64,000 bases of DNA, taken from Rufibacter sp. XAAS-G3-1. GTDB taxonomy: Bacteria; Bacteroidota; Bacteroidia; Cytophagales; Hymenobacteraceae. The translations under genes and the position numbers were made by a program. Shown one piece after another: positions 1 to 64,000 of the stretch. The stretch covers positions 1 through 64,000 of the forward strand of contig NZ_JABFAM010000012.1 of assembly GCF_013623775.1 (NCBI RefSeq), read 5' to 3'. The notes beneath the pieces are model-generated. The model had not been told where the DNA came from. It made no database searches and saw only the letters and a list, made by a program, of their open reading frames with translations. The stretch's first letter is position 1, and each line of letters begins with the position of its first letter.

Positions 1-37
1 ACTGCGGTCACACGCGGGAGAGTAGGTAGCCGCCAAC
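1..37 (+). rRNA. rrf: 5S ribosomal RNA, 3' end only
   Basis: The first bases carry the conserved 3' half of bacterial 5S rRNA: the helix IV/loop E region with GCGGTCACACGC, followed by GGGAGAGTAGGT and the closing GCCGCC of helix I. The rest of the gene lies before the window, so an rRNA operon reading rightwards ends here. A strong GC-rich terminator follows within 10 bases, which fits. The exact 3' end (36-38) is estimated. Confidence 0.85.
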
Positions 38-46
38 CCCCAGCAA

Positions 47-85
47 GCCGGCCCCGCCCCTGACAAGGAGGCGGGGCCGGCCCCT
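47..85 (+). terminator. rRNA operon terminator
   Basis: A perfect 12-bp GC-only inverted repeat (47-58 with 70-81), an 11-base loop, then a pyrimidine run CCCCTTTA. It sits directly after the 5S rRNA end. Confidence 0.85.
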
Positions 86-287
86 TTACGCCCACCCCGA
101 AGCGCGCGCTATGCCCGGAAGCGCCCACCCCGCTGGCTGTGGGCCTGCCGCTGTGGAAACGGGCCGGAAGCGGGAGGTTTGCCTGTGCACTGCCGCAGAT
201 ATCCGCTCGCTCCGCCGCTTTCCGCCTTTTTTCATGAAAATAGCCTGAAAGCTCTAAACAGCTTCTATGAATTGTTTGAATGCTCGT
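86..287. repeat. Intergenic region with a worn TGTTTT-family hairpin
   Basis: No gene is visible between the rRNA terminator and the purB stop. Bases 217-252 are a degenerate copy of the dispersed TGTTTT-N4-AAAACA hairpin family. The surrounding stretch 185-264 matches 35335-35415 (shared blocks CACTGCCGCA, CCGCCG and CTCTAAACAGCTTC), so a module of about 80 bp was copied, not only the hairpin. Confidence 0.6.
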
Positions 288-1640
288 TTAAAACAGTTGA
301 ATACCAGTAAAGGTAAATGGCGTGATTTCTTTTAACTCCGTTTTCAACTCGTCTTTGATAGCAAGAGTATCAATGAAATTCTTGATGGAGGATTCCGTTA
401 TTTTCTCGTTAGTTCTGGTCAATTCTTTCAAGGCTTCGTAAGGAGCCGGATATCCTTCTCTTCGCAACACCGTCTGGATGGCTTCCGCTACTACTGCCCA
501 GTTGTCTTCTAAATCTTGATTTAAGGCCTCTCTATTCAGTTGAAGCTTACCTATTCCCTTGTGCAGAGACTTGAGAGCAAGCAATGAGTGTGACATAGGA
601 ACGCCTATGTTTCTAAGAACAGTTGAATCTGTTAAATCTCTTTGGAGCCTTGAAACAGGAAGTTTCTCAGAGAGGTACGCTAAGATAGCATTGGCCATTC
701 CTAAGTTACCCTCGGCGTTCTCGAAATCTATTGGGTTTACTTTGTGCGGCATGGCAGAAGATCCAATCTCTCCTTCCTTGATTTTCTGCTTAAAATATCC
801 CATTGAAATGTATTGCCACATATCTCGGGCAAAATCAATCAAAATAGTATTGATCCTTTTAATGTTGTCAAAGAGAGCGGCCATGTGGTCATAGTGCTCA
901 ATTTGTGTGGTTACCTGGCTTCTCTGTAGTGTCAGTTTCTCTTTTAAGAAGGTATTCCCGAAACTTACCCAGTCAATTTCTGGATAAGCCACAAAATGGG
1001 CATTGAAATTACCGGTAGCTCCCCCAAACTTTCCAGCAAACGGGACTTGATCTAATAAAAGAAGTTGTTGTTCTACGCGTTCTACAAAAACCTGAATCTC
1101 TTTTCCAAGTTTAGTGGGTGAGGCAGGCTGGCCATGGGTATGGGCCAGCATGGGTACCTCTTTCCATTCTACCGCCAGTGCGGCTAACGTATCCCGTAAC
1201 TGGAAGAGATAAGGGAAGTATTCGGCTTGAATGGCTCTTTGCAGAGACATGGGAATAGCGGTGTTGTTTATATCCTGCGACGTAAGGCCGAAATGCACGA
1301 ATTCTTTTTTTTCTCCAATTCCTAGCTTCTCCAGCTTATCCTTCAAGAAATACTCTACTGCTTTTACGTCATGGTTCGTGATTTTCTCTGTCTCTTTAAT
1401 GGTTTGAGCATCTTCTAAAGAAAAATCTTCATAGATACTCCGCATAGCAGAGAAGAGAGTGGCATCTATGCCTTGTAACTGAGGAAGGGGAAGTTCACAG
1501 AGCGAAATAAAGTATTCTACCTCTACCAACACACGATAACGGATGAGCGCGAACTCAGAGAAAAAGTCTGCAAGTGGTGCTACCTGCCCGCGGTACCTAC
1601 CGTCAATGGGAGAAATAGCAGTAAGGGCATTTAAAGTCAT
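288..1640 (-). CDS. purB: Adenylosuccinate lyase
   Basis: Catalyses two fumarate-releasing steps of purine synthesis: SAICAR to AICAR and adenylosuccinate to AMP. It is a cytosolic homotetramer. The protein has 450 aa, normal for the family. The three conserved fumarase/aspartase-superfamily regions are present: AHTHGQPASPT at about 166-176, TSQDINN at 120-126 (active-site region) and the signature loop GSSAMPHKVNPIDFENAEGN at about 292-310, which carries the catalytic serine. The ATG at 1640 is followed by a typical MTLNALTAISPIDGRY start. It is transcribed away from the divergent transglycosylase gene and ends about 200 bp from the rRNA operon terminator, on the opposite strand. It appears to be monocistronic. 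No anomalies are seen. Confidence 0.97.
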   Translation of the reverse strand: MTLNALTAISPIDGRYRGQVAPLADFFSEFALIRYRVLVEVEYFISLCELPLPQLQGIDATLFSAMRSIYEDFSLEDAQTIKETEKITNHDVKAVEYFLKDKLEKLGIGEKKEFVHFGLTSQDINNTAIPMSLQRAIQAEYFPYLFQLRDTLAALAVEWKEVPMLAHTHGQPASPTKLGKEIQVFVERVEQQLLLLDQVPFAGKFGGATGNFNAHFVAYPEIDWVSFGNTFLKEKLTLQRSQVTTQIEHYDHMAALFDNIKRINTILIDFARDMWQYISMGYFKQKIKEGEIGSSAMPHKVNPIDFENAEGNLGMANAILAYLSEKLPVSRLQRDLTDSTVLRNIGVPMSHSLLALKSLHKGIGKLQLNREALNQDLEDNWAVVAEAIQTVLRREGYPAPYEALKELTRTNEKITESSIKNFIDTLAIKDELKTELKEITPFTFTGIQLF

Positions 1641-1796
1641 AGGGAAAGATTTTACTCAAAGATATAAAGGAAGATCAGAACGTCTAGCAACCAGAACTTA
1701 TACGGTAGGTTTTCTTGTTTCTTTTACTAAACCTTGTGTATACGCCCGCGTATTTAACCACTTGCTTAACATCTCATTTTATTGTGTCAGGGAATG

Positions 1797-1810
1797 CATT
1801 ACTTTTGCAA
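1797..1810 (+). promoter_or_regulatory. Bacteroidota-type -7 promoter element
   Basis: TACTTTTG at 1800-1807 matches the Bacteroidota -7 consensus TAnnTTTG. A weak TTG lies upstream at 1782-1784. The site is 57 bp before the TTG start of the transglycosylase gene, in the divergent region with purB. The match is by eye and no start site has been mapped. Confidence 0.45.
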
Positions 1811-1863
1811 GTTGGAGTAAAATTTGCGTGGCACTCCATTGTTAACTAACCAAAGAAAGCACC

Positions 1864-3870
1864 TTGTCTAAGTTCACAGATTTTATTGTCAGGAATAAGA
1901 AGAAGTTCCTGATTGGATTAGGGGTGTTCGCCTCATTACTAATTATTGGCTTTGTCGCTTTCCTGTTTAACCGGGAAAGAATTCTGCAGTTTGCCGTAGC
2001 CAAAGTCATCCAAAAGGTGGAGAATAAATATCCAGCTAAATTACAGATTGGCAAGGCTAGCTTTTTGGATCTGAATACCGTCTTAGTTACTGATATAGCG
2101 CTACTGCCTATTGGCCAACCAAAACTGATGCAGATTGACACGGTAGAGGCCACAGTCAGCTTCAGGTCGCTCTTTCTGGGGAGAATGGTCTTCAAACAGT
2201 TTGATGTGGCAAATGGAGATATAACTGCCTTTAGACAAGACAGCACAGACAACTTTTCTTTTCTGTATAGAAAGAAAGATACGGGTGAACCTGTAGACTC
2301 AGCGGGTAAAAACTCAAACTATGGTACGTTGTTGAACCGGCTGATAGAGACTGCGTTTGAAAATGTCCCCGATGGCGTAAACTTCAGAAATCTGGGGGTG
2401 TTGTTTAAGAATGATGGTCATACCATTAGCATGAAGTTGCCTACCCTGCTAATGGAAGACGGGAAGATTGATGCCCGCATGACCATCACCACCGAGGCCG
2501 TTACCAATACCATGTTTGTGAATGGGGTCATAGATCCTGCCAAATACCTGCTTGCCGCTAAGTTCTACGGTGATAATCAGTCTGGGAGTATTGAAGTGCC
2601 TTATATTGAGCAGAAGTTTGGGGCTACCATGCGGTTTGATACGCTCAGGCTAAGCATTACAGACAAAGAATTCAAGAACAATCAATTAACGATCAGAGGC
2701 GAATCTAGTGCTCATGGATTGGTGCTGAACCACCCCAAGATTGCAGATGAGAATGTAACGGTGCAGAACGGCGCCATGAAGTATGTTTTGACCTTAGGCG
2801 AGCACTATTATGCGTTGGAGCCTGAATCTGAAGTGCGCATTAACAAAGCCGTTTTCTACCCGCAGGTAACGTATGAAACTGTTCCTAAGCGTAAGATCGG
2901 GATCAAGGTAGATTCACCAGAGATTCAGGCCAATGACTTATTCAATTCATTGCCCCCCGGGTTATTTGATACGTTTCAGGGGCTAAAAGCAACCGGCACC
3001 TTTAAGTACAAGCTGAACTTTTACGTAGATATGGCGCAGGTAGACAGTCTGAAGTTCGATTCTGATTTAGATGCCCAGAACTTCCAAATCACAGATTTCG
3101 GGGAGAATGACCTCCGGAAACTGAAACAGGAATTCACCCATACCGTGTATGAGAAGGATAAAGTAGTAAGAACGTTCAAGGTGGGGCCCTCCAATCCTGA
3201 CTTCACACCTTACAACCAAATTCCAGACTATCTCAAGTATGCCATCTTAACTGCCGAAGATCCTCGTTTCCTAACCCACAAAGGCTTCCACGAGGGGGCT
3301 TTCCGGCATTCCCTCATCACCAACATCAAAGAAAACTCGTTTGTGCGGGGCGGAAGTACGGTTTCCATGCAATTGGTGAAAAACGCCTTCTTAACCAGAA
3401 AGAAGACCATCACCAGAAAAGTAGAGGAGGCGCTTATTGTCTGGATCATAGAGAACCTGCGGCTTACCTCTAAGGAGCGGATGTTTGAGGTGTACCTGAA
3501 CATCATAGAATGGGGGCCCAATGTCTACGGCGTAAAAGAAGCTGCCCGTTTCTACTTCTCTAAAGAACCAAGCCAGCTTACCTTTGAGGAATGCCTATTC
3601 CTGGCCAGTATTGTCCCTAAACCAAAGCAGTACAGAACCTATTTTGATGTTTACGGAGGCTTACGGGCTTACCCAAGGTATTTCTTTAAATTGATCAGTG
3701 GCAATATGCTGAAAAAGGGCTGGATCTCCCCGTCAGAGCATGCCGGCGTTTCTCCGTATGTGAACCTCAGTGGCAGAGCAGGTAATTTTATTATTCCTAA
3801 GCCAGATACCACGCAAATGCAGATGATGGATACCCTAGAACTGGCCCCTATAGATCTGCTGGATTTCTAA
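1864..3870 (+). CDS. GT51 peptidoglycan transglycosylase with long N-terminal AsmA-like region
   Basis: Predicted to polymerise lipid II into glycan strands at the inner membrane. One N-terminal membrane segment (about residues 14-34) is followed by about 400 residues of beta-rich sequence resembling AsmA/DUF-type envelope proteins. The GT51 domain follows: AED at about 464-466 with the catalytic Glu, then FLTHKGF, GGSTVSMQLVKN, KERMFEVYLNIIEWG and VYGVKEAARFYF. The 668 aa protein has no transpeptidase domain, so it is not a class A PBP. The start is a TTG at 1864, because no ATG or GTG lies near it in frame. The AsmA-like assignment is tentative while the GT51 domain is clear. A strong terminator follows the stop. 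Confidence 0.85.
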   Translation: MSKFTDFIVRNKKKFLIGLGVFASLLIIGFVAFLFNRERILQFAVAKVIQKVENKYPAKLQIGKASFLDLNTVLVTDIALLPIGQPKLMQIDTVEATVSFRSLFLGRMVFKQFDVANGDITAFRQDSTDNFSFLYRKKDTGEPVDSAGKNSNYGTLLNRLIETAFENVPDGVNFRNLGVLFKNDGHTISMKLPTLLMEDGKIDARMTITTEAVTNTMFVNGVIDPAKYLLAAKFYGDNQSGSIEVPYIEQKFGATMRFDTLRLSITDKEFKNNQLTIRGESSAHGLVLNHPKIADENVTVQNGAMKYVLTLGEHYYALEPESEVRINKAVFYPQVTYETVPKRKIGIKVDSPEIQANDLFNSLPPGLFDTFQGLKATGTFKYKLNFYVDMAQVDSLKFDSDLDAQNFQITDFGENDLRKLKQEFTHTVYEKDKVVRTFKVGPSNPDFTPYNQIPDYLKYAILTAEDPRFLTHKGFHEGAFRHSLITNIKENSFVRGGSTVSMQLVKNAFLTRKKTITRKVEEALIVWIIENLRLTSKERMFEVYLNIIEWGPNVYGVKEAARFYFSKEPSQLTFEECLFLASIVPKPKQYRTYFDVYGGLRAYPRYFFKLISGNMLKKGWISPSEHAGVSPYVNLSGRAGNFIIPKPDTTQMQMMDTLELAPIDLLDF

Positions 3871-3887
3871 GATCAGGAAGAGGCCAT

Positions 3888-3926
3888 AAAAAAGGCAGTG
3901 TTTCTCAGAAACACTGCCTTTTTTAT
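3888..3926 (+). terminator. Intrinsic terminator after the transglycosylase gene
   Basis: A 16-bp perfect stem (3888-3903 with 3909-3924) with a 5-base loop. The arms begin with A6 and end with T6, so it could work in both directions. Confidence 0.9.
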
Positions 3927-4031
3927 AACCTAAAATTTGAAGCTTCCTTAGTATGTGTTTTTGGGCCGTTTTAAAGAAATCAGCCTAAAAACGTTATAGC
4001 CTTGTCTGTCTATGTTCTTATCTCTTATAAA

Positions 4032-4075
4032 TTCTGTTTTCAAGCTGTTTTACCCAAAACAGCTTGAAAACAGAA
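4032..4075. repeat. Perfect TGTTTT-N4-AAAACA hairpin (20-bp arms)
   Basis: Left arm 4032-4051, loop 4052-4055, right arm 4056-4075, with no mismatch. It lies 17 bases beyond the stop of the TerC-like gene, between two convergent genes, where it could act as a bidirectional terminator or mRNA 3' end stabiliser. A worn relative lies at 3963-3994. Confidence 0.9.
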
Positions 4076-4092
4076 CCAAAGCCATCCTTATC

Positions 4093-5055
4093 TTACGCGA
4101 GAGGGCCTTCTTCCGGGTCTTGGATAGGAACTATAGGGTTCTCTTTCTTCGGGAAGATCAGGGAAAGGATAACCGAGGTGGCGAGAATGAATGCCACCAC
4201 GCCAAGGGCGATGCGCATGTCTAGATGGAAGACATCTGAGAGCACCAGCTTGGCCCCAATGAACACCAGAATAAGTGACAAACCGTAGTGCAGGTAATGG
4301 AACAACTGCATAATACCAGCCAGGGCAAAGTACAGAGCCCGTAAACCCAACAAGGCAAATACATTGGATGTGTACACAATGAACGGGTCTTTGGAGATAG
4401 CCAGTATGGCCGGGATTGAATCTGCCGCAAATACGATATCAGTGGTTTCTACCATGATCAGCACCAGAAACAGCGGCGTGGCAAAGCGGGTTTTATCAAT
4501 CTTCACAAAGAACTTGTCGCCGTGTAGCTTTTTGGTCACCGGTATGTACCGACCCACAAATTTTACCACAGGGTTGGCTTCAGGGTCTATTTCCTCATCG
4601 CCTTTAGAGAAAGCCATTCTAATGCCGGTAAAGACAAGGAAACCGCCTAGAATGTAAATGATGAAATGGAACTTGGCAATGAGCGCCACGCCCACCACAA
4701 TAAAGATGGCCCTAAAGAACAAGGCACCCAACACCCCCCAGAACAGAATCTTGTGCTGCACTGCCGCAGGAACTTGGAAGAAGTTGAAAATCAGGATGAA
4801 GACAAACAGGTTGTCTACACTCAGTGACTTTTCAATGAGGTAAGCAGTCAAAAACTCAAGCGCGGGGTCGCTGCCTTTCCAGAAATAGATGCCCACGTTG
4901 AACGCCAAGGCAAGCATAATCCAGAAGGCACTCAACAGCAGGGCTTCCTTTATTTTCACCACGTGGCTTTTGCGGTGGAACACAAATAGGTCTAGCGCCA
5001 GCAGAAGCAGGACAAACGCGTTAAACCCAACCCAGAATAAGAGATCTGTTTTCAC
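4093..5055 (-). CDS. TerC/Alx family integral membrane protein
   Basis: Related to E. coli Alx and TerC proteins, which are linked to manganese export and metal homeostasis. The 320 aa protein has about nine hydrophobic segments. TerC-family features include EFLTAYLIEKSLSVDNLFVF (about 69-88), the repeat-related VETTDIVFAADSIPAIL with paired acidic residues inside the membrane, and FALLGLRALYFAL. The start codon is GTG (5053-5055), with no better ATG nearby. The C-terminal tail is acidic and short. The upstream region (5056-5246) was inspected for a manganese (yybP-ykoY) riboswitch and none was recognised. It stands alone, with a perfect hairpin just after its stop. Substrate remains inferred. 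Confidence 0.9.
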   Translation of the reverse strand: MKTDLLFWVGFNAFVLLLLALDLFVFHRKSHVVKIKEALLLSAFWIMLALAFNVGIYFWKGSDPALEFLTAYLIEKSLSVDNLFVFILIFNFFQVPAAVQHKILFWGVLGALFFRAIFIVVGVALIAKFHFIIYILGGFLVFTGIRMAFSKGDEEIDPEANPVVKFVGRYIPVTKKLHGDKFFVKIDKTRFATPLFLVLIMVETTDIVFAADSIPAILAISKDPFIVYTSNVFALLGLRALYFALAGIMQLFHYLHYGLSLILVFIGAKLVLSDVFHLDMRIALGVVAFILATSVILSLIFPKKENPIVPIQDPEEGPLA

Positions 5056-5246
5056 TGTCTTTAAGAAGGTTTATGATGCAAATAGTACACTTTGAGAGAC
5101 AGTCAATTCGCCCAGATGGGGAACCCTAGCTCAAAATAGAAAATGAAAGATACGCCTAAACAACCGCAAAACCATAAGTAGAGGAGAAGGCCGCTTCCGT
5201 TATTAGGGTGTTTTTCAGAAAAAAGCCCCTGAAAGGGAGGCAGGTT

Positions 5247-5978
5247 CTAGCGCACGAACTGCCGGAAATAACTGCTCACTTTCATCTGAATCACGCCTAG
5301 AAAAGCTTCTCTGATAATGCCTTTGCTCATTTTAGATTGGCCTTTGGTGCGGTCTGTGAAGATGATGGGCACCTCTTTCAGCTTAAAACCGAATTTATAG
5401 GCCAGAAACTTCATCTCAATCTGGAAGGCGTACCCGATAAACCGAATCTTGTCCAGATCAATGGTTTCCAGCACCTGCCGGTGGTAGCATTTGAAACCGG
5501 CGGTAGCGTCATGGATGGGCATACCGGTGATCAGGCGCACGTAGCGGCTGGCAAAGTAGGAGAGGAGCACCCGGCTCATGGGCCAGTTGACTACGTTCAC
5601 CCCGCTGCTGTACCGGCTGCCAATGGATAAGTCATAGCCTTCTACCGCGCAGGCGTTGTAAAGGTGCATCAAGTCGTTCGGGTTGTGCGAGAAATCGGCG
5701 TCCATCTCAAAGATGAAGGTGTAGCCGTTCCGGAGCGCGTATTTGAAACCGTGGATGTACGCCGTACCCAAACCGAGTTTGCCTTTGCGCTGCTCTAAAT
5801 GAAGCCGATCTGGGAATTCCTGCTGTAAGCTGATGACCGCCTGGGCGGTGCCGTCCGGGGAGTTGTCATCCACAATCAGCAGATCAAAGGGGTGGGGCAG
5901 TGAAAGAACCTTGCGGATAATGGCTTCTATGTTTTCGATTTCATTGTAGGTCGGGATGACCACCACAGACTCTTTCAT
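5247..5978 (-). CDS. Polyprenol-phosphate mannosyltransferase-like GT2 glycosyltransferase
   Basis: Family GT2 enzyme resembling dolichol/polyprenol monophosphate mannose synthase (DPM1), which transfers a hexose from a nucleotide sugar to polyprenyl phosphate at the membrane. The 243 aa, single-domain protein shows VVIPTYNEIENI (nucleotide-binding start), VDDNSPDGT, GLGTAYIHGF, EMDADFSHNP (DxD-type metal site) and GSRYSSGV followed by ATAGFKCYHR, all typical of DPM1. No C-terminal membrane helices are present, so it is the soluble-type DPM1. It lies 24 bp downstream of the protoporphyrinogen oxidase gene on the same strand and is probably co-transcribed. The sugar cannot be settled from sequence. 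Confidence 0.88.
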   Translation of the reverse strand: MKESVVVIPTYNEIENIEAIIRKVLSLPHPFDLLIVDDNSPDGTAQAVISLQQEFPDRLHLEQRKGKLGLGTAYIHGFKYALRNGYTFIFEMDADFSHNPNDLMHLYNACAVEGYDLSIGSRYSSGVNVVNWPMSRVLLSYFASRYVRLITGMPIHDATAGFKCYHRQVLETIDLDKIRFIGYAFQIEMKFLAYKFGFKLKEVPIIFTDRTKGQSKMSKGIIREAFLGVIQMKVSSYFRQFVR

Positions 5979-6002
5979 CCCCCAAATATAACCTATAAGG
6001 GT

Positions 6003-7343
6003 TTACAGGAGGGAAGGGCGCAATGAAAATATTTTTTGCGCCAGCTGTTTCGCGTAGGAGATGCAATCTGGGATAGCGGGGCCTGCTACCCAATTGGTAC
6101 AGGCATACAGCTGGTCTTCCGCCAGCAAATCCAGGAGTTGGTGCACATCGGTGATGAAAATATCTGCCTGTGGAAGAGCCTTGGGCCATTGGTGGCAATG
6201 CTGGAAAACCGGCAGATTGGCGGCAATGGCGTAGTTGTGGGTAAGTTCTTCGTGTACCCGCACCAGAATCTCATCTTGGGGCAACTGGGCGTGTTCGGCC
6301 GCCTGACTGCCGCCCACAAAAGACGTAAACAGAACTTCGTCATCTGGGCAGATGCGGGGGAACAGCGAACTGCTCCAGACGGTGCCTGAACTGAACGGCT
6401 GTTCGCGCTGCGGGTGCAAGGCGCCAATGCCATCTAAGGGAAACCCTACGGCGTGTTTTCGGTACGCCGTATGCACCACCGTCATGGGCGCGTAAGAGAC
6501 GTTGTGCAGGGCCGCAGCCAAGCCCGGGGTGCAGTAGTCCAGCAACCCAGCGGCGGCGTGCGCGGGCAAGGCAATCACAACCGCATCAAACTCCTCGTCG
6601 GCGAGGCCTTCCACGTCATGCTGAATGCTGAGCATGTACTTGCCCTTCACCTTATGAATCATCTCCACCTTGTGGTCTACGTGCAGTGCCACCAGCTTAG
6701 ACGCAATGGCCTCGGGCAGCGTCTCTAGTCCGTTCAACAGCGAGAAGGTTTGTTTTTTGGGCCAATCTAACTGTAGATCCATCCCTTTCAAGACCGAGCC
6801 GTGCGTGGTTTCCATTTCCTTTATGGCCGGAAAGGTTTTCTCCAGCAAGAGGTGATCTGGATCGCCGCCGTAAATACCGGCCACCACGGGTTTGACCAGA
6901 TAGTCTACAACTTCCTGCCCAAACCGGCGGTGGAAAAACTGACTGATGGTTTCTTCGGGCACTTCCTGCGGCGGCAGGGTAGATTCCTGCGTGATTTTAA
7001 GTTTGGTGCGCCAGTGGAAGAAGGAATCCAACAGCAAACGCCGCGGTGACGACGGTATACAGTAATACTCGCCGTCTTTCCTGATGTAGTAATCCTGGCT
7101 TTTGGTGGCCGGACGAATCACTTCCTCTTCCAGCTTCAGCTCCTGCAGCAACTCTTCCAGTTCTTCATTCAGTTGCAGCGAATGTGGCCCCAGTTCCAGT
7201 TGATAGGCGCCTTGCTGTACACTTTTGATGACCCCACCTGCCTGAGGCTCGCTTTCAAAAAGGTCATAGCGTACCCCTAACTTCTGAAGATAGTAAGCCA
7301 ATGCCAATCCTGAAATACCTGCTCCTATGATGGCGACACGCAT
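6003..7343 (-). CDS. hemG: Protoporphyrinogen/coproporphyrinogen oxidase, HemY-type
   Basis: FAD enzyme of late haem synthesis that oxidises protoporphyrinogen IX (or coproporphyrinogen III) to the porphyrin. It belongs to the oxygen-dependent HemY/PPOX amine-oxidase-like family and is not related to the flavodoxin-like E. coli HemG. The 446 aa protein opens with the dinucleotide-binding motif GAGISGLALAYYL and the ESEPQAGGVIKS segment typical of PPOX. LELGPHSLQ follows, and near the C-terminus the FAD-closing sequence VAGPAIPDCISYAKQLA. The second GxG differs from the usual GxGIPG, which is minor. It leads a probable two-gene unit with the glycosyltransferase downstream. Confidence 0.9.
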   Translation of the reverse strand: MRVAIIGAGISGLALAYYLQKLGVRYDLFESEPQAGGVIKSVQQGAYQLELGPHSLQLNEELEELLQELKLEEEVIRPATKSQDYYIRKDGEYYCIPSSPRRLLLDSFFHWRTKLKITQESTLPPQEVPEETISQFFHRRFGQEVVDYLVKPVVAGIYGGDPDHLLLEKTFPAIKEMETTHGSVLKGMDLQLDWPKKQTFSLLNGLETLPEAIASKLVALHVDHKVEMIHKVKGKYMLSIQHDVEGLADEEFDAVVIALPAHAAAGLLDYCTPGLAAALHNVSYAPMTVVHTAYRKHAVGFPLDGIGALHPQREQPFSSGTVWSSSLFPRICPDDEVLFTSFVGGSQAAEHAQLPQDEILVRVHEELTHNYAIAANLPVFQHCHQWPKALPQADIFITDVHQLLDLLAEDQLYACTNWVAGPAIPDCISYAKQLAQKIFSLRPSLL

Positions 7344-7391
7344 GCGGGGGAAGAAATGTGTTGCCCTAACGTACGCAAGAGCGGCCCAGAG

Positions 7392-7429
7392 CGTTTAAAC
7401 TCTGTTTTAGAGAAAACAGGGCCAAAACA
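7392..7429. repeat. TGTTTT-family hairpin, worn copy upstream of the phosphatase gene
   Basis: GTTTAAACTCTGTTTT, loop AGAG, then AAAACAGGGCCAAAAC: the inner stem is perfect and the outer stem mismatched. It lies 47-84 bases before the phosphatase ATG, within a frame that could extend that ORF but is unlikely to be translated. Confidence 0.75.
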
Positions 7430-7475
7430 GAATTGTTTGCTGAAAGCCATTTGGGTTCTCCTTATTTTTGGCTTT

Positions 7476-8018
7476 ATGGAAGAGCAGAAACAGCACGCAA
7501 AGAGAAAAGCGGTTTTCCTGGATCGGGACGGCGTCCTGAATGTGGAGCGGGGCGACTATACCTGGCGCCCCGCAGAGTTTGAGGTGTGCGCCGGGGTGCC
7601 GCAGGCCCTGGAAATCCTCAAGCAAAACGGCTATCTGTTGATTGTGGTCACCAACCAGGCGGGTATTACCAAAGGATTGTACACCAAACAAGACGTACTG
7701 GCCTGCCATGAGAAACTGCAAGCCGCCTGCGGTTACGTGCTGGATGCCCTGTATATGGCACCGGGCCACCCCTCGGTTTCTGAGTCGCTTGCCAGAAAAC
7801 CAGACAGCCTCATGCTGGAACGGGCGCTGGCCAGATTTAACGTAGATCCGGCGTTGTGTTGGCTCGTAGGCGATCAGCCCCGCGACATACAGGCCGCCGC
7901 CAAATGCGGCATTGCGGGAATTCTAGTGGGGCCGCACGCCACGGGAACGCACGTTCACCAGAAGCCAGATTTGTTAGAAGCCGCCCAGTGGATTGTAGCC
8001 CAAGCACCTACCCCTTAG
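7476..8018 (+). CDS. D-glycero-alpha/beta-manno-heptose bisphosphate phosphatase-like HAD phosphatase
   Basis: HAD-superfamily phosphatase of the GmhB/HisB-N type. GmhB removes the C7 phosphate in ADP-heptose synthesis for lipopolysaccharide. In 180 aa it has FLDRDGVLN (motif I with the nucleophile and acid/base Asp pair), VTNQAGITKGLY (motif II) and VGDQPRDIQAA (motif IV). The structural zinc site of classical GmhB, built on four Cys/His residues in C-x-H and C-x-C pairs, is not intact: the region reads APGHPSVSESLARKP with no cysteine. The ATG at 7476 is preferred, because upstream in-frame codons fall inside a dispersed hairpin repeat. No heptose genes are adjacent, so the substrate is inferred only from family. 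Confidence 0.8.
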   Translation: MEEQKQHAKRKAVFLDRDGVLNVERGDYTWRPAEFEVCAGVPQALEILKQNGYLLIVVTNQAGITKGLYTKQDVLACHEKLQAACGYVLDALYMAPGHPSVSESLARKPDSLMLERALARFNVDPALCWLVGDQPRDIQAAAKCGIAGILVGPHATGTHVHQKPDLLEAAQWIVAQAPTP

Positions 8019-8262
8019 CAGATAAGCCTATTTTGAATTGGACAATTCATACTGCCTGTCTTTTTAAAAAGGAGGCAGGCAGCGTTCTGGTTTCCTCTTT
8101 ATTTCTCAAAACCAGGCCAGAAACTTGATATGCTTATAAAACAGCCCCGGTCCGCTTAAGCATTTCAGGGATGTTTTCCTGAAAAGAGGCTGAAAACAGG
8201 TCACCCTCGTGCCCAAGCGTGTGGGTGAGAATGGGTTCGCTTTGGATGTTGCGTAAAAAGGA
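8019..8262. repeat. Convergent intergenic region with one TGTTTT-family copy
   Basis: Between the phosphatase stop and the terminator of the small lipoprotein gene. Bases 8162-8197 are a worn TGTTTT-family copy with loop CCTG. An imperfect palindrome lies at about 8202-8230 (TCACCC and GGGTGA arms). No ORF with coding character is seen. Confidence 0.5.
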
Positions 8263-8290
8263 AAGCCCCGGAAGTTATCTTCCGGGGCTT
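8263..8290 (-). terminator. Terminator of the small lipoprotein gene
   Basis: 11-bp perfect stem (8263-8273 with 8280-8290), GC-rich. On the minus strand it is followed by a T-rich stretch (CCTTTTTACG). Confidence 0.8.
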
Positions 8291-8319
8291 CAATAAGATC
8301 ATATAAAATCAGAAGAACG

Positions 8320-8484
8320 TTAGCGGCTCGTTCTGTTGGTTGCAGGAGCTTTCGCCATCGCCTTGGCCATCGCTTTTGACTCCACCGAGCGGTCAGATTT
8401 TTGGGAATAGGCCGGGCAAGTAGCCGATTTGCAAGAGGCAAAGCCCAACAGACAGATGGAAGCTAGTAGGAAAATGTTCTTCAT
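8320..8484 (-). CDS. Small lipoprotein, 54 aa
   Basis: A short gene that is easily missed. It translates to 54 aa with a lipoprotein signal peptide: MKN, hydrophobic core IFLLASICLLGFA, then a lipobox ending in SC with the lipidated Cys at about 18. The mature part begins KSATCPAYSQKS, has a repeated KAMAKAMAK segment and ends TNRTSR. The ATG is at 8482-8484 and the TAA at 8320-8322. A convincing intrinsic terminator starts 30 bases downstream, which supports it as a real transcription unit. The mature peptide is basic and would be anchored to the envelope. No function is recognised. The C-P-A-Y motif resembles other small lipoproteins of the phylum only by impression. Confidence 0.75.
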   Translation of the reverse strand: MKNIFLLASICLLGFASCKSATCPAYSQKSDRSVESKAMAKAMAKAPATNRTSR

Positions 8485-8569
8485 ATAATTATTAATACAA
8501 CATATAAGATATCTTACTTCAAATCTACAGCTTTTGTTTAGGATTATTATTCTTTTGGTGAAATATTTC

Positions 8570-9970
8570 TTAATCCTTATATCCTAGAATCTGAAGCATG
8601 GAATCTACGTTTTGCTCAGGGGCAAAAACCCATGATTTCAGGGTGCCGTCTGCCTCTCGGTCAATGATCACGTGCTGCGGCGACGGAATAAGACAGTGCT
8701 TGACACCCCCGTAACCACTGAGGCTTTCCTGGTACGCGCCCGTGTGGAAGAACCCGATGTACTGCGGCTCGGGCTGGTCTTTTTTTACCTTGGGCAAAAA
8801 CACCTGGAACGAGTGCATCTCAGAGTTATAGTAGTCCTGGCTGTCACAGGTGAGGCCACCAATGTTCAGGCGCTGGTACTCTTTGTCCCAGTTGTTGAGG
8901 GCCATGAGAATATAACGCTGGTTCAGCGCCCAGGTGTCTGGCAGGTTGGTGATGAACGAACCGTCAATCATGTACCACAGTTCTTTGTCGTTCTGCAGTT
9001 TGGTGTCCAGAATAGAATACACGTGCGCGCCGCTTTCGCCCACGGTGTAAATCCCGAACTCGGTGAAGATGTTGGGCTCCGGCACGCCTTCCTCTCTACA
9101 GATCCGTTGAATGGTGCGCAGAATCTCCTCAATCATGTACCGGTAGTTGTAATCGAACTGAATAGAGGTTTTGATGGGGAAACCGCCGCCAATATCAATG
9201 GTGTCCAAATCTGGGCACAGCTTTTTCATCTCGCAGTATTTGTGCACAAAGCGGCTCAGCTCAGACCAGTAGTACGACGTGTCTTTGATGCCCGTGTTGA
9301 TGAAGTAGTGGAGCATCTTGAGTTTGAACTTGGGGTTGTCCTTGATCTTGCTCTCGTACAAACCCACCACATCGTTGTAATTGATGCCCAGCCGCGAGGT
9401 GTAGAACTGGAACTTCGGCTCCTCGTCAGAGGCCAGCCTGATGCCTATCTGGCAGGTGTCTTCAATATAGCCTTGGTAGTAGTCAATCTCGTGCAAGTCA
9501 TCCAGAATGGGGGTAATGTTCTTGAACCCGTCATTGATCATGCTGGTGATGTGGTTGCGGTACAGTTCGCGTTTAAAGCCGTTGCACACCACAAAAATGT
9601 TCTTGTCTACTTTGCCTTTCTCATAGAGCGCCTTGATAATAGGCATGTCAAACGAAGACGAAGTCTCAATATGAATATCGTTCTTGAGGGCTTCTTCCAA
9701 AACAAAAGAGAAGTGGCTGGACTTAGTACAGTAGCAATACGTGTACGTTCCCTTGTAATCCAGCTTTTGCATAGACTCCTTGAAGAGGATTTTCGCTTTC
9801 TGAATCTGGGAAGATATCTTGGGTAGGTAGGTGAGGCGCAGCGGCGTACCGTATTGCTTCACCAGTTCCATCATGGGAATACCGTTGAAATAGAGTTCAT
9901 TATTGTGTACGGTGAATTCCTCCGTGGGGAAGTCAAAGGTTTGGTGAATGAGATCGGTGTATTTATCCAT
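8570..9970 (-). CDS. speA: Arginine decarboxylase (fold III PLP type)
   Basis: Converts arginine to agmatine, the entry to polyamine synthesis by the agmatine route. The 466 aa PLP enzyme has an alanine-racemase-like barrel. Seen: TYCYCTKSSHFSFVLEEAL (about 97-115, PLP-lysine region), HIETSSSFDM, LDTIDIGGGFPI (phosphate-binding glycine loop, about 257-268), EFGIYTVGESGAHVYSI and, near the C-terminus, GGLTCDSQDYY with the conserved Cys-Asp pair of the decarboxylase active site. It is shorter than E. coli SpeA (about 660 aa) but matches the short form usual in Bacteroidota. It is divergent from the ureohydrolase gene, with only 85 bp between the starts, suggesting shared control. Confidence 0.88.
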   Translation of the reverse strand: MDKYTDLIHQTFDFPTEEFTVHNNELYFNGIPMMELVKQYGTPLRLTYLPKISSQIQKAKILFKESMQKLDYKGTYTYCYCTKSSHFSFVLEEALKNDIHIETSSSFDMPIIKALYEKGKVDKNIFVVCNGFKRELYRNHITSMINDGFKNITPILDDLHEIDYYQGYIEDTCQIGIRLASDEEPKFQFYTSRLGINYNDVVGLYESKIKDNPKFKLKMLHYFINTGIKDTSYYWSELSRFVHKYCEMKKLCPDLDTIDIGGGFPIKTSIQFDYNYRYMIEEILRTIQRICREEGVPEPNIFTEFGIYTVGESGAHVYSILDTKLQNDKELWYMIDGSFITNLPDTWALNQRYILMALNNWDKEYQRLNIGGLTCDSQDYYNSEMHSFQVFLPKVKKDQPEPQYIGFFHTGAYQESLSGYGGVKHCLIPSPQHVIIDREADGTLKSWVFAPEQNVDSMLQILGYKD

Positions 9971-10055
9971 TAGATTGTTAACGCTTCAGAGAAGCTCATG
10001 ACGTGCGAAATTGTTAGTAATTTACCATCTTTGCAAAAACTAGGTTCTCTTTCAA

Positions 10056-11039
10056 ATGAAAAAAATCAGACTGATTGAAGTGAAATCTGAGTTGGGGGCG
10101 GGCAAAAGAGGCGCTAGCCTGGGGGTAGATGCCCTCAAAATCGCCTGTCTGAACAAAGGGTCAGACTATTTCAAAAGATTTACCTCGGTAGAGGTGCCTA
10201 ACTTCAATGATGTCATGTTTGAAAAGAACCTTTTTCCGCATGCCAAATATATTGACAGCATTCTGCAGACCTATAAACGTATAAGTCATACGGTAGAACA
10301 GACATTAGAACTGGGAATGTTCCCGTTGGTCTTGGCCGGTGACCACTCCAACGCGGGCGGCACCATTGCCGGCATCAAAGCCACCTACCCAGACAAAACC
10401 CTGGGCGTGATTTGGGTAGACGCGCACGCCGATATCCATTCGCCCTACACCACGCCCTCCGGCAACATGCACGGCATGCCCTTGGCCGTTTCTTTGGGCG
10501 AGGACAACAAAGACTGCCAGGTCAACGAACCCACGCCCGAAACGGTTTTCTTCTGGGAATCGCTTAAAAGAGTAGGCACGGGAGAGCCGAAGATCAAGCA
10601 TGAGCACATTGTCTACATTGTGACCCGCAGCTATGAGAAGCCCGAGGTCTATCTGTTTGACAAGCACAACATCAAGAACTTCACCTATCCCGAGGTCATC
10701 GCCAAAGGCATCCAGCAAGTGGCCGAAGAAGCCCTGCACCGCCTCAAAGACTGCGACATTATTTACGTGTCTTTTGACGTAGACAGCCTGGATTCCAAGT
10801 TCTCCAAAGGCACCGGCACGCCGGTGGAAGTGGGGCTGAACGTAGAACAGGCCAAGGAACTCTGCCAGCATCTGGTGAATCACCCCAAAGTGGTTTGCTT
10901 TGAGATGGTGGAGATCAACCCTACGCTGGACGCGGAAAACACCATGGCCCAGAATGCCTTTGAGATATTAGAGAACACCACCCAGACCATTGAAACCCGG
11001 CTGAACCAGGAAGCCCGTTCCGCAGCGGCTACCGCTTAA
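10056..11039 (+). CDS. Arginase-type ureohydrolase
   Basis: Binuclear manganese ureohydrolase. The metal motifs are GDHSNAGG, DAHADIHSPYTTPSGNMHG and SFDVDSLDSKFSKGTGTP. The longer TTPSGNMHG loop and the GTGTP motif resemble arginases (arginine to ornithine plus urea) more than agmatinases. In the first motif the usual Ile is replaced by Asn (GDHSN), which is not expected to touch the metals. It has 327 aa and an ATG start at 10056. It sits beside arginine decarboxylase (divergent) and argS (4 bp after its stop, same strand). Agmatinase activity, which would complete putrescine synthesis with the decarboxylase, cannot be excluded. Confidence 0.85.
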   Translation: MKKIRLIEVKSELGAGKRGASLGVDALKIACLNKGSDYFKRFTSVEVPNFNDVMFEKNLFPHAKYIDSILQTYKRISHTVEQTLELGMFPLVLAGDHSNAGGTIAGIKATYPDKTLGVIWVDAHADIHSPYTTPSGNMHGMPLAVSLGEDNKDCQVNEPTPETVFFWESLKRVGTGEPKIKHEHIVYIVTRSYEKPEVYLFDKHNIKNFTYPEVIAKGIQQVAEEALHRLKDCDIIYVSFDVDSLDSKFSKGTGTPVEVGLNVEQAKELCQHLVNHPKVVCFEMVEINPTLDAENTMAQNAFEILENTTQTIETRLNQEARSAAATA

Positions 11040-11045
11040 TAGACT

Positions 11046-12842
11046 ATGAAACAATTAGAAACTCAGATTGCGCAGGCCATCAGTACCGCGCTGCTAGACA
11101 CATTCCAACATACCCTTCCCGCTGACCAAATCAACCTGCAACCTACCCGCAAGGAGTTTGCCGGTACCTTCACCTTCGTGACCTTTCCGTTGACCAAAGC
11201 GCTGGGCAAAGGCCCCGAGCAGATTGGGCAGGCCTTGGGCGAGGCGTTGGCGCAACAGGCGCCAGAGGTAGCCGGTTTCAACGTGGTCAAAGGATTTCTG
11301 AACATCGAAATCAAAGACACAGTCTGGTTGCAGCAGTTCGCGGATCAGGTGTCGGGTTTAGGGGCTGATTTGTCCAAAACAGGCCCAAAACAGAAAGTGG
11401 TGGTGGAGTATTCTTCGCCCAACACCAACAAGCCGCTGCACCTGGGCCACTTAAGAAATAACTTCCTGGGCTACTCCGTGGCCGAGATTCTGAAAGCCGC
11501 CGGACATGACGTAGTAAAAGCCAATCTGGTCAACGACCGCGGCATTCATATCTGCAAGTCTATGATTGCCTATGAGAAATTCGGGCAGGGTGAAACCCCG
11601 CAGAGTGCCGGTATCAAAGGCGACCACCTGGTGGGCAAGTACTACGTGGCCTTTGACAAGGCCTACAAACAGGAAATTGACCAGTTGGTAGCGCAGGGCA
11701 TGGACAAAGAACAGGCCAAAAAGCAGGCGCCGCTCATGCTGGAAACCCAGGAAATGCTGCAGAAATGGGAGCAGCACGACCCCGAAACCATCGCCCTCTG
11801 GGAGAAGATGAACGGCTGGGTGTACGAAGGCTTCCATGAAACCTATAGAAACATCGGCGTTGATTTCGATAAGTTCTACTACGAATCCGGTACCTATTTA
11901 CTAGGCAAAGACCGCGTAGAGGAAGGCCTGGAAAGAGGCGTGTTTTTCAGAAAAGAGGACGGATCTGTGTGGATTGACCTCACCGAGGAAGGCCTGGACG
12001 AGAAATTGGTGCTCCGCGCCGATGGAACCTCGGTGTACATCACCCAAGACCTCGGCACCGCCGAACTGAAGTACCAGGATTTCCACTATGACCAGAGCGT
12101 GTACGTGGTGGCCGATGAGCAGAACTACCATTTCCAGGTACTCAAAGCCATTCTGAAGAAACTGGGCAAACCCTACGCCAACGGCATTTACCACCTTTCT
12201 TACGGCATGGTAGACCTGCCCAGCGGCAAAATGAAATCCCGCGAGGGCACCGTGGTAGACGCCGATGAACTGGTGCAGGAGATGATTGACACCGCCCGCC
12301 AGAAAACCGATGAACTAGGCAAAATTGAAGGCTTCACGCCGGAGGAGGCGCAAACCTTGTACCACACCCTGGCCATGGGTGCGCTCAAGTACTTCCTGCT
12401 CAAGGTAGACCCCAAGAAACGGATGCTCTTCAACCCCGAGGAGTCCATCGAATTTCATGGCAATACTGGTCCATTTATCCAGTACACGCATGCCCGCATT
12501 GCTGCCATTCAACGTAAAGCGGCTGACTTGAGTATTGCCTCAGATGCTGCGGCATTTGAAGGAGTGACTAATCTGCATGAAACCGAACGCGAGGTGCTGG
12601 TGCTGTTGAATTACGCTGATACCACCATTGCCGATGCGGCGAAGAACTATGCTCCTTCCATCATAGCGCAGTATGCTTTTGATATGGCTAAAGCCTACAA
12701 CCGTTTCTACACCGAGGTGCCTATTTTTCAGGAGCCCAATGCAAAGAAACTAAGTTTCCGGATTGCCTTGTCTGCCCAGGTGGCGAAGACCATTAAGCAC
12801 AGCATGAGTTTGTTAGGTATTGCCGTACCAGAAAGAATGTAA
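11046..12842 (+). CDS. argS: Arginyl-tRNA synthetase
   Basis: Class I synthetase charging tRNA-Arg. The 598 aa protein has the N-terminal Add1 domain (1-100), the catalytic domain opened by SSPNTNKPLHLGHLRN (HIGH motif HLGH at about 132-135), the second signature region with KMKSREGT, and an anticodon-binding domain with the DALR-type end VAKTIKHSMSLLGI. It begins a few bases after the ureohydrolase stop, indicating co-transcription. Unusual feature: residues about 103-116 (GLGADLSKTGPKQ), in the linker before the HIGH domain, are encoded by a copy of the dispersed TGTTTT hairpin repeat (11356-11391). Confidence 0.97.
   Translation: MKQLETQIAQAISTALLDTFQHTLPADQINLQPTRKEFAGTFTFVTFPLTKALGKGPEQIGQALGEALAQQAPEVAGFNVVKGFLNIEIKDTVWLQQFADQVSGLGADLSKTGPKQKVVVEYSSPNTNKPLHLGHLRNNFLGYSVAEILKAAGHDVVKANLVNDRGIHICKSMIAYEKFGQGETPQSAGIKGDHLVGKYYVAFDKAYKQEIDQLVAQGMDKEQAKKQAPLMLETQEMLQKWEQHDPETIALWEKMNGWVYEGFHETYRNIGVDFDKFYYESGTYLLGKDRVEEGLERGVFFRKEDGSVWIDLTEEGLDEKLVLRADGTSVYITQDLGTAELKYQDFHYDQSVYVVADEQNYHFQVLKAILKKLGKPYANGIYHLSYGMVDLPSGKMKSREGTVVDADELVQEMIDTARQKTDELGKIEGFTPEEAQTLYHTLAMGALKYFLLKVDPKKRMLFNPEESIEFHGNTGPFIQYTHARIAAIQRKAADLSIASDAAAFEGVTNLHETEREVLVLLNYADTTIADAAKNYAPSIIAQYAFDMAKAYNRFYTEVPIFQEPNAKKLSFRIALSAQVAKTIKHSMSLLGIAVPERM
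11356..11391. repeat. TGTTTT-family hairpin repeat inside argS, read in frame
   Basis: Left arm GTTTAGGGGCTGATTT, loop GTCC, right arm AAAACAGGCCCAAAAC: 13 of 16 positions pair. It is the only clear copy found well inside an essential gene, and it falls in the inter-domain linker just upstream of the HIGH motif. Confidence 0.75.
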
Positions 12843-13316
12843 ACTTGTCTGGCAGACGTTTATGGCCTACTTTTAGAAAACCACGCTGAAAACGGGAAAA
12901 TGTTGAAAGGCAAGAATTAAGTAATTGGGTGGAAATGACTGTATCTTCTTCTCTTTTTTGTCTTCCTGAAAGGATCTTGGGCCCAACCGGAAAGGCGGTG
13001 AATAAATATGCCGTTGCCGTTCGCGGCCAAGATCCTTGCAGGAGGACAAACTTGATAGTTTAAACTGCTGTCCTGCTACTTAGTTGATTCAGTAATCATT
13101 TAAAAGTAATGCCCACACCCGCGGGACGCGAGCGAGGGTTCTCTTTGCTAGGGCTACCGTTACTTTTATGCTCTTGTGTAAAGAAGGCCGGGGAAAAAGG
13201 GCGATAGGCGTTTTAGAGCCACTTTTGTGAAAATAGCCCTAAAACAAGCAATTCTCCTTCGTAATAGACCGCTCGTCACAGAACATATTTTAAAAAGCGC
13301 GGTTAAAGAAATAATA
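12843..13316. repeat. Intergenic region with several repeats
   Basis: No gene is seen. 12857-12894 and 13208-13245 are worn TGTTTT-family copies. 12959-12980 and 13027-13048 are 22-base arms of an inverted repeat (motif CCAAGATCCTT-GCAGGAGGACA) that recurs at 58510-58593. 13118-13138 carries the CGCGGGACGCGAG motif also seen at 35178-35200 and 52212-52238. The stretch 13045-13085 resembles 60853-60903 (GGACAAA, then TGTCCTGCT and CTTAG). Confidence 0.6.
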
Positions 13317-13916
13317 ATGATGACTAGTATGCTACAAGTTTTAACCATGTTCTCTCTGTCCTTGCTGGTTGCCTGCTCCACGCCGCCTACCACTTCGCAA
13401 GAGACCCCAACTTCCTCTACCATGAACACAGCAACTACCGCTTCCTCGCTCTATGATATTCCGTTGAAGACCATTGACGGGAAAGATGCCAACCTGCAGC
13501 AATACAAAGGCAAGAAAATGCTGATTGTGAACGTAGCCTCTGAGTGCGGTTTCACGCCGCAGTACGCCGACCTGGAGAAACTGCACAGACTGCACGGCGA
13601 CAAAGTAGTGGTGCTGGGCTTTCCGGCCAACGATTTCGGGGGGCAGGAAAAGGGCAGCAACGAAGAGATTGCGCAGTTCTGCCAGAAGAACTTTGGGGTG
13701 ACGTTCCCGCTGTTCCAGAAAGGCTCTGTGATTGGCGCCGAGCAGCAGCCCATGTACAAATGGCTGACCAGCAAAGAGGCCAACGGCAGCAACACCAACG
13801 CCCCGTCCTGGAATTTCTGCAAGTACCTCATCAGTGAAGACGGCAAACTACTTAAATTCTACCCTTCCAAAGTGTCTCCTTTAAGCGAGGAGTTGCTGCG
13901 TGACATCAACAGCTAA
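13317..13916 (+). CDS. Glutathione peroxidase-family lipoprotein
   Basis: Thiol peroxidase of the GPx family, probably thioredoxin-dependent as is usual for bacterial Cys-type GPx. From the ATG at 13317 it is 199 aa. A lipoprotein signal ends LLVACS with the lipidated Cys at about 20, a Ser/Thr/Pro-rich linker follows, then the GPx fold from about 44. Active-site Cys lies in NVASECGFTP (about C77), the Gln-containing motif in FPANDFGGQEKG, and the Trp in SWNFCKYL. It is a Cys, not a Sec, enzyme. The start is uncertain: ATGs at 13317, 13320 and 13332 all fit before the hydrophobic core, while an ATG at 13227 lies inside a dispersed hairpin copy and is less likely. It precedes menA by 10 bp and would act in the periplasm. 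Confidence 0.88.
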   Translation: MMTSMLQVLTMFSLSLLVACSTPPTTSQETPTSSTMNTATTASSLYDIPLKTIDGKDANLQQYKGKKMLIVNVASECGFTPQYADLEKLHRLHGDKVVVLGFPANDFGGQEKGSNEEIAQFCQKNFGVTFPLFQKGSVIGAEQQPMYKWLTSKEANGSNTNAPSWNFCKYLISEDGKLLKFYPSKVSPLSEELLRDINS

Positions 13917-13917
13917 G

Positions 13918-13955
13918 CGTTTTTAAGTGGATTTAGGAAAAACGCGACCAAAACG
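13918..13955. repeat. Worn TGTTTT-family hairpin overlapping the menA start
   Basis: CGTTTTTAAGTGGATTTAGG followed by AAAAACGCGACCAAAACG. The apparent GTG start of menA (13927) lies inside this copy, so its first residues are repeat-derived if that start is used. Confidence 0.6.
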
Positions 13956-14865
13956 GCCGTCGGCGGGCACGTGGGTGTCTGCTTTCAGGTTGAGGACGCT
14001 GCCGCTGGCCTTGTCTTGCATTGGAATGGGCGGTTTTCTGGCCGCGGCCGACCATCTTTCCCGCTGGCCGGTCTTGCTGCTGTGCGTCCTGACCACGCTG
14101 TTCCTCCAGATTCTCTCCAACCTGGCCAATGACTACGGCGACACCAAACACGGGGCCGACAGCCAGCACCGCGAAGGCCCGCAGCGGGCCGTCCAGGCCG
14201 GGCAGATCTCCCCGGGGCAGATGCGGACGGCCATCCTTGTGTTCAGTCTGTTTTCGCTGGTTTCAGGGATAGGGCTGCTGTGGGTGGCGCTGGGTGCTTC
14301 GGGACTTTACTTGTTCCTGTTTTTTCTGCTTCTGGGGATTGGGGCTATCTGGGCGGCCATTAGCTACACCAACGGCGGGAAACCGTACGGCTACGCCGGA
14401 TTAGGCGACATCTCGGTGTTCTTTTTCTTTGGCTGGGTAGGGGTCTTAGGCACGTATTTCCTGCAAACCGAACGGATTTTCTCAGAATTATTACTCCCCG
14501 CTTCCAGCCTCGGTTTCTTTTCGGCGGCGGTCTTGAACGTGAACAACATCCGGGACATTAAGTCAGATGAGTTGGCGGGCAAGCGGTCGGTGCCGGTGCG
14601 GTTGGGGGCGTTACGGGCGCGGCGGTATCATTGGGTGCTGTTGCTGGCGGGCATGGTGTGTACCGCTCTTTTTGTGGTGGTGCGCGAGAATGCCACCCTC
14701 TGGCCCTGGCTTTTCTTGGGTTCAATGCCTTTACTCCTTTACAACGGCCGCGAAGTGAAACGCAGGCAAACCCCCGCTGAGCTAGATCCGCTTTTAAAGC
14801 AACTGTCCCTCTCCACCTTGTGCTTCGTGCTGTTGCTGGGAATAGGCTTGCTGCTGGATAGGTAA
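13927..14865 (+). CDS. menA: 1,4-dihydroxy-2-naphthoate polyprenyltransferase
   Basis: UbiA-superfamily membrane enzyme that attaches a polyprenyl chain to DHNA, giving demethylmenaquinone. The 312 aa protein has about eight or nine membrane segments. MenA marks are AFRLRTLPLALSCIGMG near the N-terminus, NLANDYGDTKHGAD (first Asp-rich motif, N-x-x-x-D-Y-x-D), and NVNNIRDIKSDELAGKRSVPVRLG (second motif with R-D-x-x-x-D). The start is GTG at 13927; an alternative GTG at 13972 would begin just before AFRLRTL and avoids the repeat-derived N-terminus. It follows the peroxidase gene by 10 bp. Other men genes are not in the window. Confidence 0.93.
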   Translation: MDLGKTRPKRPSAGTWVSAFRLRTLPLALSCIGMGGFLAAADHLSRWPVLLLCVLTTLFLQILSNLANDYGDTKHGADSQHREGPQRAVQAGQISPGQMRTAILVFSLFSLVSGIGLLWVALGASGLYLFLFFLLLGIGAIWAAISYTNGGKPYGYAGLGDISVFFFFGWVGVLGTYFLQTERIFSELLLPASSLGFFSAAVLNVNNIRDIKSDELAGKRSVPVRLGALRARRYHWVLLLAGMVCTALFVVVRENATLWPWLFLGSMPLLLYNGREVKRRQTPAELDPLLKQLSLSTLCFVLLLGIGLLLDR

Positions 14866-15160
14866 GGGATAAACGAAAAGAGGTTCTTTTCTACAAAACA
14901 GCCTCTTTTTGTTAAAATAGCTAGAAAACAGAACCCTCGCTCATGTCCCGCGAGTGTGGGCTACCTGCGGCCTCAGTCTGTTTCAAGCCCGTTTTCCGTA
15001 AAATAGCCCTAAACGCGAAAACCTGTGAGGTCTTAGAGACCTCACAGGTTTAGAAACAACTGGCGCGAGACTGCTGCCTCATGACTTGGGATGAGGCGAG
15101 TCTGCAGAATTGTGCCATTCTTCTGGAGAATGGGTGAGGGGACGCGAGCAAGGGAAATCA
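14866..15160. repeat. Convergent intergenic region rich in palindromes
   Basis: No gene is seen. It contains two worn TGTTTT-family copies (about 14896-14930 and 14983-15016), the CGCGGGAC module on the minus strand (14938-14962), a perfect 15-bp hairpin of the CCTGTGAGGTCT/AGACCTCACAGG type (15019-15051), and ACTGGCGCGAG at 15059-15069, a motif that also starts palindromes at 22257 and 28473. Confidence 0.6.
15019..15051. repeat. Perfect 15-bp hairpin, CCTGTGAGGTCT type
   Basis: Arms 15019-15033 and 15037-15051 with loop TAG, no mismatch. Similar CCTGT(G/C)AGGT palindromes are, from memory, common between genes in Bacteroidota. Confidence 0.85.
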
Positions 15161-15208
15161 ATCCATGAAAAGGGGCTGTTTTGCAGAAAACAGCCCCTTT
15201 TCATGGAT
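15161..15208. repeat. Perfect TGTTTT-N4-AAAACA hairpin (22-bp arms)
   Basis: Left arm 15161-15182, loop GCAG, right arm 15187-15208, with no mismatch. It ends 16 bases after the helicase stop on the minus strand and may serve as its terminator, although no long T run follows. Confidence 0.9.
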
Positions 15209-15224
15209 AAGTGAATCAAATGCG

Positions 15225-16727
15225 TTATTCTCCCGAAGAAGGTGGGGCCGTAGTGGCTGCGGTCTGTCCGCCTTCGGCAAGCTTTTGGGATACTGGCTTC
15301 CGGCGTTTTTTCTTCCGCTTTATTTCTTCGCCTTCGCCTCTTGGGGCTTGGGGTTGTCCTTCTGCTCTGGGAGGCCGTGGGGCAGTGCCTTCGGCTGGGG
15401 CCGCAGATCCGGCGGGGCGTTCGGTGCGGGGTTTGGCTTCCCTTCTTCGGTTATTGTCTCTAGGGCCGCTGCCTTCCCGGCGTCTTCCTTCGGGGCGGTT
15501 GCCGTCTGGTCTTCCGCCTCTGCCGGCGGGAGCACCCGGTCTTCCGCCGCGACTGTTTCTTTTGCTGTTACCCACCGGGTCAAAGGCCGGGCCTTCACCC
15601 ACGCCTTCGGGCAGGGGCAATTTGGGGAGCTCGCGCTCAATCAGTTTCTCAATCTTCACCAAACGCTCCTGGTCTTGCTCGCTCACGAAGGTGATGGCCA
15701 CGCCAGAAGTCTCGGCGCGGGCGGTACGGCCAATGCGGTGCACGTAGTCTTCGGCATCCTGGGGCACGTCAAAGTTTACCACGTGGCTAATGCCTTCCAC
15801 GTCAATTCCGCGGGACATTACATCGGTTGCCACCAATACCTGCAGTTGCTTGTTCCGGAACCGCTGGAGGGTGGCTTCGCGCTCATCCTGGGTACGGTCA
15901 GAGCTGATGCCTTCGGCCTCAAAGCCCATCTTCTGCAGGGAGCGCACAATGTCATTCACCGCGTTTTTACGGGAGGTGAACAAAATCATGGTCTGCACCT
16001 GAGCGTCTTTGAGAATATGCTGCAGTACCCGCAGTTTCTGGTTGTCATACACCAGGTAAATGCGTTGGTCAATGTTAGCCGCCGGTTTAGAGATGGAAAG
16101 GCTGATTTCTTCGGGTTCCTGCAGAATCTGCTTCGCGAAGGTTCTGATCTTAGGCGGCATGGTGGCCGAGAACATAAGGGTCTGGCGTTCTTTGGGTAAC
16201 TGGGAGATAATCTTCATCAGGTCATCCATGAAGCCCATGTCCAGCATCTTGTCTGCTTCGTCCAGGATCAGGTACTTGAGCTGGTCCAGCCTCACGTAGC
16301 CCATCTGCATGTGCGCGATCAAGCGACCGGGGGTGGCGACAATGATATCGGCCCCGCTGGTGAGGGCCTTCTTCTGCTGATCCCAGTTCTGGGCGTTGTT
16401 GCCGCCGTAAATGGCAATGGAAGTGGCCCCGGTAAAGTAGCTGAGTCCTTCTACCTGGTCGTCAATCTGTTTGGCCAGTTCGCGGGTGGGTACCAGCACC
16501 AGGGTACTGGTGAAATCAAATTTAGCCTCCGTGATCTTGCTTAGAATAGGGACCAGAAATGCCGCCGTTTTACCGGTACCCGTCTGGGCGCAGGCGATCA
16601 AATCTTTTGATTCTAATATGTGCGGAATGGCCTGCGCCTGAATGGGGGTAGCCTGTTTATAACCCATGGACCGAATACCTTCCAGTAGGTCGGGCTGTAG
16701 GCTGAAATCATCAAATGTAACACTCAT
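15225..16727 (-). CDS. DEAD-box RNA helicase (RhlE/DeaD-like)
   Basis: ATP-dependent RNA helicase, likely for ribosome assembly or RNA turnover. The 500 aa protein shows the Q motif FDDFSLQPDLLEGI...TPIQAQAIP, motif I AQTGTGKTAAF (about 45-55), PTRELA, TPGRL, DEAD in LILDEADKMLDMGF, SAT in MFSATMPP, and the C-terminal helicase motifs TDVMSRGIDVEG and HRIGRTAR. After about residue 370 comes a low-complexity basic tail rich in Arg, Gly, Pro and Glu that ends KKRRKPVSQKLAEGG, typical of RNA-binding extensions in RhlE-type enzymes. The tail is GC-rich and repetitive. It is monocistronic. Confidence 0.95.
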   Translation of the reverse strand: MSVTFDDFSLQPDLLEGIRSMGYKQATPIQAQAIPHILESKDLIACAQTGTGKTAAFLVPILSKITEAKFDFTSTLVLVPTRELAKQIDDQVEGLSYFTGATSIAIYGGNNAQNWDQQKKALTSGADIIVATPGRLIAHMQMGYVRLDQLKYLILDEADKMLDMGFMDDLMKIISQLPKERQTLMFSATMPPKIRTFAKQILQEPEEISLSISKPAANIDQRIYLVYDNQKLRVLQHILKDAQVQTMILFTSRKNAVNDIVRSLQKMGFEAEGISSDRTQDEREATLQRFRNKQLQVLVATDVMSRGIDVEGISHVVNFDVPQDAEDYVHRIGRTARAETSGVAITFVSEQDQERLVKIEKLIERELPKLPLPEGVGEGPAFDPVGNSKRNSRGGRPGAPAGRGGRPDGNRPEGRRREGSGPRDNNRRREAKPRTERPAGSAAPAEGTAPRPPRAEGQPQAPRGEGEEIKRKKKRRKPVSQKLAEGGQTAATTAPPSSGE

Positions 16728-17579
16728 TGTTCTGTTTCTTCTTGTAAGCCGCTGTGAATTTTAGCTGGCTTTTGTATAAAGGTTTGTAAAGATAACCTTT
16801 TCTGCGTATTGGTCTTTGCTTGTTTGGAAACTAAGGGAGTGAAGAGGCTAGTTAGATGGGAAAAGGTAGCGGCTATGCTCTCTTGAAACCCACAAAAGCC
16901 TTTTCGCTCCTTGCTTTAGCTTTGTGCAGTGAGAAATTTTATCTTAAAGATGAGATATATGGGTATGTGCAGGCACCAAGTTGCATGAAAACAAACGAGA
17001 GCCCCCCTAATCATTGTTCTTCCTAAATGAAAGTAGCTTAGAATGGCCTTGATGGTATTAATCTTATAAAAATTTGTTTTGTAAAACATTGATAGTGTGA
17101 GGTTTATTGAGGGTGATTTACATATAGGCTTAATTGGATATAAAGGTTGCATTTTTTACAGGTTATTTCTCTGAAGTTTTTACCCATGTATTAGATATGC
17201 AATATATTCATAATTCTATATCATACAGATTCGCTCTAAAACCTCTATTTTTTATTTATTTTCCTGTTTTAAGTAGAATTAATAAAAGAAATTGTCTTAC
17301 CTTAGTATTGAAAATACAATTTCTCTGTAACTAAAACCTTTTCCTCTCGTTAAGCAGTATACGAATACTCAATAGAAGATATTCAAGAGTGTGAATCTTT
17401 AACGGAAACCAAACATATGATTAAATCTATACTTACTCCGCATTAGTCTTTTCAAGAAGCAAACCATTATAAGTTCGTTTATAATGGTGGTCTCTATTGC
17501 CTTCTCCCACTCCCTGCACACCAGGGTGATTGAATACCTACGTCCTTTTTACAATCCAATCCAGAATTAATTTTTTATC
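16728..17579. other. AT-rich 850-bp region without a recognisable gene
   Basis: Base composition drops sharply compared with the helicase gene and stays low into the next gene. Short open frames at 16916-17152 (minus) and 17134-17334 (plus) lack coding character. A perfect 9-bp hairpin (CCATTATAA arms) is at 17464-17487. It may be the long 5' leader and control region of the secreted protein gene, or a remnant of acquired DNA. Confidence 0.5.
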
Positions 17580-20036
17580 ATGAAAAGAAATCTACTTTCA
17601 TGGGCTAGTACCCTTATGCTTCTCCTTTTGGGGCTAACGCAGGTGGCCCAAGCTCAAGGGAATGCCCAAGAGTATCAAACCTCAAACAAAATTAGAATCA
17701 AATACTCTGGTCCGTTGAATGCTTCTGGATTCGGAAACAAAACGAGGAATGATGCCTACGTTAGGCTGAAGTTTAATTTAACTTCCGTTTCAAGCAACAC
17801 TGATAATATAGAGAATATTTATATCCAATTACCAGATAGTGGTAGTATTATTACCCCAAGTGGTTCTTATATCTCACCTAATGGCAAAGGTGGCAAAGGC
17901 AAAAAAGATGAGATAGTTCCGAAAAAATATAGAATTACTACAACCAACAAGCTAAGTGGGATATTGCCTCCTGTCACCAAGGCAATCCATGCAGTTAAAT
18001 TTGAAGCAGTAGGCGGGAAGAAGTCAAAAAGTACTAAAAAAGTATATACCGAGGAAATTGAAATTGTTCTTAGCAGAGATGAATTCGAAACTATGGAGAA
18101 GATTCATGTTGCTGTTCAAACGACTGATAATGGTATTGGTTTTCGGGATTTTATAGCAGATCCTACTCAAAATTCAGATAAACCAAATACAGCATCAAGT
18201 AAAACTATTTCGCCTCTTGCTTCATCAACGAATCAATCTATCACACCTCTTGCTACATGTGCTATCTCTATACCTAATATTGAGGAACGTGGCAGTCTTT
18301 GTCCTGGAGAAGAAGTTGAGTTTGCTCTTCCTTATAAATTAGGAATCTCATATACTAATATTGAATGGCAAGTACCCACAGTTGGGCCAGATGGCTTAGG
18401 TTCTAATTGGGAGATCGTTTCAGGACAAGGTACAAATGTGATAAAGGTAAAAGTAGGAGATGTGTCTGGTACTATATACGCAATGGTGGATGCAAAAAAC
18501 AATATTCAAGGTTCAGGTAGCTGTTCAAAAACTATTGTAAAAAGTAGAGCTACTTACATAGGTGATGAAATTCCAGTGACTATTAGCACGCAAAATGGGA
18601 CCATTCCCGGTAAAGAGGAGTTTAAGGCTGGTGATGTAGTAATTTTTACTGCGAATACTCATCCTAACCGAGATGGAAAAGAGTATGCGTACGATTGGTT
18701 AGTTCCTTTTGGCTGGAGAGTAGTAGACGGGTATGGAACAGATCGTTTAATAGTAGAAGCTGGAGCAGAGGCAGGGGTAGTAGAGTTACAAGTAAGTACT
18801 ATTTCTGATAATAATGTAGTGTATTGCGGGCTTGGTTATGCTAAACTTGAAATGATATTGGAAGATGGTGAACCATGTACTAAGCCGAGTTTAGTAGTAA
18901 ATAATCCAAAGTTAATTTGTGCGTCTGGTGATAAAATCTACACGTTTGCTGTAAATAACGTAGATAGAAGAGGTGAAGTACAGTATGAATTCTTCCTTCC
19001 AGATGCATTTGTGAAGGTTGCAGAAGGCTATGGTTTTGTTAGCGTTAAGGTCAAAGAGGGTGAAGCTGCACCTGCAGTAGGAGATTCTCTGTATGTAACT
19101 GTAGTTGCCGTTAAAAAGAACAACTGTGGTGCTGCGGTAGTTTGCTTAGGAATGAAAGTGGTAGATTGCCCAACAGGAGATTGTACACCACCAGTAGTTC
19201 CATTGGCAGTCGCAGATTCTAGTATATGTAACCTTGCGGACAAAGGAACTACTATTAGAGTTACTAATCCACTGCCAGGTATAACCTACGAATTTGTATT
19301 GCCAGATGGCTTTGCAGCCATTGATCAAGGTGATGATTATATAACTGTAGTGTCGTTTTTTGAAACTGAAGATGAACTCGCTGGACCTCACTATATCACT
19401 GTAATTGCCACAAATGAGTGTGCTAGCATAATGAATGAGGAAGTGCTTGTGACAGTAACTGATTGCGATGGTGAGGCACTCCCAGTAACCCTAACCAGCT
19501 TTGACGGTGCCTCGCGCAGCGGCTCAGTAGAACTGGCCTGGAGCACGGCCTCTGAGATTAACAACGACCGCTTTGAGATTGAGCGTAGCGCAGACGGTAA
19601 GAGCTTCAAGAAAGTGGGTGAAGTGAAAGGAAACGGAAACTCCTCTGTTATGCTAGACTACACCTACACAGACCGTAGCGCCGCCTCCGGAACCGTGTAC
19701 TACCGCTTGAAACAAGTTGACTTTGACAGCAAGTTTGAGTACTCCAAAGTGATTGCGGTAAGCCACAGTGCTACGGCCAGCAGTGCCAGCATGAGCGTGT
19801 ATCCTAACCCGGTAGAGGATGGCAAAGTGAGCCTCCGCTTCCAGGAGCAAGTGGAAGGAAAAGCCACCATCCGCCTGACGGACATGAGCGGAAGAGTACT
19901 CCACACCCAGGAAGCAGGCAACGTAGGCGCAGAACATGAACTGAACCTAACAGGATTGAATTTGAAAGCCGGCATCTACATGATCTCCGTAACGGCCAAC
20001 GGCCAAAGCACCACGCAACGGATCATGGTTCGGTAA
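17580..20036 (+). CDS. Large secreted protein with PKD-like repeats and T9SS type A sorting domain
   Basis: Signal peptide (residues 1 to about 25, hydrophobic core STLMLLLLGLTQVAQAQ). The next 600 or so residues hold Ig/PKD-like beta repeats, with repeated Cys pairs and phrases such as IEWQVPTVGP, YAYDWLVPFGWRVV, YEFFLPDAFVKV and YEFVLPDGFAAI. A conserved linker LPVTLTSFDGASRSGSVELAW follows, then WSTASEINNDRFEIERSADG and a C-terminal domain starting VYPNPVEDGK and ending in a Por-secretion-type TQRIMVR, which marks export through the type IX secretion system and surface attachment. Codons up to about 19470 are AT-rich, and the linker and sorting domain (19480-20036) are GC-rich like the rest of the window. 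This suggests a passenger replaced by recombination. Ligand or role unknown. Confidence 0.85.
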   Translation: MKRNLLSWASTLMLLLLGLTQVAQAQGNAQEYQTSNKIRIKYSGPLNASGFGNKTRNDAYVRLKFNLTSVSSNTDNIENIYIQLPDSGSIITPSGSYISPNGKGGKGKKDEIVPKKYRITTTNKLSGILPPVTKAIHAVKFEAVGGKKSKSTKKVYTEEIEIVLSRDEFETMEKIHVAVQTTDNGIGFRDFIADPTQNSDKPNTASSKTISPLASSTNQSITPLATCAISIPNIEERGSLCPGEEVEFALPYKLGISYTNIEWQVPTVGPDGLGSNWEIVSGQGTNVIKVKVGDVSGTIYAMVDAKNNIQGSGSCSKTIVKSRATYIGDEIPVTISTQNGTIPGKEEFKAGDVVIFTANTHPNRDGKEYAYDWLVPFGWRVVDGYGTDRLIVEAGAEAGVVELQVSTISDNNVVYCGLGYAKLEMILEDGEPCTKPSLVVNNPKLICASGDKIYTFAVNNVDRRGEVQYEFFLPDAFVKVAEGYGFVSVKVKEGEAAPAVGDSLYVTVVAVKKNNCGAAVVCLGMKVVDCPTGDCTPPVVPLAVADSSICNLADKGTTIRVTNPLPGITYEFVLPDGFAAIDQGDDYITVVSFFETEDELAGPHYITVIATNECASIMNEEVLVTVTDCDGEALPVTLTSFDGASRSGSVELAWSTASEINNDRFEIERSADGKSFKKVGEVKGNGNSSVMLDYTYTDRSAASGTVYYRLKQVDFDSKFEYSKVIAVSHSATASSASMSVYPNPVEDGKVSLRFQEQVEGKATIRLTDMSGRVLHTQEAGNVGAEHELNLTGLNLKAGIYMISVTANGQSTTQRIMVR

Positions 20037-20060
20037 GAAGAACTGGATTGATAGGATGCT

Positions 20061-20100
20061 AAGCAGGCAGCGATCTTTGGTCGCTGCCTGCTTCTTTTTT
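20061..20100 (+). terminator. Terminator of the T9SS protein gene
   Basis: Perfect 13-bp stem (20061-20073 with 20081-20093), 7-base loop, then CTTTTTT. Confidence 0.93.
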
Positions 20101-20125
20101 GCCCTCTCCCCAACGTGCGCCTAAG

Positions 20126-20176
20126 TTTTGTTTTACCCGTTTTTTGCCCATTTTTGGGAAAACAGCCTCAAAACAG
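20126..20176. repeat. Worn TGTTTT-family copy abutting the CoA-transferase start
   Basis: GTTTTACCCGTTTTTTGCCC, then GGGAAAACAGCCTCAAAACAG ending one base before the ATG at 20177. The frame runs open through it, but the family alignment begins after the ATG. Confidence 0.65.
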
Positions 20177-21385
20177 ATGGATGCAGGAAAAGGTCTTTTT
20201 CATGATTTGCTGGTAGTGGAATTCGCCAGTGTGCTGGCCGGGCCAAGTGTAGGGCAGTTCTTTGCCGAAATGGGGGCCGAAGTCCTTAAAATTGAAAGTC
20301 CCAAAACCCAAGGAGACGTAACCCGCCGCTGGAAACTGCCCCCCGAAAACCCAGCAGATACAGTGTCGGCTTATTTTGCCTCGGCCAACTGGGGCAAGAA
20401 ATCAGTCTGCCTTGATCTGGCAGATAAGCGGGTACAAACGCTGGTGTATGGAATTATTGAGAAAGCAGACATCGTGCTGGCCAGCTTTAAACCCGGTGAT
20501 GCCGAAAAGTTGAAGATGGATTACGCCACCCTGGCCAGGATTAACCCAAGATTGCTGTATGGCCATATTACCGGCTACGGGAGTGACGTGGCCCGGGCTG
20601 GGTATGATGCCGTGTTACAGGCAGAGGCTGGTTTCATGTTCCTGAACGGAGAGAAAGACGGGCCACCGGTTAAGATGCCCGTTGCTTTGATAGACTTGCT
20701 GGCAGCCCACCAATTAAAGGAAGGGCTACTGGCCGGGCTTTACAGAAGAGAGAAAAAAGGGCAGGGGCAATACCTTGCAGTATCCCTGCTAAAATCGGCC
20801 ATCGCTTCACTGGCGAACCAGGCCACCAATTACCTGGTGGCTGGGGTGGCGCCTGAAAGGATGGGGTCTGAGCACCCCAACATTGTCCCCTACGGAACCA
20901 TCTTCCGCACAGCTGATGGGAAAGAGATAGTACTGGCCGTGGGAGATGATCGGCAGTTTCAGGCTCTGTGCCGCATCTTGGGAGAGCCAGGCTTGGCCGA
21001 GGACACCGCGTACAAAACCAACGGCCAACGGGTGCTCCACCGGGAGTCTCTAAACCAAAGGTTACAGGCGTTGGTGGCTGGCTTTCCCCAGAATGAATTG
21101 CTCCAGGCACTAATGAAACACCATGTGCCTGCCGGTGCGGTACACAACGTGCCCCAGGCGCTGGCGCAACCCTTGGTGCAGCCCCAGTTACTAAGAAACG
21201 AAGATGCAAAGCCCCTGGGCGTACGGCAAATCGCGTTTTCGGGCCCGTTTTCTGAAACTTTAGACATTCCTTCGCCTCCTCTCCTGGGGCAACATACCTG
21301 GCAGGTTTTACGGGAAAAGGCGGGGCTTACCACCGTAGAGTTGCAGGAACTTGCTCAAAAAGGACTTATATTCCCGCCACTTTAG
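20177..21385 (+). CDS. CaiB/BaiF family (class III) CoA-transferase
   Basis: Class III CoA-transferases move CoA between carboxylic acids by an aspartyl-CoA thioester intermediate. From the ATG at 20177 the protein has 402 aa. N-terminal LVVEFASVLAGPSVGQFFAEMGAEVLKIESP is typical, with the Gly-rich nucleotide-like fold. The LYGHITGYGSD segment is followed by GYDAVLQAEAGFMFLNG, which contains the conserved catalytic Asp (in YDA). The ALIDLLAAHQLKEGLLAGLYRREKKGQG segment and the C-terminal PLLGQHTWQVLRE complete the family pattern. The substrate cannot be told from sequence. The upstream in-frame 78 bp belong to a dispersed repeat and are excluded. The next gene is 87 bp downstream on the same strand. 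Confidence 0.88.
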   Translation: MDAGKGLFHDLLVVEFASVLAGPSVGQFFAEMGAEVLKIESPKTQGDVTRRWKLPPENPADTVSAYFASANWGKKSVCLDLADKRVQTLVYGIIEKADIVLASFKPGDAEKLKMDYATLARINPRLLYGHITGYGSDVARAGYDAVLQAEAGFMFLNGEKDGPPVKMPVALIDLLAAHQLKEGLLAGLYRREKKGQGQYLAVSLLKSAIASLANQATNYLVAGVAPERMGSEHPNIVPYGTIFRTADGKEIVLAVGDDRQFQALCRILGEPGLAEDTAYKTNGQRVLHRESLNQRLQALVAGFPQNELLQALMKHHVPAGAVHNVPQALAQPLVQPQLLRNEDAKPLGVRQIAFSGPFSETLDIPSPPLLGQHTWQVLREKAGLTTVELQELAQKGLIFPPL

Positions 21386-21472
21386 AAAATGAATAACTAA
21401 AAAGCCTTGCGGAAAGTACTAGCAAAGATACTTTGTCTGCACTGGCAGGAATATGCCTTATGAACAGTACCT

Positions 21473-22153
21473 ATGGAAGATAGAATTGAGACCATTTTTG
21501 AAGGATTACGGCAGAAGTCAACTACCAAACAGACCATTTTCAGAAATACCCGCGAGGTCTTTGAGAAACTCAGAAGCTGCTCCATTGATTTAGTGGAGAA
21601 TCTAAGAAAGCGGATCATCGAGGTAGATGCCAGCGTCCTGATTGAATACCGAAGCATCAATGACTTTGAGTTCCACATCAAATTCTCCGGTGACCTGCTC
21701 ATGTTTATCATGCACTCCAATGTGATCACGCTGCCAGATGACCATGAGTTAATGAAAAGCCGCTACGTAGACGAAGATTTCCGGCGCAGGTTCTTTGGCC
21801 ACATCATGGCGTACAACTTCATGGCAGATTCTATCAAGTACAACCGTTTAAATGACCCCGGCTACCTGCTGGGGCGGGTACTCATCAACATAGAAAACCA
21901 CTTCTACCTGGAAGGCGTGAAGCAGCTAGACCTTACCTATAATGACATGGCCAAAAACGAAATCAACGAAGAGACCCTAAAGCTTTTCATTGAAAGTGCC
22001 ATGGTGGCCTCGGTGAACAATGACCTCATAGCCCCAGATGTAGAAGAGATCAGGAAGATTACCGTAAAACAGAAGCTGGAAGAACAACAGGTGAGCACCC
22101 CCCAGAAAGTAGGCTTTTCCTTCAGCTACCAGCGCAAGCCAAACGTGTATTAA
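21473..22153 (+). CDS. Conserved hypothetical protein, 226 aa
   Basis: I do not recognise a family. The protein is soluble, rich in charged residues and probably alpha/beta: MEDRIETIFEGLRQKSTTKQTIFRN, a helical part with EVFEKLRSCSIDLVENLRKRI, a hydrophobic strand pair around FHIKFSGDLLMFIMHSNVITLP, then RRRFFGHIMAYNFMADSIKYNRLNDPGYLLGRVLINIENHFYLEGV, which looks like the most conserved core. The C-terminus (about 190-226) is polar and likely flexible. No signal peptide or membrane helix. Codon use matches the neighbours, which supports it as a real gene. It follows the CoA-transferase gene and is followed by a 28-bp perfect hairpin. The function is unknown. Confidence 0.8.
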   Translation: MEDRIETIFEGLRQKSTTKQTIFRNTREVFEKLRSCSIDLVENLRKRIIEVDASVLIEYRSINDFEFHIKFSGDLLMFIMHSNVITLPDDHELMKSRYVDEDFRRRFFGHIMAYNFMADSIKYNRLNDPGYLLGRVLINIENHFYLEGVKQLDLTYNDMAKNEINEETLKLFIESAMVASVNNDLIAPDVEEIRKITVKQKLEEQQVSTPQKVGFSFSYQRKPNVY

Positions 22154-22185
22154 GTAGCACAGTAGTAGCACGTATCAAGTAGCAC
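22153..22185. repeat. Degenerate 7-base tandem repeat, left array
   Basis: Units such as AGTAGCA, CAGTAGT and AGTAGCA. An inverted related array (AGTATCA, AGTAGTG, CGTATCA, CGTAGCA read on the minus strand) lies at 22935-22964, so the two arrays bracket the whole intergenic region. Confidence 0.6.
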
Positions 22186-22189
22186 GAGA

Positions 22190-22251
22190 GAAGCATAAAA
22201 GCAGAGCGGCCGGGTAGAGTTTACTACCCGGCCGCTCTGCTTTTATGCTTC
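22190..22251. repeat. Perfect 28-bp hairpin
   Basis: Left arm 22190-22217, loop AGTTTA, right arm 22224-22251, no mismatch. It starts 37 bases after the stop of the 226-aa gene, then CTTTT follows, so it may terminate that gene. Confidence 0.9.
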
Positions 22252-22617
22252 TTTTCACTGGCGCGAGTCTCCAGACTCGTTTCGCCGAAACGAAATCACG
22301 TATTTAGGAAGACACGCTTAGTGACTTTAAGCCAATGTGAAATCATATGATTCTCCAAGCAGATTCCCCCCCCAAGGCGAAGAAGTGCCCTCTTACTGTC
22401 TGCCCGCGCTGGTTCTCCTGAACTTATCCGCTATTTTATACACGTTTTGTCCCCTTTGAAGGCCTAGGGGGATGATTTCTCGGGCTGATCAGGCATTCCC
22501 GAGAATCACTTTTAACTCTTTCTATAGCAGCTAGTACCGGTTCTTCAAAGGGGCTTGTCATCTTGTAGGATAAAATGAGCGGCTATTTAGTTTCTAAAAA
22601 TTCCAGAAAACCAAACT
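22252..22617. repeat. Intergenic palindromes and low-coding sequence
   Basis: 22264-22279 is CGAGTCT-CC-AGACTCG preceded by ACTGGCG. Farther on, 22449-22462 and 22543-22557 are inverted (CCCCTTTGAAG type), and ATTTCTCGGG at about 22475 pairs with CCCGAGAAT at about 22498. Short open frames here have no coding character. Confidence 0.5.
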
Positions 22618-22789
22618 GCTCTTCCGGAGTTCCACTCCGGAAGCTTACTGCCGGGGAGTTTCACTCCCCTTCTTTTGCCCGTGGTTCACGGCGGAGTAGA
22701 ACTCCTTGCTGTTCGGGAGTAGAACTCCCGAACAGCAAGGAGTTCTACTCCCGAACAGCAAGGGCAGCAAGGGATTGAAAAAGCTTTGG
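22618..22789. repeat. Composite four-hairpin element, copy A
   Basis: A series of palindromes with the same apex GGAGT-N3-ACTCC: 22621-22643 (10-bp arms), 22653-22669 (7-bp), 22693-22705 (5-bp) and 22704-22740 (17-bp perfect arms), then a further half-copy at 22739-22763 and an end block AGGGATTGAAAAAGCTTTGG. The same elements recur in the same order, on the other strand, at 36857-37024. Spacers such as AAGCTTACTGCC are conserved between copies. Confidence 0.85.
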
Positions 22790-22815
22790 TAGTATGATGG
22801 TTAGAGTATAACCCA

Positions 22816-22863
22816 TTGTCTGTTTCAGGGCTGTTTTGAGAAAAACAGCCCTGAAACAGACAA
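22816..22863. repeat. Perfect TGTTTT-N4-AAAACA hairpin (22-bp arms)
   Basis: Left arm 22816-22837, loop GAGA, right arm 22842-22863, no mismatch. Outer stem TTGTCTGTTTCAGGGC is unrelated to that of other copies. Confidence 0.9.
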
Positions 22864-22885
22864 ACGAACTGCTACTTAAGGGCCT

Positions 22886-22921
22886 GTTTTAAGCCTGTTT
22901 CCGGGAAAACAGGCTTAAAAC
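22886..22921. repeat. TGTTTT-family hairpin (15-bp arms)
   Basis: GTTTTAAGCCTGTTT at 22886-22900 pairs exactly with 22907-22921. It lies 54 bases from the uup stop and 22 bases from the previous hairpin. Confidence 0.88.
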
Positions 22922-22934
22922 GAAATCTTCAATC

Positions 22935-22964
22935 ATGCTACGTGATACGCACTACTTGATACTA
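22935..22964. repeat. Degenerate 7-base tandem repeat, right inverted array
   Basis: Read on the minus strand: AGTATCA, AGTAGTG, CGTATCA, CGTAGCA. It is the inverted partner of the array at 22153-22185. Confidence 0.55.
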
Positions 22965-22974
22965 AATATAAGAA

Positions 22975-24876
22975 CTAGACAAATTCAGCCAACTCCAGCC
23001 AGCGTTCGGTTTTGGTTTCTACCGCGGTGTTGATGTCTTTAATGCGTTGGGCCAGTTCTGCCAGGCGTACGTGGCCTGCGGTTCCAGCGTTCATTTCAGC
23101 GGCCAGTGCATCTTTCTCGGCCTCAAGCTGTTCTATTTCCTTCTCCAGGCGTTCGTATTCCTGCTTTTCTTTGAAAGAAGCCTTTCTTTTGGGAGTAGTA
23201 TCTGCTACCGGAGCAGCGGGGGTTGAGCTTGAAACGGCAGCCACTGGAGCAGATTTAGCACTTGGTTTTACTTCATCCAGTTTCATATTCTCCCGTTCCT
23301 TGGCCCACTCGCGGTAATCTGTGTAGTTACCCGGGAAATCTCTCAGGTGGCCGTTTTCCTCAAACACAAACAAGTGCTCTACTAACCTATCCATAAAGTA
23401 ACGGTCGTGGGAAACGATCAATAGAGAACCTCCAAACTGCAGCAGGAAATCCTCCAGAATGTTCAGCGTCTGGATGTCCAGGTCATTGGTGGGCTCATCC
23501 AGAATGAGGAAGTTAGGGTTCTTAATCAGCACGCGCAGCAACTGCAGTCTCCGTTTCTCACCGCCGCTCAGCTTACTTACAAAGGTGTACTGCTGGGCCG
23601 GAGGGAACTGGAAGTGCTGCAGGAACTGACTGGCCGTGATGACCTCGCCGTTGCCGGTTTCCACCACCTCGGCCACTTCTTTGACTACGTCAATCACCCG
23701 TTGGTTCTCATTGAACGTGAGTTCAGACTGGGTGTAATAGCCAAAGACGGTGGTCTGGCCGGCAATGATTTCGCCGCTGTCAGGGGCCAGGCGGCCGGTA
23801 AGCATGTTCAGCAAGGTGGTTTTGCCCGCGCCGTTGGGGCCCACAATGCCCACGCGGTCTTTCTTCCGGAAAACGTAGCTGAAATCATCCAGCACCACTT
23901 TGTCCCCGAAGCGTTTGCTCAGGTGGTCAATCTCCAGAATCTGGTTTCCCTGCCGGGTGCTCTTCACCGACAGTTCCAGGGAAGTGCGCGTGTCTTTCTG
24001 CGAGGTTTTGTCTTTTAAGTCATAAAAGGCATCTACCCGTGATTTGGACTTGGTGCCCCGGGCACGGGGTTGCTTGCGCATCCACTCCAATTCTTTCTTC
24101 AACAGTTGCTTGGCCTTGCCCATTTCGGCGGCGTTGGCTTCTTCCTGTTCGGCTTTTTTCTCTACGTAGTAGCTGTAGTTTCCTTTGTAGGTATACACCT
24201 GGCCCCGGTCCAGTTCAGCAATCTCGTTGGCCACTTGATCCAGGAAGTAACGGTCGTGGGTGACCATGAGCAGCGTGGTCTGTTCGGTGGTGAGCAGGTT
24301 TTCAAACCACTCAATGGTTTCCAGATCCAAATGGTTGGTAGGCTCATCCAGAATAAGTAAATCTGGCTCCTCAATAAGTACCCGGGCCATGGCCACCCGT
24401 TTTTTCTGCCCACCGGAAAGGTGCTCTACCTGCACCTCCAGGTTTTGGATGCCCAGTTTGCCCAGAATCTGCTTCGTTCTTACTTCGTATTCCCAGGCGT
24501 GCAGCGTTTCCATGCGTTCCATGACCTGCTGCATGCGTTTGTCTGAGGTGTTAGGGTCTTCCAGACAGGCTTCATAGTCTCTGATAGCGTCCAGGACTTC
24601 GGTCTGGCCCGAGAAGATGGCTTCCTGCACCGTTGCTCCCGCCGGGAACTCAGGCTGCTGCCACAGGTATCCCACGCGTATGCCTTTCCGCACGCTTACG
24701 GTGCCGTTGTCGGGCGGAACGGTGCCCGCTAAAATCTGAAGAAGCGTGGTTTTTCCGGCCCCGTTGGCTCCAATGAGCGCAATGCGTTGGCCGCGGTTAA
24801 TGCCAAATATAAGGTTCTGAAAAAGCCAGCGGTCGCCGTAGCTTTTAGAGATGGAGTCTGCTGAAAGGTAATTCAT
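22975..24876 (-). CDS. uup: ABC-F ATPase, Uup-like
   Basis: Duplicated ABC ATPase of the ABC-F class, soluble and ribosome- or DNA-associated and not a transporter. The 633 aa protein has domain 1 with Walker A GANGAGKTT (about 36-44), signature LSGGQKKRVAMAR and Walker B LLILDEPTNHLD; the linker ARGTKSKSRVDAFYDLK; and domain 2 with GPNGAGKTT, LSGGEKRRLQLLR and FLILDEPTNDLD. An Ala/Pro/Ser linker and a C-terminal coiled coil (about 575-630: KEKQEYERLEKEIEQLEAEK...) follow, the hallmark of Uup. No membrane segments. ATG at 24876. It is divergent from nothing close and stands alone. Confidence 0.93.
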   Translation of the reverse strand: MNYLSADSISKSYGDRWLFQNLIFGINRGQRIALIGANGAGKTTLLQILAGTVPPDNGTVSVRKGIRVGYLWQQPEFPAGATVQEAIFSGQTEVLDAIRDYEACLEDPNTSDKRMQQVMERMETLHAWEYEVRTKQILGKLGIQNLEVQVEHLSGGQKKRVAMARVLIEEPDLLILDEPTNHLDLETIEWFENLLTTEQTTLLMVTHDRYFLDQVANEIAELDRGQVYTYKGNYSYYVEKKAEQEEANAAEMGKAKQLLKKELEWMRKQPRARGTKSKSRVDAFYDLKDKTSQKDTRTSLELSVKSTRQGNQILEIDHLSKRFGDKVVLDDFSYVFRKKDRVGIVGPNGAGKTTLLNMLTGRLAPDSGEIIAGQTTVFGYYTQSELTFNENQRVIDVVKEVAEVVETGNGEVITASQFLQHFQFPPAQQYTFVSKLSGGEKRRLQLLRVLIKNPNFLILDEPTNDLDIQTLNILEDFLLQFGGSLLIVSHDRYFMDRLVEHLFVFEENGHLRDFPGNYTDYREWAKERENMKLDEVKPSAKSAPVAAVSSSTPAAPVADTTPKRKASFKEKQEYERLEKEIEQLEAEKDALAAEMNAGTAGHVRLAELAQRIKDINTAVETKTERWLELAEFV

Positions 24877-24941
24877 GGCGCAAAGGTACGCAAACAGAAA
24901 AGCGTATACCAGAGACGGTTCCGGTAAAAATGGAAGAACGC

Positions 24942-24971
24942 AAAAAAGGCCGGGACAACCCGGCCTTTTTT
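24942..24971 (-). terminator. Terminator of the SPW-repeat gene
   Basis: 13-bp perfect stem A6-GGCCGGG with CCCGGCC-T6 and a 4-base loop. It can act in both directions. Confidence 0.9.
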
Positions 24972-25001
24972 AGGTGCATGCTAGTTCATGATGGCATTCC
25001 C

Positions 25002-25394
25002 TTAGTGGGAGTGGCCGTGGTGCATGCTACGGTTAGTAACCGCTCCGTGAACAGGAACTACCCTGGTCATCATGGCTTGCAACAAAATCACAATACCTAC
25101 AAGCAAATGGGGCAGGTACACATATTCATCAAAATTAAAGATCCAGGGAGAGGCGGCTAAGAAAATACCAATCAGGTAATCCATGTTCAAGTGCATGTTA
25201 GCAGACATGGCTCTGAAAACCCCTACCTCCCAGTTGGTCATCAGGTTTTGTAAGATAATAACGGCACCTACAATAACGGGTACCCAGGTTTCAGCACCGC
25301 CACGGTCAAATCCTAAGATAAACGGAGCTGCAATTAATAAGATACCCACCAGATAATCCATTATCCCGTGGGCGCGGGTTGATAATACTTTCAT
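25002..25394 (-). CDS. SPW-repeat membrane protein
   Basis: Small inner-membrane protein of 130 aa with four hydrophobic segments in two repeats. Each repeat begins with an H/N-x-M-D-Y-L-(V/I)-G-I motif (HGIMDYLVGILLIAAPFILGF at about 9-29 and HLNMDYLIGIFLAASPWIFNF at about 68-88). The second contains the SPW triplet that names the family, while the first has APF there. The C-terminus is His-rich (MHHGHSH). The function of SPW proteins is unknown. A clear Shine-Dalgarno AAGGAGGA (25401-25408, minus strand) lies about 7 bases before the ATG, unusual in this phylum and the only strong one I noticed in the window. This suggests high expression. Confidence 0.85.
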   Translation of the reverse strand: MKVLSTRAHGIMDYLVGILLIAAPFILGFDRGGAETWVPVIVGAVIILQNLMTNWEVGVFRAMSANMHLNMDYLIGIFLAASPWIFNFDEYVYLPHLLVGIVILLQAMMTRVVPVHGAVTNRSMHHGHSH

Positions 25395-25400
25395 TTTTAT

Positions 25401-25408
25401 TCCTCCTT
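25401..25408 (-). promoter_or_regulatory. Strong Shine-Dalgarno site before the SPW-repeat gene
   Basis: On the minus strand AAGGAGGA, then ATAAAA and the ATG at 25394. Bacteroidota generally initiate without this element, so it is exceptional here. Confidence 0.75.
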
Positions 25409-25549
25409 TTTTAGTTTCAACTTGTATGTTCTTTTACGCCTCTTGATTTTGGTTGGTTGCGTAAAAGTCCATTTTGATTTTGTATTATAGAAATATAGGG
25501 GTTTCTACGGATGATCTGTTTTAGTATCATCTCACCTTGGTTTAAAGTG

Positions 25550-26368
25550 ATGGTAAAGGCAGAGAATTTAGAGCGGCCCATTGGGGTGTTTGACAGCGGA
25601 ATAGGCGGTTTAACCGTGGCTAAAGCCATTAAAGCGCATTTACCCCAGGAACGGTTGGTGTATTTTGGAGACACCGCCCACCTGCCGTACGGCGATAAAT
25701 CAACCGCTGCCATACAGGCATACTCCGTGAAAATATGTGATCTGCTGATTAGGCAGAATTGTAAAATAATTCTGATTGCGTGCAATTCTGCCTCGGCGGC
25801 CGCCTACGAGTTGGTGCGGGAATATGTAGGCAGGAAAGCGCATGTCCTGAACGTGATTGACCCCGTGGTGCAGTTGGTGGGCGAAAGATTTCCGCAGAGA
25901 ACCGTGGGCCTGATTGGCACCAAACAAACCGTAAACTCCAATGTCTACAAAAAGAAGATAGATGATTTGAACGCCGGCATCTGCCTGAAATCTTTGGCCA
26001 CACCCTTGCTGGCCCCCATGATTGAGGAAGGTTTCTTCAACAACACCATTTCAGAGAGCGTCATCCAGACGTACCTGTCAGACCCGGCCCTGGACGGCAT
26101 TGAGGCGTTGATTCTGGGCTGCACCCATTATCCCTTGATCAAAGAACAGATAGCTGCGTATTACAAGGGAAGGGTAGAAGTGCTGGATGCCTCAGAACTG
26201 GTGGCGCGGCACGTGGGAGCGGTATTGACGCAATTAGGAATCGCCTCTGCGCGTTTACCAGGAGAGTCCCACTTCTACGTTTCTGATTACACCGCCTCGT
26301 TTGAAGCCTCCACCCAACTTTTCTTTCAGAAAAAGGTAAATTTAAAGCATTATCCGCTCTGGGAGTAA
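25550..26368 (+). CDS. murI: Glutamate racemase
   Basis: Makes D-glutamate for peptidoglycan. Cofactor-independent two-cysteine racemase. From the ATG at 25550 it is 272 aa, a normal length. Motifs are IGVFDSGIGGLTVAKAI at the N-terminus, YFGDTAHLPYGDKS, the first catalytic Cys in IACNSASAAA, and the second in LGCTHYPLI. An in-frame ATG at 25511 would add 13 residues (MICFSIISPWFKV) that do not resemble the family, so the later start is preferred. It is divergent from the SPW-repeat gene, and the two share an AT-rich promoter region. A lipoprotein gene follows 90 bp downstream. Confidence 0.95.
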   Translation: MVKAENLERPIGVFDSGIGGLTVAKAIKAHLPQERLVYFGDTAHLPYGDKSTAAIQAYSVKICDLLIRQNCKIILIACNSASAAAYELVREYVGRKAHVLNVIDPVVQLVGERFPQRTVGLIGTKQTVNSNVYKKKIDDLNAGICLKSLATPLLAPMIEEGFFNNTISESVIQTYLSDPALDGIEALILGCTHYPLIKEQIAAYYKGRVEVLDASELVARHVGAVLTQLGIASARLPGESHFYVSDYTASFEASTQLFFQKKVNLKHYPLWE

Positions 26369-26458
26369 GAAACCCGGGCAACCGACGACTAATCTTTTAG
26401 TTTCGTTTCAGGCTTACTTTTGTATAAACACGCCAGAAATGGCTTCGTATTCCATCTT

Positions 26459-27091
26459 ATGAAAAAGCGTTATTTCCTTATTGGTGATTTCTCGCGCAAC
26501 GTGCTGTTGGTGAGTGCCGCCGCCTGCCTTGGGCTTGCTTCCTGTTCCGATAACCGTACTGCCCAAAATGAAACTTCCACCGAGTGGAACGCCCGGGAAG
26601 AAGCCCCCAAATACAGCCAGGGCGTGATCACCGAAATGACCGAAACAAGTCCGGACAACTGGAAAATCACGGATGAGCGTCCTGCTGAGGCAGGGCAGGT
26701 CATGGCTATCCTGAAACACAACGACGGGAAAGTAGACACCCTGCAAGGCCTGGAACTGGAGCGCCGTATGCAGGAATACTCCCAGGCCAATCCGCACAAC
26801 GGCACCGGTTTCAGCATGATGAACGTGCTGATGTGGAGCGGAATCGGGTACATGGCCGGCCGGATGCTGTCGCCCAACCGCGCGTATTACGCCAACCCTA
26901 ACACCGTTCAGCGCAATGAGGCCTGGCGGCAGCAAACCGCGGCAGAGCGTTCCAGAGGCGCCACGGCGTTCAGGGGAACCACGGGCCAATACAGCCGTCC
27001 GGCCACGTCCCCCGGCAACGTGCGTTCTACCGCTCCTTCCAACAGCCGTTCCGGTACGTTCGGCGGTAGGTCAGGTGGCTTTGGGGCCTAA
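26459..27091 (+). CDS. UPF0323/YgiB-like lipoprotein
   Basis: Lipoprotein of 210 aa from the ATG at 26459: MKKRYFLIGDFSRN, hydrophobic core, lipobox LGLASC (Cys at about 29). A polar region follows with VITEMTETSPDNWKITDERPAEAGQVMAIL, then a Gly-rich single membrane-like stretch FSMMNVLMWSGIGYMAGRM, and a Ser/Gly/Arg-rich tail (SRGATAFRGTTGQYSRPA...GTFGGRSGGFGA). The order and tail match UPF0323 proteins of Helicobacter and the YgiB (DUF1190) group. The next gene, 125 bp on, is a YgiC-like ATP-grasp protein; YgiB-YgiC pairing is also known in enterobacteria. An upstream in-frame ATG (26420) is not preferred. The function is unknown. Confidence 0.8.
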   Translation: MKKRYFLIGDFSRNVLLVSAAACLGLASCSDNRTAQNETSTEWNAREEAPKYSQGVITEMTETSPDNWKITDERPAEAGQVMAILKHNDGKVDTLQGLELERRMQEYSQANPHNGTGFSMMNVLMWSGIGYMAGRMLSPNRAYYANPNTVQRNEAWRQQTAAERSRGATAFRGTTGQYSRPATSPGNVRSTAPSNSRSGTFGGRSGGFGA

Positions 27092-27130
27092 GCAGTCGCT
27101 GTCAAGGCATTCCATTGTTCAATCCCTTTG

Positions 27131-27168
27131 TTTTAGGGCTGTTTTTATGAAAACAGCCTCAAAATACT
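27131..27168. repeat. Worn TGTTTT-family hairpin
   Basis: TTGTTTTAGGGCTGTTTTTA then TGAAAACAGCCTCAAAATAC, between the lipoprotein and ATP-grasp genes. Confidence 0.75.
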
Positions 27169-27216
27169 GTATCCAAAACTGTAAAAAATCCATCCAGATC
27201 TAACCCGTTCATTTCT

Positions 27217-28398
27217 ATGTCAGACGCATCTCTCCCGGTCAAATTAATGCCGCACCACGGCGATGTCACAAAAATGGTACACCAGATGGGGTGGGAGTGG
27301 GTAGTAGAGGAGGAGTGCCAGACCTACCTGTCGGGCGAGGCGGTGGTGCTGAGCCAGAAAAGCGCCGATGAGCTGCTGGAGGCCGCCGCTACGCTCTATG
27401 AGATGATGGTAGAAGCCGTGCCCGATGACTTACCCGATGATTTCCTCCGGAAGATTGGCATTCCGGAACGGATATGGCGGGCCGTGCGGCACTCCTGGAA
27501 CGATGAGCGCCACTGGCACCTCTACGGCCGCTTTGACTTCGCGCAGACGCCCGAAGGCGTGAAACTGCTGGAGTTTAACGCCGATACCGCCACCTCCATC
27601 CCCGAAACGGCGGTGGTACAGTGGGCCAGCTTGGCCGCCGCCGGGAAAAACGAGAGCCACCAAGCCAATGGGTTGTATGAAGCCTTGGTAGAGCAGTTCA
27701 GAACCTGGCAGGGCTTAAACCCCGAGCTGGAACCCGCGCTTCTCCTCGTGTATCTGGGCGGAAGCAAAGAAGACTACACCAACTGCGAAGTGTTGGCCGA
27801 AGCCGCCCGCGAGGCCGGCTTTGACACGCACATCTGCCCGGTAGAGCAAATGGAAGTCTCTACCCTGGGTGCCGAGCGCGGCATCTGGGCCCAGGTTGGG
27901 GCCGAGCAGTGGCGGCGTTTCCCGTTCCTGTTCAAGCTGGTGCCCTGGGAATTGTTTGTGCAACTGGAACCCGAACTGTGTTCTGATCTGGTTGAGCTGC
28001 AGTATTCGCGGAGCGTGATCATCGCCAATCCGGCGTATTCGCTTATTTTCCAGAGCAAAGGCATGTTGGCCTGGCTGTGGCAGCAGTTCCCGTACCACCC
28101 GTTGCTGCTGCGCACCGAGTTTACCTCCTTTTCCGGCAAAGCCGTGGAGAAACCCTTCTTCGGCCGCGAGGGCCAGAACATTCAGGTACGCGGAAACACA
28201 GATGTCTCCTCCACCACCGGAGAGTACAGTGACCAGCCCCACATCTACCAAGCCTGGGCCGAACTTCCGCAGGATGCCCAAGGCTACCGCTACCAGGCCG
28301 GGGTTTTCTGGGCCGGCGAAGGCAGCGCCATCGGGTTCCGGCGGGAGCGGGGCATCATCACCAACCTGTCACAGTTTGTGGCGCACGTGGTGGAGTAG
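27217..28398 (+). CDS. Glutathionylspermidine synthase-like ATP-grasp protein (YgiC/YjfC type)
   Basis: The 393 aa protein resembles the C-terminal synthetase domain of Gsp and the stand-alone YgiC/YjfC proteins, which are predicted amide ligases of unknown substrate. Visible features are RIWRAVRHSWNDERHWHLYGRFDFAQTPEG followed by KLLEFNADTATSIPETAVVQW (metal- and substrate-binding N-x-D motif), RRFPFLFKLVPWELF (family signature), FQSKGMLAWLW in the ATP-grasp part, and the C-terminal KPFFGREGQNI and YQAGVFWAGEG. No signal peptide, so it is cytosolic. It is downstream of the YgiB-like lipoprotein, as in the enterobacterial pair. Gsp synthesis itself is not implied, because no amidase domain is present. 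Confidence 0.85.
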   Translation: MSDASLPVKLMPHHGDVTKMVHQMGWEWVVEEECQTYLSGEAVVLSQKSADELLEAAATLYEMMVEAVPDDLPDDFLRKIGIPERIWRAVRHSWNDERHWHLYGRFDFAQTPEGVKLLEFNADTATSIPETAVVQWASLAAAGKNESHQANGLYEALVEQFRTWQGLNPELEPALLLVYLGGSKEDYTNCEVLAEAAREAGFDTHICPVEQMEVSTLGAERGIWAQVGAEQWRRFPFLFKLVPWELFVQLEPELCSDLVELQYSRSVIIANPAYSLIFQSKGMLAWLWQQFPYHPLLLRTEFTSFSGKAVEKPFFGREGQNIQVRGNTDVSSTTGEYSDQPHIYQAWAELPQDAQGYRYQAGVFWAGEGSAIGFRRERGIITNLSQFVAHVVE

Positions 28399-28707
28399 GG
28401 GAATTTCACTTGCTCTCTGCTGAAATTTAGGGGGTGAGAGTGCCTTGTGAATGATTCTATATCTGCTTCTGCGCTGGCGCGAGTCTTCAGACTCGTGCCT
28501 CTAGATAATGGGTAGTCTCCAGACTACCCTCGCTGCACCGCAGCGACAAACGTATTGCTGAACTCTATCATTTTCCCTCTATGGCTCGGAAGTACTTCCC
28601 GTATTTTCAGTTCAGAAGTTCAAGTCCCGGAAGTTACTTCCGAGCCATAGCCATAGCAGGTTGATCTGCTCGCGCCAGTGGCAAACGCTACAACATGTCC
28701 TAAAGCT
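28399..28707. repeat. Intergenic palindrome-rich element bounded by inverted CTGGCGCGAG
   Basis: 28474-28483 (CTGGCGCGAG) and 28669-28678 (its exact reverse complement) bound 205 bp. Inside are 28480-28495 (CGAGTCT-TC-AGACTCG), 28511-28528 (GGTAGTCT-CC-AGACTACC), 28531-28545 (CGCTG-N5-CAGCG) and two GGAAGT/ACTTCC palindromes, of which the flanks ATGGCTC (28580) and GAGCCAT (28642) pair with each other. The structure resembles a non-autonomous mobile element. No protein is encoded. Confidence 0.7.
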
Positions 28708-29237
28708 ATGCAGGAAGCACCTCTTATTCTGTTGGGCAGTGCCCGCAAAGACAGTGATACCCGGCGGTTCCTGCAGAGAATATTCCAGGGTACCCCGCAT
28801 GAACTCATAGACCTGCTGAACTACACCCTCTTGCCGTACCGCTATAAAACGATTATCCGGCTGGGGATGGCTTCATGGAAATCATAGAACGGGTGTCGCG
28901 GCACCGAGTCATTGTGTTCGCCACCCCGGTGTACTGGTACGCCATGAGCGGATTGCTGAAAACCTTCTTTGACCGGCTCACCGGTCTGGTAACGGTGCAA
29001 AAGACCTTGGGGCGCAACTTGAAAGGAAAAACCGTCTTTCTGGTAGCCGTAGGCGCAGACGCCGAACTGCCCGATGGCTTTGAGGTACCGTTTAAATTAA
29101 CCGCCAAGTACCTTAACATGAAGTACGGCGGCCGTCTGTATGCCTCCACGGAGGAAGTAGGAACCGATATTTACCACGTAGGCACCCACCGCGAGTTCCT
29201 GCGCGACATAGTAGAAGCGCTCTGGGAGATTAGCTGA
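28708..29237 (+). pseudogene. Flavodoxin-like NAD(P)H-dependent oxidoreductase, broken by a frameshift
   Basis: The N-terminal part (from ATG 28708: MQEAPLILLGSARKDSDTRRFLQRI...NYTLLPYRYK) and the C-terminal part (from about 28851: DYPAGDGFMEIIERV...ATPVYWYAMSGLLKTFFDRLTGL) are in different frames. They join naturally if a run of four A (28846-28849) were five, giving a protein of about 176 aa, the usual size of NADPH-dependent FMN reductases/flavodoxin-fold quinone reductases. PVYWYAMSG is the flavin-binding loop. Everything apart from the missing base looks intact, so this is either a recent mutation, a phase-variable homopolymer or a sequencing error. It overlaps the convergent DUF1801-type gene by 8 bp. 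Confidence 0.8.
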
Positions 29238-29826
29238 ACTTCTTGCCTTCGGTGATGCGCTCCACGGTTTTTAAGATGCGCGTGTCTCTGGTTTCGGGGC
29301 GTTTTGCCTCGGTGACCCAGCGCACGTACTCTTTGCGGTGCGTATACGCCAGCTGCTCAAATCTCTCCAGTTGTTGCGCCTGGGATAATGCTTGCAGCAG
29401 GTCTTCGGGGATTTCTATGAGGCTGCGTTCAGTTGAGGTTGCCGCAGCACCGGCCTTTAATTGGGTGGCAGCTTTCAGGTATTTCACTAACAGGTCTTCG
29501 TTGACCTGCGAGGCGTTGGTGAATTTGATGCTGCGCATGGTTTTGGCGTCCTGGCTGCTGGTAAATACCCTGTGCGGGTCTTCCAACAAGGCTCCCTGGA
29601 AAAAGGCCAGACTCACGTGCTGTTTAAAGACCCCTATGGAACACACCAGGCCCGGCCCGGCTTTCCCGTACACCGGGGCGCTCCATTTCCAGGCGGCTTT
29701 CAACTCTGGGTCTGCCACGGCAATGGCGTTTCTTAGTTTCTCACAGATGGGTTGGGCAAACTCCGGGGCGTTCGCAAAGTAAGCCTCTGTTTTATGGACG
29801 CTCTGTTCAGGGGTAAGGGTAGCCAT
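29230..29826 (-). CDS. DUF1801/YdeI-like protein
   Basis: The 198 aa cytosolic protein has two parts. Residues 1 to about 120 form a DUF1801-type domain (FAQPICEKLRNAI, ELKAAWKWSAPVYGKAGPGLVCSIGVFKQHVSLAFFQGALL), the phosphoribosylanthranilate-like or YdhG-type fold. Residues about 130-198 resemble the bacteriocin-protection YdeI/OmdA C-terminal region (IEIPEDLLQALSQAQQLERFEQLAYTHRKEYVRWVTEAKRPETRDTRILKTVERI). This combination is frequent in Bacteroidota. The biochemical role is not known. It ends inside the 3' end of the convergent flavoprotein gene, and both have overlapping stops. Confidence 0.85.
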   Translation of the reverse strand: MATLTPEQSVHKTEAYFANAPEFAQPICEKLRNAIAVADPELKAAWKWSAPVYGKAGPGLVCSIGVFKQHVSLAFFQGALLEDPHRVFTSSQDAKTMRSIKFTNASQVNEDLLVKYLKAATQLKAGAAATSTERSLIEIPEDLLQALSQAQQLERFEQLAYTHRKEYVRWVTEAKRPETRDTRILKTVERITEGKKFS

Positions 29827-30163
29827 GTTTATGTTTTGTTAGCAGATGGATAGATATTTTCGGTTTACCGGCTATTTTCTGTAAAATACGCTTTAAACGG
29901 GAGTGTTTCCAACGGGTGGCTTGAAAGCCAGCCACGGGAAACATCTCAGAAGGTAAAGATGCAGGTAGTTCACGCTACTGTTGTTCGTCCCCAAGACCCT
30001 ATCAGGTTAATAGGGAAACGATTGTGGAGTAGTTTAGGTGCGAATTTCAATGGAGCCATAGGGAATGGGCAACCGTAGTAAACAGAAACAAGGCATCCAA
30101 AAGACCAAGTCTGTTTAATGCTTACTTTTCTAAAAACACGCCAAAAACAGAACAAGGGAATCC
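29827..30163. repeat. Intergenic region with two worn hairpin copies
   Basis: 29868-29900 and 30117-30150 are degenerate TGTTTT-family copies. 29904-29944 holds a palindrome with apex TGGCTTGAAAGCCA (29917-29930). Nothing with coding character is seen. Confidence 0.5.
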
Positions 30164-30589
30164 CTACTTTGAATCGTTCTTCGCTAGCAGGTACCCCGCG
30201 CCTAGAGCGGCCAGCATCACCAGGGAAAAAGGGCCTTCATTCAGTTTGATTCTGCCCACCGACGGGATTTTCTCGGGGAATTCAGCGTCCATGCCTTCGG
30301 CGCCCGGAAAGGTGAAACTTCCGGCTTGCGCCAGGTAGAAGATGGCCGGGAGCATGGTGCCTACTTTTAAATTCATTTCTGGGTCGCCGTCTTTTTTCTG
30401 GAGGAAATACAGGCTGGTGGAACCCAACAGGGTACCAGACAAAATGGTCATGGCGTCATGGAACTTGGCGTGCGGGGGCCAGTTGGGGTTGAACAGGTGC
30501 GTTTTGTTCCAGTCCATCAGGAAACCACCCACGGTGGTAAAGGCGGCTACGGCCTGTAAGATGGTGCGTCCGGGTGAAGTAGTGATCAT
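30164..30589 (-). CDS. Small membrane protein with HLFNPNWPPHAKFH motif (DUF6640-like)
   Basis: The 141 aa protein has four hydrophobic stretches, near 8-25, 49-64, 79-92 and 120-135. The motif HLFNPNWPPHAKFHDAM (about 31-47) between the first two segments is like that of DUF6640-type small integral membrane proteins, which are found across bacteria and fungi and have no known role. The C-terminal AAGAGYLLAKN-like end is short. Start ATG at 30587-30589. It is monocistronic, and divergent from rarA across a perfect 22-bp hairpin. The family name is from memory of the motif and should be verified by profile search. Confidence 0.7.
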   Translation of the reverse strand: MITTSPGRTILQAVAAFTTVGGFLMDWNKTHLFNPNWPPHAKFHDAMTILSGTLLGSTSLYFLQKKDGDPEMNLKVGTMLPAIFYLAQAGSFTFPGAEGMDAEFPEKIPSVGRIKLNEGPFSLVMLAALGAGYLLAKNDSK

Positions 30590-30721
30590 GGTAAACTGGT
30601 TTTAGGGGCAGAAACGCTGCTTTAGGGGATACGCAGGGAAGGTCAGCCGGTTCAGGAGCCAGGTAAAGCGCAGGTGCTGCTCTGTTGCTAAGCCCGCTAT
30701 CCAGGAAGCAACCACCGGGCA

Positions 30722-30769
30722 GTGACTGTTTTGCGCCTGTTTTGTGAAAAACAGGCGCAAAACAGTCAC
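30722..30769. repeat. Perfect TGTTTT-N4-AAAACA hairpin (22-bp arms)
   Basis: Left arm 30722-30743, loop GTGA, right arm 30748-30769, no mismatch. Unlike most perfect copies it lies between two divergent genes, 76 bases before the rarA start. Confidence 0.9.
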
Positions 30770-30844
30770 GGAAAGAAAGTAAATTGCCTTTTGTTTCGGG
30801 TCCGTTCAACACCGCGAAACGCTACCACCTGAATTCTGCTTTCC

Positions 30845-32119
30845 ATGTTCCAAACTACCAAAGCCCCTTTGCCAGAGCGCATGCGCCCGCACAACCTGGA
30901 TCAGTACGCCGGTCAGAAACATTTAGTAGGCCCCCAGGGCGTGCTGCGGCGGTACATTGAGGCGGGCATGGTGCCGTCCATGATTTTCTGGGGGCCGCCG
31001 GGCGTGGGGAAAACCACGTTGGCCGGTATTATTGCCGGGCAGCTCAAGGTTCCGTTTGTGGCCATGAGCGCGATCAACGCCGGCGTGAAAGACATCAGGG
31101 ACGTGATTGACCAGGCCCGCAAGCGGCAAGGCACGGTGCTGTTCATTGACGAAATCCACCGGTTCAACAAATCGCAGCAAGATGCGCTGCTAGGCGCGGT
31201 GGAGAAAGGCACGGTCACCTTGATTGGCGCTACCACCGAGAACCCTTCGTTTGAAGTGATTCCCGCTTTGCTTTCCCGTTGTCAGGTGTACGTCCTGAAA
31301 TCGCTGGAGAAAGCGGAACTGGTGGAGTTGGTGCAGAAAGCCCTAACTGAGGACGAAATCCTGAAAAAACAGAACATTGAGGTGCAGGAGTACGAGGCGC
31401 TGCTCACCATCTCGGGCGGCGATGCTCGCAAACTGCTCAACCTGCTGGAGATTGTGATTGACGGCAGCGGCCCCCAGGAAAAACTGGTCATCACCAATGA
31501 GATGGTGAAGCAGATTGCGCAGCAGAACCTGGCCTTGTATGACAAAGGCGGCGAGGCGCACTATGACATCATCTCGGCGTTCATCAAATCCATGCGGGGC
31601 TCAGACCCCAATGCCACCATCTACTGGCTCGCGCGCATGATAGAAGGCGGCGAAGACCCCAAGTTTATTGCCCGGCGCATGCTCATCATGGCCTCGGAGG
31701 ATATTGGCAACGCCAACCCCACGGCCATGATTATGGCGAACGAGTGTTTCCAGGCGGTGAACGTGATCGGGTACCCCGAGTGTGATATTATTCTGTCACA
31801 GTGCGCCATTTACCTGGCTACCTCGCCCAAAAGCAATGCGGCGTACAAGGCCATCAGGAGCGCGCGGGCAATGGTGCGGGAGCAGGGAAGCCCGCCGGTG
31901 CCGTTGCATCTGCGCAACGCGCCCACCAAGCTCATGAAGGAAATTGGCTACGGAAACGAGTACAAGTACGCCCATGACTACGAGGGGAACTTCGTGCCGC
32001 AGGACTTTCTGCCCACCGAACTCAAAGGCACCATCTTCTTCAACCCCGGCAACAACGCCCGCGAAAACGAGATGCGCAAGAACCTGCGCAACCAGTGGGG
32101 GGAGTGGTACAGGTATTAA
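30845..32119 (+). CDS. rarA: Replication-associated recombination protein A (MgsA/RarA)
   Basis: AAA+ ATPase acting at stalled replication forks, with clamp-loader-like structure. The 424 aa protein starts PLPERMRPHNLDQYAGQKHLVG, followed by Walker A GPPGVGKTT (about 50-58), Walker B FIDEIHRFNKSQQDALL, sensor 1 IGATTENPSFEV, and sensor 2 SGGDARKLLNLLE. The C-terminal tetramerisation region includes DIISAFIKSMRGSDPNATIYWLARMIEGGEDPKFIARR, highly conserved in the MgsA family, and ends in GNEYKYAHDYEGNFVPQDFLP. The ATG at 30845 follows a short leader. No neighbours of related function. Very confident. Confidence 0.97.
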   Translation: MFQTTKAPLPERMRPHNLDQYAGQKHLVGPQGVLRRYIEAGMVPSMIFWGPPGVGKTTLAGIIAGQLKVPFVAMSAINAGVKDIRDVIDQARKRQGTVLFIDEIHRFNKSQQDALLGAVEKGTVTLIGATTENPSFEVIPALLSRCQVYVLKSLEKAELVELVQKALTEDEILKKQNIEVQEYEALLTISGGDARKLLNLLEIVIDGSGPQEKLVITNEMVKQIAQQNLALYDKGGEAHYDIISAFIKSMRGSDPNATIYWLARMIEGGEDPKFIARRMLIMASEDIGNANPTAMIMANECFQAVNVIGYPECDIILSQCAIYLATSPKSNAAYKAIRSARAMVREQGSPPVPLHLRNAPTKLMKEIGYGNEYKYAHDYEGNFVPQDFLPTELKGTIFFNPGNNARENEMRKNLRNQWGEWYRY

Positions 32120-32400
32120 CGGATGTTGCAGGTGGTTCCCGCTCTGGGTACCAACTTAAGCTAGGGACTCTCGGCAAGTGAACTCTTGTTTTCAAAAAAA
32201 CAGCCCCAAAACGGGTAGCTGCTTTCTTAGAGCTTGTTTGAATTTCATCTTTGCGCTGCAAATGGCCATAAAAAGAACCTGCGTTCGCCTTTTTTTTGCC
32301 CCTTAGCGCTGCTATGAAGCTCAAAATACGCTTCCGCAGAACCTTTCTCTGGTTAGTTGAGTCGGCAAACCTCAAATGTAAACAAGCTCTTGGCAGAAAA
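32120..32400. mobile_element. Possible MITE-like element (32230-32390) and a worn hairpin
   Basis: AGAGCTTGTTTGAATTT at 32230-32246 and AAATGTAAACAAGCTCT at 32375-32391 are inverted with two mismatches over 17 bases and bracket about 160 bp without coding capacity. The end sequence resembles terminal repeats of insertion sequences in this phylum (impression only). No clear target duplication is visible. A worn TGTTTT-family copy is at 32186-32213. Confidence 0.5.
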
Positions 32401-32985
32401 TCACTCTTTCTCTTTGAGCCAGTAGCGCACCCCAAAAGATAAGCTCATGATGTCTGGGTAGCCCGGTACAAAAGAGGTAGAGAAATCTGCCCGGTCAGAG
32501 AGACGGTAGTTGTACTCAAATTCGCCCGCGTACCAAATCATCTTGTACTGCCATTTGTCTTCGGGGTCACCCCCGAAGAAGGAGGTAGAGATGTTGTAGC
32601 CTTCCAGTTCAGACCAGTTGCGGCGGTAAACTAAGGTAGGGCCCAAGCCACCGTTTAACGAGTGCCGGCCGACCTGGAAGATCACGGCGCGCAGGCCCAG
32701 GTGGGTGAACCCGGCAAAGCGCAGGGCGCAGTCGGCGTAAAGTGCCTGGATCGCTTTCACCGAGAACTTGCTGTCTGCAATGAAATGCTCGTAGCCCACG
32801 CTGGCTCCCACGTTCAACACCAGATAGCCTTTGCCGTCGGGGTTTAAGGGCATCAGATCGGCATTATCATCCCCTTTGGGGTGCAGGGTGAGGCCAAAAT
32901 ACTTGAAATTCAGGTTCCGCTTGTATTGCGCCTGGGCCGTGAAAGTCCCTAAAAAGAGAAGCGCAAGTAGAATGCATCTATTCAT
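32401..32985 (-). CDS. Predicted outer-membrane beta-barrel protein
   Basis: From the ATG at 32985 the protein has 194 aa with a signal peptide (MNRCILLALLFLGTFTAQAQ). The rest alternates hydrophobic and polar residues as in an 8-stranded barrel: YLVLNVGASVGYEHFI, LRAVIFQVGRHSLNGGLGPTLVYRR, YKMIWYAGEFEYNYRLSDR, and the final strand IMSLSFGVRYWLKEKE. Upstream in-frame codons (to 33081) encode a non-signal-like sequence and are excluded. The function is not known. It is divergent from sppA and stands alone, with a possible MITE 10 bp past its stop. Confidence 0.75.
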   Translation of the reverse strand: MNRCILLALLFLGTFTAQAQYKRNLNFKYFGLTLHPKGDDNADLMPLNPDGKGYLVLNVGASVGYEHFIADSKFSVKAIQALYADCALRFAGFTHLGLRAVIFQVGRHSLNGGLGPTLVYRRNWSELEGYNISTSFFGGDPEDKWQYKMIWYAGEFEYNYRLSDRADFSTSFVPGYPDIMSLSFGVRYWLKEKE

Positions 32986-33378
32986 GTACACCAATATACG
33001 GCGGAGGCAACATTTGGCTATCCTTAAACGGCAAACCCCTGAGCGGGGAAACAAAAGAAGCGAACCGGCGGAAAAGAACAAATGCCTGGCGTTTGTCTCT
33101 TTTCCCCGGCATTCCGTAAAACGGAGGTTTTCTGGAATACATCAGTTTCCTTCAAGGAACACACAAAAAGCCACCTAGTTGTACCTTAATGGCTGTTTTT
33201 GAGCAGGTTAGCAGAACCATTGGTGCAAACCTTCGCTTCTGATGTACGCTGGTGGGTAAGAGTTCTAAGGCAAGATATAGAAGAAGCGTACGTTTTTGTA
33301 AGTATTCTGTTGGTTGTACGACTAATGTCCCAACCTCGCAGGCCAGAGCCTGCGCCCCTCGTTATTTTAAATATTTAT
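32986..33378. repeat. Divergent intergenic region before sppA
   Basis: Contains the palindrome CGCAGG-CCAGAG-CCTGCG (33337-33354) 25 bases before the sppA ATG. It also holds open frames that extend sppA upstream but lack family similarity. No other gene is seen. Confidence 0.45.
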
Positions 33379-35148
33379 ATGCGACAGTTTTTGAAATTTG
33401 TGCTGGCCACCATGGTAGGCCTGCTGTTATTTATGGTGGTGGGCTTTGTGATCCTGTTGGGTATTGGCGCTGCGGCCTCTTCCAGTGACACCGTAAGTAT
33501 TGCCGAAGGGTCTGTGCTGGAGTTGAAGTTAGGCCCACCGGTGGTAGAGCGCTCGCCCCGTAGTCCCTTCGCCGAGTTAGGGTTGGAGGAAGTGTTCGGT
33601 GAGCAGGGCATTGGCCTGGACGAGATCAAAGCCTCTATCAAGAAAGCCAAAGCCGATGACAACATCAAAGGCATTTTCCTGAACCTTGATCTGCTGCAGG
33701 CTGGTATGGCCTCTATTGAAGAGATCCGGAATTCGCTTCTGGACTTCAAGAAATCAAAGAAGTTTGTGGTGGCTTACAGTGAATTCTCCACGGAGAAAGC
33801 CTACTACCTGGCCTCGGTGGCCGACCGTTTCTACCTTAACCCGCAGGGCACCCTGGAACTGAACGGCCTTAGCTCAGAGGTCATGTTCTTCAAAGGCACC
33901 CTGGAGAAGCTGGATTTACAGCCTTATATCTTCAAGGTAGGAGAGTACAAGAGCGCCGTAGAACCGTTTATTCTGGACAAGATGAGCGAGCCCAGCCGTG
34001 AGCAGACCCAGTCATTCCTGAACTCCCTGAATAATTTCATGCTGAAAAACATTGCCGCCGCCCGTAACAAAAGCTTCGCTGATATCAAGAATATCTCAGA
34101 TTCCATGCTGGTGCACAACGCAGATGATGCCTTACGCTTAGGAATGGTCACGCACCTGGGCTACTATGATGAAGCCACCGATTTCATGAAAAGCAAGGTT
34201 GGCGTGAAAAAAGACCAGGAACTGAAACTGGTGAACCTGGGCACCTACAAGAAAGCCGCCGACCCAGAGAAGAAAGAAGGTTCCTCTTCCAATAAAATAG
34301 CGGTGATCTACGCCTCCGGCGATATCATGGGCGGTGAAGGCGATGACGCATCCATTGGCAGCGAAGGCATGTCCAAAGCCATTAGAAAGGCCCGGTTAGA
34401 TAAGAACGTGAAGGCCGTGGTGCTGCGCATTAACTCGCCGGGCGGAAGTTCCCTGGCCTCAGACGTGATCTGGCGCGAGGTGATGCTCACCAAGAAAGTA
34501 AAACCCGTGATTGCCTCTATGTCAGATGTGGCGGCCTCGGGCGGGTATTACATTGCCATGGCCTGTGATACCATTGTGGCGCACCCCACCACCATTACGG
34601 GCAGTATTGGCGTGTTCGGCATGATGGTCAACTCAGAGCACTTCCTCAAAAACAAACTGGGCATTACCACAGACCGCGTCAAGACCGGTAAATTCTCAGA
34701 CGTGCCTACGGTGACCAGAGCCATGACGCCGTACGAGAAAATGCACATCCAGCGCGAGGTAGAGCGTATCTACGATGACTTTACCACCAAAGCCGCCCAA
34801 TCCAGAAACATGCCGGTTGCCGAACTCCGGAAAGTAGCCTCGGGCCGCGTGTGGTCAGGCATTGAGGCCAAACAGCGCGGTCTGGTAGACGTGCTGGGCG
34901 GCATGGAAACAGCCATTGCCATTGCCGCCCAGAAAGCCAAGCTGAAAGAGGGCGACTACCGTCTGCGCCAGTTGCCCGCCCAGAAATCCTTCATGGACAA
35001 CCTGTTCTCAGACACGCAGTCGCAGATAAAAGCGTATTCCCTGCAAAACGAATTAGGCGATATGTTGCCGTACTACCAGCAGTACAAACGCGTGCTGCAG
35101 ATGCAGGGCATTCAGGCCCGTCTGCCGTATGAGATAGAGATTCAGTAA
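33379..35148 (+). CDS. sppA: Signal peptide peptidase SppA, 67K type
   Basis: Membrane-bound serine/lysine protease that degrades cleaved signal peptides. From the ATG at 33379 it has 589 aa, matching the long (E. coli-like, two-domain) form. An N-terminal anchor (MRQFLKFVLATMVGLLLFMVVGFVILL) is followed by the degenerate first domain with the general-base lysine in FSTEKAYYLAS, and the second S49 domain with KAVVLRINSPGGSSLASDVIWREV and the Ser nucleophile in SDVAASGGYYIAMACD. TITGSIGVFG and the KTGKFSD segment follow. The upstream in-frame extension to 33199 contains palindromic repeats and is not used. Strong match throughout. Confidence 0.95.
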   Translation: MRQFLKFVLATMVGLLLFMVVGFVILLGIGAAASSSDTVSIAEGSVLELKLGPPVVERSPRSPFAELGLEEVFGEQGIGLDEIKASIKKAKADDNIKGIFLNLDLLQAGMASIEEIRNSLLDFKKSKKFVVAYSEFSTEKAYYLASVADRFYLNPQGTLELNGLSSEVMFFKGTLEKLDLQPYIFKVGEYKSAVEPFILDKMSEPSREQTQSFLNSLNNFMLKNIAAARNKSFADIKNISDSMLVHNADDALRLGMVTHLGYYDEATDFMKSKVGVKKDQELKLVNLGTYKKAADPEKKEGSSSNKIAVIYASGDIMGGEGDDASIGSEGMSKAIRKARLDKNVKAVVLRINSPGGSSLASDVIWREVMLTKKVKPVIASMSDVAASGGYYIAMACDTIVAHPTTITGSIGVFGMMVNSEHFLKNKLGITTDRVKTGKFSDVPTVTRAMTPYEKMHIQREVERIYDDFTTKAAQSRNMPVAELRKVASGRVWSGIEAKQRGLVDVLGGMETAIAIAAQKAKLKEGDYRLRQLPAQKSFMDNLFSDTQSQIKAYSLQNELGDMLPYYQQYKRVLQMQGIQARLPYEIEIQ

Positions 35149-35612
35149 GCTGATAAATATTCACACTCGAATATTCACACTCGCGGGACGCGAGCGAGTG
35201 CTTTGTTATGGAAGCTGTTTAGAGTTTTTCATTAACCGGCATTTAAAGCAATTTCTCTGGGGCAAGTGTCCGGCTATACCTCTGGTTTTTAGGCTACTTT
35301 TATGAAAACAGGCCAAAAACAAGAGGCCGTTATTTGCACACTGCCGCAAGCATGCGCTTGTACCGCCGTTTTCAGGGTGTTTTTAGGAAAACAGACGCAA
35401 AACTCTAAACAGCTTCATGGTTAAATATGAGTTTCAAGGAGTGCCAAATAGTTATTTGTTAAGAAGAGACTGCCCGCAGGCAGTCTCTTCTGTTTTTACA
35501 GCTGGTGTAGAACCAGCTTTACCGTTTTTTTCTGAAATTGCCGCCTCCCCGAACCAACCTGTTTTAAGCCGGTTTTTCAGAAATCAGCCTCAAAACAGTT
35601 TACCTTTAACCA
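35149..35612. repeat. Repeat-rich intergenic region before punA
   Basis: Direct repeat TATTCACACTCG twice (35158-35184), CGCGGGACGCGAG palindrome (35178-35200, CACTCGC arms), worn TGTTTT copies at 35287-35322, 35369-35404 and 35559-35600, an 80-bp module shared with 185-264 (35335-35415), a perfect 13-bp hairpin with CCGCAGG centre (35462-35491) and AGCTGGT-N5-ACCAGCT (35500-35518). A short open frame here lacks coding character. Confidence 0.65.
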
Positions 35613-36437
35613 ATGGACATAATGAAAACCCTGCAAGAAGCCGCCCAGTTTATCCGTGAGAAAACACACCAGTACCAGCCCGATTTCGGGATTGTGTTGG
35701 GTACCGGCCTGGGTGCTTTGGTGCAAGACCTACAGGTGGCGTTTAGCCTGAACTATTCAGATATTCCGCATTTTCCGGTTTCAACCGTAGAGAGCCACTC
35801 CGGTAAGCTCATCTTCGGAGAACTTGGTGGCCGCCCCGTGGTGGTCATGCAAGGGCGCTTCCACTACTATGAAGGCTACAGCATGGAGCAGGTGGTATTC
35901 CCCATCAGGGTCATGCAACGGTTGGGCGTTAAAAAGCTGTTCGTGAGCAACGCCGCCGGTGGCCTTGACCCCAATTTCAATACCTCAGACCTCATGGTCA
36001 TCACTGACCACATCAACCTCCAACCCACCAACCCGCTCATCGGCAAAAACCTGGACGAACTGGGGCCACGTTTCCCAGACATGAGCGAACCCTACAGTGC
36101 ACACATGGTGCAGCAAGCGCTGGATATTTCGCTCCAGCACGGGCTGAGCGTGAAAACCGGGGTGTACGCCAGCGTGCCGGGGCCCATGCTGGAAACCAAA
36201 GCCGAATATACCTACCTCAGAACCATTGGTGCCGATGCCGTGGGCATGAGCACCGTTCCCGAAGTGATTGCCGCCGTGCACCTGGGCCTGCCCGTCTTCG
36301 CCGTCTCCGTCATCACCGACCTCTGCTCGCCCGGCAACATCAAGAAAGTAGTGCTCCTGGATATTCTGGAAGCCGCCGCCAAAGCCGAGCCCCACATGAC
36401 CCTGTTGATCAAGGAACTGATCAAACGGCAAGACTAG
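35613..36437 (+). CDS. punA: Purine nucleoside phosphorylase, trimeric class
   Basis: Cleaves inosine/guanosine with phosphate in purine salvage. The 274 aa protein has the class I (PNP/MTAP) pattern: VLGTGLGALV, VESHSGKLIFGE, VMQGRFHYYEGYSM, VSNAAGGLDPNF, the active-site Glu in GPMLETKAEYTYLR, and VGMSTVPEVIAAVHLG. The purine-contacting site reads SVITDLCSPG, with Asp where mammalian PNP has Asn (N243), as in several bacterial relatives. This may widen or alter base preference. The ATG at 35613 could be replaced by the ATG at 35622 (MKTLQEAAQF), and both are plausible. It is preceded by a worn hairpin and followed by a 7-base tandem array. Confidence 0.93.
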   Translation: MDIMKTLQEAAQFIREKTHQYQPDFGIVLGTGLGALVQDLQVAFSLNYSDIPHFPVSTVESHSGKLIFGELGGRPVVVMQGRFHYYEGYSMEQVVFPIRVMQRLGVKKLFVSNAAGGLDPNFNTSDLMVITDHINLQPTNPLIGKNLDELGPRFPDMSEPYSAHMVQQALDISLQHGLSVKTGVYASVPGPMLETKAEYTYLRTIGADAVGMSTVPEVIAAVHLGLPVFAVSVITDLCSPGNIKKVVLLDILEAAAKAEPHMTLLIKELIKRQD

Positions 36438-36441
36438 AAAG

Positions 36442-36490
36442 GAGTCCTGAGTTCTGAGTCTTGAGTTCTGAGTCTTGAGTTCTGAGTAGA
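36442..36490. repeat. Degenerate 7-base tandem array, seven units
   Basis: Units GAGTCCT, GAGTTCT, GAGTCTT, GAGTTCT, GAGTCTT, GAGTTCT, GAGTAGA directly after the punA stop. The same heptamer family is at 45254-45287 and, inverted, at 45453-45482. Confidence 0.85.
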
Positions 36491-36529
36491 GGACGAGTGA
36501 TTTAAAGCTTCGAGTGTCTTTTTATTTTT

Positions 36530-36856
36530 CTCCTGGGAGCTCATCTTGTAGGGAACAAGGAAGTCCTTTCCTTGGCTTGTCCCCTGACAAGCCAAAGTAT
36601 TTGAATGGCAGGCTTGAACGCTTTTCATCCGTCCTGTCGGGGGACAGGACGGATGAAAAGCGGAGGCACCTTTTGGTTTTGGAGTTGTCCGCTAAAACCC
36701 ACGACATTTCACCTACTGGCACTTCTTGTTTTTCCCCTACAAGATGAGCTCCAAGGAGGGATAGGGGTGCTCTTTCCCTTAGACTGGAGGCTTTGGCAGT
36801 GCGGTAGCATGTATGCTACCGCAAATGGAGAGACGCGATACTTAAGGCATTTGCTG
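36530..36856. repeat. Cluster of palindromes with TGTC-N4-GACA and other apices
   Basis: 36572-36595 (TTGGCTTGTC arms, loop CCCT), 36619-36662 (20-bp perfect arms, apex TGTC-GGGG-GACA) and 36800-36823 (11-bp arms around TAGCAT-GT-ATGCTA). Bases 36537-36553 and 36737-36753 are inverted copies (GAGCTCATCTTGTAGGG), so 36537-36756 may form one larger unit. No gene. Confidence 0.7.
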
Positions 36857-37024
36857 CCAAAGCTTTTTTCAATCCCTTGCTTTCTTTGCTGTTCGGGAGT
36901 TCTACTCCCGAACCTGCCTGCGGCGGAGTGGAACTCCGCCGCAGGCAGGTTCGGGCAGGTGTTGCAGAAGAAGGGGAGTGGAACTCCCCGGCAGTAAGCT
37001 TCCGGAGTGGAACTCCGAAAGAGC
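36857..37024. repeat. Composite four-hairpin element, copy B
   Basis: In opposite orientation to copy A (22618-22789). Palindromes with GGAGT-N3-ACTCC apex are at 36892-36912 (9-bp arms), 36907-36955 (23-bp perfect arms), 36973-36989 (7-bp) and 37003-37017 (6-bp). The end block (CCAAAGCTTTTTTCAATCCC at 36857) and spacer GGCAGTAAGCTT correspond to those of copy A, whereas the arms of the third hairpin do not. Confidence 0.85.
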
Positions 37025-37150
37025 GGTTTTCGGAAAGCGTTTCAGGCTGATTTTAGGAAAATAGCCAGAAAACAAACGGGATTGCCCCTACTGGGGAACT
37101 GTGTTTTTCGCTTGTTTTTGCGAAAACAGACGAAACACACACCGAAAACC
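37025..37150. repeat. Two worn TGTTTT-family copies after the DUF4249 gene
   Basis: 37041-37074 and 37099-37140. The second starts next to the stop of the DUF4249 gene on the minus strand and contains an inner palindrome GTTTTTCGCTTG with a complement ending AAACAC. No gene. Confidence 0.6.
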
Positions 37151-37987
37151 TTATTTGATGATGATCTCCTTTGTCTGGAAATTCAAATGGGTGAAGACCC
37201 CAAAGCCGCCGGAAACGGTTGATTTGATGGTGACGGGTTGGGCGAAAGGGTTGCCGTTGGCGCTGCGGGCATCTTCTACGCTACTCACAAACTCTGAATA
37301 GGCCTCTTCCATGTGAAACAGTTTGATGGTGAGGGTATCATTGCGGTCAAAGCGGTAGGTGGTGTTGTAGGTGATCTTTTTGCCGTTGCGCAGCCGGTCG
37401 TTCACCTCGGCGTCTAGCTGGCTGTCAGTCCCGCTGCTGTCTTTTTTGTGGGCCAGAAGCCGGTAGAAATTCTTTTGGGCCGGGTCATCCTGCCAGCGCA
37501 CCAACAGGTAAGCTTCCTGGCTTTCCTTGGGTTTGTCATTGAATTTATAACCCACGCTGTCAATGGGCACAGGAGGCAGAACCGTGGTGGAGCCCACCAG
37601 TCTCCGTCCTTTGGCATCGGTGATCAGGAGTTTGAAGACATCGCCGGGCACGGCCCTTACCCTGCGGCGGTTGTAGTGGGTGTACACTTTCTGGTTTTCC
37701 GCATCCACCAGCAGGGTGTCTTCCAAGACCACCGGTGCCTCGTTGTTCTTGGTGATGGTCACGGTAGCGCCTTCTACCATGAGCGCCTCTGGGCCCGCAA
37801 AATAGCTGGAGGACTCCTGTAAGGCCAGTCTCATGGGTTCGCCGTTCACCAGGTAGCATTCCACCACCATCTGGGGCGGCAGGTTGGGCAACTTTACCTC
37901 AATCTCCTGCTCCATGTCACAGGATGACAGCAGGCCCATCAGTGCCAGTAAAAGCAGGAAAGGGCGGTAGCTTCGTTGTAAGTCCAT
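37151..37987 (-). CDS. DUF4249 lipoprotein, partner of the TonB receptor
   Basis: The 278 aa lipoprotein has signal LLLLALMGLLSSC with the lipidated Cys at about 23. It is followed by a beta-rich mature part: EIEVKLPNLPPQMVVECYLVNGEPMRLALQESSSYF opens the DUF4249 domain, then VTITKNNEAPVVLEDTLLVD, RAVPGDVFKLLITDAKGRRLVGSTTVLPP, and a C-terminal repeat. DUF4249 proteins sit beside TonB-dependent receptors, probably as surface accessory lipoproteins. The function is inferred from this association. The ATG (37985-37987) overlaps the receptor stop by one base (TGATG), indicating translational coupling. Confidence 0.9.
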   Translation of the reverse strand: MDLQRSYRPFLLLLALMGLLSSCDMEQEIEVKLPNLPPQMVVECYLVNGEPMRLALQESSSYFAGPEALMVEGATVTITKNNEAPVVLEDTLLVDAENQKVYTHYNRRRVRAVPGDVFKLLITDAKGRRLVGSTTVLPPVPIDSVGYKFNDKPKESQEAYLLVRWQDDPAQKNFYRLLAHKKDSSGTDSQLDAEVNDRLRNGKKITYNTTYRFDRNDTLTIKLFHMEEAYSEFVSSVEDARSANGNPFAQPVTIKSTVSGGFGVFTHLNFQTKEIIIK

Positions 37988-40338
37988 CAGAATTTAAAGT
38001 TGTACGTAATGGAGGGGATTACCGGGAACAGAGAGACCTGTTTGGCCACAAACCCGGTGATCTCACTTGTTTCGTCTTCCCGTATGGTTTCAAAGAAGAC
38101 AAAATACGGGTTGCGGCGGTTGTAGACATTGTACACGCTGAAGGTAAGGTCAGACGTGCCGCGCTTAGGCCGAAGTTTGTACACCAAGCCTATGTCCATT
38201 CGGTGGTAAGCCGCCAGGCGGAACGAGTTGCGCTCTGGGTACACCGGTATCACGGTATAGTCTTCGCCGGGCACATCCTGGAAGATAAAACGCTGCACCG
38301 GCAGGGAAAAGGCATTGCCGGTTCCGTACACAAAGGTGGCCGTGGCGTGAATGCGTTTGTTCACCTCCTGAATGGCTACCACCGAGAGATCATGCCGCCG
38401 GTCAAAGCGGGTGGGGAAGGTCTTGCCGTTGTTAATGTCTGGGAAGGTGCGGTTAGACCAGGAAAGGGTGTAGCCGATCCAGCCGGTGGTTTTGCCTTCT
38501 TTCTTTTCCACGTAAAACTCCTGGCCGTAGCTCTCGCCGGTACCAAACACAAATTCCTGCTCCAGCTCATTGTTCCCGAAGATCTGCGCGCCATCGCGTA
38601 AATCCAGTTGGCGGGTCATTTTCTTGTAATACGCCTCGGTGCTGAACAGGTATTTGTCTTTGTATAGTTTGGTAAGCCCCAGCGTGAACTGGTCAGAGCG
38701 TTGGGGCTTTACGCCGGGGCTGGACGGGTACCAGATATCGGTGGGAAGCGAGGCCCCGGTGTTGGAGATAAGGTGCACGTACTGAAACATGCGCGTGTAA
38801 TTGGCCTTGAGGGTAAGCGTCTCAGAGAACCGGTAACTGGCGGCGGCGCGGGGCTCCAGGCCCAGAAAGTTCTTGCCGTCATTCAGGAAACCAGACAGGC
38901 GAAGGCCGTAGCTCAAAGTGAAAACCGGACTGAACGACCAGTCATCTGAGGCATACAGACCATATTCCTGCCCTCGGTAATCATTGCCGGCCCCCACGTT
39001 CACAGACCCGTCCTGGCTATCGGCTTCCAGCCGACCTACCGTAAACTGGTGGTCGGTGAGGGCCCCGCCAAACCGCAGGTGGTGTTTGTCTGAAGCGATG
39101 TATTCAAAATCTGACTTGAGGGTGAGGTCTGTGATGGTAGACGTGAGGCTGAACGAGAAGATATCCAGTTGGTTTTTGATCTCGTACTTGTAATTAGACG
39201 CCGAAAACGTGTTGTTTACGAAAAAACGGGGCGAGAACTGGTGCACCCAGCGTGCCGAGCCCACCCGGTTTCCCCAGTTGAAATTGAAGTCAAAGTTCTC
39301 ATCGCCGAAGGTGAAAAAGTCGCGCCCGTAGTACCCGCTAATGAAAAGGCGGTCGTTGGGCCCCAGTTCAAAGCTGGCTTTGGCGTTGAAGTCATAGAAG
39401 TAATAATCTGGGATGGGGCTCCAGTCTGGGTCACTTTCCTGCGTTTTGTTGATCAGGCGGGTGAACACATCTACGTACGTGCGGCGGCCCGAGATCAGGA
39501 ACGAGGACTTGTCTTTCTGAATGGGCCCTTCTACTGACAGGCGGGACGCAATCAACCCGATTCCGCCGGTCACGTCGTATTCCTTCCGGTTACCGTCGCG
39601 CAGTTTCACGTCCAGCACGCTGGAAAGCCTGCCGCCAAACTGGGCCGGAAAACCGCCTTTGTACAGTTCCACGCCCCGCACCGCATCTGGGTTGAACACG
39701 CTGAAGAACCCGAACAAGTGGCTGGGGTTGTACACCAACGCATCGTCTAAAAGCACCAGGTTCTGGTCAGAACTTCCGCCCCGCACAAACATCCCGCTGC
39801 TGCCCTCACCGCCACTCTGAATGCCGGGTTTTAGCTGTAAGGTCTTGATGATGTCCACTTCACCAAACAGTGCCGGTAACAGCTTCGCCTCCCGGGAAGA
39901 AAGCGTTTCCATGCTCATCTGCGGCGTGGTGAGGCGCTCCTGAAACGTGTTCCGCCCAGCTTCCACCACTACCTCGCCCAACTGGTTTGCGTTCTCCTGC
40001 AGTTCCACGTTCAGGCGGGTGTTTCTGGTGAGCACCACTTCCCTGGTCAAGGTATGGAACCCGATGTAGGAGAACTGAATCTGGTAAGTGCCCGGGGTCA
40101 GCGACAACGTGTAGGCCCCGTTGGTATTGGTCTCTACGCCGTTGGTAGTACCCGCCACCGCTACAGTAGCCCCAATCAGGGCTTCGCCGGTGGCCGCAGA
40201 ACGCAGCGTACCACTAAGCGACACCCGGTTTTGCGCGTGGGCAAAAGTTATTGACAGGAAGCATAAAAGCAGGAAGAACAGAGTGAGTAGCCTGGTTACC
40301 GGCCACCGGCCAGGTAGGTATCTGTAGAAAAGATGCAC
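37987..40338 (-). CDS. TonB-dependent outer-membrane receptor with carboxypeptidase-like N-domain
   Basis: The 783 aa protein takes up a substrate through the outer membrane using TonB energy. A signal peptide (to about HAQ, residue 36) is followed by the carboxypeptidase-D regulatory-like domain VSLSGTLRSAATGEALIGATVAVAGTTNGVETNTNGAYTLSLTPGTYQIQFSYIGFHT (about 39-97), the plug domain with ERLTTPQMSMETLS and GIQSGGEGSSGMFVRGGSSDQNLVLLDDALVYNPSHLFGF, and a barrel with many aromatic-rich strands ending YNFKF. The start codon is GTG (40336-40338), with no earlier alternative. Its DUF4249 neighbour is coupled. Substrate unknown; no metabolic genes accompany it. Confidence 0.93.
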   Translation of the reverse strand: MHLFYRYLPGRWPVTRLLTLFFLLLCFLSITFAHAQNRVSLSGTLRSAATGEALIGATVAVAGTTNGVETNTNGAYTLSLTPGTYQIQFSYIGFHTLTREVVLTRNTRLNVELQENANQLGEVVVEAGRNTFQERLTTPQMSMETLSSREAKLLPALFGEVDIIKTLQLKPGIQSGGEGSSGMFVRGGSSDQNLVLLDDALVYNPSHLFGFFSVFNPDAVRGVELYKGGFPAQFGGRLSSVLDVKLRDGNRKEYDVTGGIGLIASRLSVEGPIQKDKSSFLISGRRTYVDVFTRLINKTQESDPDWSPIPDYYFYDFNAKASFELGPNDRLFISGYYGRDFFTFGDENFDFNFNWGNRVGSARWVHQFSPRFFVNNTFSASNYKYEIKNQLDIFSFSLTSTITDLTLKSDFEYIASDKHHLRFGGALTDHQFTVGRLEADSQDGSVNVGAGNDYRGQEYGLYASDDWSFSPVFTLSYGLRLSGFLNDGKNFLGLEPRAAASYRFSETLTLKANYTRMFQYVHLISNTGASLPTDIWYPSSPGVKPQRSDQFTLGLTKLYKDKYLFSTEAYYKKMTRQLDLRDGAQIFGNNELEQEFVFGTGESYGQEFYVEKKEGKTTGWIGYTLSWSNRTFPDINNGKTFPTRFDRRHDLSVVAIQEVNKRIHATATFVYGTGNAFSLPVQRFIFQDVPGEDYTVIPVYPERNSFRLAAYHRMDIGLVYKLRPKRGTSDLTFSVYNVYNRRNPYFVFFETIREDETSEITGFVAKQVSLFPVIPSITYNFKF

Positions 40339-40620
40339 GCTTGAGAGGTCAGATTTAAAACATAACGCCTAAACTACTCAGATGTTTTCAGCGAACCAGA
40401 TTTACAGATACGGTTAGTACGCTGGCAAACAATAAAGTAGCCTTGGCAGGCTAGCTGAAAGATACTACAAAAACGTGAACTCGGGAACTGAGCGGTTCAC
40501 TTAGCCGAAGAAGTACCATCTCACCGTCTCCCTGTTCTTCTTGCGTCCTGTCTGGGGGCAGGCCAAGGGAGCGGGCTTCTGGGTTTAGGCCCCGTTTTCC
40601 ACAAAACAGCTTCAAAACGC
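40339..40620. repeat. Intergenic region upstream of the receptor
   Basis: Contains a worn TGTTTT copy at 40591-40622 and, at 40547-40563, a TGTC-TGGG-GGCA variant of the TGTC/GACA palindrome. No gene is visible. The receptor promoter is expected here, but no clear match was found. Confidence 0.45.
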
Positions 40621-40688
40621 GGAAAACACCCCGGCCGTTTCTGGGCTGTTTTGAAGAAAACAGCCCAGAAACGGCCGGGGTGTTTTCC
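40621..40688. repeat. Longest perfect TGTTTT-N4-AAAACA hairpin (32-bp arms)
   Basis: Left arm 40621-40652, loop GAAG, right arm 40657-40688, no mismatch. The stem includes CACCCCGGCCGTTTCTGGGC, absent from other copies outside this neighbourhood. Confidence 0.95.
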
Positions 40689-40705
40689 TGTACTAGTAAA
40701 AAAAA

Positions 40706-40759
40706 GCCGTGCCCGTTTCTGGGGTGTTTTCTCAAAAACAGCCCAGAAACGGGCACGGC
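40706..40759. repeat. TGTTTT-family hairpin (25-bp arms, one mismatch)
   Basis: Left arm 40706-40730, loop CTCA, right arm 40735-40759. The inner stem CGTTTCTGGG is shared with the previous hairpin. It ends 14 bases past the M61 peptidase stop. Confidence 0.92.
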
Positions 40760-40773
40760 AGAAAGGAGAAAGC

Positions 40774-42639
40774 TTACAGGCTAGAGTACAGCCAGGCTTG
40801 TCTTAACGAGAGTTGCGCAGGCGTGGCCTTGGGGTCTGGCGTGAGCAGGTGAGAGACTGGTTCTTCGGCGGCAACCAGGTTGGCTTTCAGTTCTACCGGC
40901 TTTACGGTGCCGCTGGCGTCTTTCCGGCCTACGGTAATGGTGATAGGGCTGCCTTCTTGGCCGTTCATGACGTGTTTGTTAATCATGTCAGTAAAGTTGC
41001 GCAGGTTCAGGTCTTCGCCGTTGATCTGCCAGAGTTGGTCACCGGCCTTGTAGCCCATTTGCTTGCCGAACGCGTTCAGGTTCTCCACGCTGGCTATCAT
41101 CAGGTGCCCGGAGGCCTGGTCATACCCAAGGGTAGGTCTGCCCAGCGAAATACGTCTCTGGGTGCCCTTTGGCTGGTACGTGATGCCCACCTTCCTGAAT
41201 ATTTCTGAGTACGGCAGTGGCTCATTGCCTTCTACGTGCCTACGGAAGAAATCTCTGATCTCTGGGAAGGTGAGCGCGGTGATTTTATCAAACAGCTCCT
41301 CGTCTCTGAACGACTTGTCCTTGCCGTAGGTCTGGCTCAGGTCTTTCATCAGGTTCCGGATGCCGTATTTCCCGTTGGAAAGCTCCCGCAACCTAATGTC
41401 CAGCGCCATACCAATAAGGGCTCCTTTCTGGTACACGTTGCCGTACTCTTTCTCGTGCTTGTCCAGCGCGCCTAAGCTGAGTTCAGTGAAAGAAAGAGCG
41501 TCATTGTACTGCTGTTTAGAGGCGATGATCTTGTTCCGCAACTCCGTCAGGAAATCAGGCAACTCCGTGAGTTTCTGGTTCACCTGCACGTGGTGCGCAA
41601 AGTATTCGGTCACGCCTTCGTACATCCAGAGGTGCTTGGACATCTTGGGGTTGCTGAAATCAAAATTCCCGATTTCCTCTGAATGAATGTTCAGCGGCGT
41701 CACAATGTGGAAGAACTCGTGCGCCGAGATATTCTGCACCTGCTCGGCCAGCATAGCGGGCGGCATCTCGGGGAAATAATACACCGAGGAATAGGAGTGC
41801 TCCAACGCGCCGTACGCGCCGGTGCGGTTCTGCTTGTTGTCAATGTAGATGAGGAACGCGTATTTGTCTACCGGCAAGGTGCCGCCCAGATAGGCTCTCT
41901 GCGCCTCCAGAATGGGTTTGATGTGCTCGGCCAGGTTCTTAGAGCGGGCTCCGCCCCCGGCGGCGTACGTGGAGATCAACACATCGGCGTTGCCTACTTT
42001 GAGCATGGCCGTGTCTGGGCGGCTGTACAGCATGGGCGCATCTACCAGGTCATTGTAGTTCTGCAGCAGGTACGTATCTGAGGTAGGCGTAGTGCTGGCA
42101 GTTCTAAGAGCAGTGGCCCCGTAAAAATCCTGCGGTTTGTTGACCGTGATCTGGTAAGGTGCCTTGGTCAGGTTCGCGAAATACCCGAAGAAGCCGTGCG
42201 TATTAATCAAGAACACCTTGCCTTCCTCAATGTCGGTGGCCGCTGGTTCAAACACAATGTCTTCTTTCTTGGGCGTGTCCCAGGTGTCATCAACCAGATA
42301 GGTTAGGCGGGCCAGCTTCTTGGCTTTCTTTATTTTCCAGGTGTTCTGGTCTAAGCGCTCTACGTCCAGTTTCTTGCCTTTTTTATCAAAGGCGTTGAAG
42401 TCAGAAACAAACTTCCCGAAATCATAGACGGCATAGGTACCCGGCACCATCTTGGGCATGTGGTACAGGACTTCGTCTTCCTTGAATTCTGGGGTGAGAA
42501 GCGTGACCTGTAATTTGTCGTCTTTTACCTGGGCCAGATCTACTGAGAAACGGTACGCAGGGGTGGCATGATTTTGCGCCAGCAGGGGGGAGTGCAGGAG
42601 AGCGGCGAACGCCAGCGCGGTCAAAGATTTTTTGAGCAT
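40774..42639 (-). CDS. M61 family metallopeptidase with PDZ domain
   Basis: Exported zinc peptidase resembling glycyl aminopeptidase. The 621 aa protein has a signal peptide (to about AQ, residue 22), a large N-terminal beta domain, then the catalytic domain with AHEFFHIVTPLN (HExxH at about 307-311) and MYEGVTEYFAHH carrying the third zinc ligand Glu (about 342). A PDZ-type domain follows (GYDQASGHLMIASVENLNAFGKQMGYKAGDQLWQINGEDL, about 500-550). The remaining C-terminal region includes GSPITITVGRKDASG. M61 proteins cleave small N-terminal residues, and PDZ may limit or gate access. It is monocistronic. The terminator role may be taken by the hairpin 14 bp past its stop. Confidence 0.93.
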   Translation of the reverse strand: MLKKSLTALAFAALLHSPLLAQNHATPAYRFSVDLAQVKDDKLQVTLLTPEFKEDEVLYHMPKMVPGTYAVYDFGKFVSDFNAFDKKGKKLDVERLDQNTWKIKKAKKLARLTYLVDDTWDTPKKEDIVFEPAATDIEEGKVFLINTHGFFGYFANLTKAPYQITVNKPQDFYGATALRTASTTPTSDTYLLQNYNDLVDAPMLYSRPDTAMLKVGNADVLISTYAAGGGARSKNLAEHIKPILEAQRAYLGGTLPVDKYAFLIYIDNKQNRTGAYGALEHSYSSVYYFPEMPPAMLAEQVQNISAHEFFHIVTPLNIHSEEIGNFDFSNPKMSKHLWMYEGVTEYFAHHVQVNQKLTELPDFLTELRNKIIASKQQYNDALSFTELSLGALDKHEKEYGNVYQKGALIGMALDIRLRELSNGKYGIRNLMKDLSQTYGKDKSFRDEELFDKITALTFPEIRDFFRRHVEGNEPLPYSEIFRKVGITYQPKGTQRRISLGRPTLGYDQASGHLMIASVENLNAFGKQMGYKAGDQLWQINGEDLNLRNFTDMINKHVMNGQEGSPITITVGRKDASGTVKPVELKANLVAAEEPVSHLLTPDPKATPAQLSLRQAWLYSSL

Positions 42640-42824
42640 ATAATAGTTGTAAGTAGCGGTGGTTGCTTAGAAAACGAAAGTTAACGGGTTTAGGTGTCTT
42701 TTCACGAAGAAACCGGGGGTACCTCCCGTGAAGGGCTGTTTTGCCTACTTCTTAGTCGTAGCGGATGCCGAAAACTTACAGAATGGTTTTTGCCCTGTTT
42801 CTGGAAAAGAAGCCCTAAATCAGG
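42640..42824. repeat. Intergenic region between the M61 gene and the permease gene
   Basis: A worn TGTTTT copy is at 42786-42820, directly after the permease stop. Otherwise nothing is seen. Confidence 0.4.
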
Positions 42825-45245
42825 CTATTCGCTCCGCAAAGACTTTACCGGGTTCAGAAGGGCGGCTTTGGCGGCCTGCAAGCTCACGGTAGCCACGGCA
42901 ATGGCTAGAGAACCAACTCCGGCCATCAGGAAAAGCCACGGACTCAGGTTCACCTGATAGGCAAAATCCTGGAGCCAGTTCTTCATGCCGTACCAGGCCA
43001 CCGGCGAGGCAATGAGAATAGCCAACAGCACCAACAGCGCAAAATCCTTTGACAGCAGCAGCACAATCTCCCCCACGGTGGAACCCAGCACCTTCCGGAT
43101 CGCGATTTCCTTTGTGCGTTGTTCGGCGGTGAAAGAGGCTAGCCCAAACAAACCCAGACAGGCAATCAGGATGGTAAGTGCTGCGAAGTAGCCGAAAATG
43201 GTCAGCATCTTTTCCTCGGCCTGGTACTGCCGGTTGAAGTAATCATCCAGGAAAAAGTAGTCCATGGGGTGCTTGGGGGCAAAGGCATTCCACTTCTGTT
43301 CCAGGAAAGCCAGGGTATTTCCCAGGTGCTCCGGCCGGATTTTAGCCAGCAGGTACCCGTTTCCTTCCTTGATGGGAACAATCATCAACGGTTCAATGGG
43401 GTTGTGCAGCGAGGCGTAATTGAAGTTCTTGGCTACCCCAATCACCTTGGCGTCATAGTCGGTGACCTGCACCCGTTTGCCCAGGGGATTTTGCCAGCCC
43501 AGCCATTTGGCCCCCGCCTCGTTCACTAGCACGGCTCCCTTCGCATCAGAAGGAATCTCTTTCTGGAACGTACGGCCTTCTTTGAGTTCAATGCCCATCA
43601 GTTCCAAAGCATTGTAGCTCACAAACATCACGTTCATGGTCTTATCGGTTTCTGTGCCAAATTCGTCTTCCACCAGCATCAGCAATCGTGACAATTTTTC
43701 CCCCGGAATGTTGCCCGAGGTGGCAACCTGCAAAAGATTTGGGTTCTGGGTCAGTTCCTGCATGACCACCGGCAGACGATGCAAGGTAGCAGAGTCCACT
43801 TTGGGTACCTCAATGGCGACCACCTGCTCTTTGTTGAACCCCAGGTTTTTGTCTTTCAGGAACTGCAGCTGGCTGTAGACAACGGCGGTGCCGATGATTA
43901 AAACCAGGGAAATGGTGAACTGCACCACCACCAAAGACCGCCGAAGCCAGGCATTGCTGCTCCTGGGGTTCTTGTCAGATTTCAGGACTTCCGCCGGTTT
44001 AAACCCAGACAGAACGAAAGCCGGGTAGCTGCCCGCCACCAAACCCACAAACAACAGAATGACCAATACCAGCAAGGCAAAGTTGATATTGAGGAAAGAA
44101 GAGAGGGTAAATTCTTTGATGGTGAGTTGGTTGAAGACGGGCAACGATAGCTCTACCATAGCCAACGCCAAAACCAACCCCAACAGCGTGATTAAGATGG
44201 ATTCTCCCAAAAACTGCCCAATAATCTGACTTCTATGCGCACCCACCACTTTCCTGAGGCCCACTTCCCGGGCGCGCTTGGCAGAGCGGGCGGTAGCCAG
44301 GTTCATGTAATTGATGCAGGCAATGAGCAGGATAAACACCGCCACCACCGAGAAAATGTACACGTACGAACGGCTCCCCGAGGGGCTAATATCGGTCTGG
44401 AAATCATTGCTGAGGTGAATCTGGGTAATAGGCTGCACGGACAGTTCCATGAACGCGGAAATCTGGTTTTCCTTCATCCAGGGCACCGCCCGCCGCTGCA
44501 CCAAATCAGTTAGCTTTTGCTCAAAAGCGGGCAAAGAAGCGGGGTTGTGGAGGGTGAAATAGGTGTAATAGCTAAAGTGAATCCACTCGTTTTCCATAGC
44601 GGCAATGGTGGTGGCATCTTTCCCGGCCCGCTCTGCTTCATCATGGGTAACCATGGAAAAGAAGGCATTGGCTACAAGGTGGGAGTGCTTTTCGGGTTTG
44701 AAGACGCCGGTGACGGTATACTGGTTTTTGCTGAATTGCAGCGGTTTGCCCAAAGCTTGCTCCACTCCCCCGAAGTACTTCTGAGCCAGTTCCTCTGAAA
44801 TCACAATGGTCTTGGGAGCCTTGAGCGCCGTGGCCGGGTCACCCGCTAAAAAGGTAAAAGGCACCACCTGGAAAAAGGTGCTATCGGCATAAAACAGGTG
44901 GTCTTCCAGGAATGGTTGCTGGTTTTTCCAAACCGTCTGCTTGCCAGCTTGGGCAAGGCGGGCTACTTTCTTCACCTCGGGAACCTCCCGCCGCAGGTGA
45001 TCCGCCAAAGGTTTAGGGGACAGCGAAAAACGATCATCCGTACCATGGAAGTTCACGCGGCTCACCACCCGGTAAATGTGCCCGGCATTGGGGAAGTTGC
45101 GCTCATAGGTCAGCTCATGGCCCACGTACAGAAAAATAAGCAAGCACGCCGAAATGCCGGTGGCTAACCCGATGATGTTAATGGCCGAGTACGCTTTGTG
45201 GCGCAACAGGTTCCGCCAGGCTATTTTGAGGTAGTTCTTGAGCAT
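42825..45245 (-). CDS. MacB/FtsX-type ABC transporter permease
   Basis: The 806 aa membrane protein has the double MacB-periplasmic/FtsX arrangement common in Bacteroidota. It shows a first transmembrane segment after LKIAWRNLLRHKAYSAINIIGLATGISACLLIFLYV, a periplasmic MacB-core domain, three TM helices (about 290-440, with AKRAREVGLRKVVGAHRSQIIGQFLGES), then SNAWLRRSLVVVQFTISLVLIIGTAVV, a second periplasmic domain and a final FtsX block (LASFTAEQRTKEIAIRKVLGSTVGEIVLLLSKDF). No ATPase gene is present here. Such permeases are often paired with NtrC-like regulators. A candidate sigma-54 promoter 344 bp upstream agrees with control by the divergent regulator. Substrate is unknown. Confidence 0.93.
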   Translation of the reverse strand: MLKNYLKIAWRNLLRHKAYSAINIIGLATGISACLLIFLYVGHELTYERNFPNAGHIYRVVSRVNFHGTDDRFSLSPKPLADHLRREVPEVKKVARLAQAGKQTVWKNQQPFLEDHLFYADSTFFQVVPFTFLAGDPATALKAPKTIVISEELAQKYFGGVEQALGKPLQFSKNQYTVTGVFKPEKHSHLVANAFFSMVTHDEAERAGKDATTIAAMENEWIHFSYYTYFTLHNPASLPAFEQKLTDLVQRRAVPWMKENQISAFMELSVQPITQIHLSNDFQTDISPSGSRSYVYIFSVVAVFILLIACINYMNLATARSAKRAREVGLRKVVGAHRSQIIGQFLGESILITLLGLVLALAMVELSLPVFNQLTIKEFTLSSFLNINFALLVLVILLFVGLVAGSYPAFVLSGFKPAEVLKSDKNPRSSNAWLRRSLVVVQFTISLVLIIGTAVVYSQLQFLKDKNLGFNKEQVVAIEVPKVDSATLHRLPVVMQELTQNPNLLQVATSGNIPGEKLSRLLMLVEDEFGTETDKTMNVMFVSYNALELMGIELKEGRTFQKEIPSDAKGAVLVNEAGAKWLGWQNPLGKRVQVTDYDAKVIGVAKNFNYASLHNPIEPLMIVPIKEGNGYLLAKIRPEHLGNTLAFLEQKWNAFAPKHPMDYFFLDDYFNRQYQAEEKMLTIFGYFAALTILIACLGLFGLASFTAEQRTKEIAIRKVLGSTVGEIVLLLSKDFALLVLLAILIASPVAWYGMKNWLQDFAYQVNLSPWLFLMAGVGSLAIAVATVSLQAAKAALLNPVKSLRSE

Positions 45246-45253
45246 TGCCTAAA

Positions 45254-45287
45254 AGTTCTGAGTCTATAGTTCTGAGTCTTAAGTTAG
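45254..45287. repeat. Degenerate 7-base tandem array, left
   Basis: AGTTCTG, AGTCTAT, AGTTCTG, AGTCTTA, AGTTAG. The inverted partner lies at 45453-45482. Same family as 36442-36490. Confidence 0.75.
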
Positions 45288-45300
45288 GGAAAGCGCGGGT

Positions 45301-45339
45301 TCGTTTTAAGCCTGTTTTGTCAAAAGTAGGTCTAAAATG
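45301..45339. repeat. Worn TGTTTT-family hairpin
   Basis: CGTTTTAAGCCTGTTTTGTC then AAAAGTAGGTCTAAAATGG, between the two heptamer arrays. Confidence 0.75.
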
Positions 45340-45452
45340 GAAGGTTTTCATCGCTGACAATTCGGGCGGTGGTTCGGGTTCTTGTCTATCTGAATAATCC
45401 TGGAAGGTTGGCCCCAACTGCCCGCCCGCGTCAGTAGCAGAACTGAAAGGAA

Positions 45453-45482
45453 CCTCAACTCAGGACTTAAGACTCAGAACTT
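45453..45482. repeat. Degenerate 7-base tandem array, right (inverted)
   Basis: On the minus strand AGTTCTG, AGTCTTA, AGTCCTG, AGTTGAG. It pairs with the array at 45254-45287 to bracket about 230 bp. Confidence 0.7.
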
Positions 45483-45588
45483 TTTTAGTTTAGCATAGGT
45501 CTGTTTTGGTGCTGATTTGAGGAAAATAGCCTTAAAAGGGTGCTTTGTCAGCTTGGCTAAGAACCTGTATCACCATTGTCTGAACAAG

Positions 45589-45603
45589 TCAAATGAAGTG
45601 CCA
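45589..45603 (-). promoter_or_regulatory. Candidate sigma-54 promoter for the permease gene
   Basis: On the minus strand TGGCAC-TTCAT-TTGA, against the consensus TGGCAC-N5-TTGC. It has the -24 element intact and one mismatch at -12. It is 344 bp upstream of the permease ATG, which would imply a long leader. Confidence 0.45.
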
Positions 45604-45667
45604 AAAGAGGTAAGTTGTTGACTGATAGTTTGTTTTAAGTGAGGCTAAGCTTTGGTTTGCCTGAAAG

Positions 45668-45683
45668 TGCACGGTTCCGTACA
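45668..45683. promoter_or_regulatory. Palindrome between the divergent candidate promoters
   Basis: TGCACGGTTCCGTACA, a near-perfect palindrome about 109 bases from the -24 of the regulator promoter and about 65 from that of the permease. The position suits an enhancer site for the NtrC-type regulator. This is purely inferred. Confidence 0.35.
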
Positions 45684-45791
45684 TTTATTCGTCTGTAAGC
45701 GTACACCGCTTCTACCTGAACTACTTTTTAGTTTAAGCTAAGTTTCTGAAAAACAGGCTGTAAACACGACTTGGGTAGTGGTTTGGCTAGT

Positions 45792-45806
45792 ATGGCACCC
45801 TACTTG
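45792..45806 (+). promoter_or_regulatory. Candidate sigma-54 promoter for the regulator-kinase operon
   Basis: TGGCAC-CCTAC-TTGT, one mismatch to TGGCAC-N5-TTGC, ending 36 bases before the ATG at 45843. A worn TGTTTT copy lies just upstream (45729-45768). Confidence 0.55.
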
Positions 45807-45842
45807 TGACTGCCCGGTATTCACCTTAGAACACCTTTGCCC

Positions 45843-47219
45843 ATGAGCAAAATGACCTGCCGCATCTTGATTGTGGACGACCAGGAAGACATCCTTACCG
45901 CCGGACGCATTTTTCTGAAACAGCACTTCTCACTGGTGCGTACCGAGATCAATCCGCAGCGCCTGCCAGACTTGCTCCAGAAAGAGCCTTTTGATGTCAT
46001 TCTGCTGGACATGAACTACACCGCCGGGGCCACCTCTAGCCGCGAGGGGCTGGAACTGTTGCAGAAAATCCTGGAAGTAGACCCGCAGGCGGTGGTGGTC
46101 ATGATGACGGCCTACGGCGCTATTGACTTGGCCGTGCAGGCTCTGAAACTGGGGGCTACCGATTTTGTGGTGAAGCCCTGGCACAACGAGAAATTGCTGG
46201 CTACCATGATTTCAGCGGGTAAGCTGCGGCAGTCCACCTCAGAAGTACAGCACCTGCGCACGAAACAGCAACACCTGAACCAAACCTTGAACGAGCCCGG
46301 TGTGGAGTTGATAGGTTCTTCGCCCGCCATGCAGCGCGTGTACCAAACCCTGGAGAAAGTGGCCGCCACAGATGCCAACGTGCTCATTTTAGGCGAGAAC
46401 GGCACCGGAAAAGAGGTAGCCGCCCGTTTGTTGCACCGCCTCTCGCTCCGCGCCAAAGAAGTGTTTATTCCCGTTGATTTAGGCGCCGTCACCGAAAGCT
46501 TGTTTGAGAGCGAACTGTTCGGGCACGTGAAAGGCTCCTTCACTGATGCCAAAGAAGACCGCGCCGGGCGCTTTGAAGTCGCCTCCGGCGGAACGCTGTT
46601 TCTGGACGAGATTGGCAATTTAAGTCTGCCCTTGCAGGCCAAATTATTGACGGCGTTGCAGAGCCGCGTGATCACCCCGGTGGGTTCTAACCGTCCCCGT
46701 CCGGTGAACATCCGGTTGGTAAGTGCTACCAACATGCCGCTGTACGAAATGGTGAAACAAGGCCGTTTCAGGCAAGATTTGCTGTACCGCATCAACACCG
46801 TTGAAATCCATCTGCCTCCGCTGCGTGAACGGAAAGAAGACATTCAGCCGCTGGCCGAGCATTTTCTGGCTTCTTTTTCCAAAAAGTACCAAAAACCCAA
46901 TCTGCGCCTGGAGAAGCCGGTGCTGCTGAAGATGCTTAACTACTCCTGGCCGGGCAACATCCGGGAACTGGAGCATACCATAGAACGTGCCGTGATCATG
47001 TGCGAACCGGGCCAACTGCACCCCTCAGATGTGTACCTCGCGGAACCTTCGGCCCATGCTTCTGTCACGCTCGAAACAGAGGCTACCCTCGGGAATGTGG
47101 AGAAAACCCTGGTGCAGCAAGCCTTAATGAAGCACAACGGCAACATTACACACGCTTCTAAAGAACTGGGAATCACGCGCACCGCCTTGTACCGCCGGAT
47201 AGAAAAGCATGGTCTATAA
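45843..47219 (+). CDS. NtrC-family sigma-54-dependent response regulator
   Basis: The 458 aa protein has a receiver domain (ILIVDDQEDI, phosphoacceptor Asp56 in LLDMNY, conserved Lys111 in VVKPW), then an AAA+ sigma-54 activator domain (Walker A GENGTGKE at about 184-191; Walker B TLFLDEIGNLSLPLQ; RQDLLYRINTVEI; SWPGNIRELEH) and a Fis-type HTH (GNITHASKELGITRTALYRRIEKHGL). The GAFTGA loop that contacts sigma-54 reads GSFTDA (231-236). GAFTDA-like variants are, from memory, usual in this phylum. ATG 45843 is favoured over a TTG at 45837. It overlaps the kinase gene by 11 bp and likely controls the divergent permease. Confidence 0.95.
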   Translation: MSKMTCRILIVDDQEDILTAGRIFLKQHFSLVRTEINPQRLPDLLQKEPFDVILLDMNYTAGATSSREGLELLQKILEVDPQAVVVMMTAYGAIDLAVQALKLGATDFVVKPWHNEKLLATMISAGKLRQSTSEVQHLRTKQQHLNQTLNEPGVELIGSSPAMQRVYQTLEKVAATDANVLILGENGTGKEVAARLLHRLSLRAKEVFIPVDLGAVTESLFESELFGHVKGSFTDAKEDRAGRFEVASGGTLFLDEIGNLSLPLQAKLLTALQSRVITPVGSNRPRPVNIRLVSATNMPLYEMVKQGRFRQDLLYRINTVEIHLPPLRERKEDIQPLAEHFLASFSKKYQKPNLRLEKPVLLKMLNYSWPGNIRELEHTIERAVIMCEPGQLHPSDVYLAEPSAHASVTLETEATLGNVEKTLVQQALMKHNGNITHASKELGITRTALYRRIEKHGL

Positions 47220-48603
47220 GTACTTCAATGTGCGGGTGGCGTTGCGGGTGGTACTGTTGTCGCTCACGCTCTTAGCGGCGTTGTACGTGGGGCTTCGGCA
47301 TGCCTGGTACATCTCGTTGTTCTGCCTGTTGGTGTTGGCTCTAGGACAAATGCTGGCGTTGATTGAATACGTGCAGCGCACCAACCGCGACCTCATCCGT
47401 TTCCTGTCGGCCATCCGGCATTCAGATTTCACCCAGCGCTTTACCGTGGAAGGCGCGCCGGCGCAGTATCGCGAGCTGCACCGCATGTTCAATGACATCA
47501 CGGGAGCCTTCGCCCGCATAAAAGCCGAAAAAGAGGTTCACCACCAGTATTTGCAGGGCGTAGTGGAACACCTGCGCATTGGGCTCATCACGTTTGACGC
47601 CGAGGGCCACGTGCAGCTCATGAACAAGGCCGCCCACCGCCTGCTGGATGTGCCTTTCCTGCAGAACCTGCATTCCATTGAGCGCCTTTACCCGGCCCTG
47701 GCCGAAGCGGCTTTTGCTGAACCCCACCACGAGGCCCGCCTGATTCGGTTGCGCCAGCTTACCGAGGAGGTGCTGTTGACCGTCCATGTGACGGTGTTGC
47801 GGCTCAAAGGGCAGGAAGTCAGGATTATGTCGTTTCAGAACATCCGCTCAGAGATGGAGGCGCAGGAACTGGAGTCCTGGAAAAAACTGATAAGCGTGCT
47901 CACCCACGAAATCATGAATTCGGTGACGCCCATCATCTCGCTTACTTCTTCTATCAGTGACCTGGTGCAGTCTGAGTTGACTCCTGTCACCCAGGCGGGG
48001 CATTTGGAGGAAGACACCATGGAAGACCTGCAACTGGGCTTGCGCACCATTGAAAAACGGACGCGCGGCATGCAGCACTTCGTGGAGAATTACCGCCGCC
48101 TGACCCGGGTACCGCCCCCGCATCTGGAGGAGTTATCGTTACAGGCCCTTTGCGGCCACGTGAGTCGTTTGGTGGAGCCTCAGATGAGAAGCAGGCAGAT
48201 TCAGTTCACCGTTCAATTGCCAGAGGAACAACTGTGGCTTTCGGCCGATGCCGAGCAACTGGAACAGGTGCTATTGAACTTACTGAAAAACGCGATGGAA
48301 GCCTGTGAGGTAGTAGAGCAGCCTGTTGTCACCCTTCGGGCCGCTCTGGATCACAAGCTGCCGCATAAGGTGAGAATTGAGGTGATAGACAACGGCCCCG
48401 GTCTGGAAGCCGAGTCGCAGGAGCAGATCTTTATTCCTTTCTACACCACCAAACCCGAAGGCTCCGGCATTGGCCTCAGCTTATCGCGCCAGATTGTGCG
48501 GCAACACGGTGGTGTCCTCCATGCTTCTTCCATTCCCTACGTCCAGACTACCTTCCACCTGACCTTGCCGCTTATCTCTACCAAGGAGTTGGTAGGGGGT
48601 TAA
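47209..48603 (+). CDS. Sensor histidine kinase, partner of the NtrC-type regulator
   Basis: Membrane kinase of 464 aa. Two N-terminal transmembrane helices (about 8-28 and 34-54) are separated by a very short loop, so ligand sensing is not by a large periplasmic domain. A HAMP-like linker and a PAS-like region follow (about 110-215, with LITFDAEGHVQLMNKAAHRLLDV), then an H-box with His233 (SVLTHEIMNSVTPIISLTSSI), and an HATPase domain: N box LLNLLKNAMEA, G1 VIDNGPGLE, F/G2 FYTTKPEGSGIGLSLSRQI. The THE-I-MN phospho-His motif is like that of NtrB/NtrY relatives. Its ATG lies within the regulator gene (11-bp overlap). Confidence 0.95.
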   Translation: MVYKYFNVRVALRVVLLSLTLLAALYVGLRHAWYISLFCLLVLALGQMLALIEYVQRTNRDLIRFLSAIRHSDFTQRFTVEGAPAQYRELHRMFNDITGAFARIKAEKEVHHQYLQGVVEHLRIGLITFDAEGHVQLMNKAAHRLLDVPFLQNLHSIERLYPALAEAAFAEPHHEARLIRLRQLTEEVLLTVHVTVLRLKGQEVRIMSFQNIRSEMEAQELESWKKLISVLTHEIMNSVTPIISLTSSISDLVQSELTPVTQAGHLEEDTMEDLQLGLRTIEKRTRGMQHFVENYRRLTRVPPPHLEELSLQALCGHVSRLVEPQMRSRQIQFTVQLPEEQLWLSADAEQLEQVLLNLLKNAMEACEVVEQPVVTLRAALDHKLPHKVRIEVIDNGPGLEAESQEQIFIPFYTTKPEGSGIGLSLSRQIVRQHGGVLHASSIPYVQTTFHLTLPLISTKELVGG

Positions 48604-48761
48604 TTGCTGATGGTTAATAACCGACGTGACGCCATCTTGCCGGTGCGTGTCACGAGACTCTGCCCGCTCAAACGGCCTCGTAGTGCGCGCAGCTCCTACG
48701 AGTGTCTGCGCCCAATGCGGTTTCCGGCCCGTTTTCCCTAAAACAGACCTAAAACGCTTGT
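48604..48761. repeat. Convergent intergenic region
   Basis: A worn TGTTTT copy at 48722-48756 abuts the thioredoxin stop. No gene is seen. Confidence 0.5.
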
Positions 48762-49070
48762 TTACGGCAGATGCTGCTGCACTACTTGGCTCAGTTGGTG
48801 CGCGGGCACCACGCCAGATTGCCGCCAGAGTTGCTTGCCCTGGTGGAACAGCAACAGCGTGGGAATTCCCTGTACCCGGTATTGCTGCGCCACCGCCGGG
48901 TTTTTGTCCACGTCAATCTTAATCACTTTCAGTTTCCCCTCGTATTGCCGCGCCACCTGTTGCAGAATGGGCGACATGGTTTTGCAGGGGCCGCACCAAT
49001 CGGCGTAAAAGTCTACCAGCACCGGCATGCCCGGACTGTTGATGATTTCCTGGAAAGATTTCTTAGCCAT
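48762..49070 (-). CDS. trxA: Thioredoxin
   Basis: Cytosolic dithiol reductase of 102 aa. It has the full thioredoxin fold with PVLVDFYADWCGPCKTMSPIL (active-site WCGPC at about 25-29), the buried Asp in VDFYADW, VIKIDVDKNPAVAQQYRVQGIPTLLLFHQG with the cis-Pro in GIPT, and the family-normal end. No signal peptide, so it acts in the cytosol. It is a general electron donor, and possible partners in this window include the glutathione peroxidase-like lipoprotein only indirectly, because that is exported. Monocistronic, ATG at 49070. Confidence 0.95.
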   Translation of the reverse strand: MAKKSFQEIINSPGMPVLVDFYADWCGPCKTMSPILQQVARQYEGKLKVIKIDVDKNPAVAQQYRVQGIPTLLLFHQGKQLWRQSGVVPAHQLSQVVQQHLP

Positions 49071-49148
49071 GGCTATTACTTGGATGGTTCCTGCAAGTAT
49101 ACGGAAAAAGTCAATTATCGGTAAGGAAGCCTGCGTAAACTAACCGGT

Positions 49149-49186
49149 GCGTTTTAGGCGTTCTTTCGCGAAATAATGCCCAAAAC
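49149..49186. repeat. Worn TGTTTT-family hairpin before the lipase-like gene
   Basis: GCGTTTTAGGCGTTCTTTCG followed by CGAAATAATGCCCAAAAC. It lies 45-82 bases before the ATG. Confidence 0.6.
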
Positions 49187-49230
49187 AGCCCAGAGACAGG
49201 AACTTTACCGTCTGGCAAATCCTTACTAAA

Positions 49231-50466
49231 ATGAAATTAACCAACAGCTCTACAACTTTGAAAACCATCTTTTTATCTATACTGCTGGCCATTTCTTCCT
49301 GGTTTTCCTCTTGCAAGGAATCTGAGGTAATGGAGCAGACCCCGGTGCAGCAAACCGAGAAAGACCTCTTGGTTTCTGCCGAGAAACTAACCACTATTCC
49401 GGCGGCCGGTTTAAAGGAGATTGCCGCCTCTAACGGCAGGTCTGAACTAGCGGCCCTGATTAAGTACGATGTGGATGTGTACCGCCTGATTTACCTGACG
49501 CAGTACAACGGGCAGGAAATTCAGGCTTCGGGGTTGATGGTGGTGCCTTTGAACATGACGGCACCGGCCCCCATCCTGAGCGCGCACCACGGCACCACCT
49601 TTGACCAGAAATATGCGCCCAGCAACTTCCAGGTAACGTCGTTGACGGGCTTTGAGCCGTTTGGGGCTGCCGGCTACCTCACCTTGGTGCCCGATTTTAT
49701 TGGCTACGGCGTTTCCAAGCAGATTTTGCACCCGTACTATGACGCTAAACACTCCGGCACCGCCGTGGTGGACATGATTAAAGCAAGCAAATCTTTCTTC
49801 CAGAAGAACAGCATCAACGCCTCTGACCAATTGTTTCTGGCGGGTTACTCTGAAGGCGGCTACGTAACCTTGGCTACGCAGAAAGAGATTGAGGAACACC
49901 CAGAGCACGGCCTCACCGTGACTGCCTCGGGCGCAGGGGCAGGGGGCTACGACCTGGAGAACATGTTGGGGATGGTGTTAAGCGGAAAGCCCTATGAGTA
50001 TCCGGCCAACCTGGCCTTCATCTTGCAGGCCTACAACAAAACCTACAACTGGAACCGTCCTTTAACTGATTTTTTCCAGGAGCCTTATGCCACCCGTATT
50101 CAGGAGTTGATAGACGGCACCCGTACCAGCAGTTCCATCAATAGTGCCCTGGCCAAAGAGCCGGCCAAGCTGTTCAACCCTACGTTCCTGACAGCCTTAC
50201 GCGGTGATGGGGAGCAGGCTTTGAAAGCGGCCTTAAAAAGAAATAGCCTCAGCAGTTGGGTTCCTAAAAGCCCCACCCGCCTTTACCACGGCACGGCCGA
50301 TATTATGGTGCCGTATGTTAATTCTGAGGTGACTTTTAACGCCATGAAAGCCGCCAATGCGCCTAACCTGAAGTTTATCCCGGTTCCGGGGGGCGGACAC
50401 GGCAGCAGCCTGGAACCCATGATCAGAGATTTGATTCCCTGGATGGAAAGCCTGCGGAACCTGTAA
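49231..50466 (+). CDS. Secreted lipase-like alpha/beta hydrolase (lipoprotein)
   Basis: The 411 aa alpha/beta hydrolase resembles secretory lipases and prolyl-oligopeptidase-type hydrolases. A lipoprotein signal ends SWFSSC (lipidated Cys at about 28). The nucleophile Ser207 is in GYSEGGYVTLA, the acid Asp in LYHGTADIMVPY (about 350) and the His in GGGHGSSLEP (about 389), giving a complete triad. The oxyanion region may involve SAHHGTTFDQK (about 118-127). A terminator follows 20 bp past the stop. The substrate is not predictable from sequence; lipid or ester hydrolysis at the cell surface is likely. It stands alone. Confidence 0.88.
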   Translation: MKLTNSSTTLKTIFLSILLAISSWFSSCKESEVMEQTPVQQTEKDLLVSAEKLTTIPAAGLKEIAASNGRSELAALIKYDVDVYRLIYLTQYNGQEIQASGLMVVPLNMTAPAPILSAHHGTTFDQKYAPSNFQVTSLTGFEPFGAAGYLTLVPDFIGYGVSKQILHPYYDAKHSGTAVVDMIKASKSFFQKNSINASDQLFLAGYSEGGYVTLATQKEIEEHPEHGLTVTASGAGAGGYDLENMLGMVLSGKPYEYPANLAFILQAYNKTYNWNRPLTDFFQEPYATRIQELIDGTRTSSSINSALAKEPAKLFNPTFLTALRGDGEQALKAALKRNSLSSWVPKSPTRLYHGTADIMVPYVNSEVTFNAMKAANAPNLKFIPVPGGGHGSSLEPMIRDLIPWMESLRNL

Positions 50467-50482
50467 TCCTCAGCCCTTTTGT

Positions 50483-50525
50483 AAAAACTCCCCAGTCTTT
50501 TAGCTAAGGCTGGGGAGTTTTTTTG
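50483..50525 (+). terminator. Terminator of the lipase-like gene
   Basis: 11-bp stem AAAACTCCCCA with TGGGGAGTTTT and a run of T. Loop of about 15 bases. Confidence 0.9.
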
Positions 50526-50732
50526 TGGCCCTCCCAAGCATCTTTAGAAACGGGGAGTGATTCCAGGGAGTTTTCGCGAAAACAAACCCAAAACAGAACC
50601 AGTGCTTTGTGTGTAGCTTTGGGAAAACCATTTCAGGTCTCATCCGGCAGTTTTCGTCTCCAAATGCGCTGCTTTTCCGTACGTCATTACAGATCATTTT
50701 AAACAATTGGCAAACCTACTGGTTGAAAGAGT
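50526..50732. other. Region before crtZ
   Basis: Worn TGTTTT copy at 50566-50597. TTTTAAACAATT at 50697-50708 contains a TTAAAC element like those before the sigma-factor gene. No gene. Confidence 0.45.
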
Positions 50733-51182
50733 ATGCTGACGAATGCGGCGATAGTAATAGGAATCTTTGTCACGATGGAACTGGTGGCGTGGGCGGTGCA
50801 CAAATACGTGTTGCACGGCTTTCTGTGGAGCATCCATAAGTCGCACCACACCAAGCACAACCATCTCTTTGAGCTCAATGATGTCTCCTTTGTGTTCTAC
50901 GGGGTCATTGCGGCCCTGTGCTTTATCTACGGCACAGAAACGCTGGACTACCGTTTCTGGATTGGGGTGGGCATTTCGCTGTACGGCGCGGCTTACTTTC
51001 TGGTGCATGATCTGTTTATCCATCGGCGATTAAAGCTGTTCGGGAAAACGAGAAGCACCTACCTCCGGGCCCTGGACATAGCGCACAAAGTACACCACAA
51101 AGCCAAAGGGAAAGACAACTCAGAGTCCTTCGGAATGCTCTGGGTTCATCCTAAATTCTTTCGTATCGCCCGGAAGCGTTAA
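50733..51182 (+). CDS. crtZ: Beta-carotene hydroxylase
   Basis: Non-haem di-iron membrane hydroxylase that adds 3-OH to beta-ionone rings, giving zeaxanthin or, with CrtW, astaxanthin. The 149 aa protein carries the full His set of fatty-acid-hydroxylase-superfamily enzymes: HKYVLH (23-28), HKSHH (35-39), HDLFIH (92-97) and HKVHH (118-122). Four membrane segments are predictable. It is the first gene of the carotenoid region, 29 bp before the MerR-type regulator gene on the same strand. No lycopene cyclase is present here, so its substrate is made by an enzyme encoded elsewhere. The identification by motif is strong. Confidence 0.94.
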   Translation: MLTNAAIVIGIFVTMELVAWAVHKYVLHGFLWSIHKSHHTKHNHLFELNDVSFVFYGVIAALCFIYGTETLDYRFWIGVGISLYGAAYFLVHDLFIHRRLKLFGKTRSTYLRALDIAHKVHHKAKGKDNSESFGMLWVHPKFFRIARKR

Positions 51183-51211
51183 CTTTACGTTTCGTTTCTA
51201 AACTCTCTCCT

Positions 51212-52108
51212 GTGGCGCATTACTCTATTAAAGAGTTAGAGCATTTGTCTGGCATAAAGGCCCATACGCTTCGTATCTGGGAACAGCGGTACCAACTGCT
51301 GGCCCCCAAACGAACCGCTACCAACATACGGTTCTATGACGACGCCGACCTTAAGAACCTGCTCAACGTGGCTTTGCTGTACCAGGAAGGGTATAAGATC
51401 TCCAAAATCGCCAACTTTACGCCAGAGCAGATTGCCCTTGAGGTCATCAAAGTAACGCAAGCCGATCTGGGCCAGGATCAGTTCATCAACCAACTGATTA
51501 TTGCCATGGTTGAGCTGGACGAGGGCCTGTTTGAGCGGGCGCTGAGCCGGGCGGTGTTGCAACTGGGTTTCCCCCATTCTGTGCAGCAGGTTATTTACCC
51601 GTTCCTGAACAAAATAGGGCTGCTATGGCAGACGGGCAATATCACCCCCGCCCATGAGCATTTTATCAGCCAGCTCATCCGGCAGAAAATGCTGGTGGCC
51701 ATTGACGGGCAGCGGCTGAACCCACTGCCAGATGCCCCCAAAATCCTGCTGTATCTCCCCGAGGGTGAATTGCACGAATTGTCTTTATTATACAGCCACT
51801 TCCAGTTCAGGGCGATGGGGTTCCGCACCCTGTACCTGGGGCAGCATTTGCCATTGGAAGACCTGGTTAAAGCCTCGCAGCAGTACCAGCCCCATTATCT
51901 TTGTTCGGTCTTCACTACCGCACCCACCCGCGAAGACGTGGAAGAATACCTGCGGCAAGTGCTCCAACAGTTACCAGACGTTCAGTTGCTACTCAGCGGC
52001 TACGTCTTGCACCCCCAGCCCCACAACTTGCCCCCAAGAGTCAGGTATTTTGAGACCCTGGAAGAGTTCGCGCAATGGCTCTCGGAGTGTAGGCTAGTGC
52101 CTGCCTGA
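51212..52108 (+). CDS. MerR-family regulator with B12-binding domain (CarH/LitR-like)
   Basis: The 298 aa protein is likely a light-sensitive repressor using adenosylcobalamin. MerR HTH at 1-70: YSIKELEHLSGIKAHTLRIWEQRYQLLAPKRT. The B12 four-helix cap contains W139 followed nine residues later by E149-H150 (LLWQTGNITPAHEH), the W-x9-EH motif of CarH. In the Rossmann part, EGELHEL (184-190) with H188 is at the place of the cobalt-binding His. The start is GTG at 51212, 29 bp after crtZ. In CarH systems B12 makes the repressor tetrameric in the dark and light dissociates it. The spacing of these residues is what I see; photosensitivity is inferred from CarH. Confidence 0.85.
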   Translation: MAHYSIKELEHLSGIKAHTLRIWEQRYQLLAPKRTATNIRFYDDADLKNLLNVALLYQEGYKISKIANFTPEQIALEVIKVTQADLGQDQFINQLIIAMVELDEGLFERALSRAVLQLGFPHSVQQVIYPFLNKIGLLWQTGNITPAHEHFISQLIRQKMLVAIDGQRLNPLPDAPKILLYLPEGELHELSLLYSHFQFRAMGFRTLYLGQHLPLEDLVKASQQYQPHYLCSVFTTAPTREDVEEYLRQVLQQLPDVQLLLSGYVLHPQPHNLPPRVRYFETLEEFAQWLSECRLVPA

Positions 52109-52735
52109 TCTGCTTTCGGGAGCATTATTTTTCTACATGCCCGTCCATACCCCTTTCTGCGCCAGTTTTCCAGAACCGGAGCGTATTTGCGCCTTCCTCT
52201 ACGCAATCTAACACTCGCTCGCGGGACGCCAGCGAGTGGAGTCATTTCAAAGGACAGTCCAGCCTGTTTTCTTTGTTTTAGGCCTATTTCTATAAAACTG
52301 CCCCAAAACGAATAATCCTTGTACTTAGCACTTTAGTGCTGGTTTGTTTAAGGTTATGTTATGGCTGTTAAACAAAGTTTGTTTTACTAACTTTCTGTTT
52401 TCCTAGTTTACCGTGAACCCAGGAATTGAGAGAGGCTTTAATGCCAGCAAATATTACTCAGTTACGCCAAAGCACCTATTCAACGCAGATTCTCCTCTTA
52501 AGGGAAGAATCTGCGCTTAGCACGGCCATACGGGTGGGTAGTGAGCCAGACAATTCTTGAAGTGCCGTTAGTTTACAGTTTTATATCACCGTTTTTAGCT
52601 TGTTTTAGCAAAACCAGCCTGAAAACAGGGGGTAGAGGGGTGTTTCCTTCCCCAATTGCTGAAATGCTTTTGTAAATATTTTTTCAAGATTTGTTCAGCA
52701 AAAGTTAGCTATAGATTTCAGTAATTCGTATTATT
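52109..52735. other. Long control region between the CarH-like gene and the sigma-factor gene
   Basis: No gene is seen. It contains the CGCGGGACGCC palindrome with CACTCGCT arms (52212-52238), worn TGTTTT copies (52271-52311 and 52592-52630), TTTGTTTAA at 52343-52351 inverted to TTAAACAAA at 52368-52376, and a palindromic AAACAAAGTTTGTTT at 52371-52385. A 10-bp hairpin with GCAGATTCT arms is at 52484-52515. Confidence 0.5.
52343..52385. promoter_or_regulatory. GTTTAA/TTAAAC inverted repeat, distal candidate operator
   Basis: 9-bp perfect inverted arms 52343-52351 and 52368-52376 (16-base spacer), overlapping palindrome AAACAAAGTTTGTTT (52371-52385). The motif shares GTTTAA with the site next to the sigma-factor start. 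No binding evidence. Confidence 0.4.
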
Positions 52736-52763
52736 GTTTAATGTTTGTTTTTAAACGTTAAAC
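52736..52763. promoter_or_regulatory. Candidate operator directly upstream of the sigma-factor ATG
   Basis: GTTTAATGTTT at 52736-52746 pairs with AAACGTTAAAC at 52753-52763 (one mismatch, 6-base centre). It ends 3 bases before the ATG. Its right half contains TTAAACGTTAA, and the reverse complement TTAACGTTTAA recurs at 53280-53290 before crtI. It is a plausible site for the CarH-like regulator encoded 650 bp upstream. Confidence 0.5.
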
Positions 52764-52766
52764 AAA

Positions 52767-53282
52767 ATGACTGCACCAGAGTTTACTTCCATTGTGGAGC
52801 GCATGGCGCCTACCCTTCGTCCAGCTGCGTACAACCTGACCCGTGATAGTGATGATGCGAAGGATCTGGTGCAGGAGACTCTGCTGAAAGCCTTCGTGAA
52901 CCGCGACCGGTTTAAGGCGGGCACCAACCTGAAAGCGTGGCTGTACACCATCATGCGCAACACGTTCATCAATCATTACAACAAGGTAACCAAGCGTTCC
53001 AGCTCCGTAGACACCAACGACTACATCCAGACGCACCCCGCAGATGACCGGATGATTGCCGTGAACGGCGCGTCTGGGGAATTCGCCCTCAAGGACATCT
53101 ATGCCGCCATTGACCATCTGCCCGAGGAGCTGCGCACTCCTTTCATGATGTACTATGTGGGCTACAAGTACCTGGAGATTGCCGAGAAACTGAAACTGCC
53201 CATTGGCACCGTCAAGAACCGGATTCACCTGGCCCGCAAAGAATTGAAGCAGGAACTGAAAGGATACGACTACGCCGATTAA
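52767..53282 (+). CDS. ECF-type RNA polymerase sigma factor of the carotenoid cluster
   Basis: The 171 aa protein has region 2 (MAPTLRPAAYNLTRDSDDAKDLVQETLLKAF, about 12-42; RFKAGTNLKAWLYTIMRNTFINHYNK, with the region 2.3-2.4 aromatic residues) and region 4 (LPEELRTPFMMYYVGYKYLEIAEKLKLPIGTVKNRIHLARKELKQELKGY). No anti-sigma gene lies next to it. A location just before crtI-crtB is seen, as far as I recall, in related pigmented Bacteroidota, so it probably drives the crt genes. An 11-base palindromic element overlaps its stop (53280-53290). Control by the CarH-like protein is suggested by the operator-like palindrome at its start. Confidence 0.9.
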   Translation: MTAPEFTSIVERMAPTLRPAAYNLTRDSDDAKDLVQETLLKAFVNRDRFKAGTNLKAWLYTIMRNTFINHYNKVTKRSSSVDTNDYIQTHPADDRMIAVNGASGEFALKDIYAAIDHLPEELRTPFMMYYVGYKYLEIAEKLKLPIGTVKNRIHLARKELKQELKGYDYAD

Positions 53283-53424
53283 CGTTTAATTTCTTCAATA
53301 GGATTATAAAAGGTTCAAAGCTGGATTATGCTTAAAAAAGAATGTATCTTGTTTCGGTCATTAACCAGTTTTGCCAGTATAAGTACCTACAACAAGATTG
53401 TCCATTCATTTTGATGCTATCCAC
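53283..53424. other. Sigma factor to crtI spacer
   Basis: 140 bp, AT-rich; contains TTAACGTTTAA at 53280-53290 and no repeat hairpin. A second promoter for crtI is likely here, but no motif is certain. Confidence 0.4.
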
Positions 53425-54933
53425 ATGCAGGGTCTTCCCAGAAAAAAAGTAATTGTCATTGGGGCCGGGTTTGCCGGGCTAGCGGCCGCCGCCAGTATGG
53501 CGCAGGCCGGGTATGCAGTTACCCTGTTGGAGAAGAACGAAGTGGCCGGTGGGCGGGCGCGCTTATTCAAAGCCGAGGGCTTCACCTTTGACATGGGCCC
53601 CAGCTGGTACTGGATGCCCGACGTTTTTGAGCAGTTTTTCCAGAAATTCGGCAAAACCACCGCAGATTACTACCGCCTGGAACGCCTTGACCCTTCTTAC
53701 CAGGTCTTGTATGGACGGCAGGATGTCATGGAGTTGCCCGCGGGCATGCCTGAGTTGGAGGCGCTGTTTGAATCACTGGAACCAGGGTCGGCGGCGAGAC
53801 TGCGCACGTTTCTCAAGCAGGCTGCTTATAAATACGAGGTAGGCATCAATAACCTGGTGTACAAACCCAGCCGCTCGTTCTCAGAGTTTCTGGACGTGAA
53901 GCTGCTGGTAGATGTGCTGCGGCTGGATGTCTTCCAATCCATGCACAAGCACGTGCGCAAGTACTTCAAGCACCCAAGATTGATTCAGTTGATGGAGTTT
54001 CCCATCCTGTTTTTAGGAGCCTTGCCCCAGAACACGCCCGCGCTGTATAGCCTCATGAATTACGCCGATATATCGCTGGGCACTTGGTACCCCATGGGCG
54101 GCATGCACCAGATAGTGGAGGGCATGGTGGCCCTGGCGCAGGAACAGGGCGTGGACATACGGTTAGGCGAGGAAGTGGAAAGGCTGGAGTTGCAGAACGG
54201 CGCCATCACCCAAGTCATCACGGCAAAAGGCGCGTACGTAGCCGACGTGGTCATTGGCGGTTCTGATTACCACCACCTGGAGACCAAACTGCTGCCCCAG
54301 GAATCCCGCAGTTATACAGACAAGTACTGGGACTCCCGCGTTATGGCACCATCGTCACTTATTTTTTACCTGGGGGTAGATAAAAAGCTAGACGGGCTAC
54401 GCCACCATAACCTGTTCTTTGACGAAGATTTCGGGCCGCACGCCCATGAGATTTACACGCAACCGGCCTGGCCCAAGAAACCGCTGTTCTACGTGTCGGT
54501 GCCGTCCAAAACAGATCCAACGGTAGCGCCGGAAGGGAAGGAGAACCTGTTTATCCTCATTCCGGTGGCCCCGGACTTGCCGGACACCCAGGAAACCAGG
54601 GAGCGCTATTACCACATGGTCATGGACAGGCTGGAGCAGATCATTGGGCAGGAAATCCGGAGCCATGTCATATATAAGCGCAGCTACGCGCATAAAGATT
54701 TCATAAAAGATTACCACGCCTTTAAAGGCAATGCCTACGGACTGGCCAATACGCTGTTACAGACGGCGGTACTGAAACCCAGCCTGAAAAGCAAGAAAGT
54801 CCGCAACTTGTATTATACCGGTCAACTGACCGTTCCCGGCCCCGGTGTGCCGCCTTCCCTCATCTCGGGGCAGGTAGTGGCCGCCGAGGTCTTGAAAGAA
54901 TTCGCCCCGCAGGAAACCACCCTAACGCTATGA
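53425..54933 (+). CDS. crtI: Phytoene desaturase
   Basis: FAD-dependent desaturase converting phytoene to lycopene (or neurosporene). From the ATG at 53425 the protein has 502 aa. N-terminal dinucleotide site VIVIGAGFAGLAAAASMAQAGYAVTLLEKNEVAGGRARLF, then FDMGPSWYWMPDVFEQFF of the CrtI family. SLMNYADISLGTWYPMGGMHQIVEGM lies in the middle, and the C-terminal signature LYYTGQLTVPGPGVPPSLISGQVVA is complete. An upstream TTG (53398) would add nine residues and is less likely. Its stop overlaps the crtB ATG by 4 bp (ATGA), so the two are translationally coupled. Confidence 0.96.
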   Translation: MQGLPRKKVIVIGAGFAGLAAAASMAQAGYAVTLLEKNEVAGGRARLFKAEGFTFDMGPSWYWMPDVFEQFFQKFGKTTADYYRLERLDPSYQVLYGRQDVMELPAGMPELEALFESLEPGSAARLRTFLKQAAYKYEVGINNLVYKPSRSFSEFLDVKLLVDVLRLDVFQSMHKHVRKYFKHPRLIQLMEFPILFLGALPQNTPALYSLMNYADISLGTWYPMGGMHQIVEGMVALAQEQGVDIRLGEEVERLELQNGAITQVITAKGAYVADVVIGGSDYHHLETKLLPQESRSYTDKYWDSRVMAPSSLIFYLGVDKKLDGLRHHNLFFDEDFGPHAHEIYTQPAWPKKPLFYVSVPSKTDPTVAPEGKENLFILIPVAPDLPDTQETRERYYHMVMDRLEQIIGQEIRSHVIYKRSYAHKDFIKDYHAFKGNAYGLANTLLQTAVLKPSLKSKKVRNLYYTGQLTVPGPGVPPSLISGQVVAAEVLKEFAPQETTLTL

Positions 54934-55784
54934 CCAAGATTTCAGCGCCCATGACCCTGTTTGACAACACCACGCTGGAATGCAGTAAACTCATTACGCA
55001 GCGCTACAGCACGTCTTTTACGTTGGGCATTAAAACGCTGCACCCCCGGTTCCATGATCCCATTTACGCCATCTACGGGTTTGTGCGCTTCGCCGATGAG
55101 ATTGTGGATACGTTCCACACGTATGATAGGGCTGGTTTGCTGGAGCGTTTCCGGCAGGAGACGTACCAGGCCCTGGAGGAGAAAATCAGCCTGAACCCGG
55201 TGCTGCACGCCTTCCAGATGGTGGTGAACCAGTACCGCATTGATCGGGAGTTCATTGACGCCTTCCTGCACAGCATGGAGATGGATCTGTTTGACCAGAA
55301 GTACAACTGTGATCTGTACGAGGAATACATCTACGGCTCGGCCGAAGTGGTGGGGCTCATGTGCCTGCGCGTTTTCTGCGAGGAAGACGAGGCCATGTTC
55401 AATCGCCTGAAATCCTCGGCCTGTTCTTTGGGGGCGGCGTTCCAGAAAGTGAATTTTTTGAGAGACATCCGCAGCGATTTTCAGGATAGGGGCCGCGTGT
55501 ATTTCCCGCAGGTAGATTTCCGGTCGTTCTGCAACAAAGATAAGGAAGAGATTGAGCGTGACATCCAGCAGGATTTTGATGATGCCTATAAAGGAATCAT
55601 CGCCTTGCCCAAGGGGGCCCAACTGGGGGTTTACCTGGCCTACATCTATTATTTGAAGCTATTCAAGAAAATTAAACAGCTGCCCGCCGCCCAAATTTTG
55701 GCAGAACGCGTAAGAGTGCCTGATAATACGAAGTTGGCTTTGCTATTAAGTTCGTATATTAGGTACCAGTTTAATACCATGTAA
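54930..55784 (+). CDS. crtB: Phytoene synthase
   Basis: Condenses two geranylgeranyl diphosphates to phytoene. The 284 aa squalene/phytoene synthase has the first Asp-rich motif in VRFADEIVDTFH (about 49-60) and the second in NFLRDIRSDFQDRGRVYFP (about 172-190), plus FEEDEAMFNRLKSSACSLGAAFQKVN before it. The start ATG overlaps the crtI stop. The stop TAA shares one base with the ATG of the next gene, so crtI, crtB and the 176-aa gene form one translationally linked unit. No oddities. Confidence 0.96.
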   Translation: MTKISAPMTLFDNTTLECSKLITQRYSTSFTLGIKTLHPRFHDPIYAIYGFVRFADEIVDTFHTYDRAGLLERFRQETYQALEEKISLNPVLHAFQMVVNQYRIDREFIDAFLHSMEMDLFDQKYNCDLYEEYIYGSAEVVGLMCLRVFCEEDEAMFNRLKSSACSLGAAFQKVNFLRDIRSDFQDRGRVYFPQVDFRSFCNKDKEEIERDIQQDFDDAYKGIIALPKGAQLGVYLAYIYYLKLFKKIKQLPAAQILAERVRVPDNTKLALLLSSYIRYQFNTM

Positions 55785-56314
55785 TGCAGATAATCGCTAC
55801 GCTTCTTTCCTTCTGTTTCTTTCTGCTGGCGTTTCAGCAGAAGTCAGATCCGTATTCCCATACTTCTCTGTTGAACTATTACCAGACGGCCACCAAGAGC
55901 GAAGAGACGGCAGCGCGGTTTATGGCGCTCATGGACAAGTACCAGGGAAAAGACCCGCTTAAGCTGGGGTACAAGGCTGTTTCGCACGCCCTTATGGCCA
56001 AACACGTCTGGAGCCCCTATGCCAAGCTGAAATACCTGCGCCAGTCTTCTGAGATTTTTGAGGAGGCGGTGGCTTTAGATAAACTAGACCCCGAGGTACG
56101 TTTCCTTCGTTTTTCCATTGAGCACTACATACCCCGGTACCTGAACATGAGCAGCCATTTAGAGGATGATAAAAGGGTTTTCATGGCCGCCATCTTAAAA
56201 CATCCGCGCTCCGGCATCTCGGCCGAAACCGTGAAGATCATGCGGGATTTCCTGCTGCGCAAAGACTTGCTCTCTGCGCAGGAGCAACAACAGGTGGCAA
56301 ATCTCAGCCTGTAA
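55784..56314 (+). CDS. Unknown exported or membrane-anchored protein of the carotenoid operon
   Basis: The 176 aa protein begins with a hydrophobic segment (MQIIATLLSFCFFLLAFQQ), a signal peptide or N-terminal anchor. The rest is helical and polar: LNYYQTATKSEETAARFMALMDKYQGKDPLKLGYKAVSHALMAKHVWSPYAKLKYLRQSSEIFEEAVALDKLDPEVRFLRFSIEHYIPRYL. The last part recalls a TPR-like or helical-repeat fold, with RFLRFSIEHYIP the most conserved-looking piece. No family is recognised. TAATG coupling to crtB argues for a role with carotenoid synthesis or placement in the membrane. A good candidate for a new carotenoid-associated protein family. Confidence 0.8.
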   Translation: MQIIATLLSFCFFLLAFQQKSDPYSHTSLLNYYQTATKSEETAARFMALMDKYQGKDPLKLGYKAVSHALMAKHVWSPYAKLKYLRQSSEIFEEAVALDKLDPEVRFLRFSIEHYIPRYLNMSSHLEDDKRVFMAAILKHPRSGISAETVKIMRDFLLRKDLLSAQEQQQVANLSL

Positions 56315-56408
56315 ACATTTGCTCTCTGTAGCTGCTGTTTACATAGGTTTTAGAGTAAAAAGCAGGAGTACGCACAAACAATCTGGTAGAAGAACTTGTT
56401 TAGAGGTT

Positions 56409-57254
56409 ATGCGTCAGCTACAGGTACATATTGATTCAAGTTCAGGCTTTTGCTTCGGGGTAATCTATGCGATTCAGATGGCCGAAGACCTTTTGGAGGA
56501 ACAGGGTTACCTGTATTGTCTGGGCGATATTGTGCACAACGATGTAGAGGTGGAACGCCTGCAGAAAAAAGGGTTGCGCATTATCAACTATGAAGCGCTC
56601 AGTACCCTGCGCGATGAATGTGTGCTCATCAGGGCGCACGGCGAGCCGCCGTCTACCTACCAGATCGCCATGGAAAATAACCTGACCCTGGTAGATGCCT
56701 CTTGCCCCGTGGTGCTGAAACTGCAGAACCGCATCAAGACCTCCTTTGACAAAAAAGACCAGATCTTTATCTACGGCAAGCACGGCCACGCCGAAGTATT
56801 GGGTCTGTTGGGCCAGACCAACAACGAAGCGGTCGTGTTCGAGAACCTGGATGAGTTGCTCCGCCACGAACTGCCCCAGAACATTACGCTCTACAGCCAA
56901 ACCACCAAAAGCACCGACAGCTTTTACCGCATTAAAAACGAACTGGAAACCCGCGGCTATTCCGTAGCAGCCAACGACACCATCTGCCGCCAGGTGTCTA
57001 ACCGCGACAAGGAGCTGCGGCGCTTCGCCCAACGGTTCGACAAGATTGTGTTCGTCTCCGGTACCAAGTCGTCTAACGGGCGGGTCTTGTACCAGGTCTG
57101 CAAAGACACCAACCCCAATACCTACTTCGTGTCTATGGTAGAAGAACTCAACCCCGAGTGGTTTGAGGCCGGAAACACCATTGGCATCTGCGGCGCCACC
57201 TCCACGCCCATGTGGCTCATGGAAGAAGTGCGGGATGCCTTGTTGACGTTTTAG
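56409..57254 (+). CDS. ispH: 4-hydroxy-3-methylbut-2-enyl diphosphate reductase
   Basis: Last enzyme of the MEP pathway, an iron-sulfur protein giving IPP and DMAPP. From the ATG at 56409 the protein has 281 aa. The three cluster-binding cysteines are C15 (SGFCFGV), C99 (DASCPVV) and C193 (DTICRQVSNR). RAHGEPP and the final GICGATSTPMWLMEEV are family marks. An upstream ATG (56319) begins a non-family stretch and is rejected. It is 94 bp after the unknown gene, probably in the same operon as crtI-crtB, which ties isoprenoid supply to carotenoid demand. A 7-base tandem array follows its stop. Confidence 0.95.
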   Translation: MRQLQVHIDSSSGFCFGVIYAIQMAEDLLEEQGYLYCLGDIVHNDVEVERLQKKGLRIINYEALSTLRDECVLIRAHGEPPSTYQIAMENNLTLVDASCPVVLKLQNRIKTSFDKKDQIFIYGKHGHAEVLGLLGQTNNEAVVFENLDELLRHELPQNITLYSQTTKSTDSFYRIKNELETRGYSVAANDTICRQVSNRDKELRRFAQRFDKIVFVSGTKSSNGRVLYQVCKDTNPNTYFVSMVEELNPEWFEAGNTIGICGATSTPMWLMEEVRDALLTF

Positions 57255-57259
57255 GGGTA

Positions 57260-57289
57260 AGTATCAAGTTTCAGGTATCAGGTATCAAG
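57260..57289. repeat. Degenerate 7-base tandem array after ispH
   Basis: AGTATCA, AGTTTCA, GGTATCA, GGTATCA, then AG. No inverted partner was found at the other end of this intergenic region. Confidence 0.75.
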
Positions 57290-57691
57290 ATAGAGATTGG
57301 AGAAGATGCCTGGTTTTTGGCCTTTGGGGTAAACCTACTATAGCGCAGATTTACTTCCGTGACGTGTTGCAGTTCGTTAGTCACGGAAGTAAATCTGCGC
57401 CATAGAAAGATAACATTACGTTGTCTTTCTCCCTTGTTGGTGTTCTCACCCTAGCCGTCTGGCTAAGGAGAAGCGGGGGCATTTCCCCTTGCACAAGTAC
57501 CTCGTTACAGGGTGACGAGGCTACATGGCCGGTTATTCCGTAGCGACGTTACACGGTAACGTCGTACACATTCCTGCGTTATGGTGTTATCACCACCAAG
57601 TACTTGTAAGAACAGTCCCTGCGCTTATCAAACAGAGTGATCACAAAGAGTGGTACCTTCGTAAGTATAGGATCATCAGAGTAAATCCGTT
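57290..57691. repeat. Palindrome cluster between ispH and crtW
   Basis: A perfect 21-bp hairpin (57343-57363 with 57380-57400; 16-base loop), TAGCC-GTCT-GGCTA (57452-57465), CCTCGT-N9-ACGAGG (57501-57521) and CGACGTTAC-ACG-GTAACGTCG (57544-57564). The last two share the inner pattern GTTACA/GGTnAC. TACCTTCG at 57654-57661 could be a weak -7 promoter element for crtW. No gene. Confidence 0.65.
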
Positions 57692-57716
57692 TTGAGCCAG
57701 TTTTTCAAAAAACATA
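57689..57716. repeat. Worn TGTTTT-family copy forming the crtW start
   Basis: CGTTTTGAGCCAGTTTTTC followed by AAAAAACATACC. The TTG start codon of crtW lies in its fourth to sixth bases. Confidence 0.55.
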
Positions 57717-58405
57717 CCGGAATCATCATTGCCATCACCATTCTGCTGACCTGGGGGAGTGTGCTCTGGTTTCTGCTGCACTGGGAAGTCAACTTTTCTT
57801 CGCCGCTAACTTACCTGGCGATGCTGGGGATGACGCATCTGTACACAGGCCTTTTCATTACCGCCCATGATGCCATGCACGGCGTGGTTGCGCCTGGTAA
57901 CAAGAAGCTGAACACGTTCATTGGCACCTTTTGCGCAGGGTTGTTTGCCTACAACTACTACGGCCGGCTTTACCCCAAACACCACCTGCACCACCGCCAC
58001 GTGGCCACCGACCAAGACCCCGACTACCACGGCGGCAACTTCTTTCTGTGGTTCTTCAGCTTCGCGCGGCAGTACATCACAGTGGTGCAGGTGCTGCTCA
58101 TGGCGGGTACCTATCATCTGCTGCAACTCTGGTTCCCTATGGAGAACATCATTCTGTTTTGGATGGTACCGGCGGTGATGGCTACTTTTCAGCTATTCTA
58201 CTTCGGGACGTACCTACCCCACCGGGGCGAGCACGACCAGGACAACCGGCATAAATCTTCTACCCAAGGCAGAAACCACCTGTGGGCTTTTATCAGCTGT
58301 TATTTCTTCGGATACCATTATGAACACCATGACAAACCGTATTTGCCCTGGTGGAAGCTTTATCAGGAGAAAGACCGGTTGGTAAAAGGGCAACAATCGT
58401 TTTGA
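57692..58405 (+). CDS. crtW: Beta-carotene ketolase (CrtW type)
   Basis: Di-iron membrane oxygenase that adds 4-keto groups to beta-ionone rings. The 237 aa protein has the histidine motifs HDAMH (59-63), HHLHHRH (97-103), TDQDPDYHG, FGTYLPHR (171-178), HYEHH (209-213) and PWWKL (219-223). The start is TTG at 57692; no ATG exists before residue 44, and the first codons (SQFFKKH) come from a worn TGTTTT-family hairpin. It is about 440 bp beyond ispH, so it may be transcribed separately. With CrtZ the cell can make astaxanthin or related ketocarotenoids, if a cyclase is encoded elsewhere. Confidence 0.88.
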   Translation: MSQFFKKHTGIIIAITILLTWGSVLWFLLHWEVNFSSPLTYLAMLGMTHLYTGLFITAHDAMHGVVAPGNKKLNTFIGTFCAGLFAYNYYGRLYPKHHLHHRHVATDQDPDYHGGNFFLWFFSFARQYITVVQVLLMAGTYHLLQLWFPMENIILFWMVPAVMATFQLFYFGTYLPHRGEHDQDNRHKSSTQGRNHLWAFISCYFFGYHYEHHDKPYLPWWKLYQEKDRLVKGQQSF

Positions 58406-58434
58406 GCCTATTTTAAGGAAAACAGGCCAGAAAA
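58400..58434. repeat. Worn TGTTTT-family hairpin at the crtW stop
   Basis: CGTTTTGAGCCTATTTTAAG then GAAAACAGGCCAGAAAAGG; its first bases encode the end of CrtW (QSF then TGA). Confidence 0.7.
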
Positions 58435-58436
58435 GG

Positions 58437-58480
58437 AAAGCCGCTTTAAGAGAGACATCCTTCACTTTAAGCGGCTTTTA
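58437..58480 (+). terminator. Terminator after crtW
   Basis: AAAGCCGCTT at 58437-58446 pairs with AAGCGGCTTT at 58469-58478, 22-base loop, then a T-rich tail. Confidence 0.75.
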
Positions 58481-58509
58481 TATGATAAAAGACCAACAGT
58501 AAATGCTCA

Positions 58510-58593
58510 TCCTCCTGAAGAATACTGTGGGCGTACTAGACAGGCTCTGAACAAGCGCTACTACCGTTCGCTGCCAAGATTCTTTCAGGAGGA
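58510..58593. repeat. Inverted repeat of the CAAGATCCTT-GGAGGACA type, second copy
   Basis: TCCTCCTGAAGAAT at 58510-58523 pairs with ATTCTTTCAGGAGGA at 58579-58593 (one extra base). The right end CCAAGATTCTTTCAGGAGGACA matches 13027-13048. The two copies have unrelated loops. Confidence 0.6.
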
Positions 58594-58624
58594 CAAAGTG
58601 TATGTGCTAATGTGAAAAGAAGCA

Positions 58625-60499
58625 TTACTTTACCACATACACATTGTCCCTCGGGTTAGAATCTGGCACATAGGTGCCTTTCAGTTCCAACTTTTTGACG
58701 ACTTTCTCGGGTTTGAAATCTACCTGAACCGAAGTGTTTCCAGTCTCCCACACAGACACGTTACGATGGATTTTGGAGGTGGTATTATCAGCGTAGGTGA
58801 TTACCAGCTCTACCGGGACGGGTTTGGTGCCTTTGGCCTGCACGGTGACTTGGTACTGCCCGGCTTGCTGCTGTACGTTGGCAATGGCTAGGTCAGGGTA
58901 GCCTTCGTCAAAGAACCAGCGTTTCCAGAACCAGTTGAGGTTGCGGCCCGCGCCAGCGTTCATGGCATTGAAGAAGTCCCAGGGCAGGGGGTGTTTGCCG
59001 TTCCATTGCCGGATGTAGTGGTGCAAAGCTTTGGTGAAAAGCGCATCGCCCAGCATCTGTTTTACATACAGGTAACCCAGGGCCGGTTTAGGGTAGGAAT
59101 TCAGGAAGAAAGGTGCGCCGTTCTGTTGCGTGGTCAAGGTCATGATGGGCATATCGGCCTCGGTGGCGGCCATCTGGGCATAGGGGGCCACGCCGTAATC
59201 ATCTACTAGGGTAGGTTCAATGATGGAAGAGATAATCCATTCGCCAAGAGTGGCCCAGCCTTCGTCCATCCAGCCGTACTTGGTTTCGTTGGTGCCCATG
59301 TAGAACGGGAACATGGTGTGGAAGATCTCATGGTCAGTGAGGGTGATGGCGTCCTCGCGGGTTTTCACGGGATTGTCGTTCACCATCATGGGGTATTCCA
59401 TCTGGTCCAGCCCATCAAATACGGTTTCGTGGGAGTAGGGGAAGGGCCATTGGGGGAACGTGTAGCTCATGGCCTCCACGGTTTTGCGGGCAAAATGGAT
59501 GACTTCCTCAAAATCATGGTGGGCGGGGTTGTAGGCCACATCTACGCGGGTGCGACGTTTGGTTTTGGGGTCTACCACCAGGCTGGAGGAGTTCCAGAGG
59601 TAATGGTCTGAGGTCGCGAACGCAAAATCCACCACGTTGTCTGCCTGGAATTTCCAGGTGTTGCGGGCGTTCTGGGCGGTGATGCCCTGGCGCTTCAGGT
59701 CGTCTTTGTCAATAATGGCGATGATGGCGTCTTTCTTTTCGGCATTCTCCAGGCGCTTGGCGTATTTCTTCGTGAGCACTTCCGAGGCATTTTTCAAATC
59801 ACCGGTGGCCCATACCACAAAGTTCTTCGGAACGGTAATCTCGGTGTTGAAGGAGCAGAAATCGTTGTAAAACTCAGCAGGCCCCAGGTACGGTATTCGG
59901 TTCCAGCCGTCCACATCGTCATACACGGCAATGCGCGGAAAGAAATAGGCCACGAACGCCGCACCCAATGAGTCTACCTGCCCGGTGCGCATGTGCGAAC
60001 CGGCGTTTAGGATGTAGTTGTAGGCGATGGAGAATTTCGCCTTCTGTTTGGGCGGAATAGGTTTGACGCGGAGGGTGAGATTAGTGGCATCAATGCGGAG
60101 TTTCTGTACCTCCTGCGGTTCCTGGTTCACGCTGAAGCGCTCAATCTGCACGCCTTCACTCACATCCTCGGGGGCAATGCCGCTGGCCCGGGGCGCTCCT
60201 TTCTGGTACAGGTTGGGGTAGAGTTTGAAGACAATCTGCTTGAGCGTATCGGGGCTGTTGTTGGTGTAGTCAATGTCTACGGTTCCGGCCAGTTTTCGGG
60301 AAAATGGGTCAAAATCAATCTTGATGGTGTAGTCGGCGGTATTTTGCCAGTAGCTTTTGCCGGGAGAACCGTCCTGGCTTCGGGTGCCTTTCTGGTAAGC
60401 GGCCGCGATGTTGCGGGGCATGGGCAGTTGCTGCTGGGCGAAGGCGCTGGTGCTCAACGCCAGCAAAGCACAAAGAAGGAGTTGTTTTGGGGTTCGCAT
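58625..60499 (-). CDS. M1 family metallopeptidase
   Basis: Exported zinc aminopeptidase-like protein of 624 aa with signal peptide (to AFAQQ, about residue 23). It has the N-terminal beta-saddle domain (TIKIDFDPFSRKLAGTVDIDYTNNSPDTLKQIVFKLYPN), the GxMEN-equivalent GLDQMEYPMMV (363-373) and the zinc site HEIFH (390-394) with the third ligand Glu413 in YGWMDEGWATLGEW, giving the exact HExxH-18-E spacing. The C-terminal part includes KMLGDALFTKALHHYIRQWNGKHPLPWDFF-like sequence and a beta end domain. Secreted peptidase of protein catabolism. Monocistronic, with a perfect hairpin about 100 bp before the start. Confidence 0.95.
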   Translation of the reverse strand: MRTPKQLLLCALLALSTSAFAQQQLPMPRNIAAAYQKGTRSQDGSPGKSYWQNTADYTIKIDFDPFSRKLAGTVDIDYTNNSPDTLKQIVFKLYPNLYQKGAPRASGIAPEDVSEGVQIERFSVNQEPQEVQKLRIDATNLTLRVKPIPPKQKAKFSIAYNYILNAGSHMRTGQVDSLGAAFVAYFFPRIAVYDDVDGWNRIPYLGPAEFYNDFCSFNTEITVPKNFVVWATGDLKNASEVLTKKYAKRLENAEKKDAIIAIIDKDDLKRQGITAQNARNTWKFQADNVVDFAFATSDHYLWNSSSLVVDPKTKRRTRVDVAYNPAHHDFEEVIHFARKTVEAMSYTFPQWPFPYSHETVFDGLDQMEYPMMVNDNPVKTREDAITLTDHEIFHTMFPFYMGTNETKYGWMDEGWATLGEWIISSIIEPTLVDDYGVAPYAQMAATEADMPIMTLTTQQNGAPFFLNSYPKPALGYLYVKQMLGDALFTKALHHYIRQWNGKHPLPWDFFNAMNAGAGRNLNWFWKRWFFDEGYPDLAIANVQQQAGQYQVTVQAKGTKPVPVELVITYADNTTSKIHRNVSVWETGNTSVQVDFKPEKVVKKLELKGTYVPDSNPRDNVYVVK

Positions 60500-60955
60500 T
60501 CAGTGGAAAGTAGCAGGTAAGAACGTCACGCTAAAGGTAAGGGCTTTCTCGCACCGGCCGTTGTAACTCAAGTGATTTTCCTTTGGGCCGATGAAAAGAA
60601 AAATGGATTTGGGCCTGTTTTCGCCAAAACAGGCCCAAATCCATTTACTTACCGGTTTGTGGGGCATGCCAGGCCCAAAAATGATGGTTTCATTGTCATA
60701 CTTTTGAGTTGAATGGCATGTGAACCGAACATGAAATGATAGGTGAATTTGAGAGAGAGCTGATTTCCCATTGACCCATTTAAGTAACAGGACAAATCAA
60801 GCTATCTCTTCCCCTGGCAAGAGGGAAAAATAGATAAGTACGCGAGTATGCGGACAAAATTGGTTTGACTTGCTTTTCTTGTTGTCCTGCTGCTTAGCAA
60901 CTGTTTCTAGCCTGTTTTTGAAAAAAGAGGCGATAAATAGAGACAGCTAAAAACA
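60500..60955. repeat. Intergenic region upstream of the M1 peptidase gene
   Basis: A perfect TGTTTT-N4-AAAACA hairpin (60601-60646) and a worn copy (60903-60937). 60853-60903 resembles 13045-13085. Otherwise nothing is seen. Confidence 0.6.
60601..60646. repeat. Perfect TGTTTT-N4-AAAACA hairpin (21-bp arms)
   Basis: Left arm 60601-60621, loop CGCC, right arm 60626-60646, no mismatch. The outer stem is AAATGGATTTGGGCC. Confidence 0.92.
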
Positions 60956-60983
60956 AAAAAGCCTGCTGGAAGGCAGGCTTTTT
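60956..60983 (-). terminator. Terminator of the heavy-metal-associated protein gene
   Basis: Stem A6-GCCTGC with GCAGGC-T5. It is 22 bases beyond the stop on the minus strand. Confidence 0.85.
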
Positions 60984-61005
60984 AAGATAGGAGGTAAGCT
61001 AAACA

Positions 61006-61356
61006 TTAGTGAACAGCGTCTTTCTTGCAGCAGGCATCCAGACGGTCGTAGGCACGTGGGGTGGCCGGAGAGTTATCGGCATCGTAGCCCAGTTCGTTCA
61101 CGGCTTTCTTGATTTTGTCAAGAGACGTTTTCTCGCCGTTGTAAGATACGGTCAGTACTTTAGAGTCTACATCCAGGGTGGCTTTGTTCACGCCTTTCTC
61201 ATAGGCCAAGCCTTTTTCAAGCGTGGCTTTGCACATGCCGCACACCGCCGAGGTTTTGATTTTCACTTCTTCACCTTTCTTGCCGCCCTGCGCAAAGCCA
61301 ACAGAGGCCAAACCGGTAAGTACCAAAGAGAGCATCCAGATTTTAAGAGTTTTCAT
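61006..61356 (-). CDS. Exported heavy-metal-associated (HMA) domain protein
   Basis: The 116 aa protein has a signal peptide (MKTLKIWMLSLVLTGLASVGFAQ) followed by an HMA/ferredoxin-like fold. EVKIKTSAVCGMCKATLEKGLAYEKGV carries the metal-binding CxxC at C39-C42, and TLDVDSKVLTVSYNGEKTSLDKIKKAVNELGYDAD completes the beta-alpha-beta-beta-alpha-beta pattern. A C-terminal CC pair (DACCKKDAVH, about 109) may add ligands. The likely metal is copper, inferred from the fold. It lies downstream of a TonB receptor gene, 277 bp on and same strand; such pairs suggest metal binding or transport in the envelope. Confidence 0.88.
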   Translation of the reverse strand: MKTLKIWMLSLVLTGLASVGFAQGGKKGEEVKIKTSAVCGMCKATLEKGLAYEKGVNKATLDVDSKVLTVSYNGEKTSLDKIKKAVNELGYDADNSPATPRAYDRLDACCKKDAVH

Positions 61357-61633
61357 GGTTGAATTTTAAAAGTTAAGTTATGGGTTAAAAGTAAATTTCT
61401 TGCTGAGGGATTACCGCCTGTTTTACCAAAATCAGGCCAAAAACGCCGCTTGCTTTAGTTGTCAGTTGTTAGTTTTCAGTTGTTAGATTGAAGCGTTTTG
61501 TATAGGGGCTCATTTCATAAAAAGAGCCCCTATACAAGAGTACATTTCTGTGCTTAGAGGCTGAGAAGACCTAAGCTAGGTTCTTGCTCTTCTCAGCAGA
61601 GAGTTCTAACAACTGACAACTAATAACTAACAA
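61357..61633. repeat. Intergenic region with heptamer arrays and two hairpins
   Basis: Array AGTTGTC, AGTTGTT, AGTTTTC, AGTTGTT at 61457-61486 is inverted against AGTTATT and AGTTGTC-type units read on the minus strand at 61606-61636. Between them are a perfect 14-bp hairpin (61498-61511 with 61524-61537) and an 8-bp stem (61561-61596, CTGAGAAG arms). A worn TGTTTT copy is at 61408-61445. Confidence 0.75.
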
Positions 61634-63856
61634 CTATTTCAAAGTAAACCGAAGACCAGCGTAAATCACCCGGCCAATCACCGGAGCCCACACCATACTG
61701 GCGTCAAATTCCTGGCTGAAAGGCCGGTCAGCAGCGATAATCGGGTTCTTTTGTTTGTGATCCAACAGGTTCTCGCCGCCCAGGTACACTTCCCAGCGTT
61801 TGAAGGCCCGGGTAATCTGTCCATTAAACACCGCGTACGGGTGAACAGTTCGCGTCATGATGGCGCTTTCGTGCTGATTCATGTCATGCTCCATGGAAGG
61901 TACCAGCCTTGTGCCGAACCACTGGGCCGTCAAATCGGCGCGCCACTTGTCGAAAGGTGTCGCGAAGCCCAGGTTCAGGAAGGCGCGGTGGTTTGGGATG
62001 AACGGCCGCTGCAACAGTTCACCGTTATAGGTGGTGCGCACGTCAAAGTACTTGTAGGCCGCCTTCATATCCAGCATGGAAGTCAACTCATACTGCACCT
62101 CGGCCTGGAAGCTTTTGGAGAAAGACCGACCGTTCAGGTTGGTGAACGTAATCTGGTACGGGCTGCTGTACATGTCCGGCACTACCTGGTTCTGGAAGGT
62201 GGTGTAGTAGTAGTCCGTGATAAAGGCCCCTTTGCGTTCGCCTACCTCAAAGTACTGCGTGAAGCTGCCGCCCAGGTTCCAGGCTTTCTCGGGTTGCAGG
62301 TTATTCTGGAAATAGAACGCCCGGTTGCTGATGAGTGAGGCCACGTTTTCGGCAATAGGATTGGCGACCCTGAAGCCTTTTCCGGCTGCCAGACGCAAAA
62401 TGGAATTCGGATTAAAGTCATATTTCACGTTGAAACGGGGCGTGTACACCCAGCCGTACAGATTATGATGGTCGGCCCGAACCCCGCCTACCAAAGTCAG
62501 ATTGGTGCTGTTTTGGTAAATGTACTCGAAAAACGCCCCCGGCACCCGCTCTTTCCGGCTCAGGCGCTGCCCGGCCAGGTTTTCCTGAAAGTCCTCGTAC
62601 TGGTAGCTTACCCCGGTTTTGTAGGTGTGGGCCGTATTGCCAAACGCCGACTGGAAAATCAAATTCGCCAGACCGCTGTTCTGGTACCCGTCATACGTTC
62701 TGGGGCCATAATGCGAGTCAAAATCATGGCGGGCCGCTGATAAAATCAACCCGATGCTCTGGTACGGCTTGTTCTTGAAGGTGTAAGACGTCTTGGAGAA
62801 GCCGCTCACGCGTTCCGTCTCCGACTCGGTGCCATAGAAACTGCCCTCCTCCTGCGGCATGCCTGAGCGATAACCCACTTGTCCGCCGGTGCGGGTTTCG
62901 CTGAGCGCCTGCACGCCTATTTCAGCTACCCATTGCTTGCCGGTATCGTATCTCCACTTGTTGAACGCGTTGTAATGCTTGCCCAGCGGTAAGTCCAGGA
63001 AACCGTCCTTGTTGTTGTCCACCCGGTGGTTCAGCTGGTCGGTGTGCAGCATGAGCACGGTGCTCAGTTTGGGCGTGAGGGTAAACGAGGTGTTCACGTT
63101 GGCATCCCACTTGGCCAGGCTGTTGCCGTAGAGGTTCACCAACAGTTTATCCGTTTTCTCCGGGTCTTTCAGCCGCACGTTCACCTGGCCCGAGATAGAC
63201 TCATAGCCATTCAGCACCGAACCGGTGCCTTTGATAATGTCAATGGCGTCAATATAAGTACCAGACAGGTAGTTCAAACGATAAGGCGTCGCCAAACCGC
63301 GCAAGGCCGGTACGTTATCGGTCGTCATCAAAGTATAAGCACCATCCAGGCCCAGCATCTGAATCTGCTTCGCGCCGGAAACCGCATCTGAGGTGGAAAC
63401 TTCCACCGAGGCGTTCGTCTCAAAGCTTTCGGCCAGGTTACAGCACGCTGACTTGGTTAAGTCCATGGCGGTGATGACCTGTGAGTTGGTAGGAGTGAGG
63501 GCCGAATACCGGTCTTGCTTGCCGGTAATGGTCACTTCCTGAATAGCGGTAGCAGACCGCAACTGCACTACTATATGCGCGCGGCCCTGCACCTGCACGG
63601 TATCTGGTTTGTAGCCGATGTAGGAGATCAGAACGGCGGTTTCGCCGCTGGGAGCCGGAGATAAGGTGAAATGCCCGTTGGCATCGGTGCTGGTGGCTTG
63701 GCTGGTACCCAACCAGATAACGGAGGCGCCAATAAGCGGGGTGGAATTAGCCGCATCTATCACGCGGCCAGCAAGCGTTTGGGCCATTCCCAGGAAAGGG
63801 AGCAGGAGCCCTGTTAAAGTCAAAGCGAATACTGCCTGACGTTTAGAAGATAACAT
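61634..63856 (-). CDS. TonB-dependent outer-membrane receptor
   Basis: The 740 aa protein has a signal peptide (to GMAQ, about residue 25), a carboxypeptidase-regulatory-like domain (LAGRVIDAANSTPLIGASVIWLGTSQATSTDANGHFTLSPAPSGETAVLISYIGYKPD, about 28-86), and a plug domain including NSQVITAMDLTKSACCNLAESFETNASVEVSTSDAVSGAKQIQMLGLDGAYTLMTTDNVPALRGLATPYRLNYLSGTYIDAIDIIKG. A barrel ends in the aromatic-Leu YAGLRFTLK. The CC in the plug (SACCNLAESF) is shared with receptors linked to copper or other metals in this phylum, by impression. The HMA protein downstream agrees with a metal or metal-chelate role. ATG at 63856. Confidence 0.93.
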   Translation of the reverse strand: MLSSKRQAVFALTLTGLLLPFLGMAQTLAGRVIDAANSTPLIGASVIWLGTSQATSTDANGHFTLSPAPSGETAVLISYIGYKPDTVQVQGRAHIVVQLRSATAIQEVTITGKQDRYSALTPTNSQVITAMDLTKSACCNLAESFETNASVEVSTSDAVSGAKQIQMLGLDGAYTLMTTDNVPALRGLATPYRLNYLSGTYIDAIDIIKGTGSVLNGYESISGQVNVRLKDPEKTDKLLVNLYGNSLAKWDANVNTSFTLTPKLSTVLMLHTDQLNHRVDNNKDGFLDLPLGKHYNAFNKWRYDTGKQWVAEIGVQALSETRTGGQVGYRSGMPQEEGSFYGTESETERVSGFSKTSYTFKNKPYQSIGLILSAARHDFDSHYGPRTYDGYQNSGLANLIFQSAFGNTAHTYKTGVSYQYEDFQENLAGQRLSRKERVPGAFFEYIYQNSTNLTLVGGVRADHHNLYGWVYTPRFNVKYDFNPNSILRLAAGKGFRVANPIAENVASLISNRAFYFQNNLQPEKAWNLGGSFTQYFEVGERKGAFITDYYYTTFQNQVVPDMYSSPYQITFTNLNGRSFSKSFQAEVQYELTSMLDMKAAYKYFDVRTTYNGELLQRPFIPNHRAFLNLGFATPFDKWRADLTAQWFGTRLVPSMEHDMNQHESAIMTRTVHPYAVFNGQITRAFKRWEVYLGGENLLDHKQKNPIIAADRPFSQEFDASMVWAPVIGRVIYAGLRFTLK

Positions 63857-64000
63857 GGGTTGGTTTCATTTAAGTATAACATCTGTTCTGGGGCAGAAGC
63901 ACAGGAACTGGCTTCGGCTAGGCGAAGAGATGAAAATCTTAAATGTTCAGGATGTGCAGACGATGCAGCAGGTCTCGGCCCGCCAAGGGGGGCGAGGTAT
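63857..64000. other. Right end of the window, upstream of the receptor gene
   Basis: GC-rich 5' region. A minus-strand frame remains open from 64000 into the receptor start but shows no recognisable family, so I do not call a gene. The receptor promoter should lie here. Confidence 0.3.

Follow-up and report, generated by a model that had tools for sequence, protein, structure and literature searches.

Upstream of the gene for an ECF-type sigma factor, within the carotenoid cluster of a 5.3-Mb Rufibacter genome (Hymenobacteraceae), we found two copies of a 32-bp inverted repeat, TTGTTTAA-N16-TTAAACAA, which is very probably, judging from its sequence and its distribution, the dark binding site of the CarH-type B12 photoreceptor encoded in the same cluster (a regulator 76 to 81% identical to that of the nearest named Rufibacter species). 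All positions refer to the window, i.e., the whole stretch of 64,000 nucleotides that was analyzed. We consider it quite likely that a Bacteroidota CarH here acts through dark operator binding, release by light, and a sigma relay with feedback. In the dark, CarH with bound adenosylcobalamin (AdoCbl) would occupy the operator that covers the sigma promoter's -7 box and start site as well as a second operator copy, usually six helical turns upstream, and RNA polymerase would be blocked. Light would break the cobalt-carbon bond and release CarH, whereupon the sigma gene would be transcribed and crtI-crtB too, probably by read-through. The ECF sigma factor would then activate the crtZ-carH and ispH promoters (AAC-N17/18-GTT), such that isoprenoid and carotenoid synthesis would rise while the repressor pool is refilled, amounting to a negative feedback. 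The sequences themselves show that the regulator belongs to the CarH family and has its ligand residues, that the operator is conserved, co-occurs with CarH, and lies over the promoter, and that an ECF-type motif is shared. In this scheme we infer binding by CarH, repression rather than activation, dependence on light and B12, and the specificity of the sigma factor, with dark repression, light release, and dependence on B12 modeled on characterized CarH proteins. Counting against the scheme are a glutamine in place of the histidine found at position 132 of Thermus CarH, half-sites that are inverted and not tandem direct repeats, and the absence of an ECF-type motif at crtI.

The preliminary description had picked out two palindromes ahead of the sigma gene, and both proved exact: GTTTAATGTTT-N6-AAACGTTAAAC at 52736-52763 is the inner part of the 32-bp element at 52734-52765, and the pair at 52343-52376 is a second copy of it (52344-52375), again with a 16-bp spacer. 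That the two follow one design had been missed. A genome-wide search for the palindrome, as had been suggested, returned just these two sites at up to one mismatch in 5.3 Mb, both of them preceding the sigma gene, versus 0 for a reversed-pattern control; about 0.0009 perfect sites would be expected from the genome composition. The right arm, TTAAACAA, contains TnnACA, a core that occurs in both arms as an inverted repeat and that is the core of the half-site nnnnTnnACAn reported for the CarH proteins of Thermus, Bacillus, and myxobacteria (PMC9304148). The half-sites point toward each other at a distance of 24 bp and do not repeat every 11 bp, and operator design is described as plastic within the CarH/LitR family (PMC9304148). 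Immediately inward of the arms, 66 distinct perfect sites show a preference for T on the left and A on the right.

The distribution of the operator across the phylum followed that of CarH. We sampled 395 genomes from across the Bacteroidota and called CarH homologues at E ≤ 1e-25; the operator had been defined in the home family before being tested in this sample, and a few genomes belong to both sets. A CarH homologue was present in 82 genomes. The perfect operator occurred in 47, each of which was CarH-positive, and in 0 of the 313 CarH-negative genomes (Fisher 7e-39, a value that ignores shared ancestry, as the counts come from related genomes and are not independent events). In numbers of perfect sites, CarH-positive genomes held 99 versus 4 for the reversed-pattern control, and CarH-negative genomes 0 versus 2. 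Genomes with the operator span 21 genera and 9 families. Among the 35 CarH-positive genomes that have no perfect site, some carry N17 versions with two mismatches, and no operator site was found in the genomes of remote CarH homologues.

The genes that follow the operator elsewhere fit a light regulon. In three loci where carH is directly followed by crtI, without a sigma gene, the operator precedes crtI or carH; in six Flavobacteriaceae-like loci, it lies 1 bp before crtI; and in three loci whose sigma gene lies apart from carH, that sigma gene retains it. Rhodopsin genes stand close behind the operator in four loci (two by Pfam PF01036, two by reading of the sequence), which suggests that CarH controls rhodopsin expression in other Bacteroidota. 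A photolyase gene in one locus and a PTPS gene in two (one of them by sequence) lie directly behind it. In several genera (eight loci), a DUF4397 lipoprotein gene, mostly divergent from a THUMP-like methyltransferase gene, has the operator in its promoter region, suggesting a role of DUF4397 in the light response. Because the targets are light-related, include loci without the sigma factor, and keep the site where the sigma gene is unlinked, this comparison points to CarH, rather than the sigma factor, as the regulator to which the operator belongs.

On the plus strand, the cluster reads crtZ-like, carH, ECF sigma, crtI, crtB, a gene for a 176-aa protein, ispH, and crtW-like, an order shared by almost all of the 36 genomes examined from the same family; coordinates are collected in Table 1. 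Between crtZ and carH the gap is 29 bp, and it is short in most family loci, so the two genes are probably cotranscribed. The 176-aa protein (55784-56314), whose position between crtB and ispH is conserved across the family, has a likely signal peptide as judged by eye, and searches of Pfam and NCBIfam returned no match to it.

Table 1. Genes and predicted regulatory elements of the carotenoid cluster, in window positions.
Feature	Position	Strand	Remark
Predicted ECF-type promoter of crtZ-carH, AAC-N17-GTT	50701..50726	+	AAC at -31 from crtZ ATG
crtZ-like carotene hydroxylase	50733..51182	+	PF04116
CarH/LitR-type MerR regulator, AdoCbl-binding domain	51212..52108	+	GTG start, 298 aa
Distal predicted CarH operator TTGTTTAAGGTTATGTTATGGCTGTTAAACAA	52344..52375		Centre 390 bp upstream of proximal
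Degenerate operator slot TTGTAAAT-N16-TTCAGCAA	52670..52701		5 mismatches; 64 bp upstream of proximal
Predicted housekeeping promoter of sigma gene	52705..52736	+	-33 TTAG(C) at 52705, 20-nt spacer, -7 box
Proximal predicted CarH operator TTGTTTAATGTTTGTTTTTAAACGTTAAACAA	52734..52765		Covers -7 box and predicted start site
ECF-type sigma factor, 171 aa	52767..53282	+	PF04542 and PF08281
crtI-type phytoene desaturase	53425..54933	+	NCBIfam NF058655 CrtID, above cut-off
crtB-type phytoene synthase	54930..55784	+	PF00494; start overlaps crtI stop
Predicted ECF-type promoter of ispH, AAC-N18-GTT	56376..56403	+	AAC at -32 from ATG
ispH, 4-hydroxy-3-methylbut-2-enyl diphosphate reductase	56409..57254	+	Above cut-off
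crtW-like beta-carotene ketolase	57692..58405	+	Cluster member without ECF-type or operator motif

Support for a sigma relay comes from footprinting by sequence conservation. ECF promoters carry AAC in the -35 box, and AAC-N17-GTT was found before crtZ in 32 of 36 family genomes, where shuffled sequences would give 0.4, with the AAC nearly always 31 bp before the crtZ ATG among the genomes that have the motif. Before ispH, AAC-N17/18-GTT was found in 30 of 34 family genomes; before crtI, crtB, or crtW, the motif was not found. The motif by itself is not rare genome-wide (35 matches versus 40 in the control), and a genome-wide listing of the sigma regulon from it was rejected on these counts. 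An excess of AAC-N17-GTT before an upstream hydrolase gene (6 of 10) was likewise set aside, as the positions differ between genomes. From these data, the sigma factor probably relays the signal to crtZ(-carH) and ispH and feeds back on carH, since carH follows crtZ, a gene with a predicted ECF-type promoter, after 29 bp. In the stretches 50702-50724 and 56377-56400, the -10 boxes predicted for crtZ and ispH come just about 10 bp before the respective ATG, so both transcripts may have little or no leader.

For crtI-crtB the layout differs. No terminator-like site was found between the sigma gene and crtI, the gap between them is just 9 to 53 bp in a dozen loci, and an ECF-type motif is lacking at crtI; we therefore take crtI-crtB to be probable operon partners of the sigma gene and, as such, under direct CarH control. 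Of the sigma cascade for crtI-crtB-ispH put forward in the preliminary description, a probable sigma-dependent part can thus be seen at ispH, which shares the ECF-type motif with crtZ-carH, but not at crtI or crtB. These same observations, together with the Flavobacteriaceae-like genomes that place the operator directly before crtI without any sigma gene, would also fit a simpler arrangement in which sigma-crtI-crtB is one operon directly repressed by CarH, the sigma factor merely tuning side genes (crtZ-carH, ispH) or unrelated stress genes. We hold this to be possible, if tentative: the strictly placed motif common to crtZ and ispH speaks against it; so do the three dozen family genomes in which the sigma gene has stayed next to crt genes, and the loci in which it is not linked to carH yet still carries the operator.

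The regulator has an N-terminal MerR helix-turn-helix (HTH) domain (PF13411, E = 3.7e-16) and, in its C-terminal part, a B12-binding_2 four-helix bundle (PF02607, E = 1.9e-10), followed in strength by a weak match to the B12-binding Rossmann domain (PF02310, 25.1 bits, under the cut-off of 32.1). Among solved structures, Thermus CarH/LitR chains are the closest to it (E about 1e-20), and a structure search with an AF2 model (pLDDT 80.9, pTM 0.68) returned as top match Thermus CarH bound to AdoCbl and DNA, at about 25% identity. The best-scoring NCBIfam family was NF052513 CarH, at 103 bits versus a cut-off of 400 that appears to be set for a narrow clade, so we do not count the lower score as a defining failure. 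The CarH-like residue pattern noted earlier, W139-x9-E149-H150 plus H188, was borne out: these residues align with W131/E141/H142/H177, the AdoCbl-binding residues of Thermus CarH, and they are conserved in nearly all of 56 aligned relatives and invariant in one alignment of homologues (A1). AdoCbl should be available in the cell, because the genome encodes a PduO-type adenosyltransferase (PF01923, 2.3e-64) and, by reading of the sequence, a methylmalonyl-CoA-mutase-like gene.

His132 of Thermus CarH, the upper ligand of the light-state bis-His cobalamin at a position that varies within the family, is replaced here by Gln140, and no aligned Bacteroidota homologue has a histidine there. In the Thermus protein, His132 drives tetramer disassembly, and most of the H132A variant is still tetrameric following illumination (PMC10442372). 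Gln, Tyr, or Arg at this position has been described in other B12 photoreceptors, and CtMerR and SasPcob have no upper His, yet are described as light-responsive (PMC11796333). Given the replacement by Gln140 and the variation among other photoreceptors, the regulator is a CarH homologue whose switch possibly differs from that of Thermus. The impaired light-driven disassembly of H132A also lends some weight to a CarA-like regulator that binds the operators regardless of B12 or light, the real signal entering elsewhere, as does a homologue (L118) without the EH and His188 residues. We judge this unlikely in view of the near-complete conservation of W139, E149, H150, and H188, the light response of CtMerR and SasPcob, the AdoCbl-making adenosyltransferase, and a regulon that includes rhodopsin and photolyase genes. 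The genome with L118 (G033:C55) holds a second CarH homologue, L119 (G033:C34); L118, which adjoins sigma-crt, has lost the EH and the lower axial His, while L119 keeps them, a pair reminiscent of CarA/CarH of Myxococcus.

For dark repression by this CarH homologue, the register of the operator over the sigma promoter is informative. TAnnTTTG is the Bacteroidota housekeeping -7 consensus, and a box of this type, TATTATTG at 52729-52736, overlaps the left arm of the proximal operator, which ends 1 bp before the sigma ATG; the operator proposed at the start of the sigma gene thus has comparative support. Of the 35 loci with a proximal operator, 33 have a TAnnTTTG-like box, allowing one mismatch in TTTG, that lies across the left arm; conservation of the -33 element is weak (13 loci). 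A sigma-70 type promoter scan gave fewer matches than in shuffles, a poor yield that is expected for Bacteroidota. Upstream of the sigma ATG in 39 loci, at up to three mismatches, we found the proximal operator in 35 and the distal one in 27; the centres of the pair are 63 to 64.5 bp apart in 22 loci, about six helical turns, which places both operators on the same face of the DNA. Relatives keep a real operator in the slot that matches 52670-52701, whereas here this slot is degenerate and a perfect copy lies 390 bp upstream instead. GC-rich members retain the AT-rich operator in an N17 form with two mismatches.

This register bears on whether the regulator might instead activate the sigma promoter in light, MerR-style, as its MerR fold and the description of Streptomyces LitR as promoting litS transcription in light (PMC12705666) would allow. 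We find this improbable: overlap with the -7 box and the predicted start is a position that normally blocks polymerase, and characterized CarH proteins repress (PMC8156234). Least probable is that another regulator or the sigma factor itself reads the palindrome with CarH as a bystander, for although operator binding by CarH is a prediction and the sigma gene lies right beside the operator in this genus, every perfect-site genome among the 395 has CarH, clusters that have no sigma gene show the operator ahead of crtI and carH, and the arm contains the CarH half-site core TnnACA.

CarH/LitR photoreceptors are established (PMC8156234). With the CarH proteins of Thermus thermophilus and Bacillus megaterium, the regulator shares the MerR HTH, the B12 four-helix bundle and Rossmann domains, W-x9-EH, the lower axial His, the genomic link to crt genes, and the half-site core TnnACA; it differs by Gln140 for His132, by an inverted repeat with a 16-bp spacer where theirs has three or four tandem 11-bp direct repeats, and by having a sigma gene as main predicted target. 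A LitR-to-ECF-sigma-to-crt cascade is already known from Streptomyces coelicolor, where B12-LitR controls the ECF sigma gene litS, which drives carotenoid genes (PMC12705666), and the same linkage of a B12-LitR-type gene, an ECF sigma gene, and crt genes is present here. This case lies in a different phylum, however, its operator position suggests repression where LitR is described as activating litS, and its crtI-crtB probably belong to the sigma operon. In Myxococcus xanthus, with CarA/CarH and CarQ-CarR-CarS, CarH-type repressors and an ECF sigma factor also serve light-induced carotenogenesis (PMC8156234, PMC9304148), but there the sigma factor CarQ is held by the membrane anti-sigma factor CarR and acts in a separate pathway, while here the sigma gene itself bears the CarH-type operator. 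No anti-sigma-like gene was recognized beside it, the sole cluster gene without an assignment having no Pfam or NCBIfam match.

We found no Bacteroidota CarH operator or regulon in the open full-text literature, and for the light-pigmented Chryseobacterium lacus, where no car or lit genes were found, the mechanism was called unknown (PMC7064467). What appears to be new is the operator built as an inverted repeat, the regulon spanning the phylum, and the lack of the bis-His ligand (Gln140). Taken together, these features would define a Bacteroidota CarH grammar, whose chances we see as evenly balanced: inverted TnnACA half-sites 24 bp apart, paired six turns apart astride the promoter, a bis-His-free receptor, and one regulon code with two routes. 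If so, a single code would run a light regulon of carotenoid, rhodopsin, photolyase, pterin, and lipoprotein genes, by direct control in Flavobacteriaceae-like genomes and by an ECF sigma relay with carH negative feedback in Hymenobacteraceae and others. The co-occurrence of operator and CarH makes this light-response network directly testable, and the operator predicts light-responsive genes, including proteorhodopsin-type genes, in many sequenced Bacteroidota. It could also serve as a green-light optogenetic operator with sigma-amplified output in a phylum that has few such tools.

Two further candidate sites were rejected. The recurrence of TTAACGTTTAA reported at 53280-53290 is present, one base off (53279-53289), yet is no third operator; we take it for a chance occurrence because it has no TTGTTTAA arm, is unconserved in 14 other Rufibacter-clade loci, and sits over the sigma stop codon. 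The half-site TTAAACAA at 50699, before crtZ, has no partner arm, and its conserved register is that of an ECF-type -35 box. Separately, a large inverted repeat containing GCGCAGATTTACTTCCGTGAC lies at 57329-57414, with a similar but shorter copy at 52484-52515. This half gave 73 genome matches at up to three mismatches (control: 0), which often form inverted pairs with a spacing of about 40 bp, and looks like a family of REP-type palindromic repeats.
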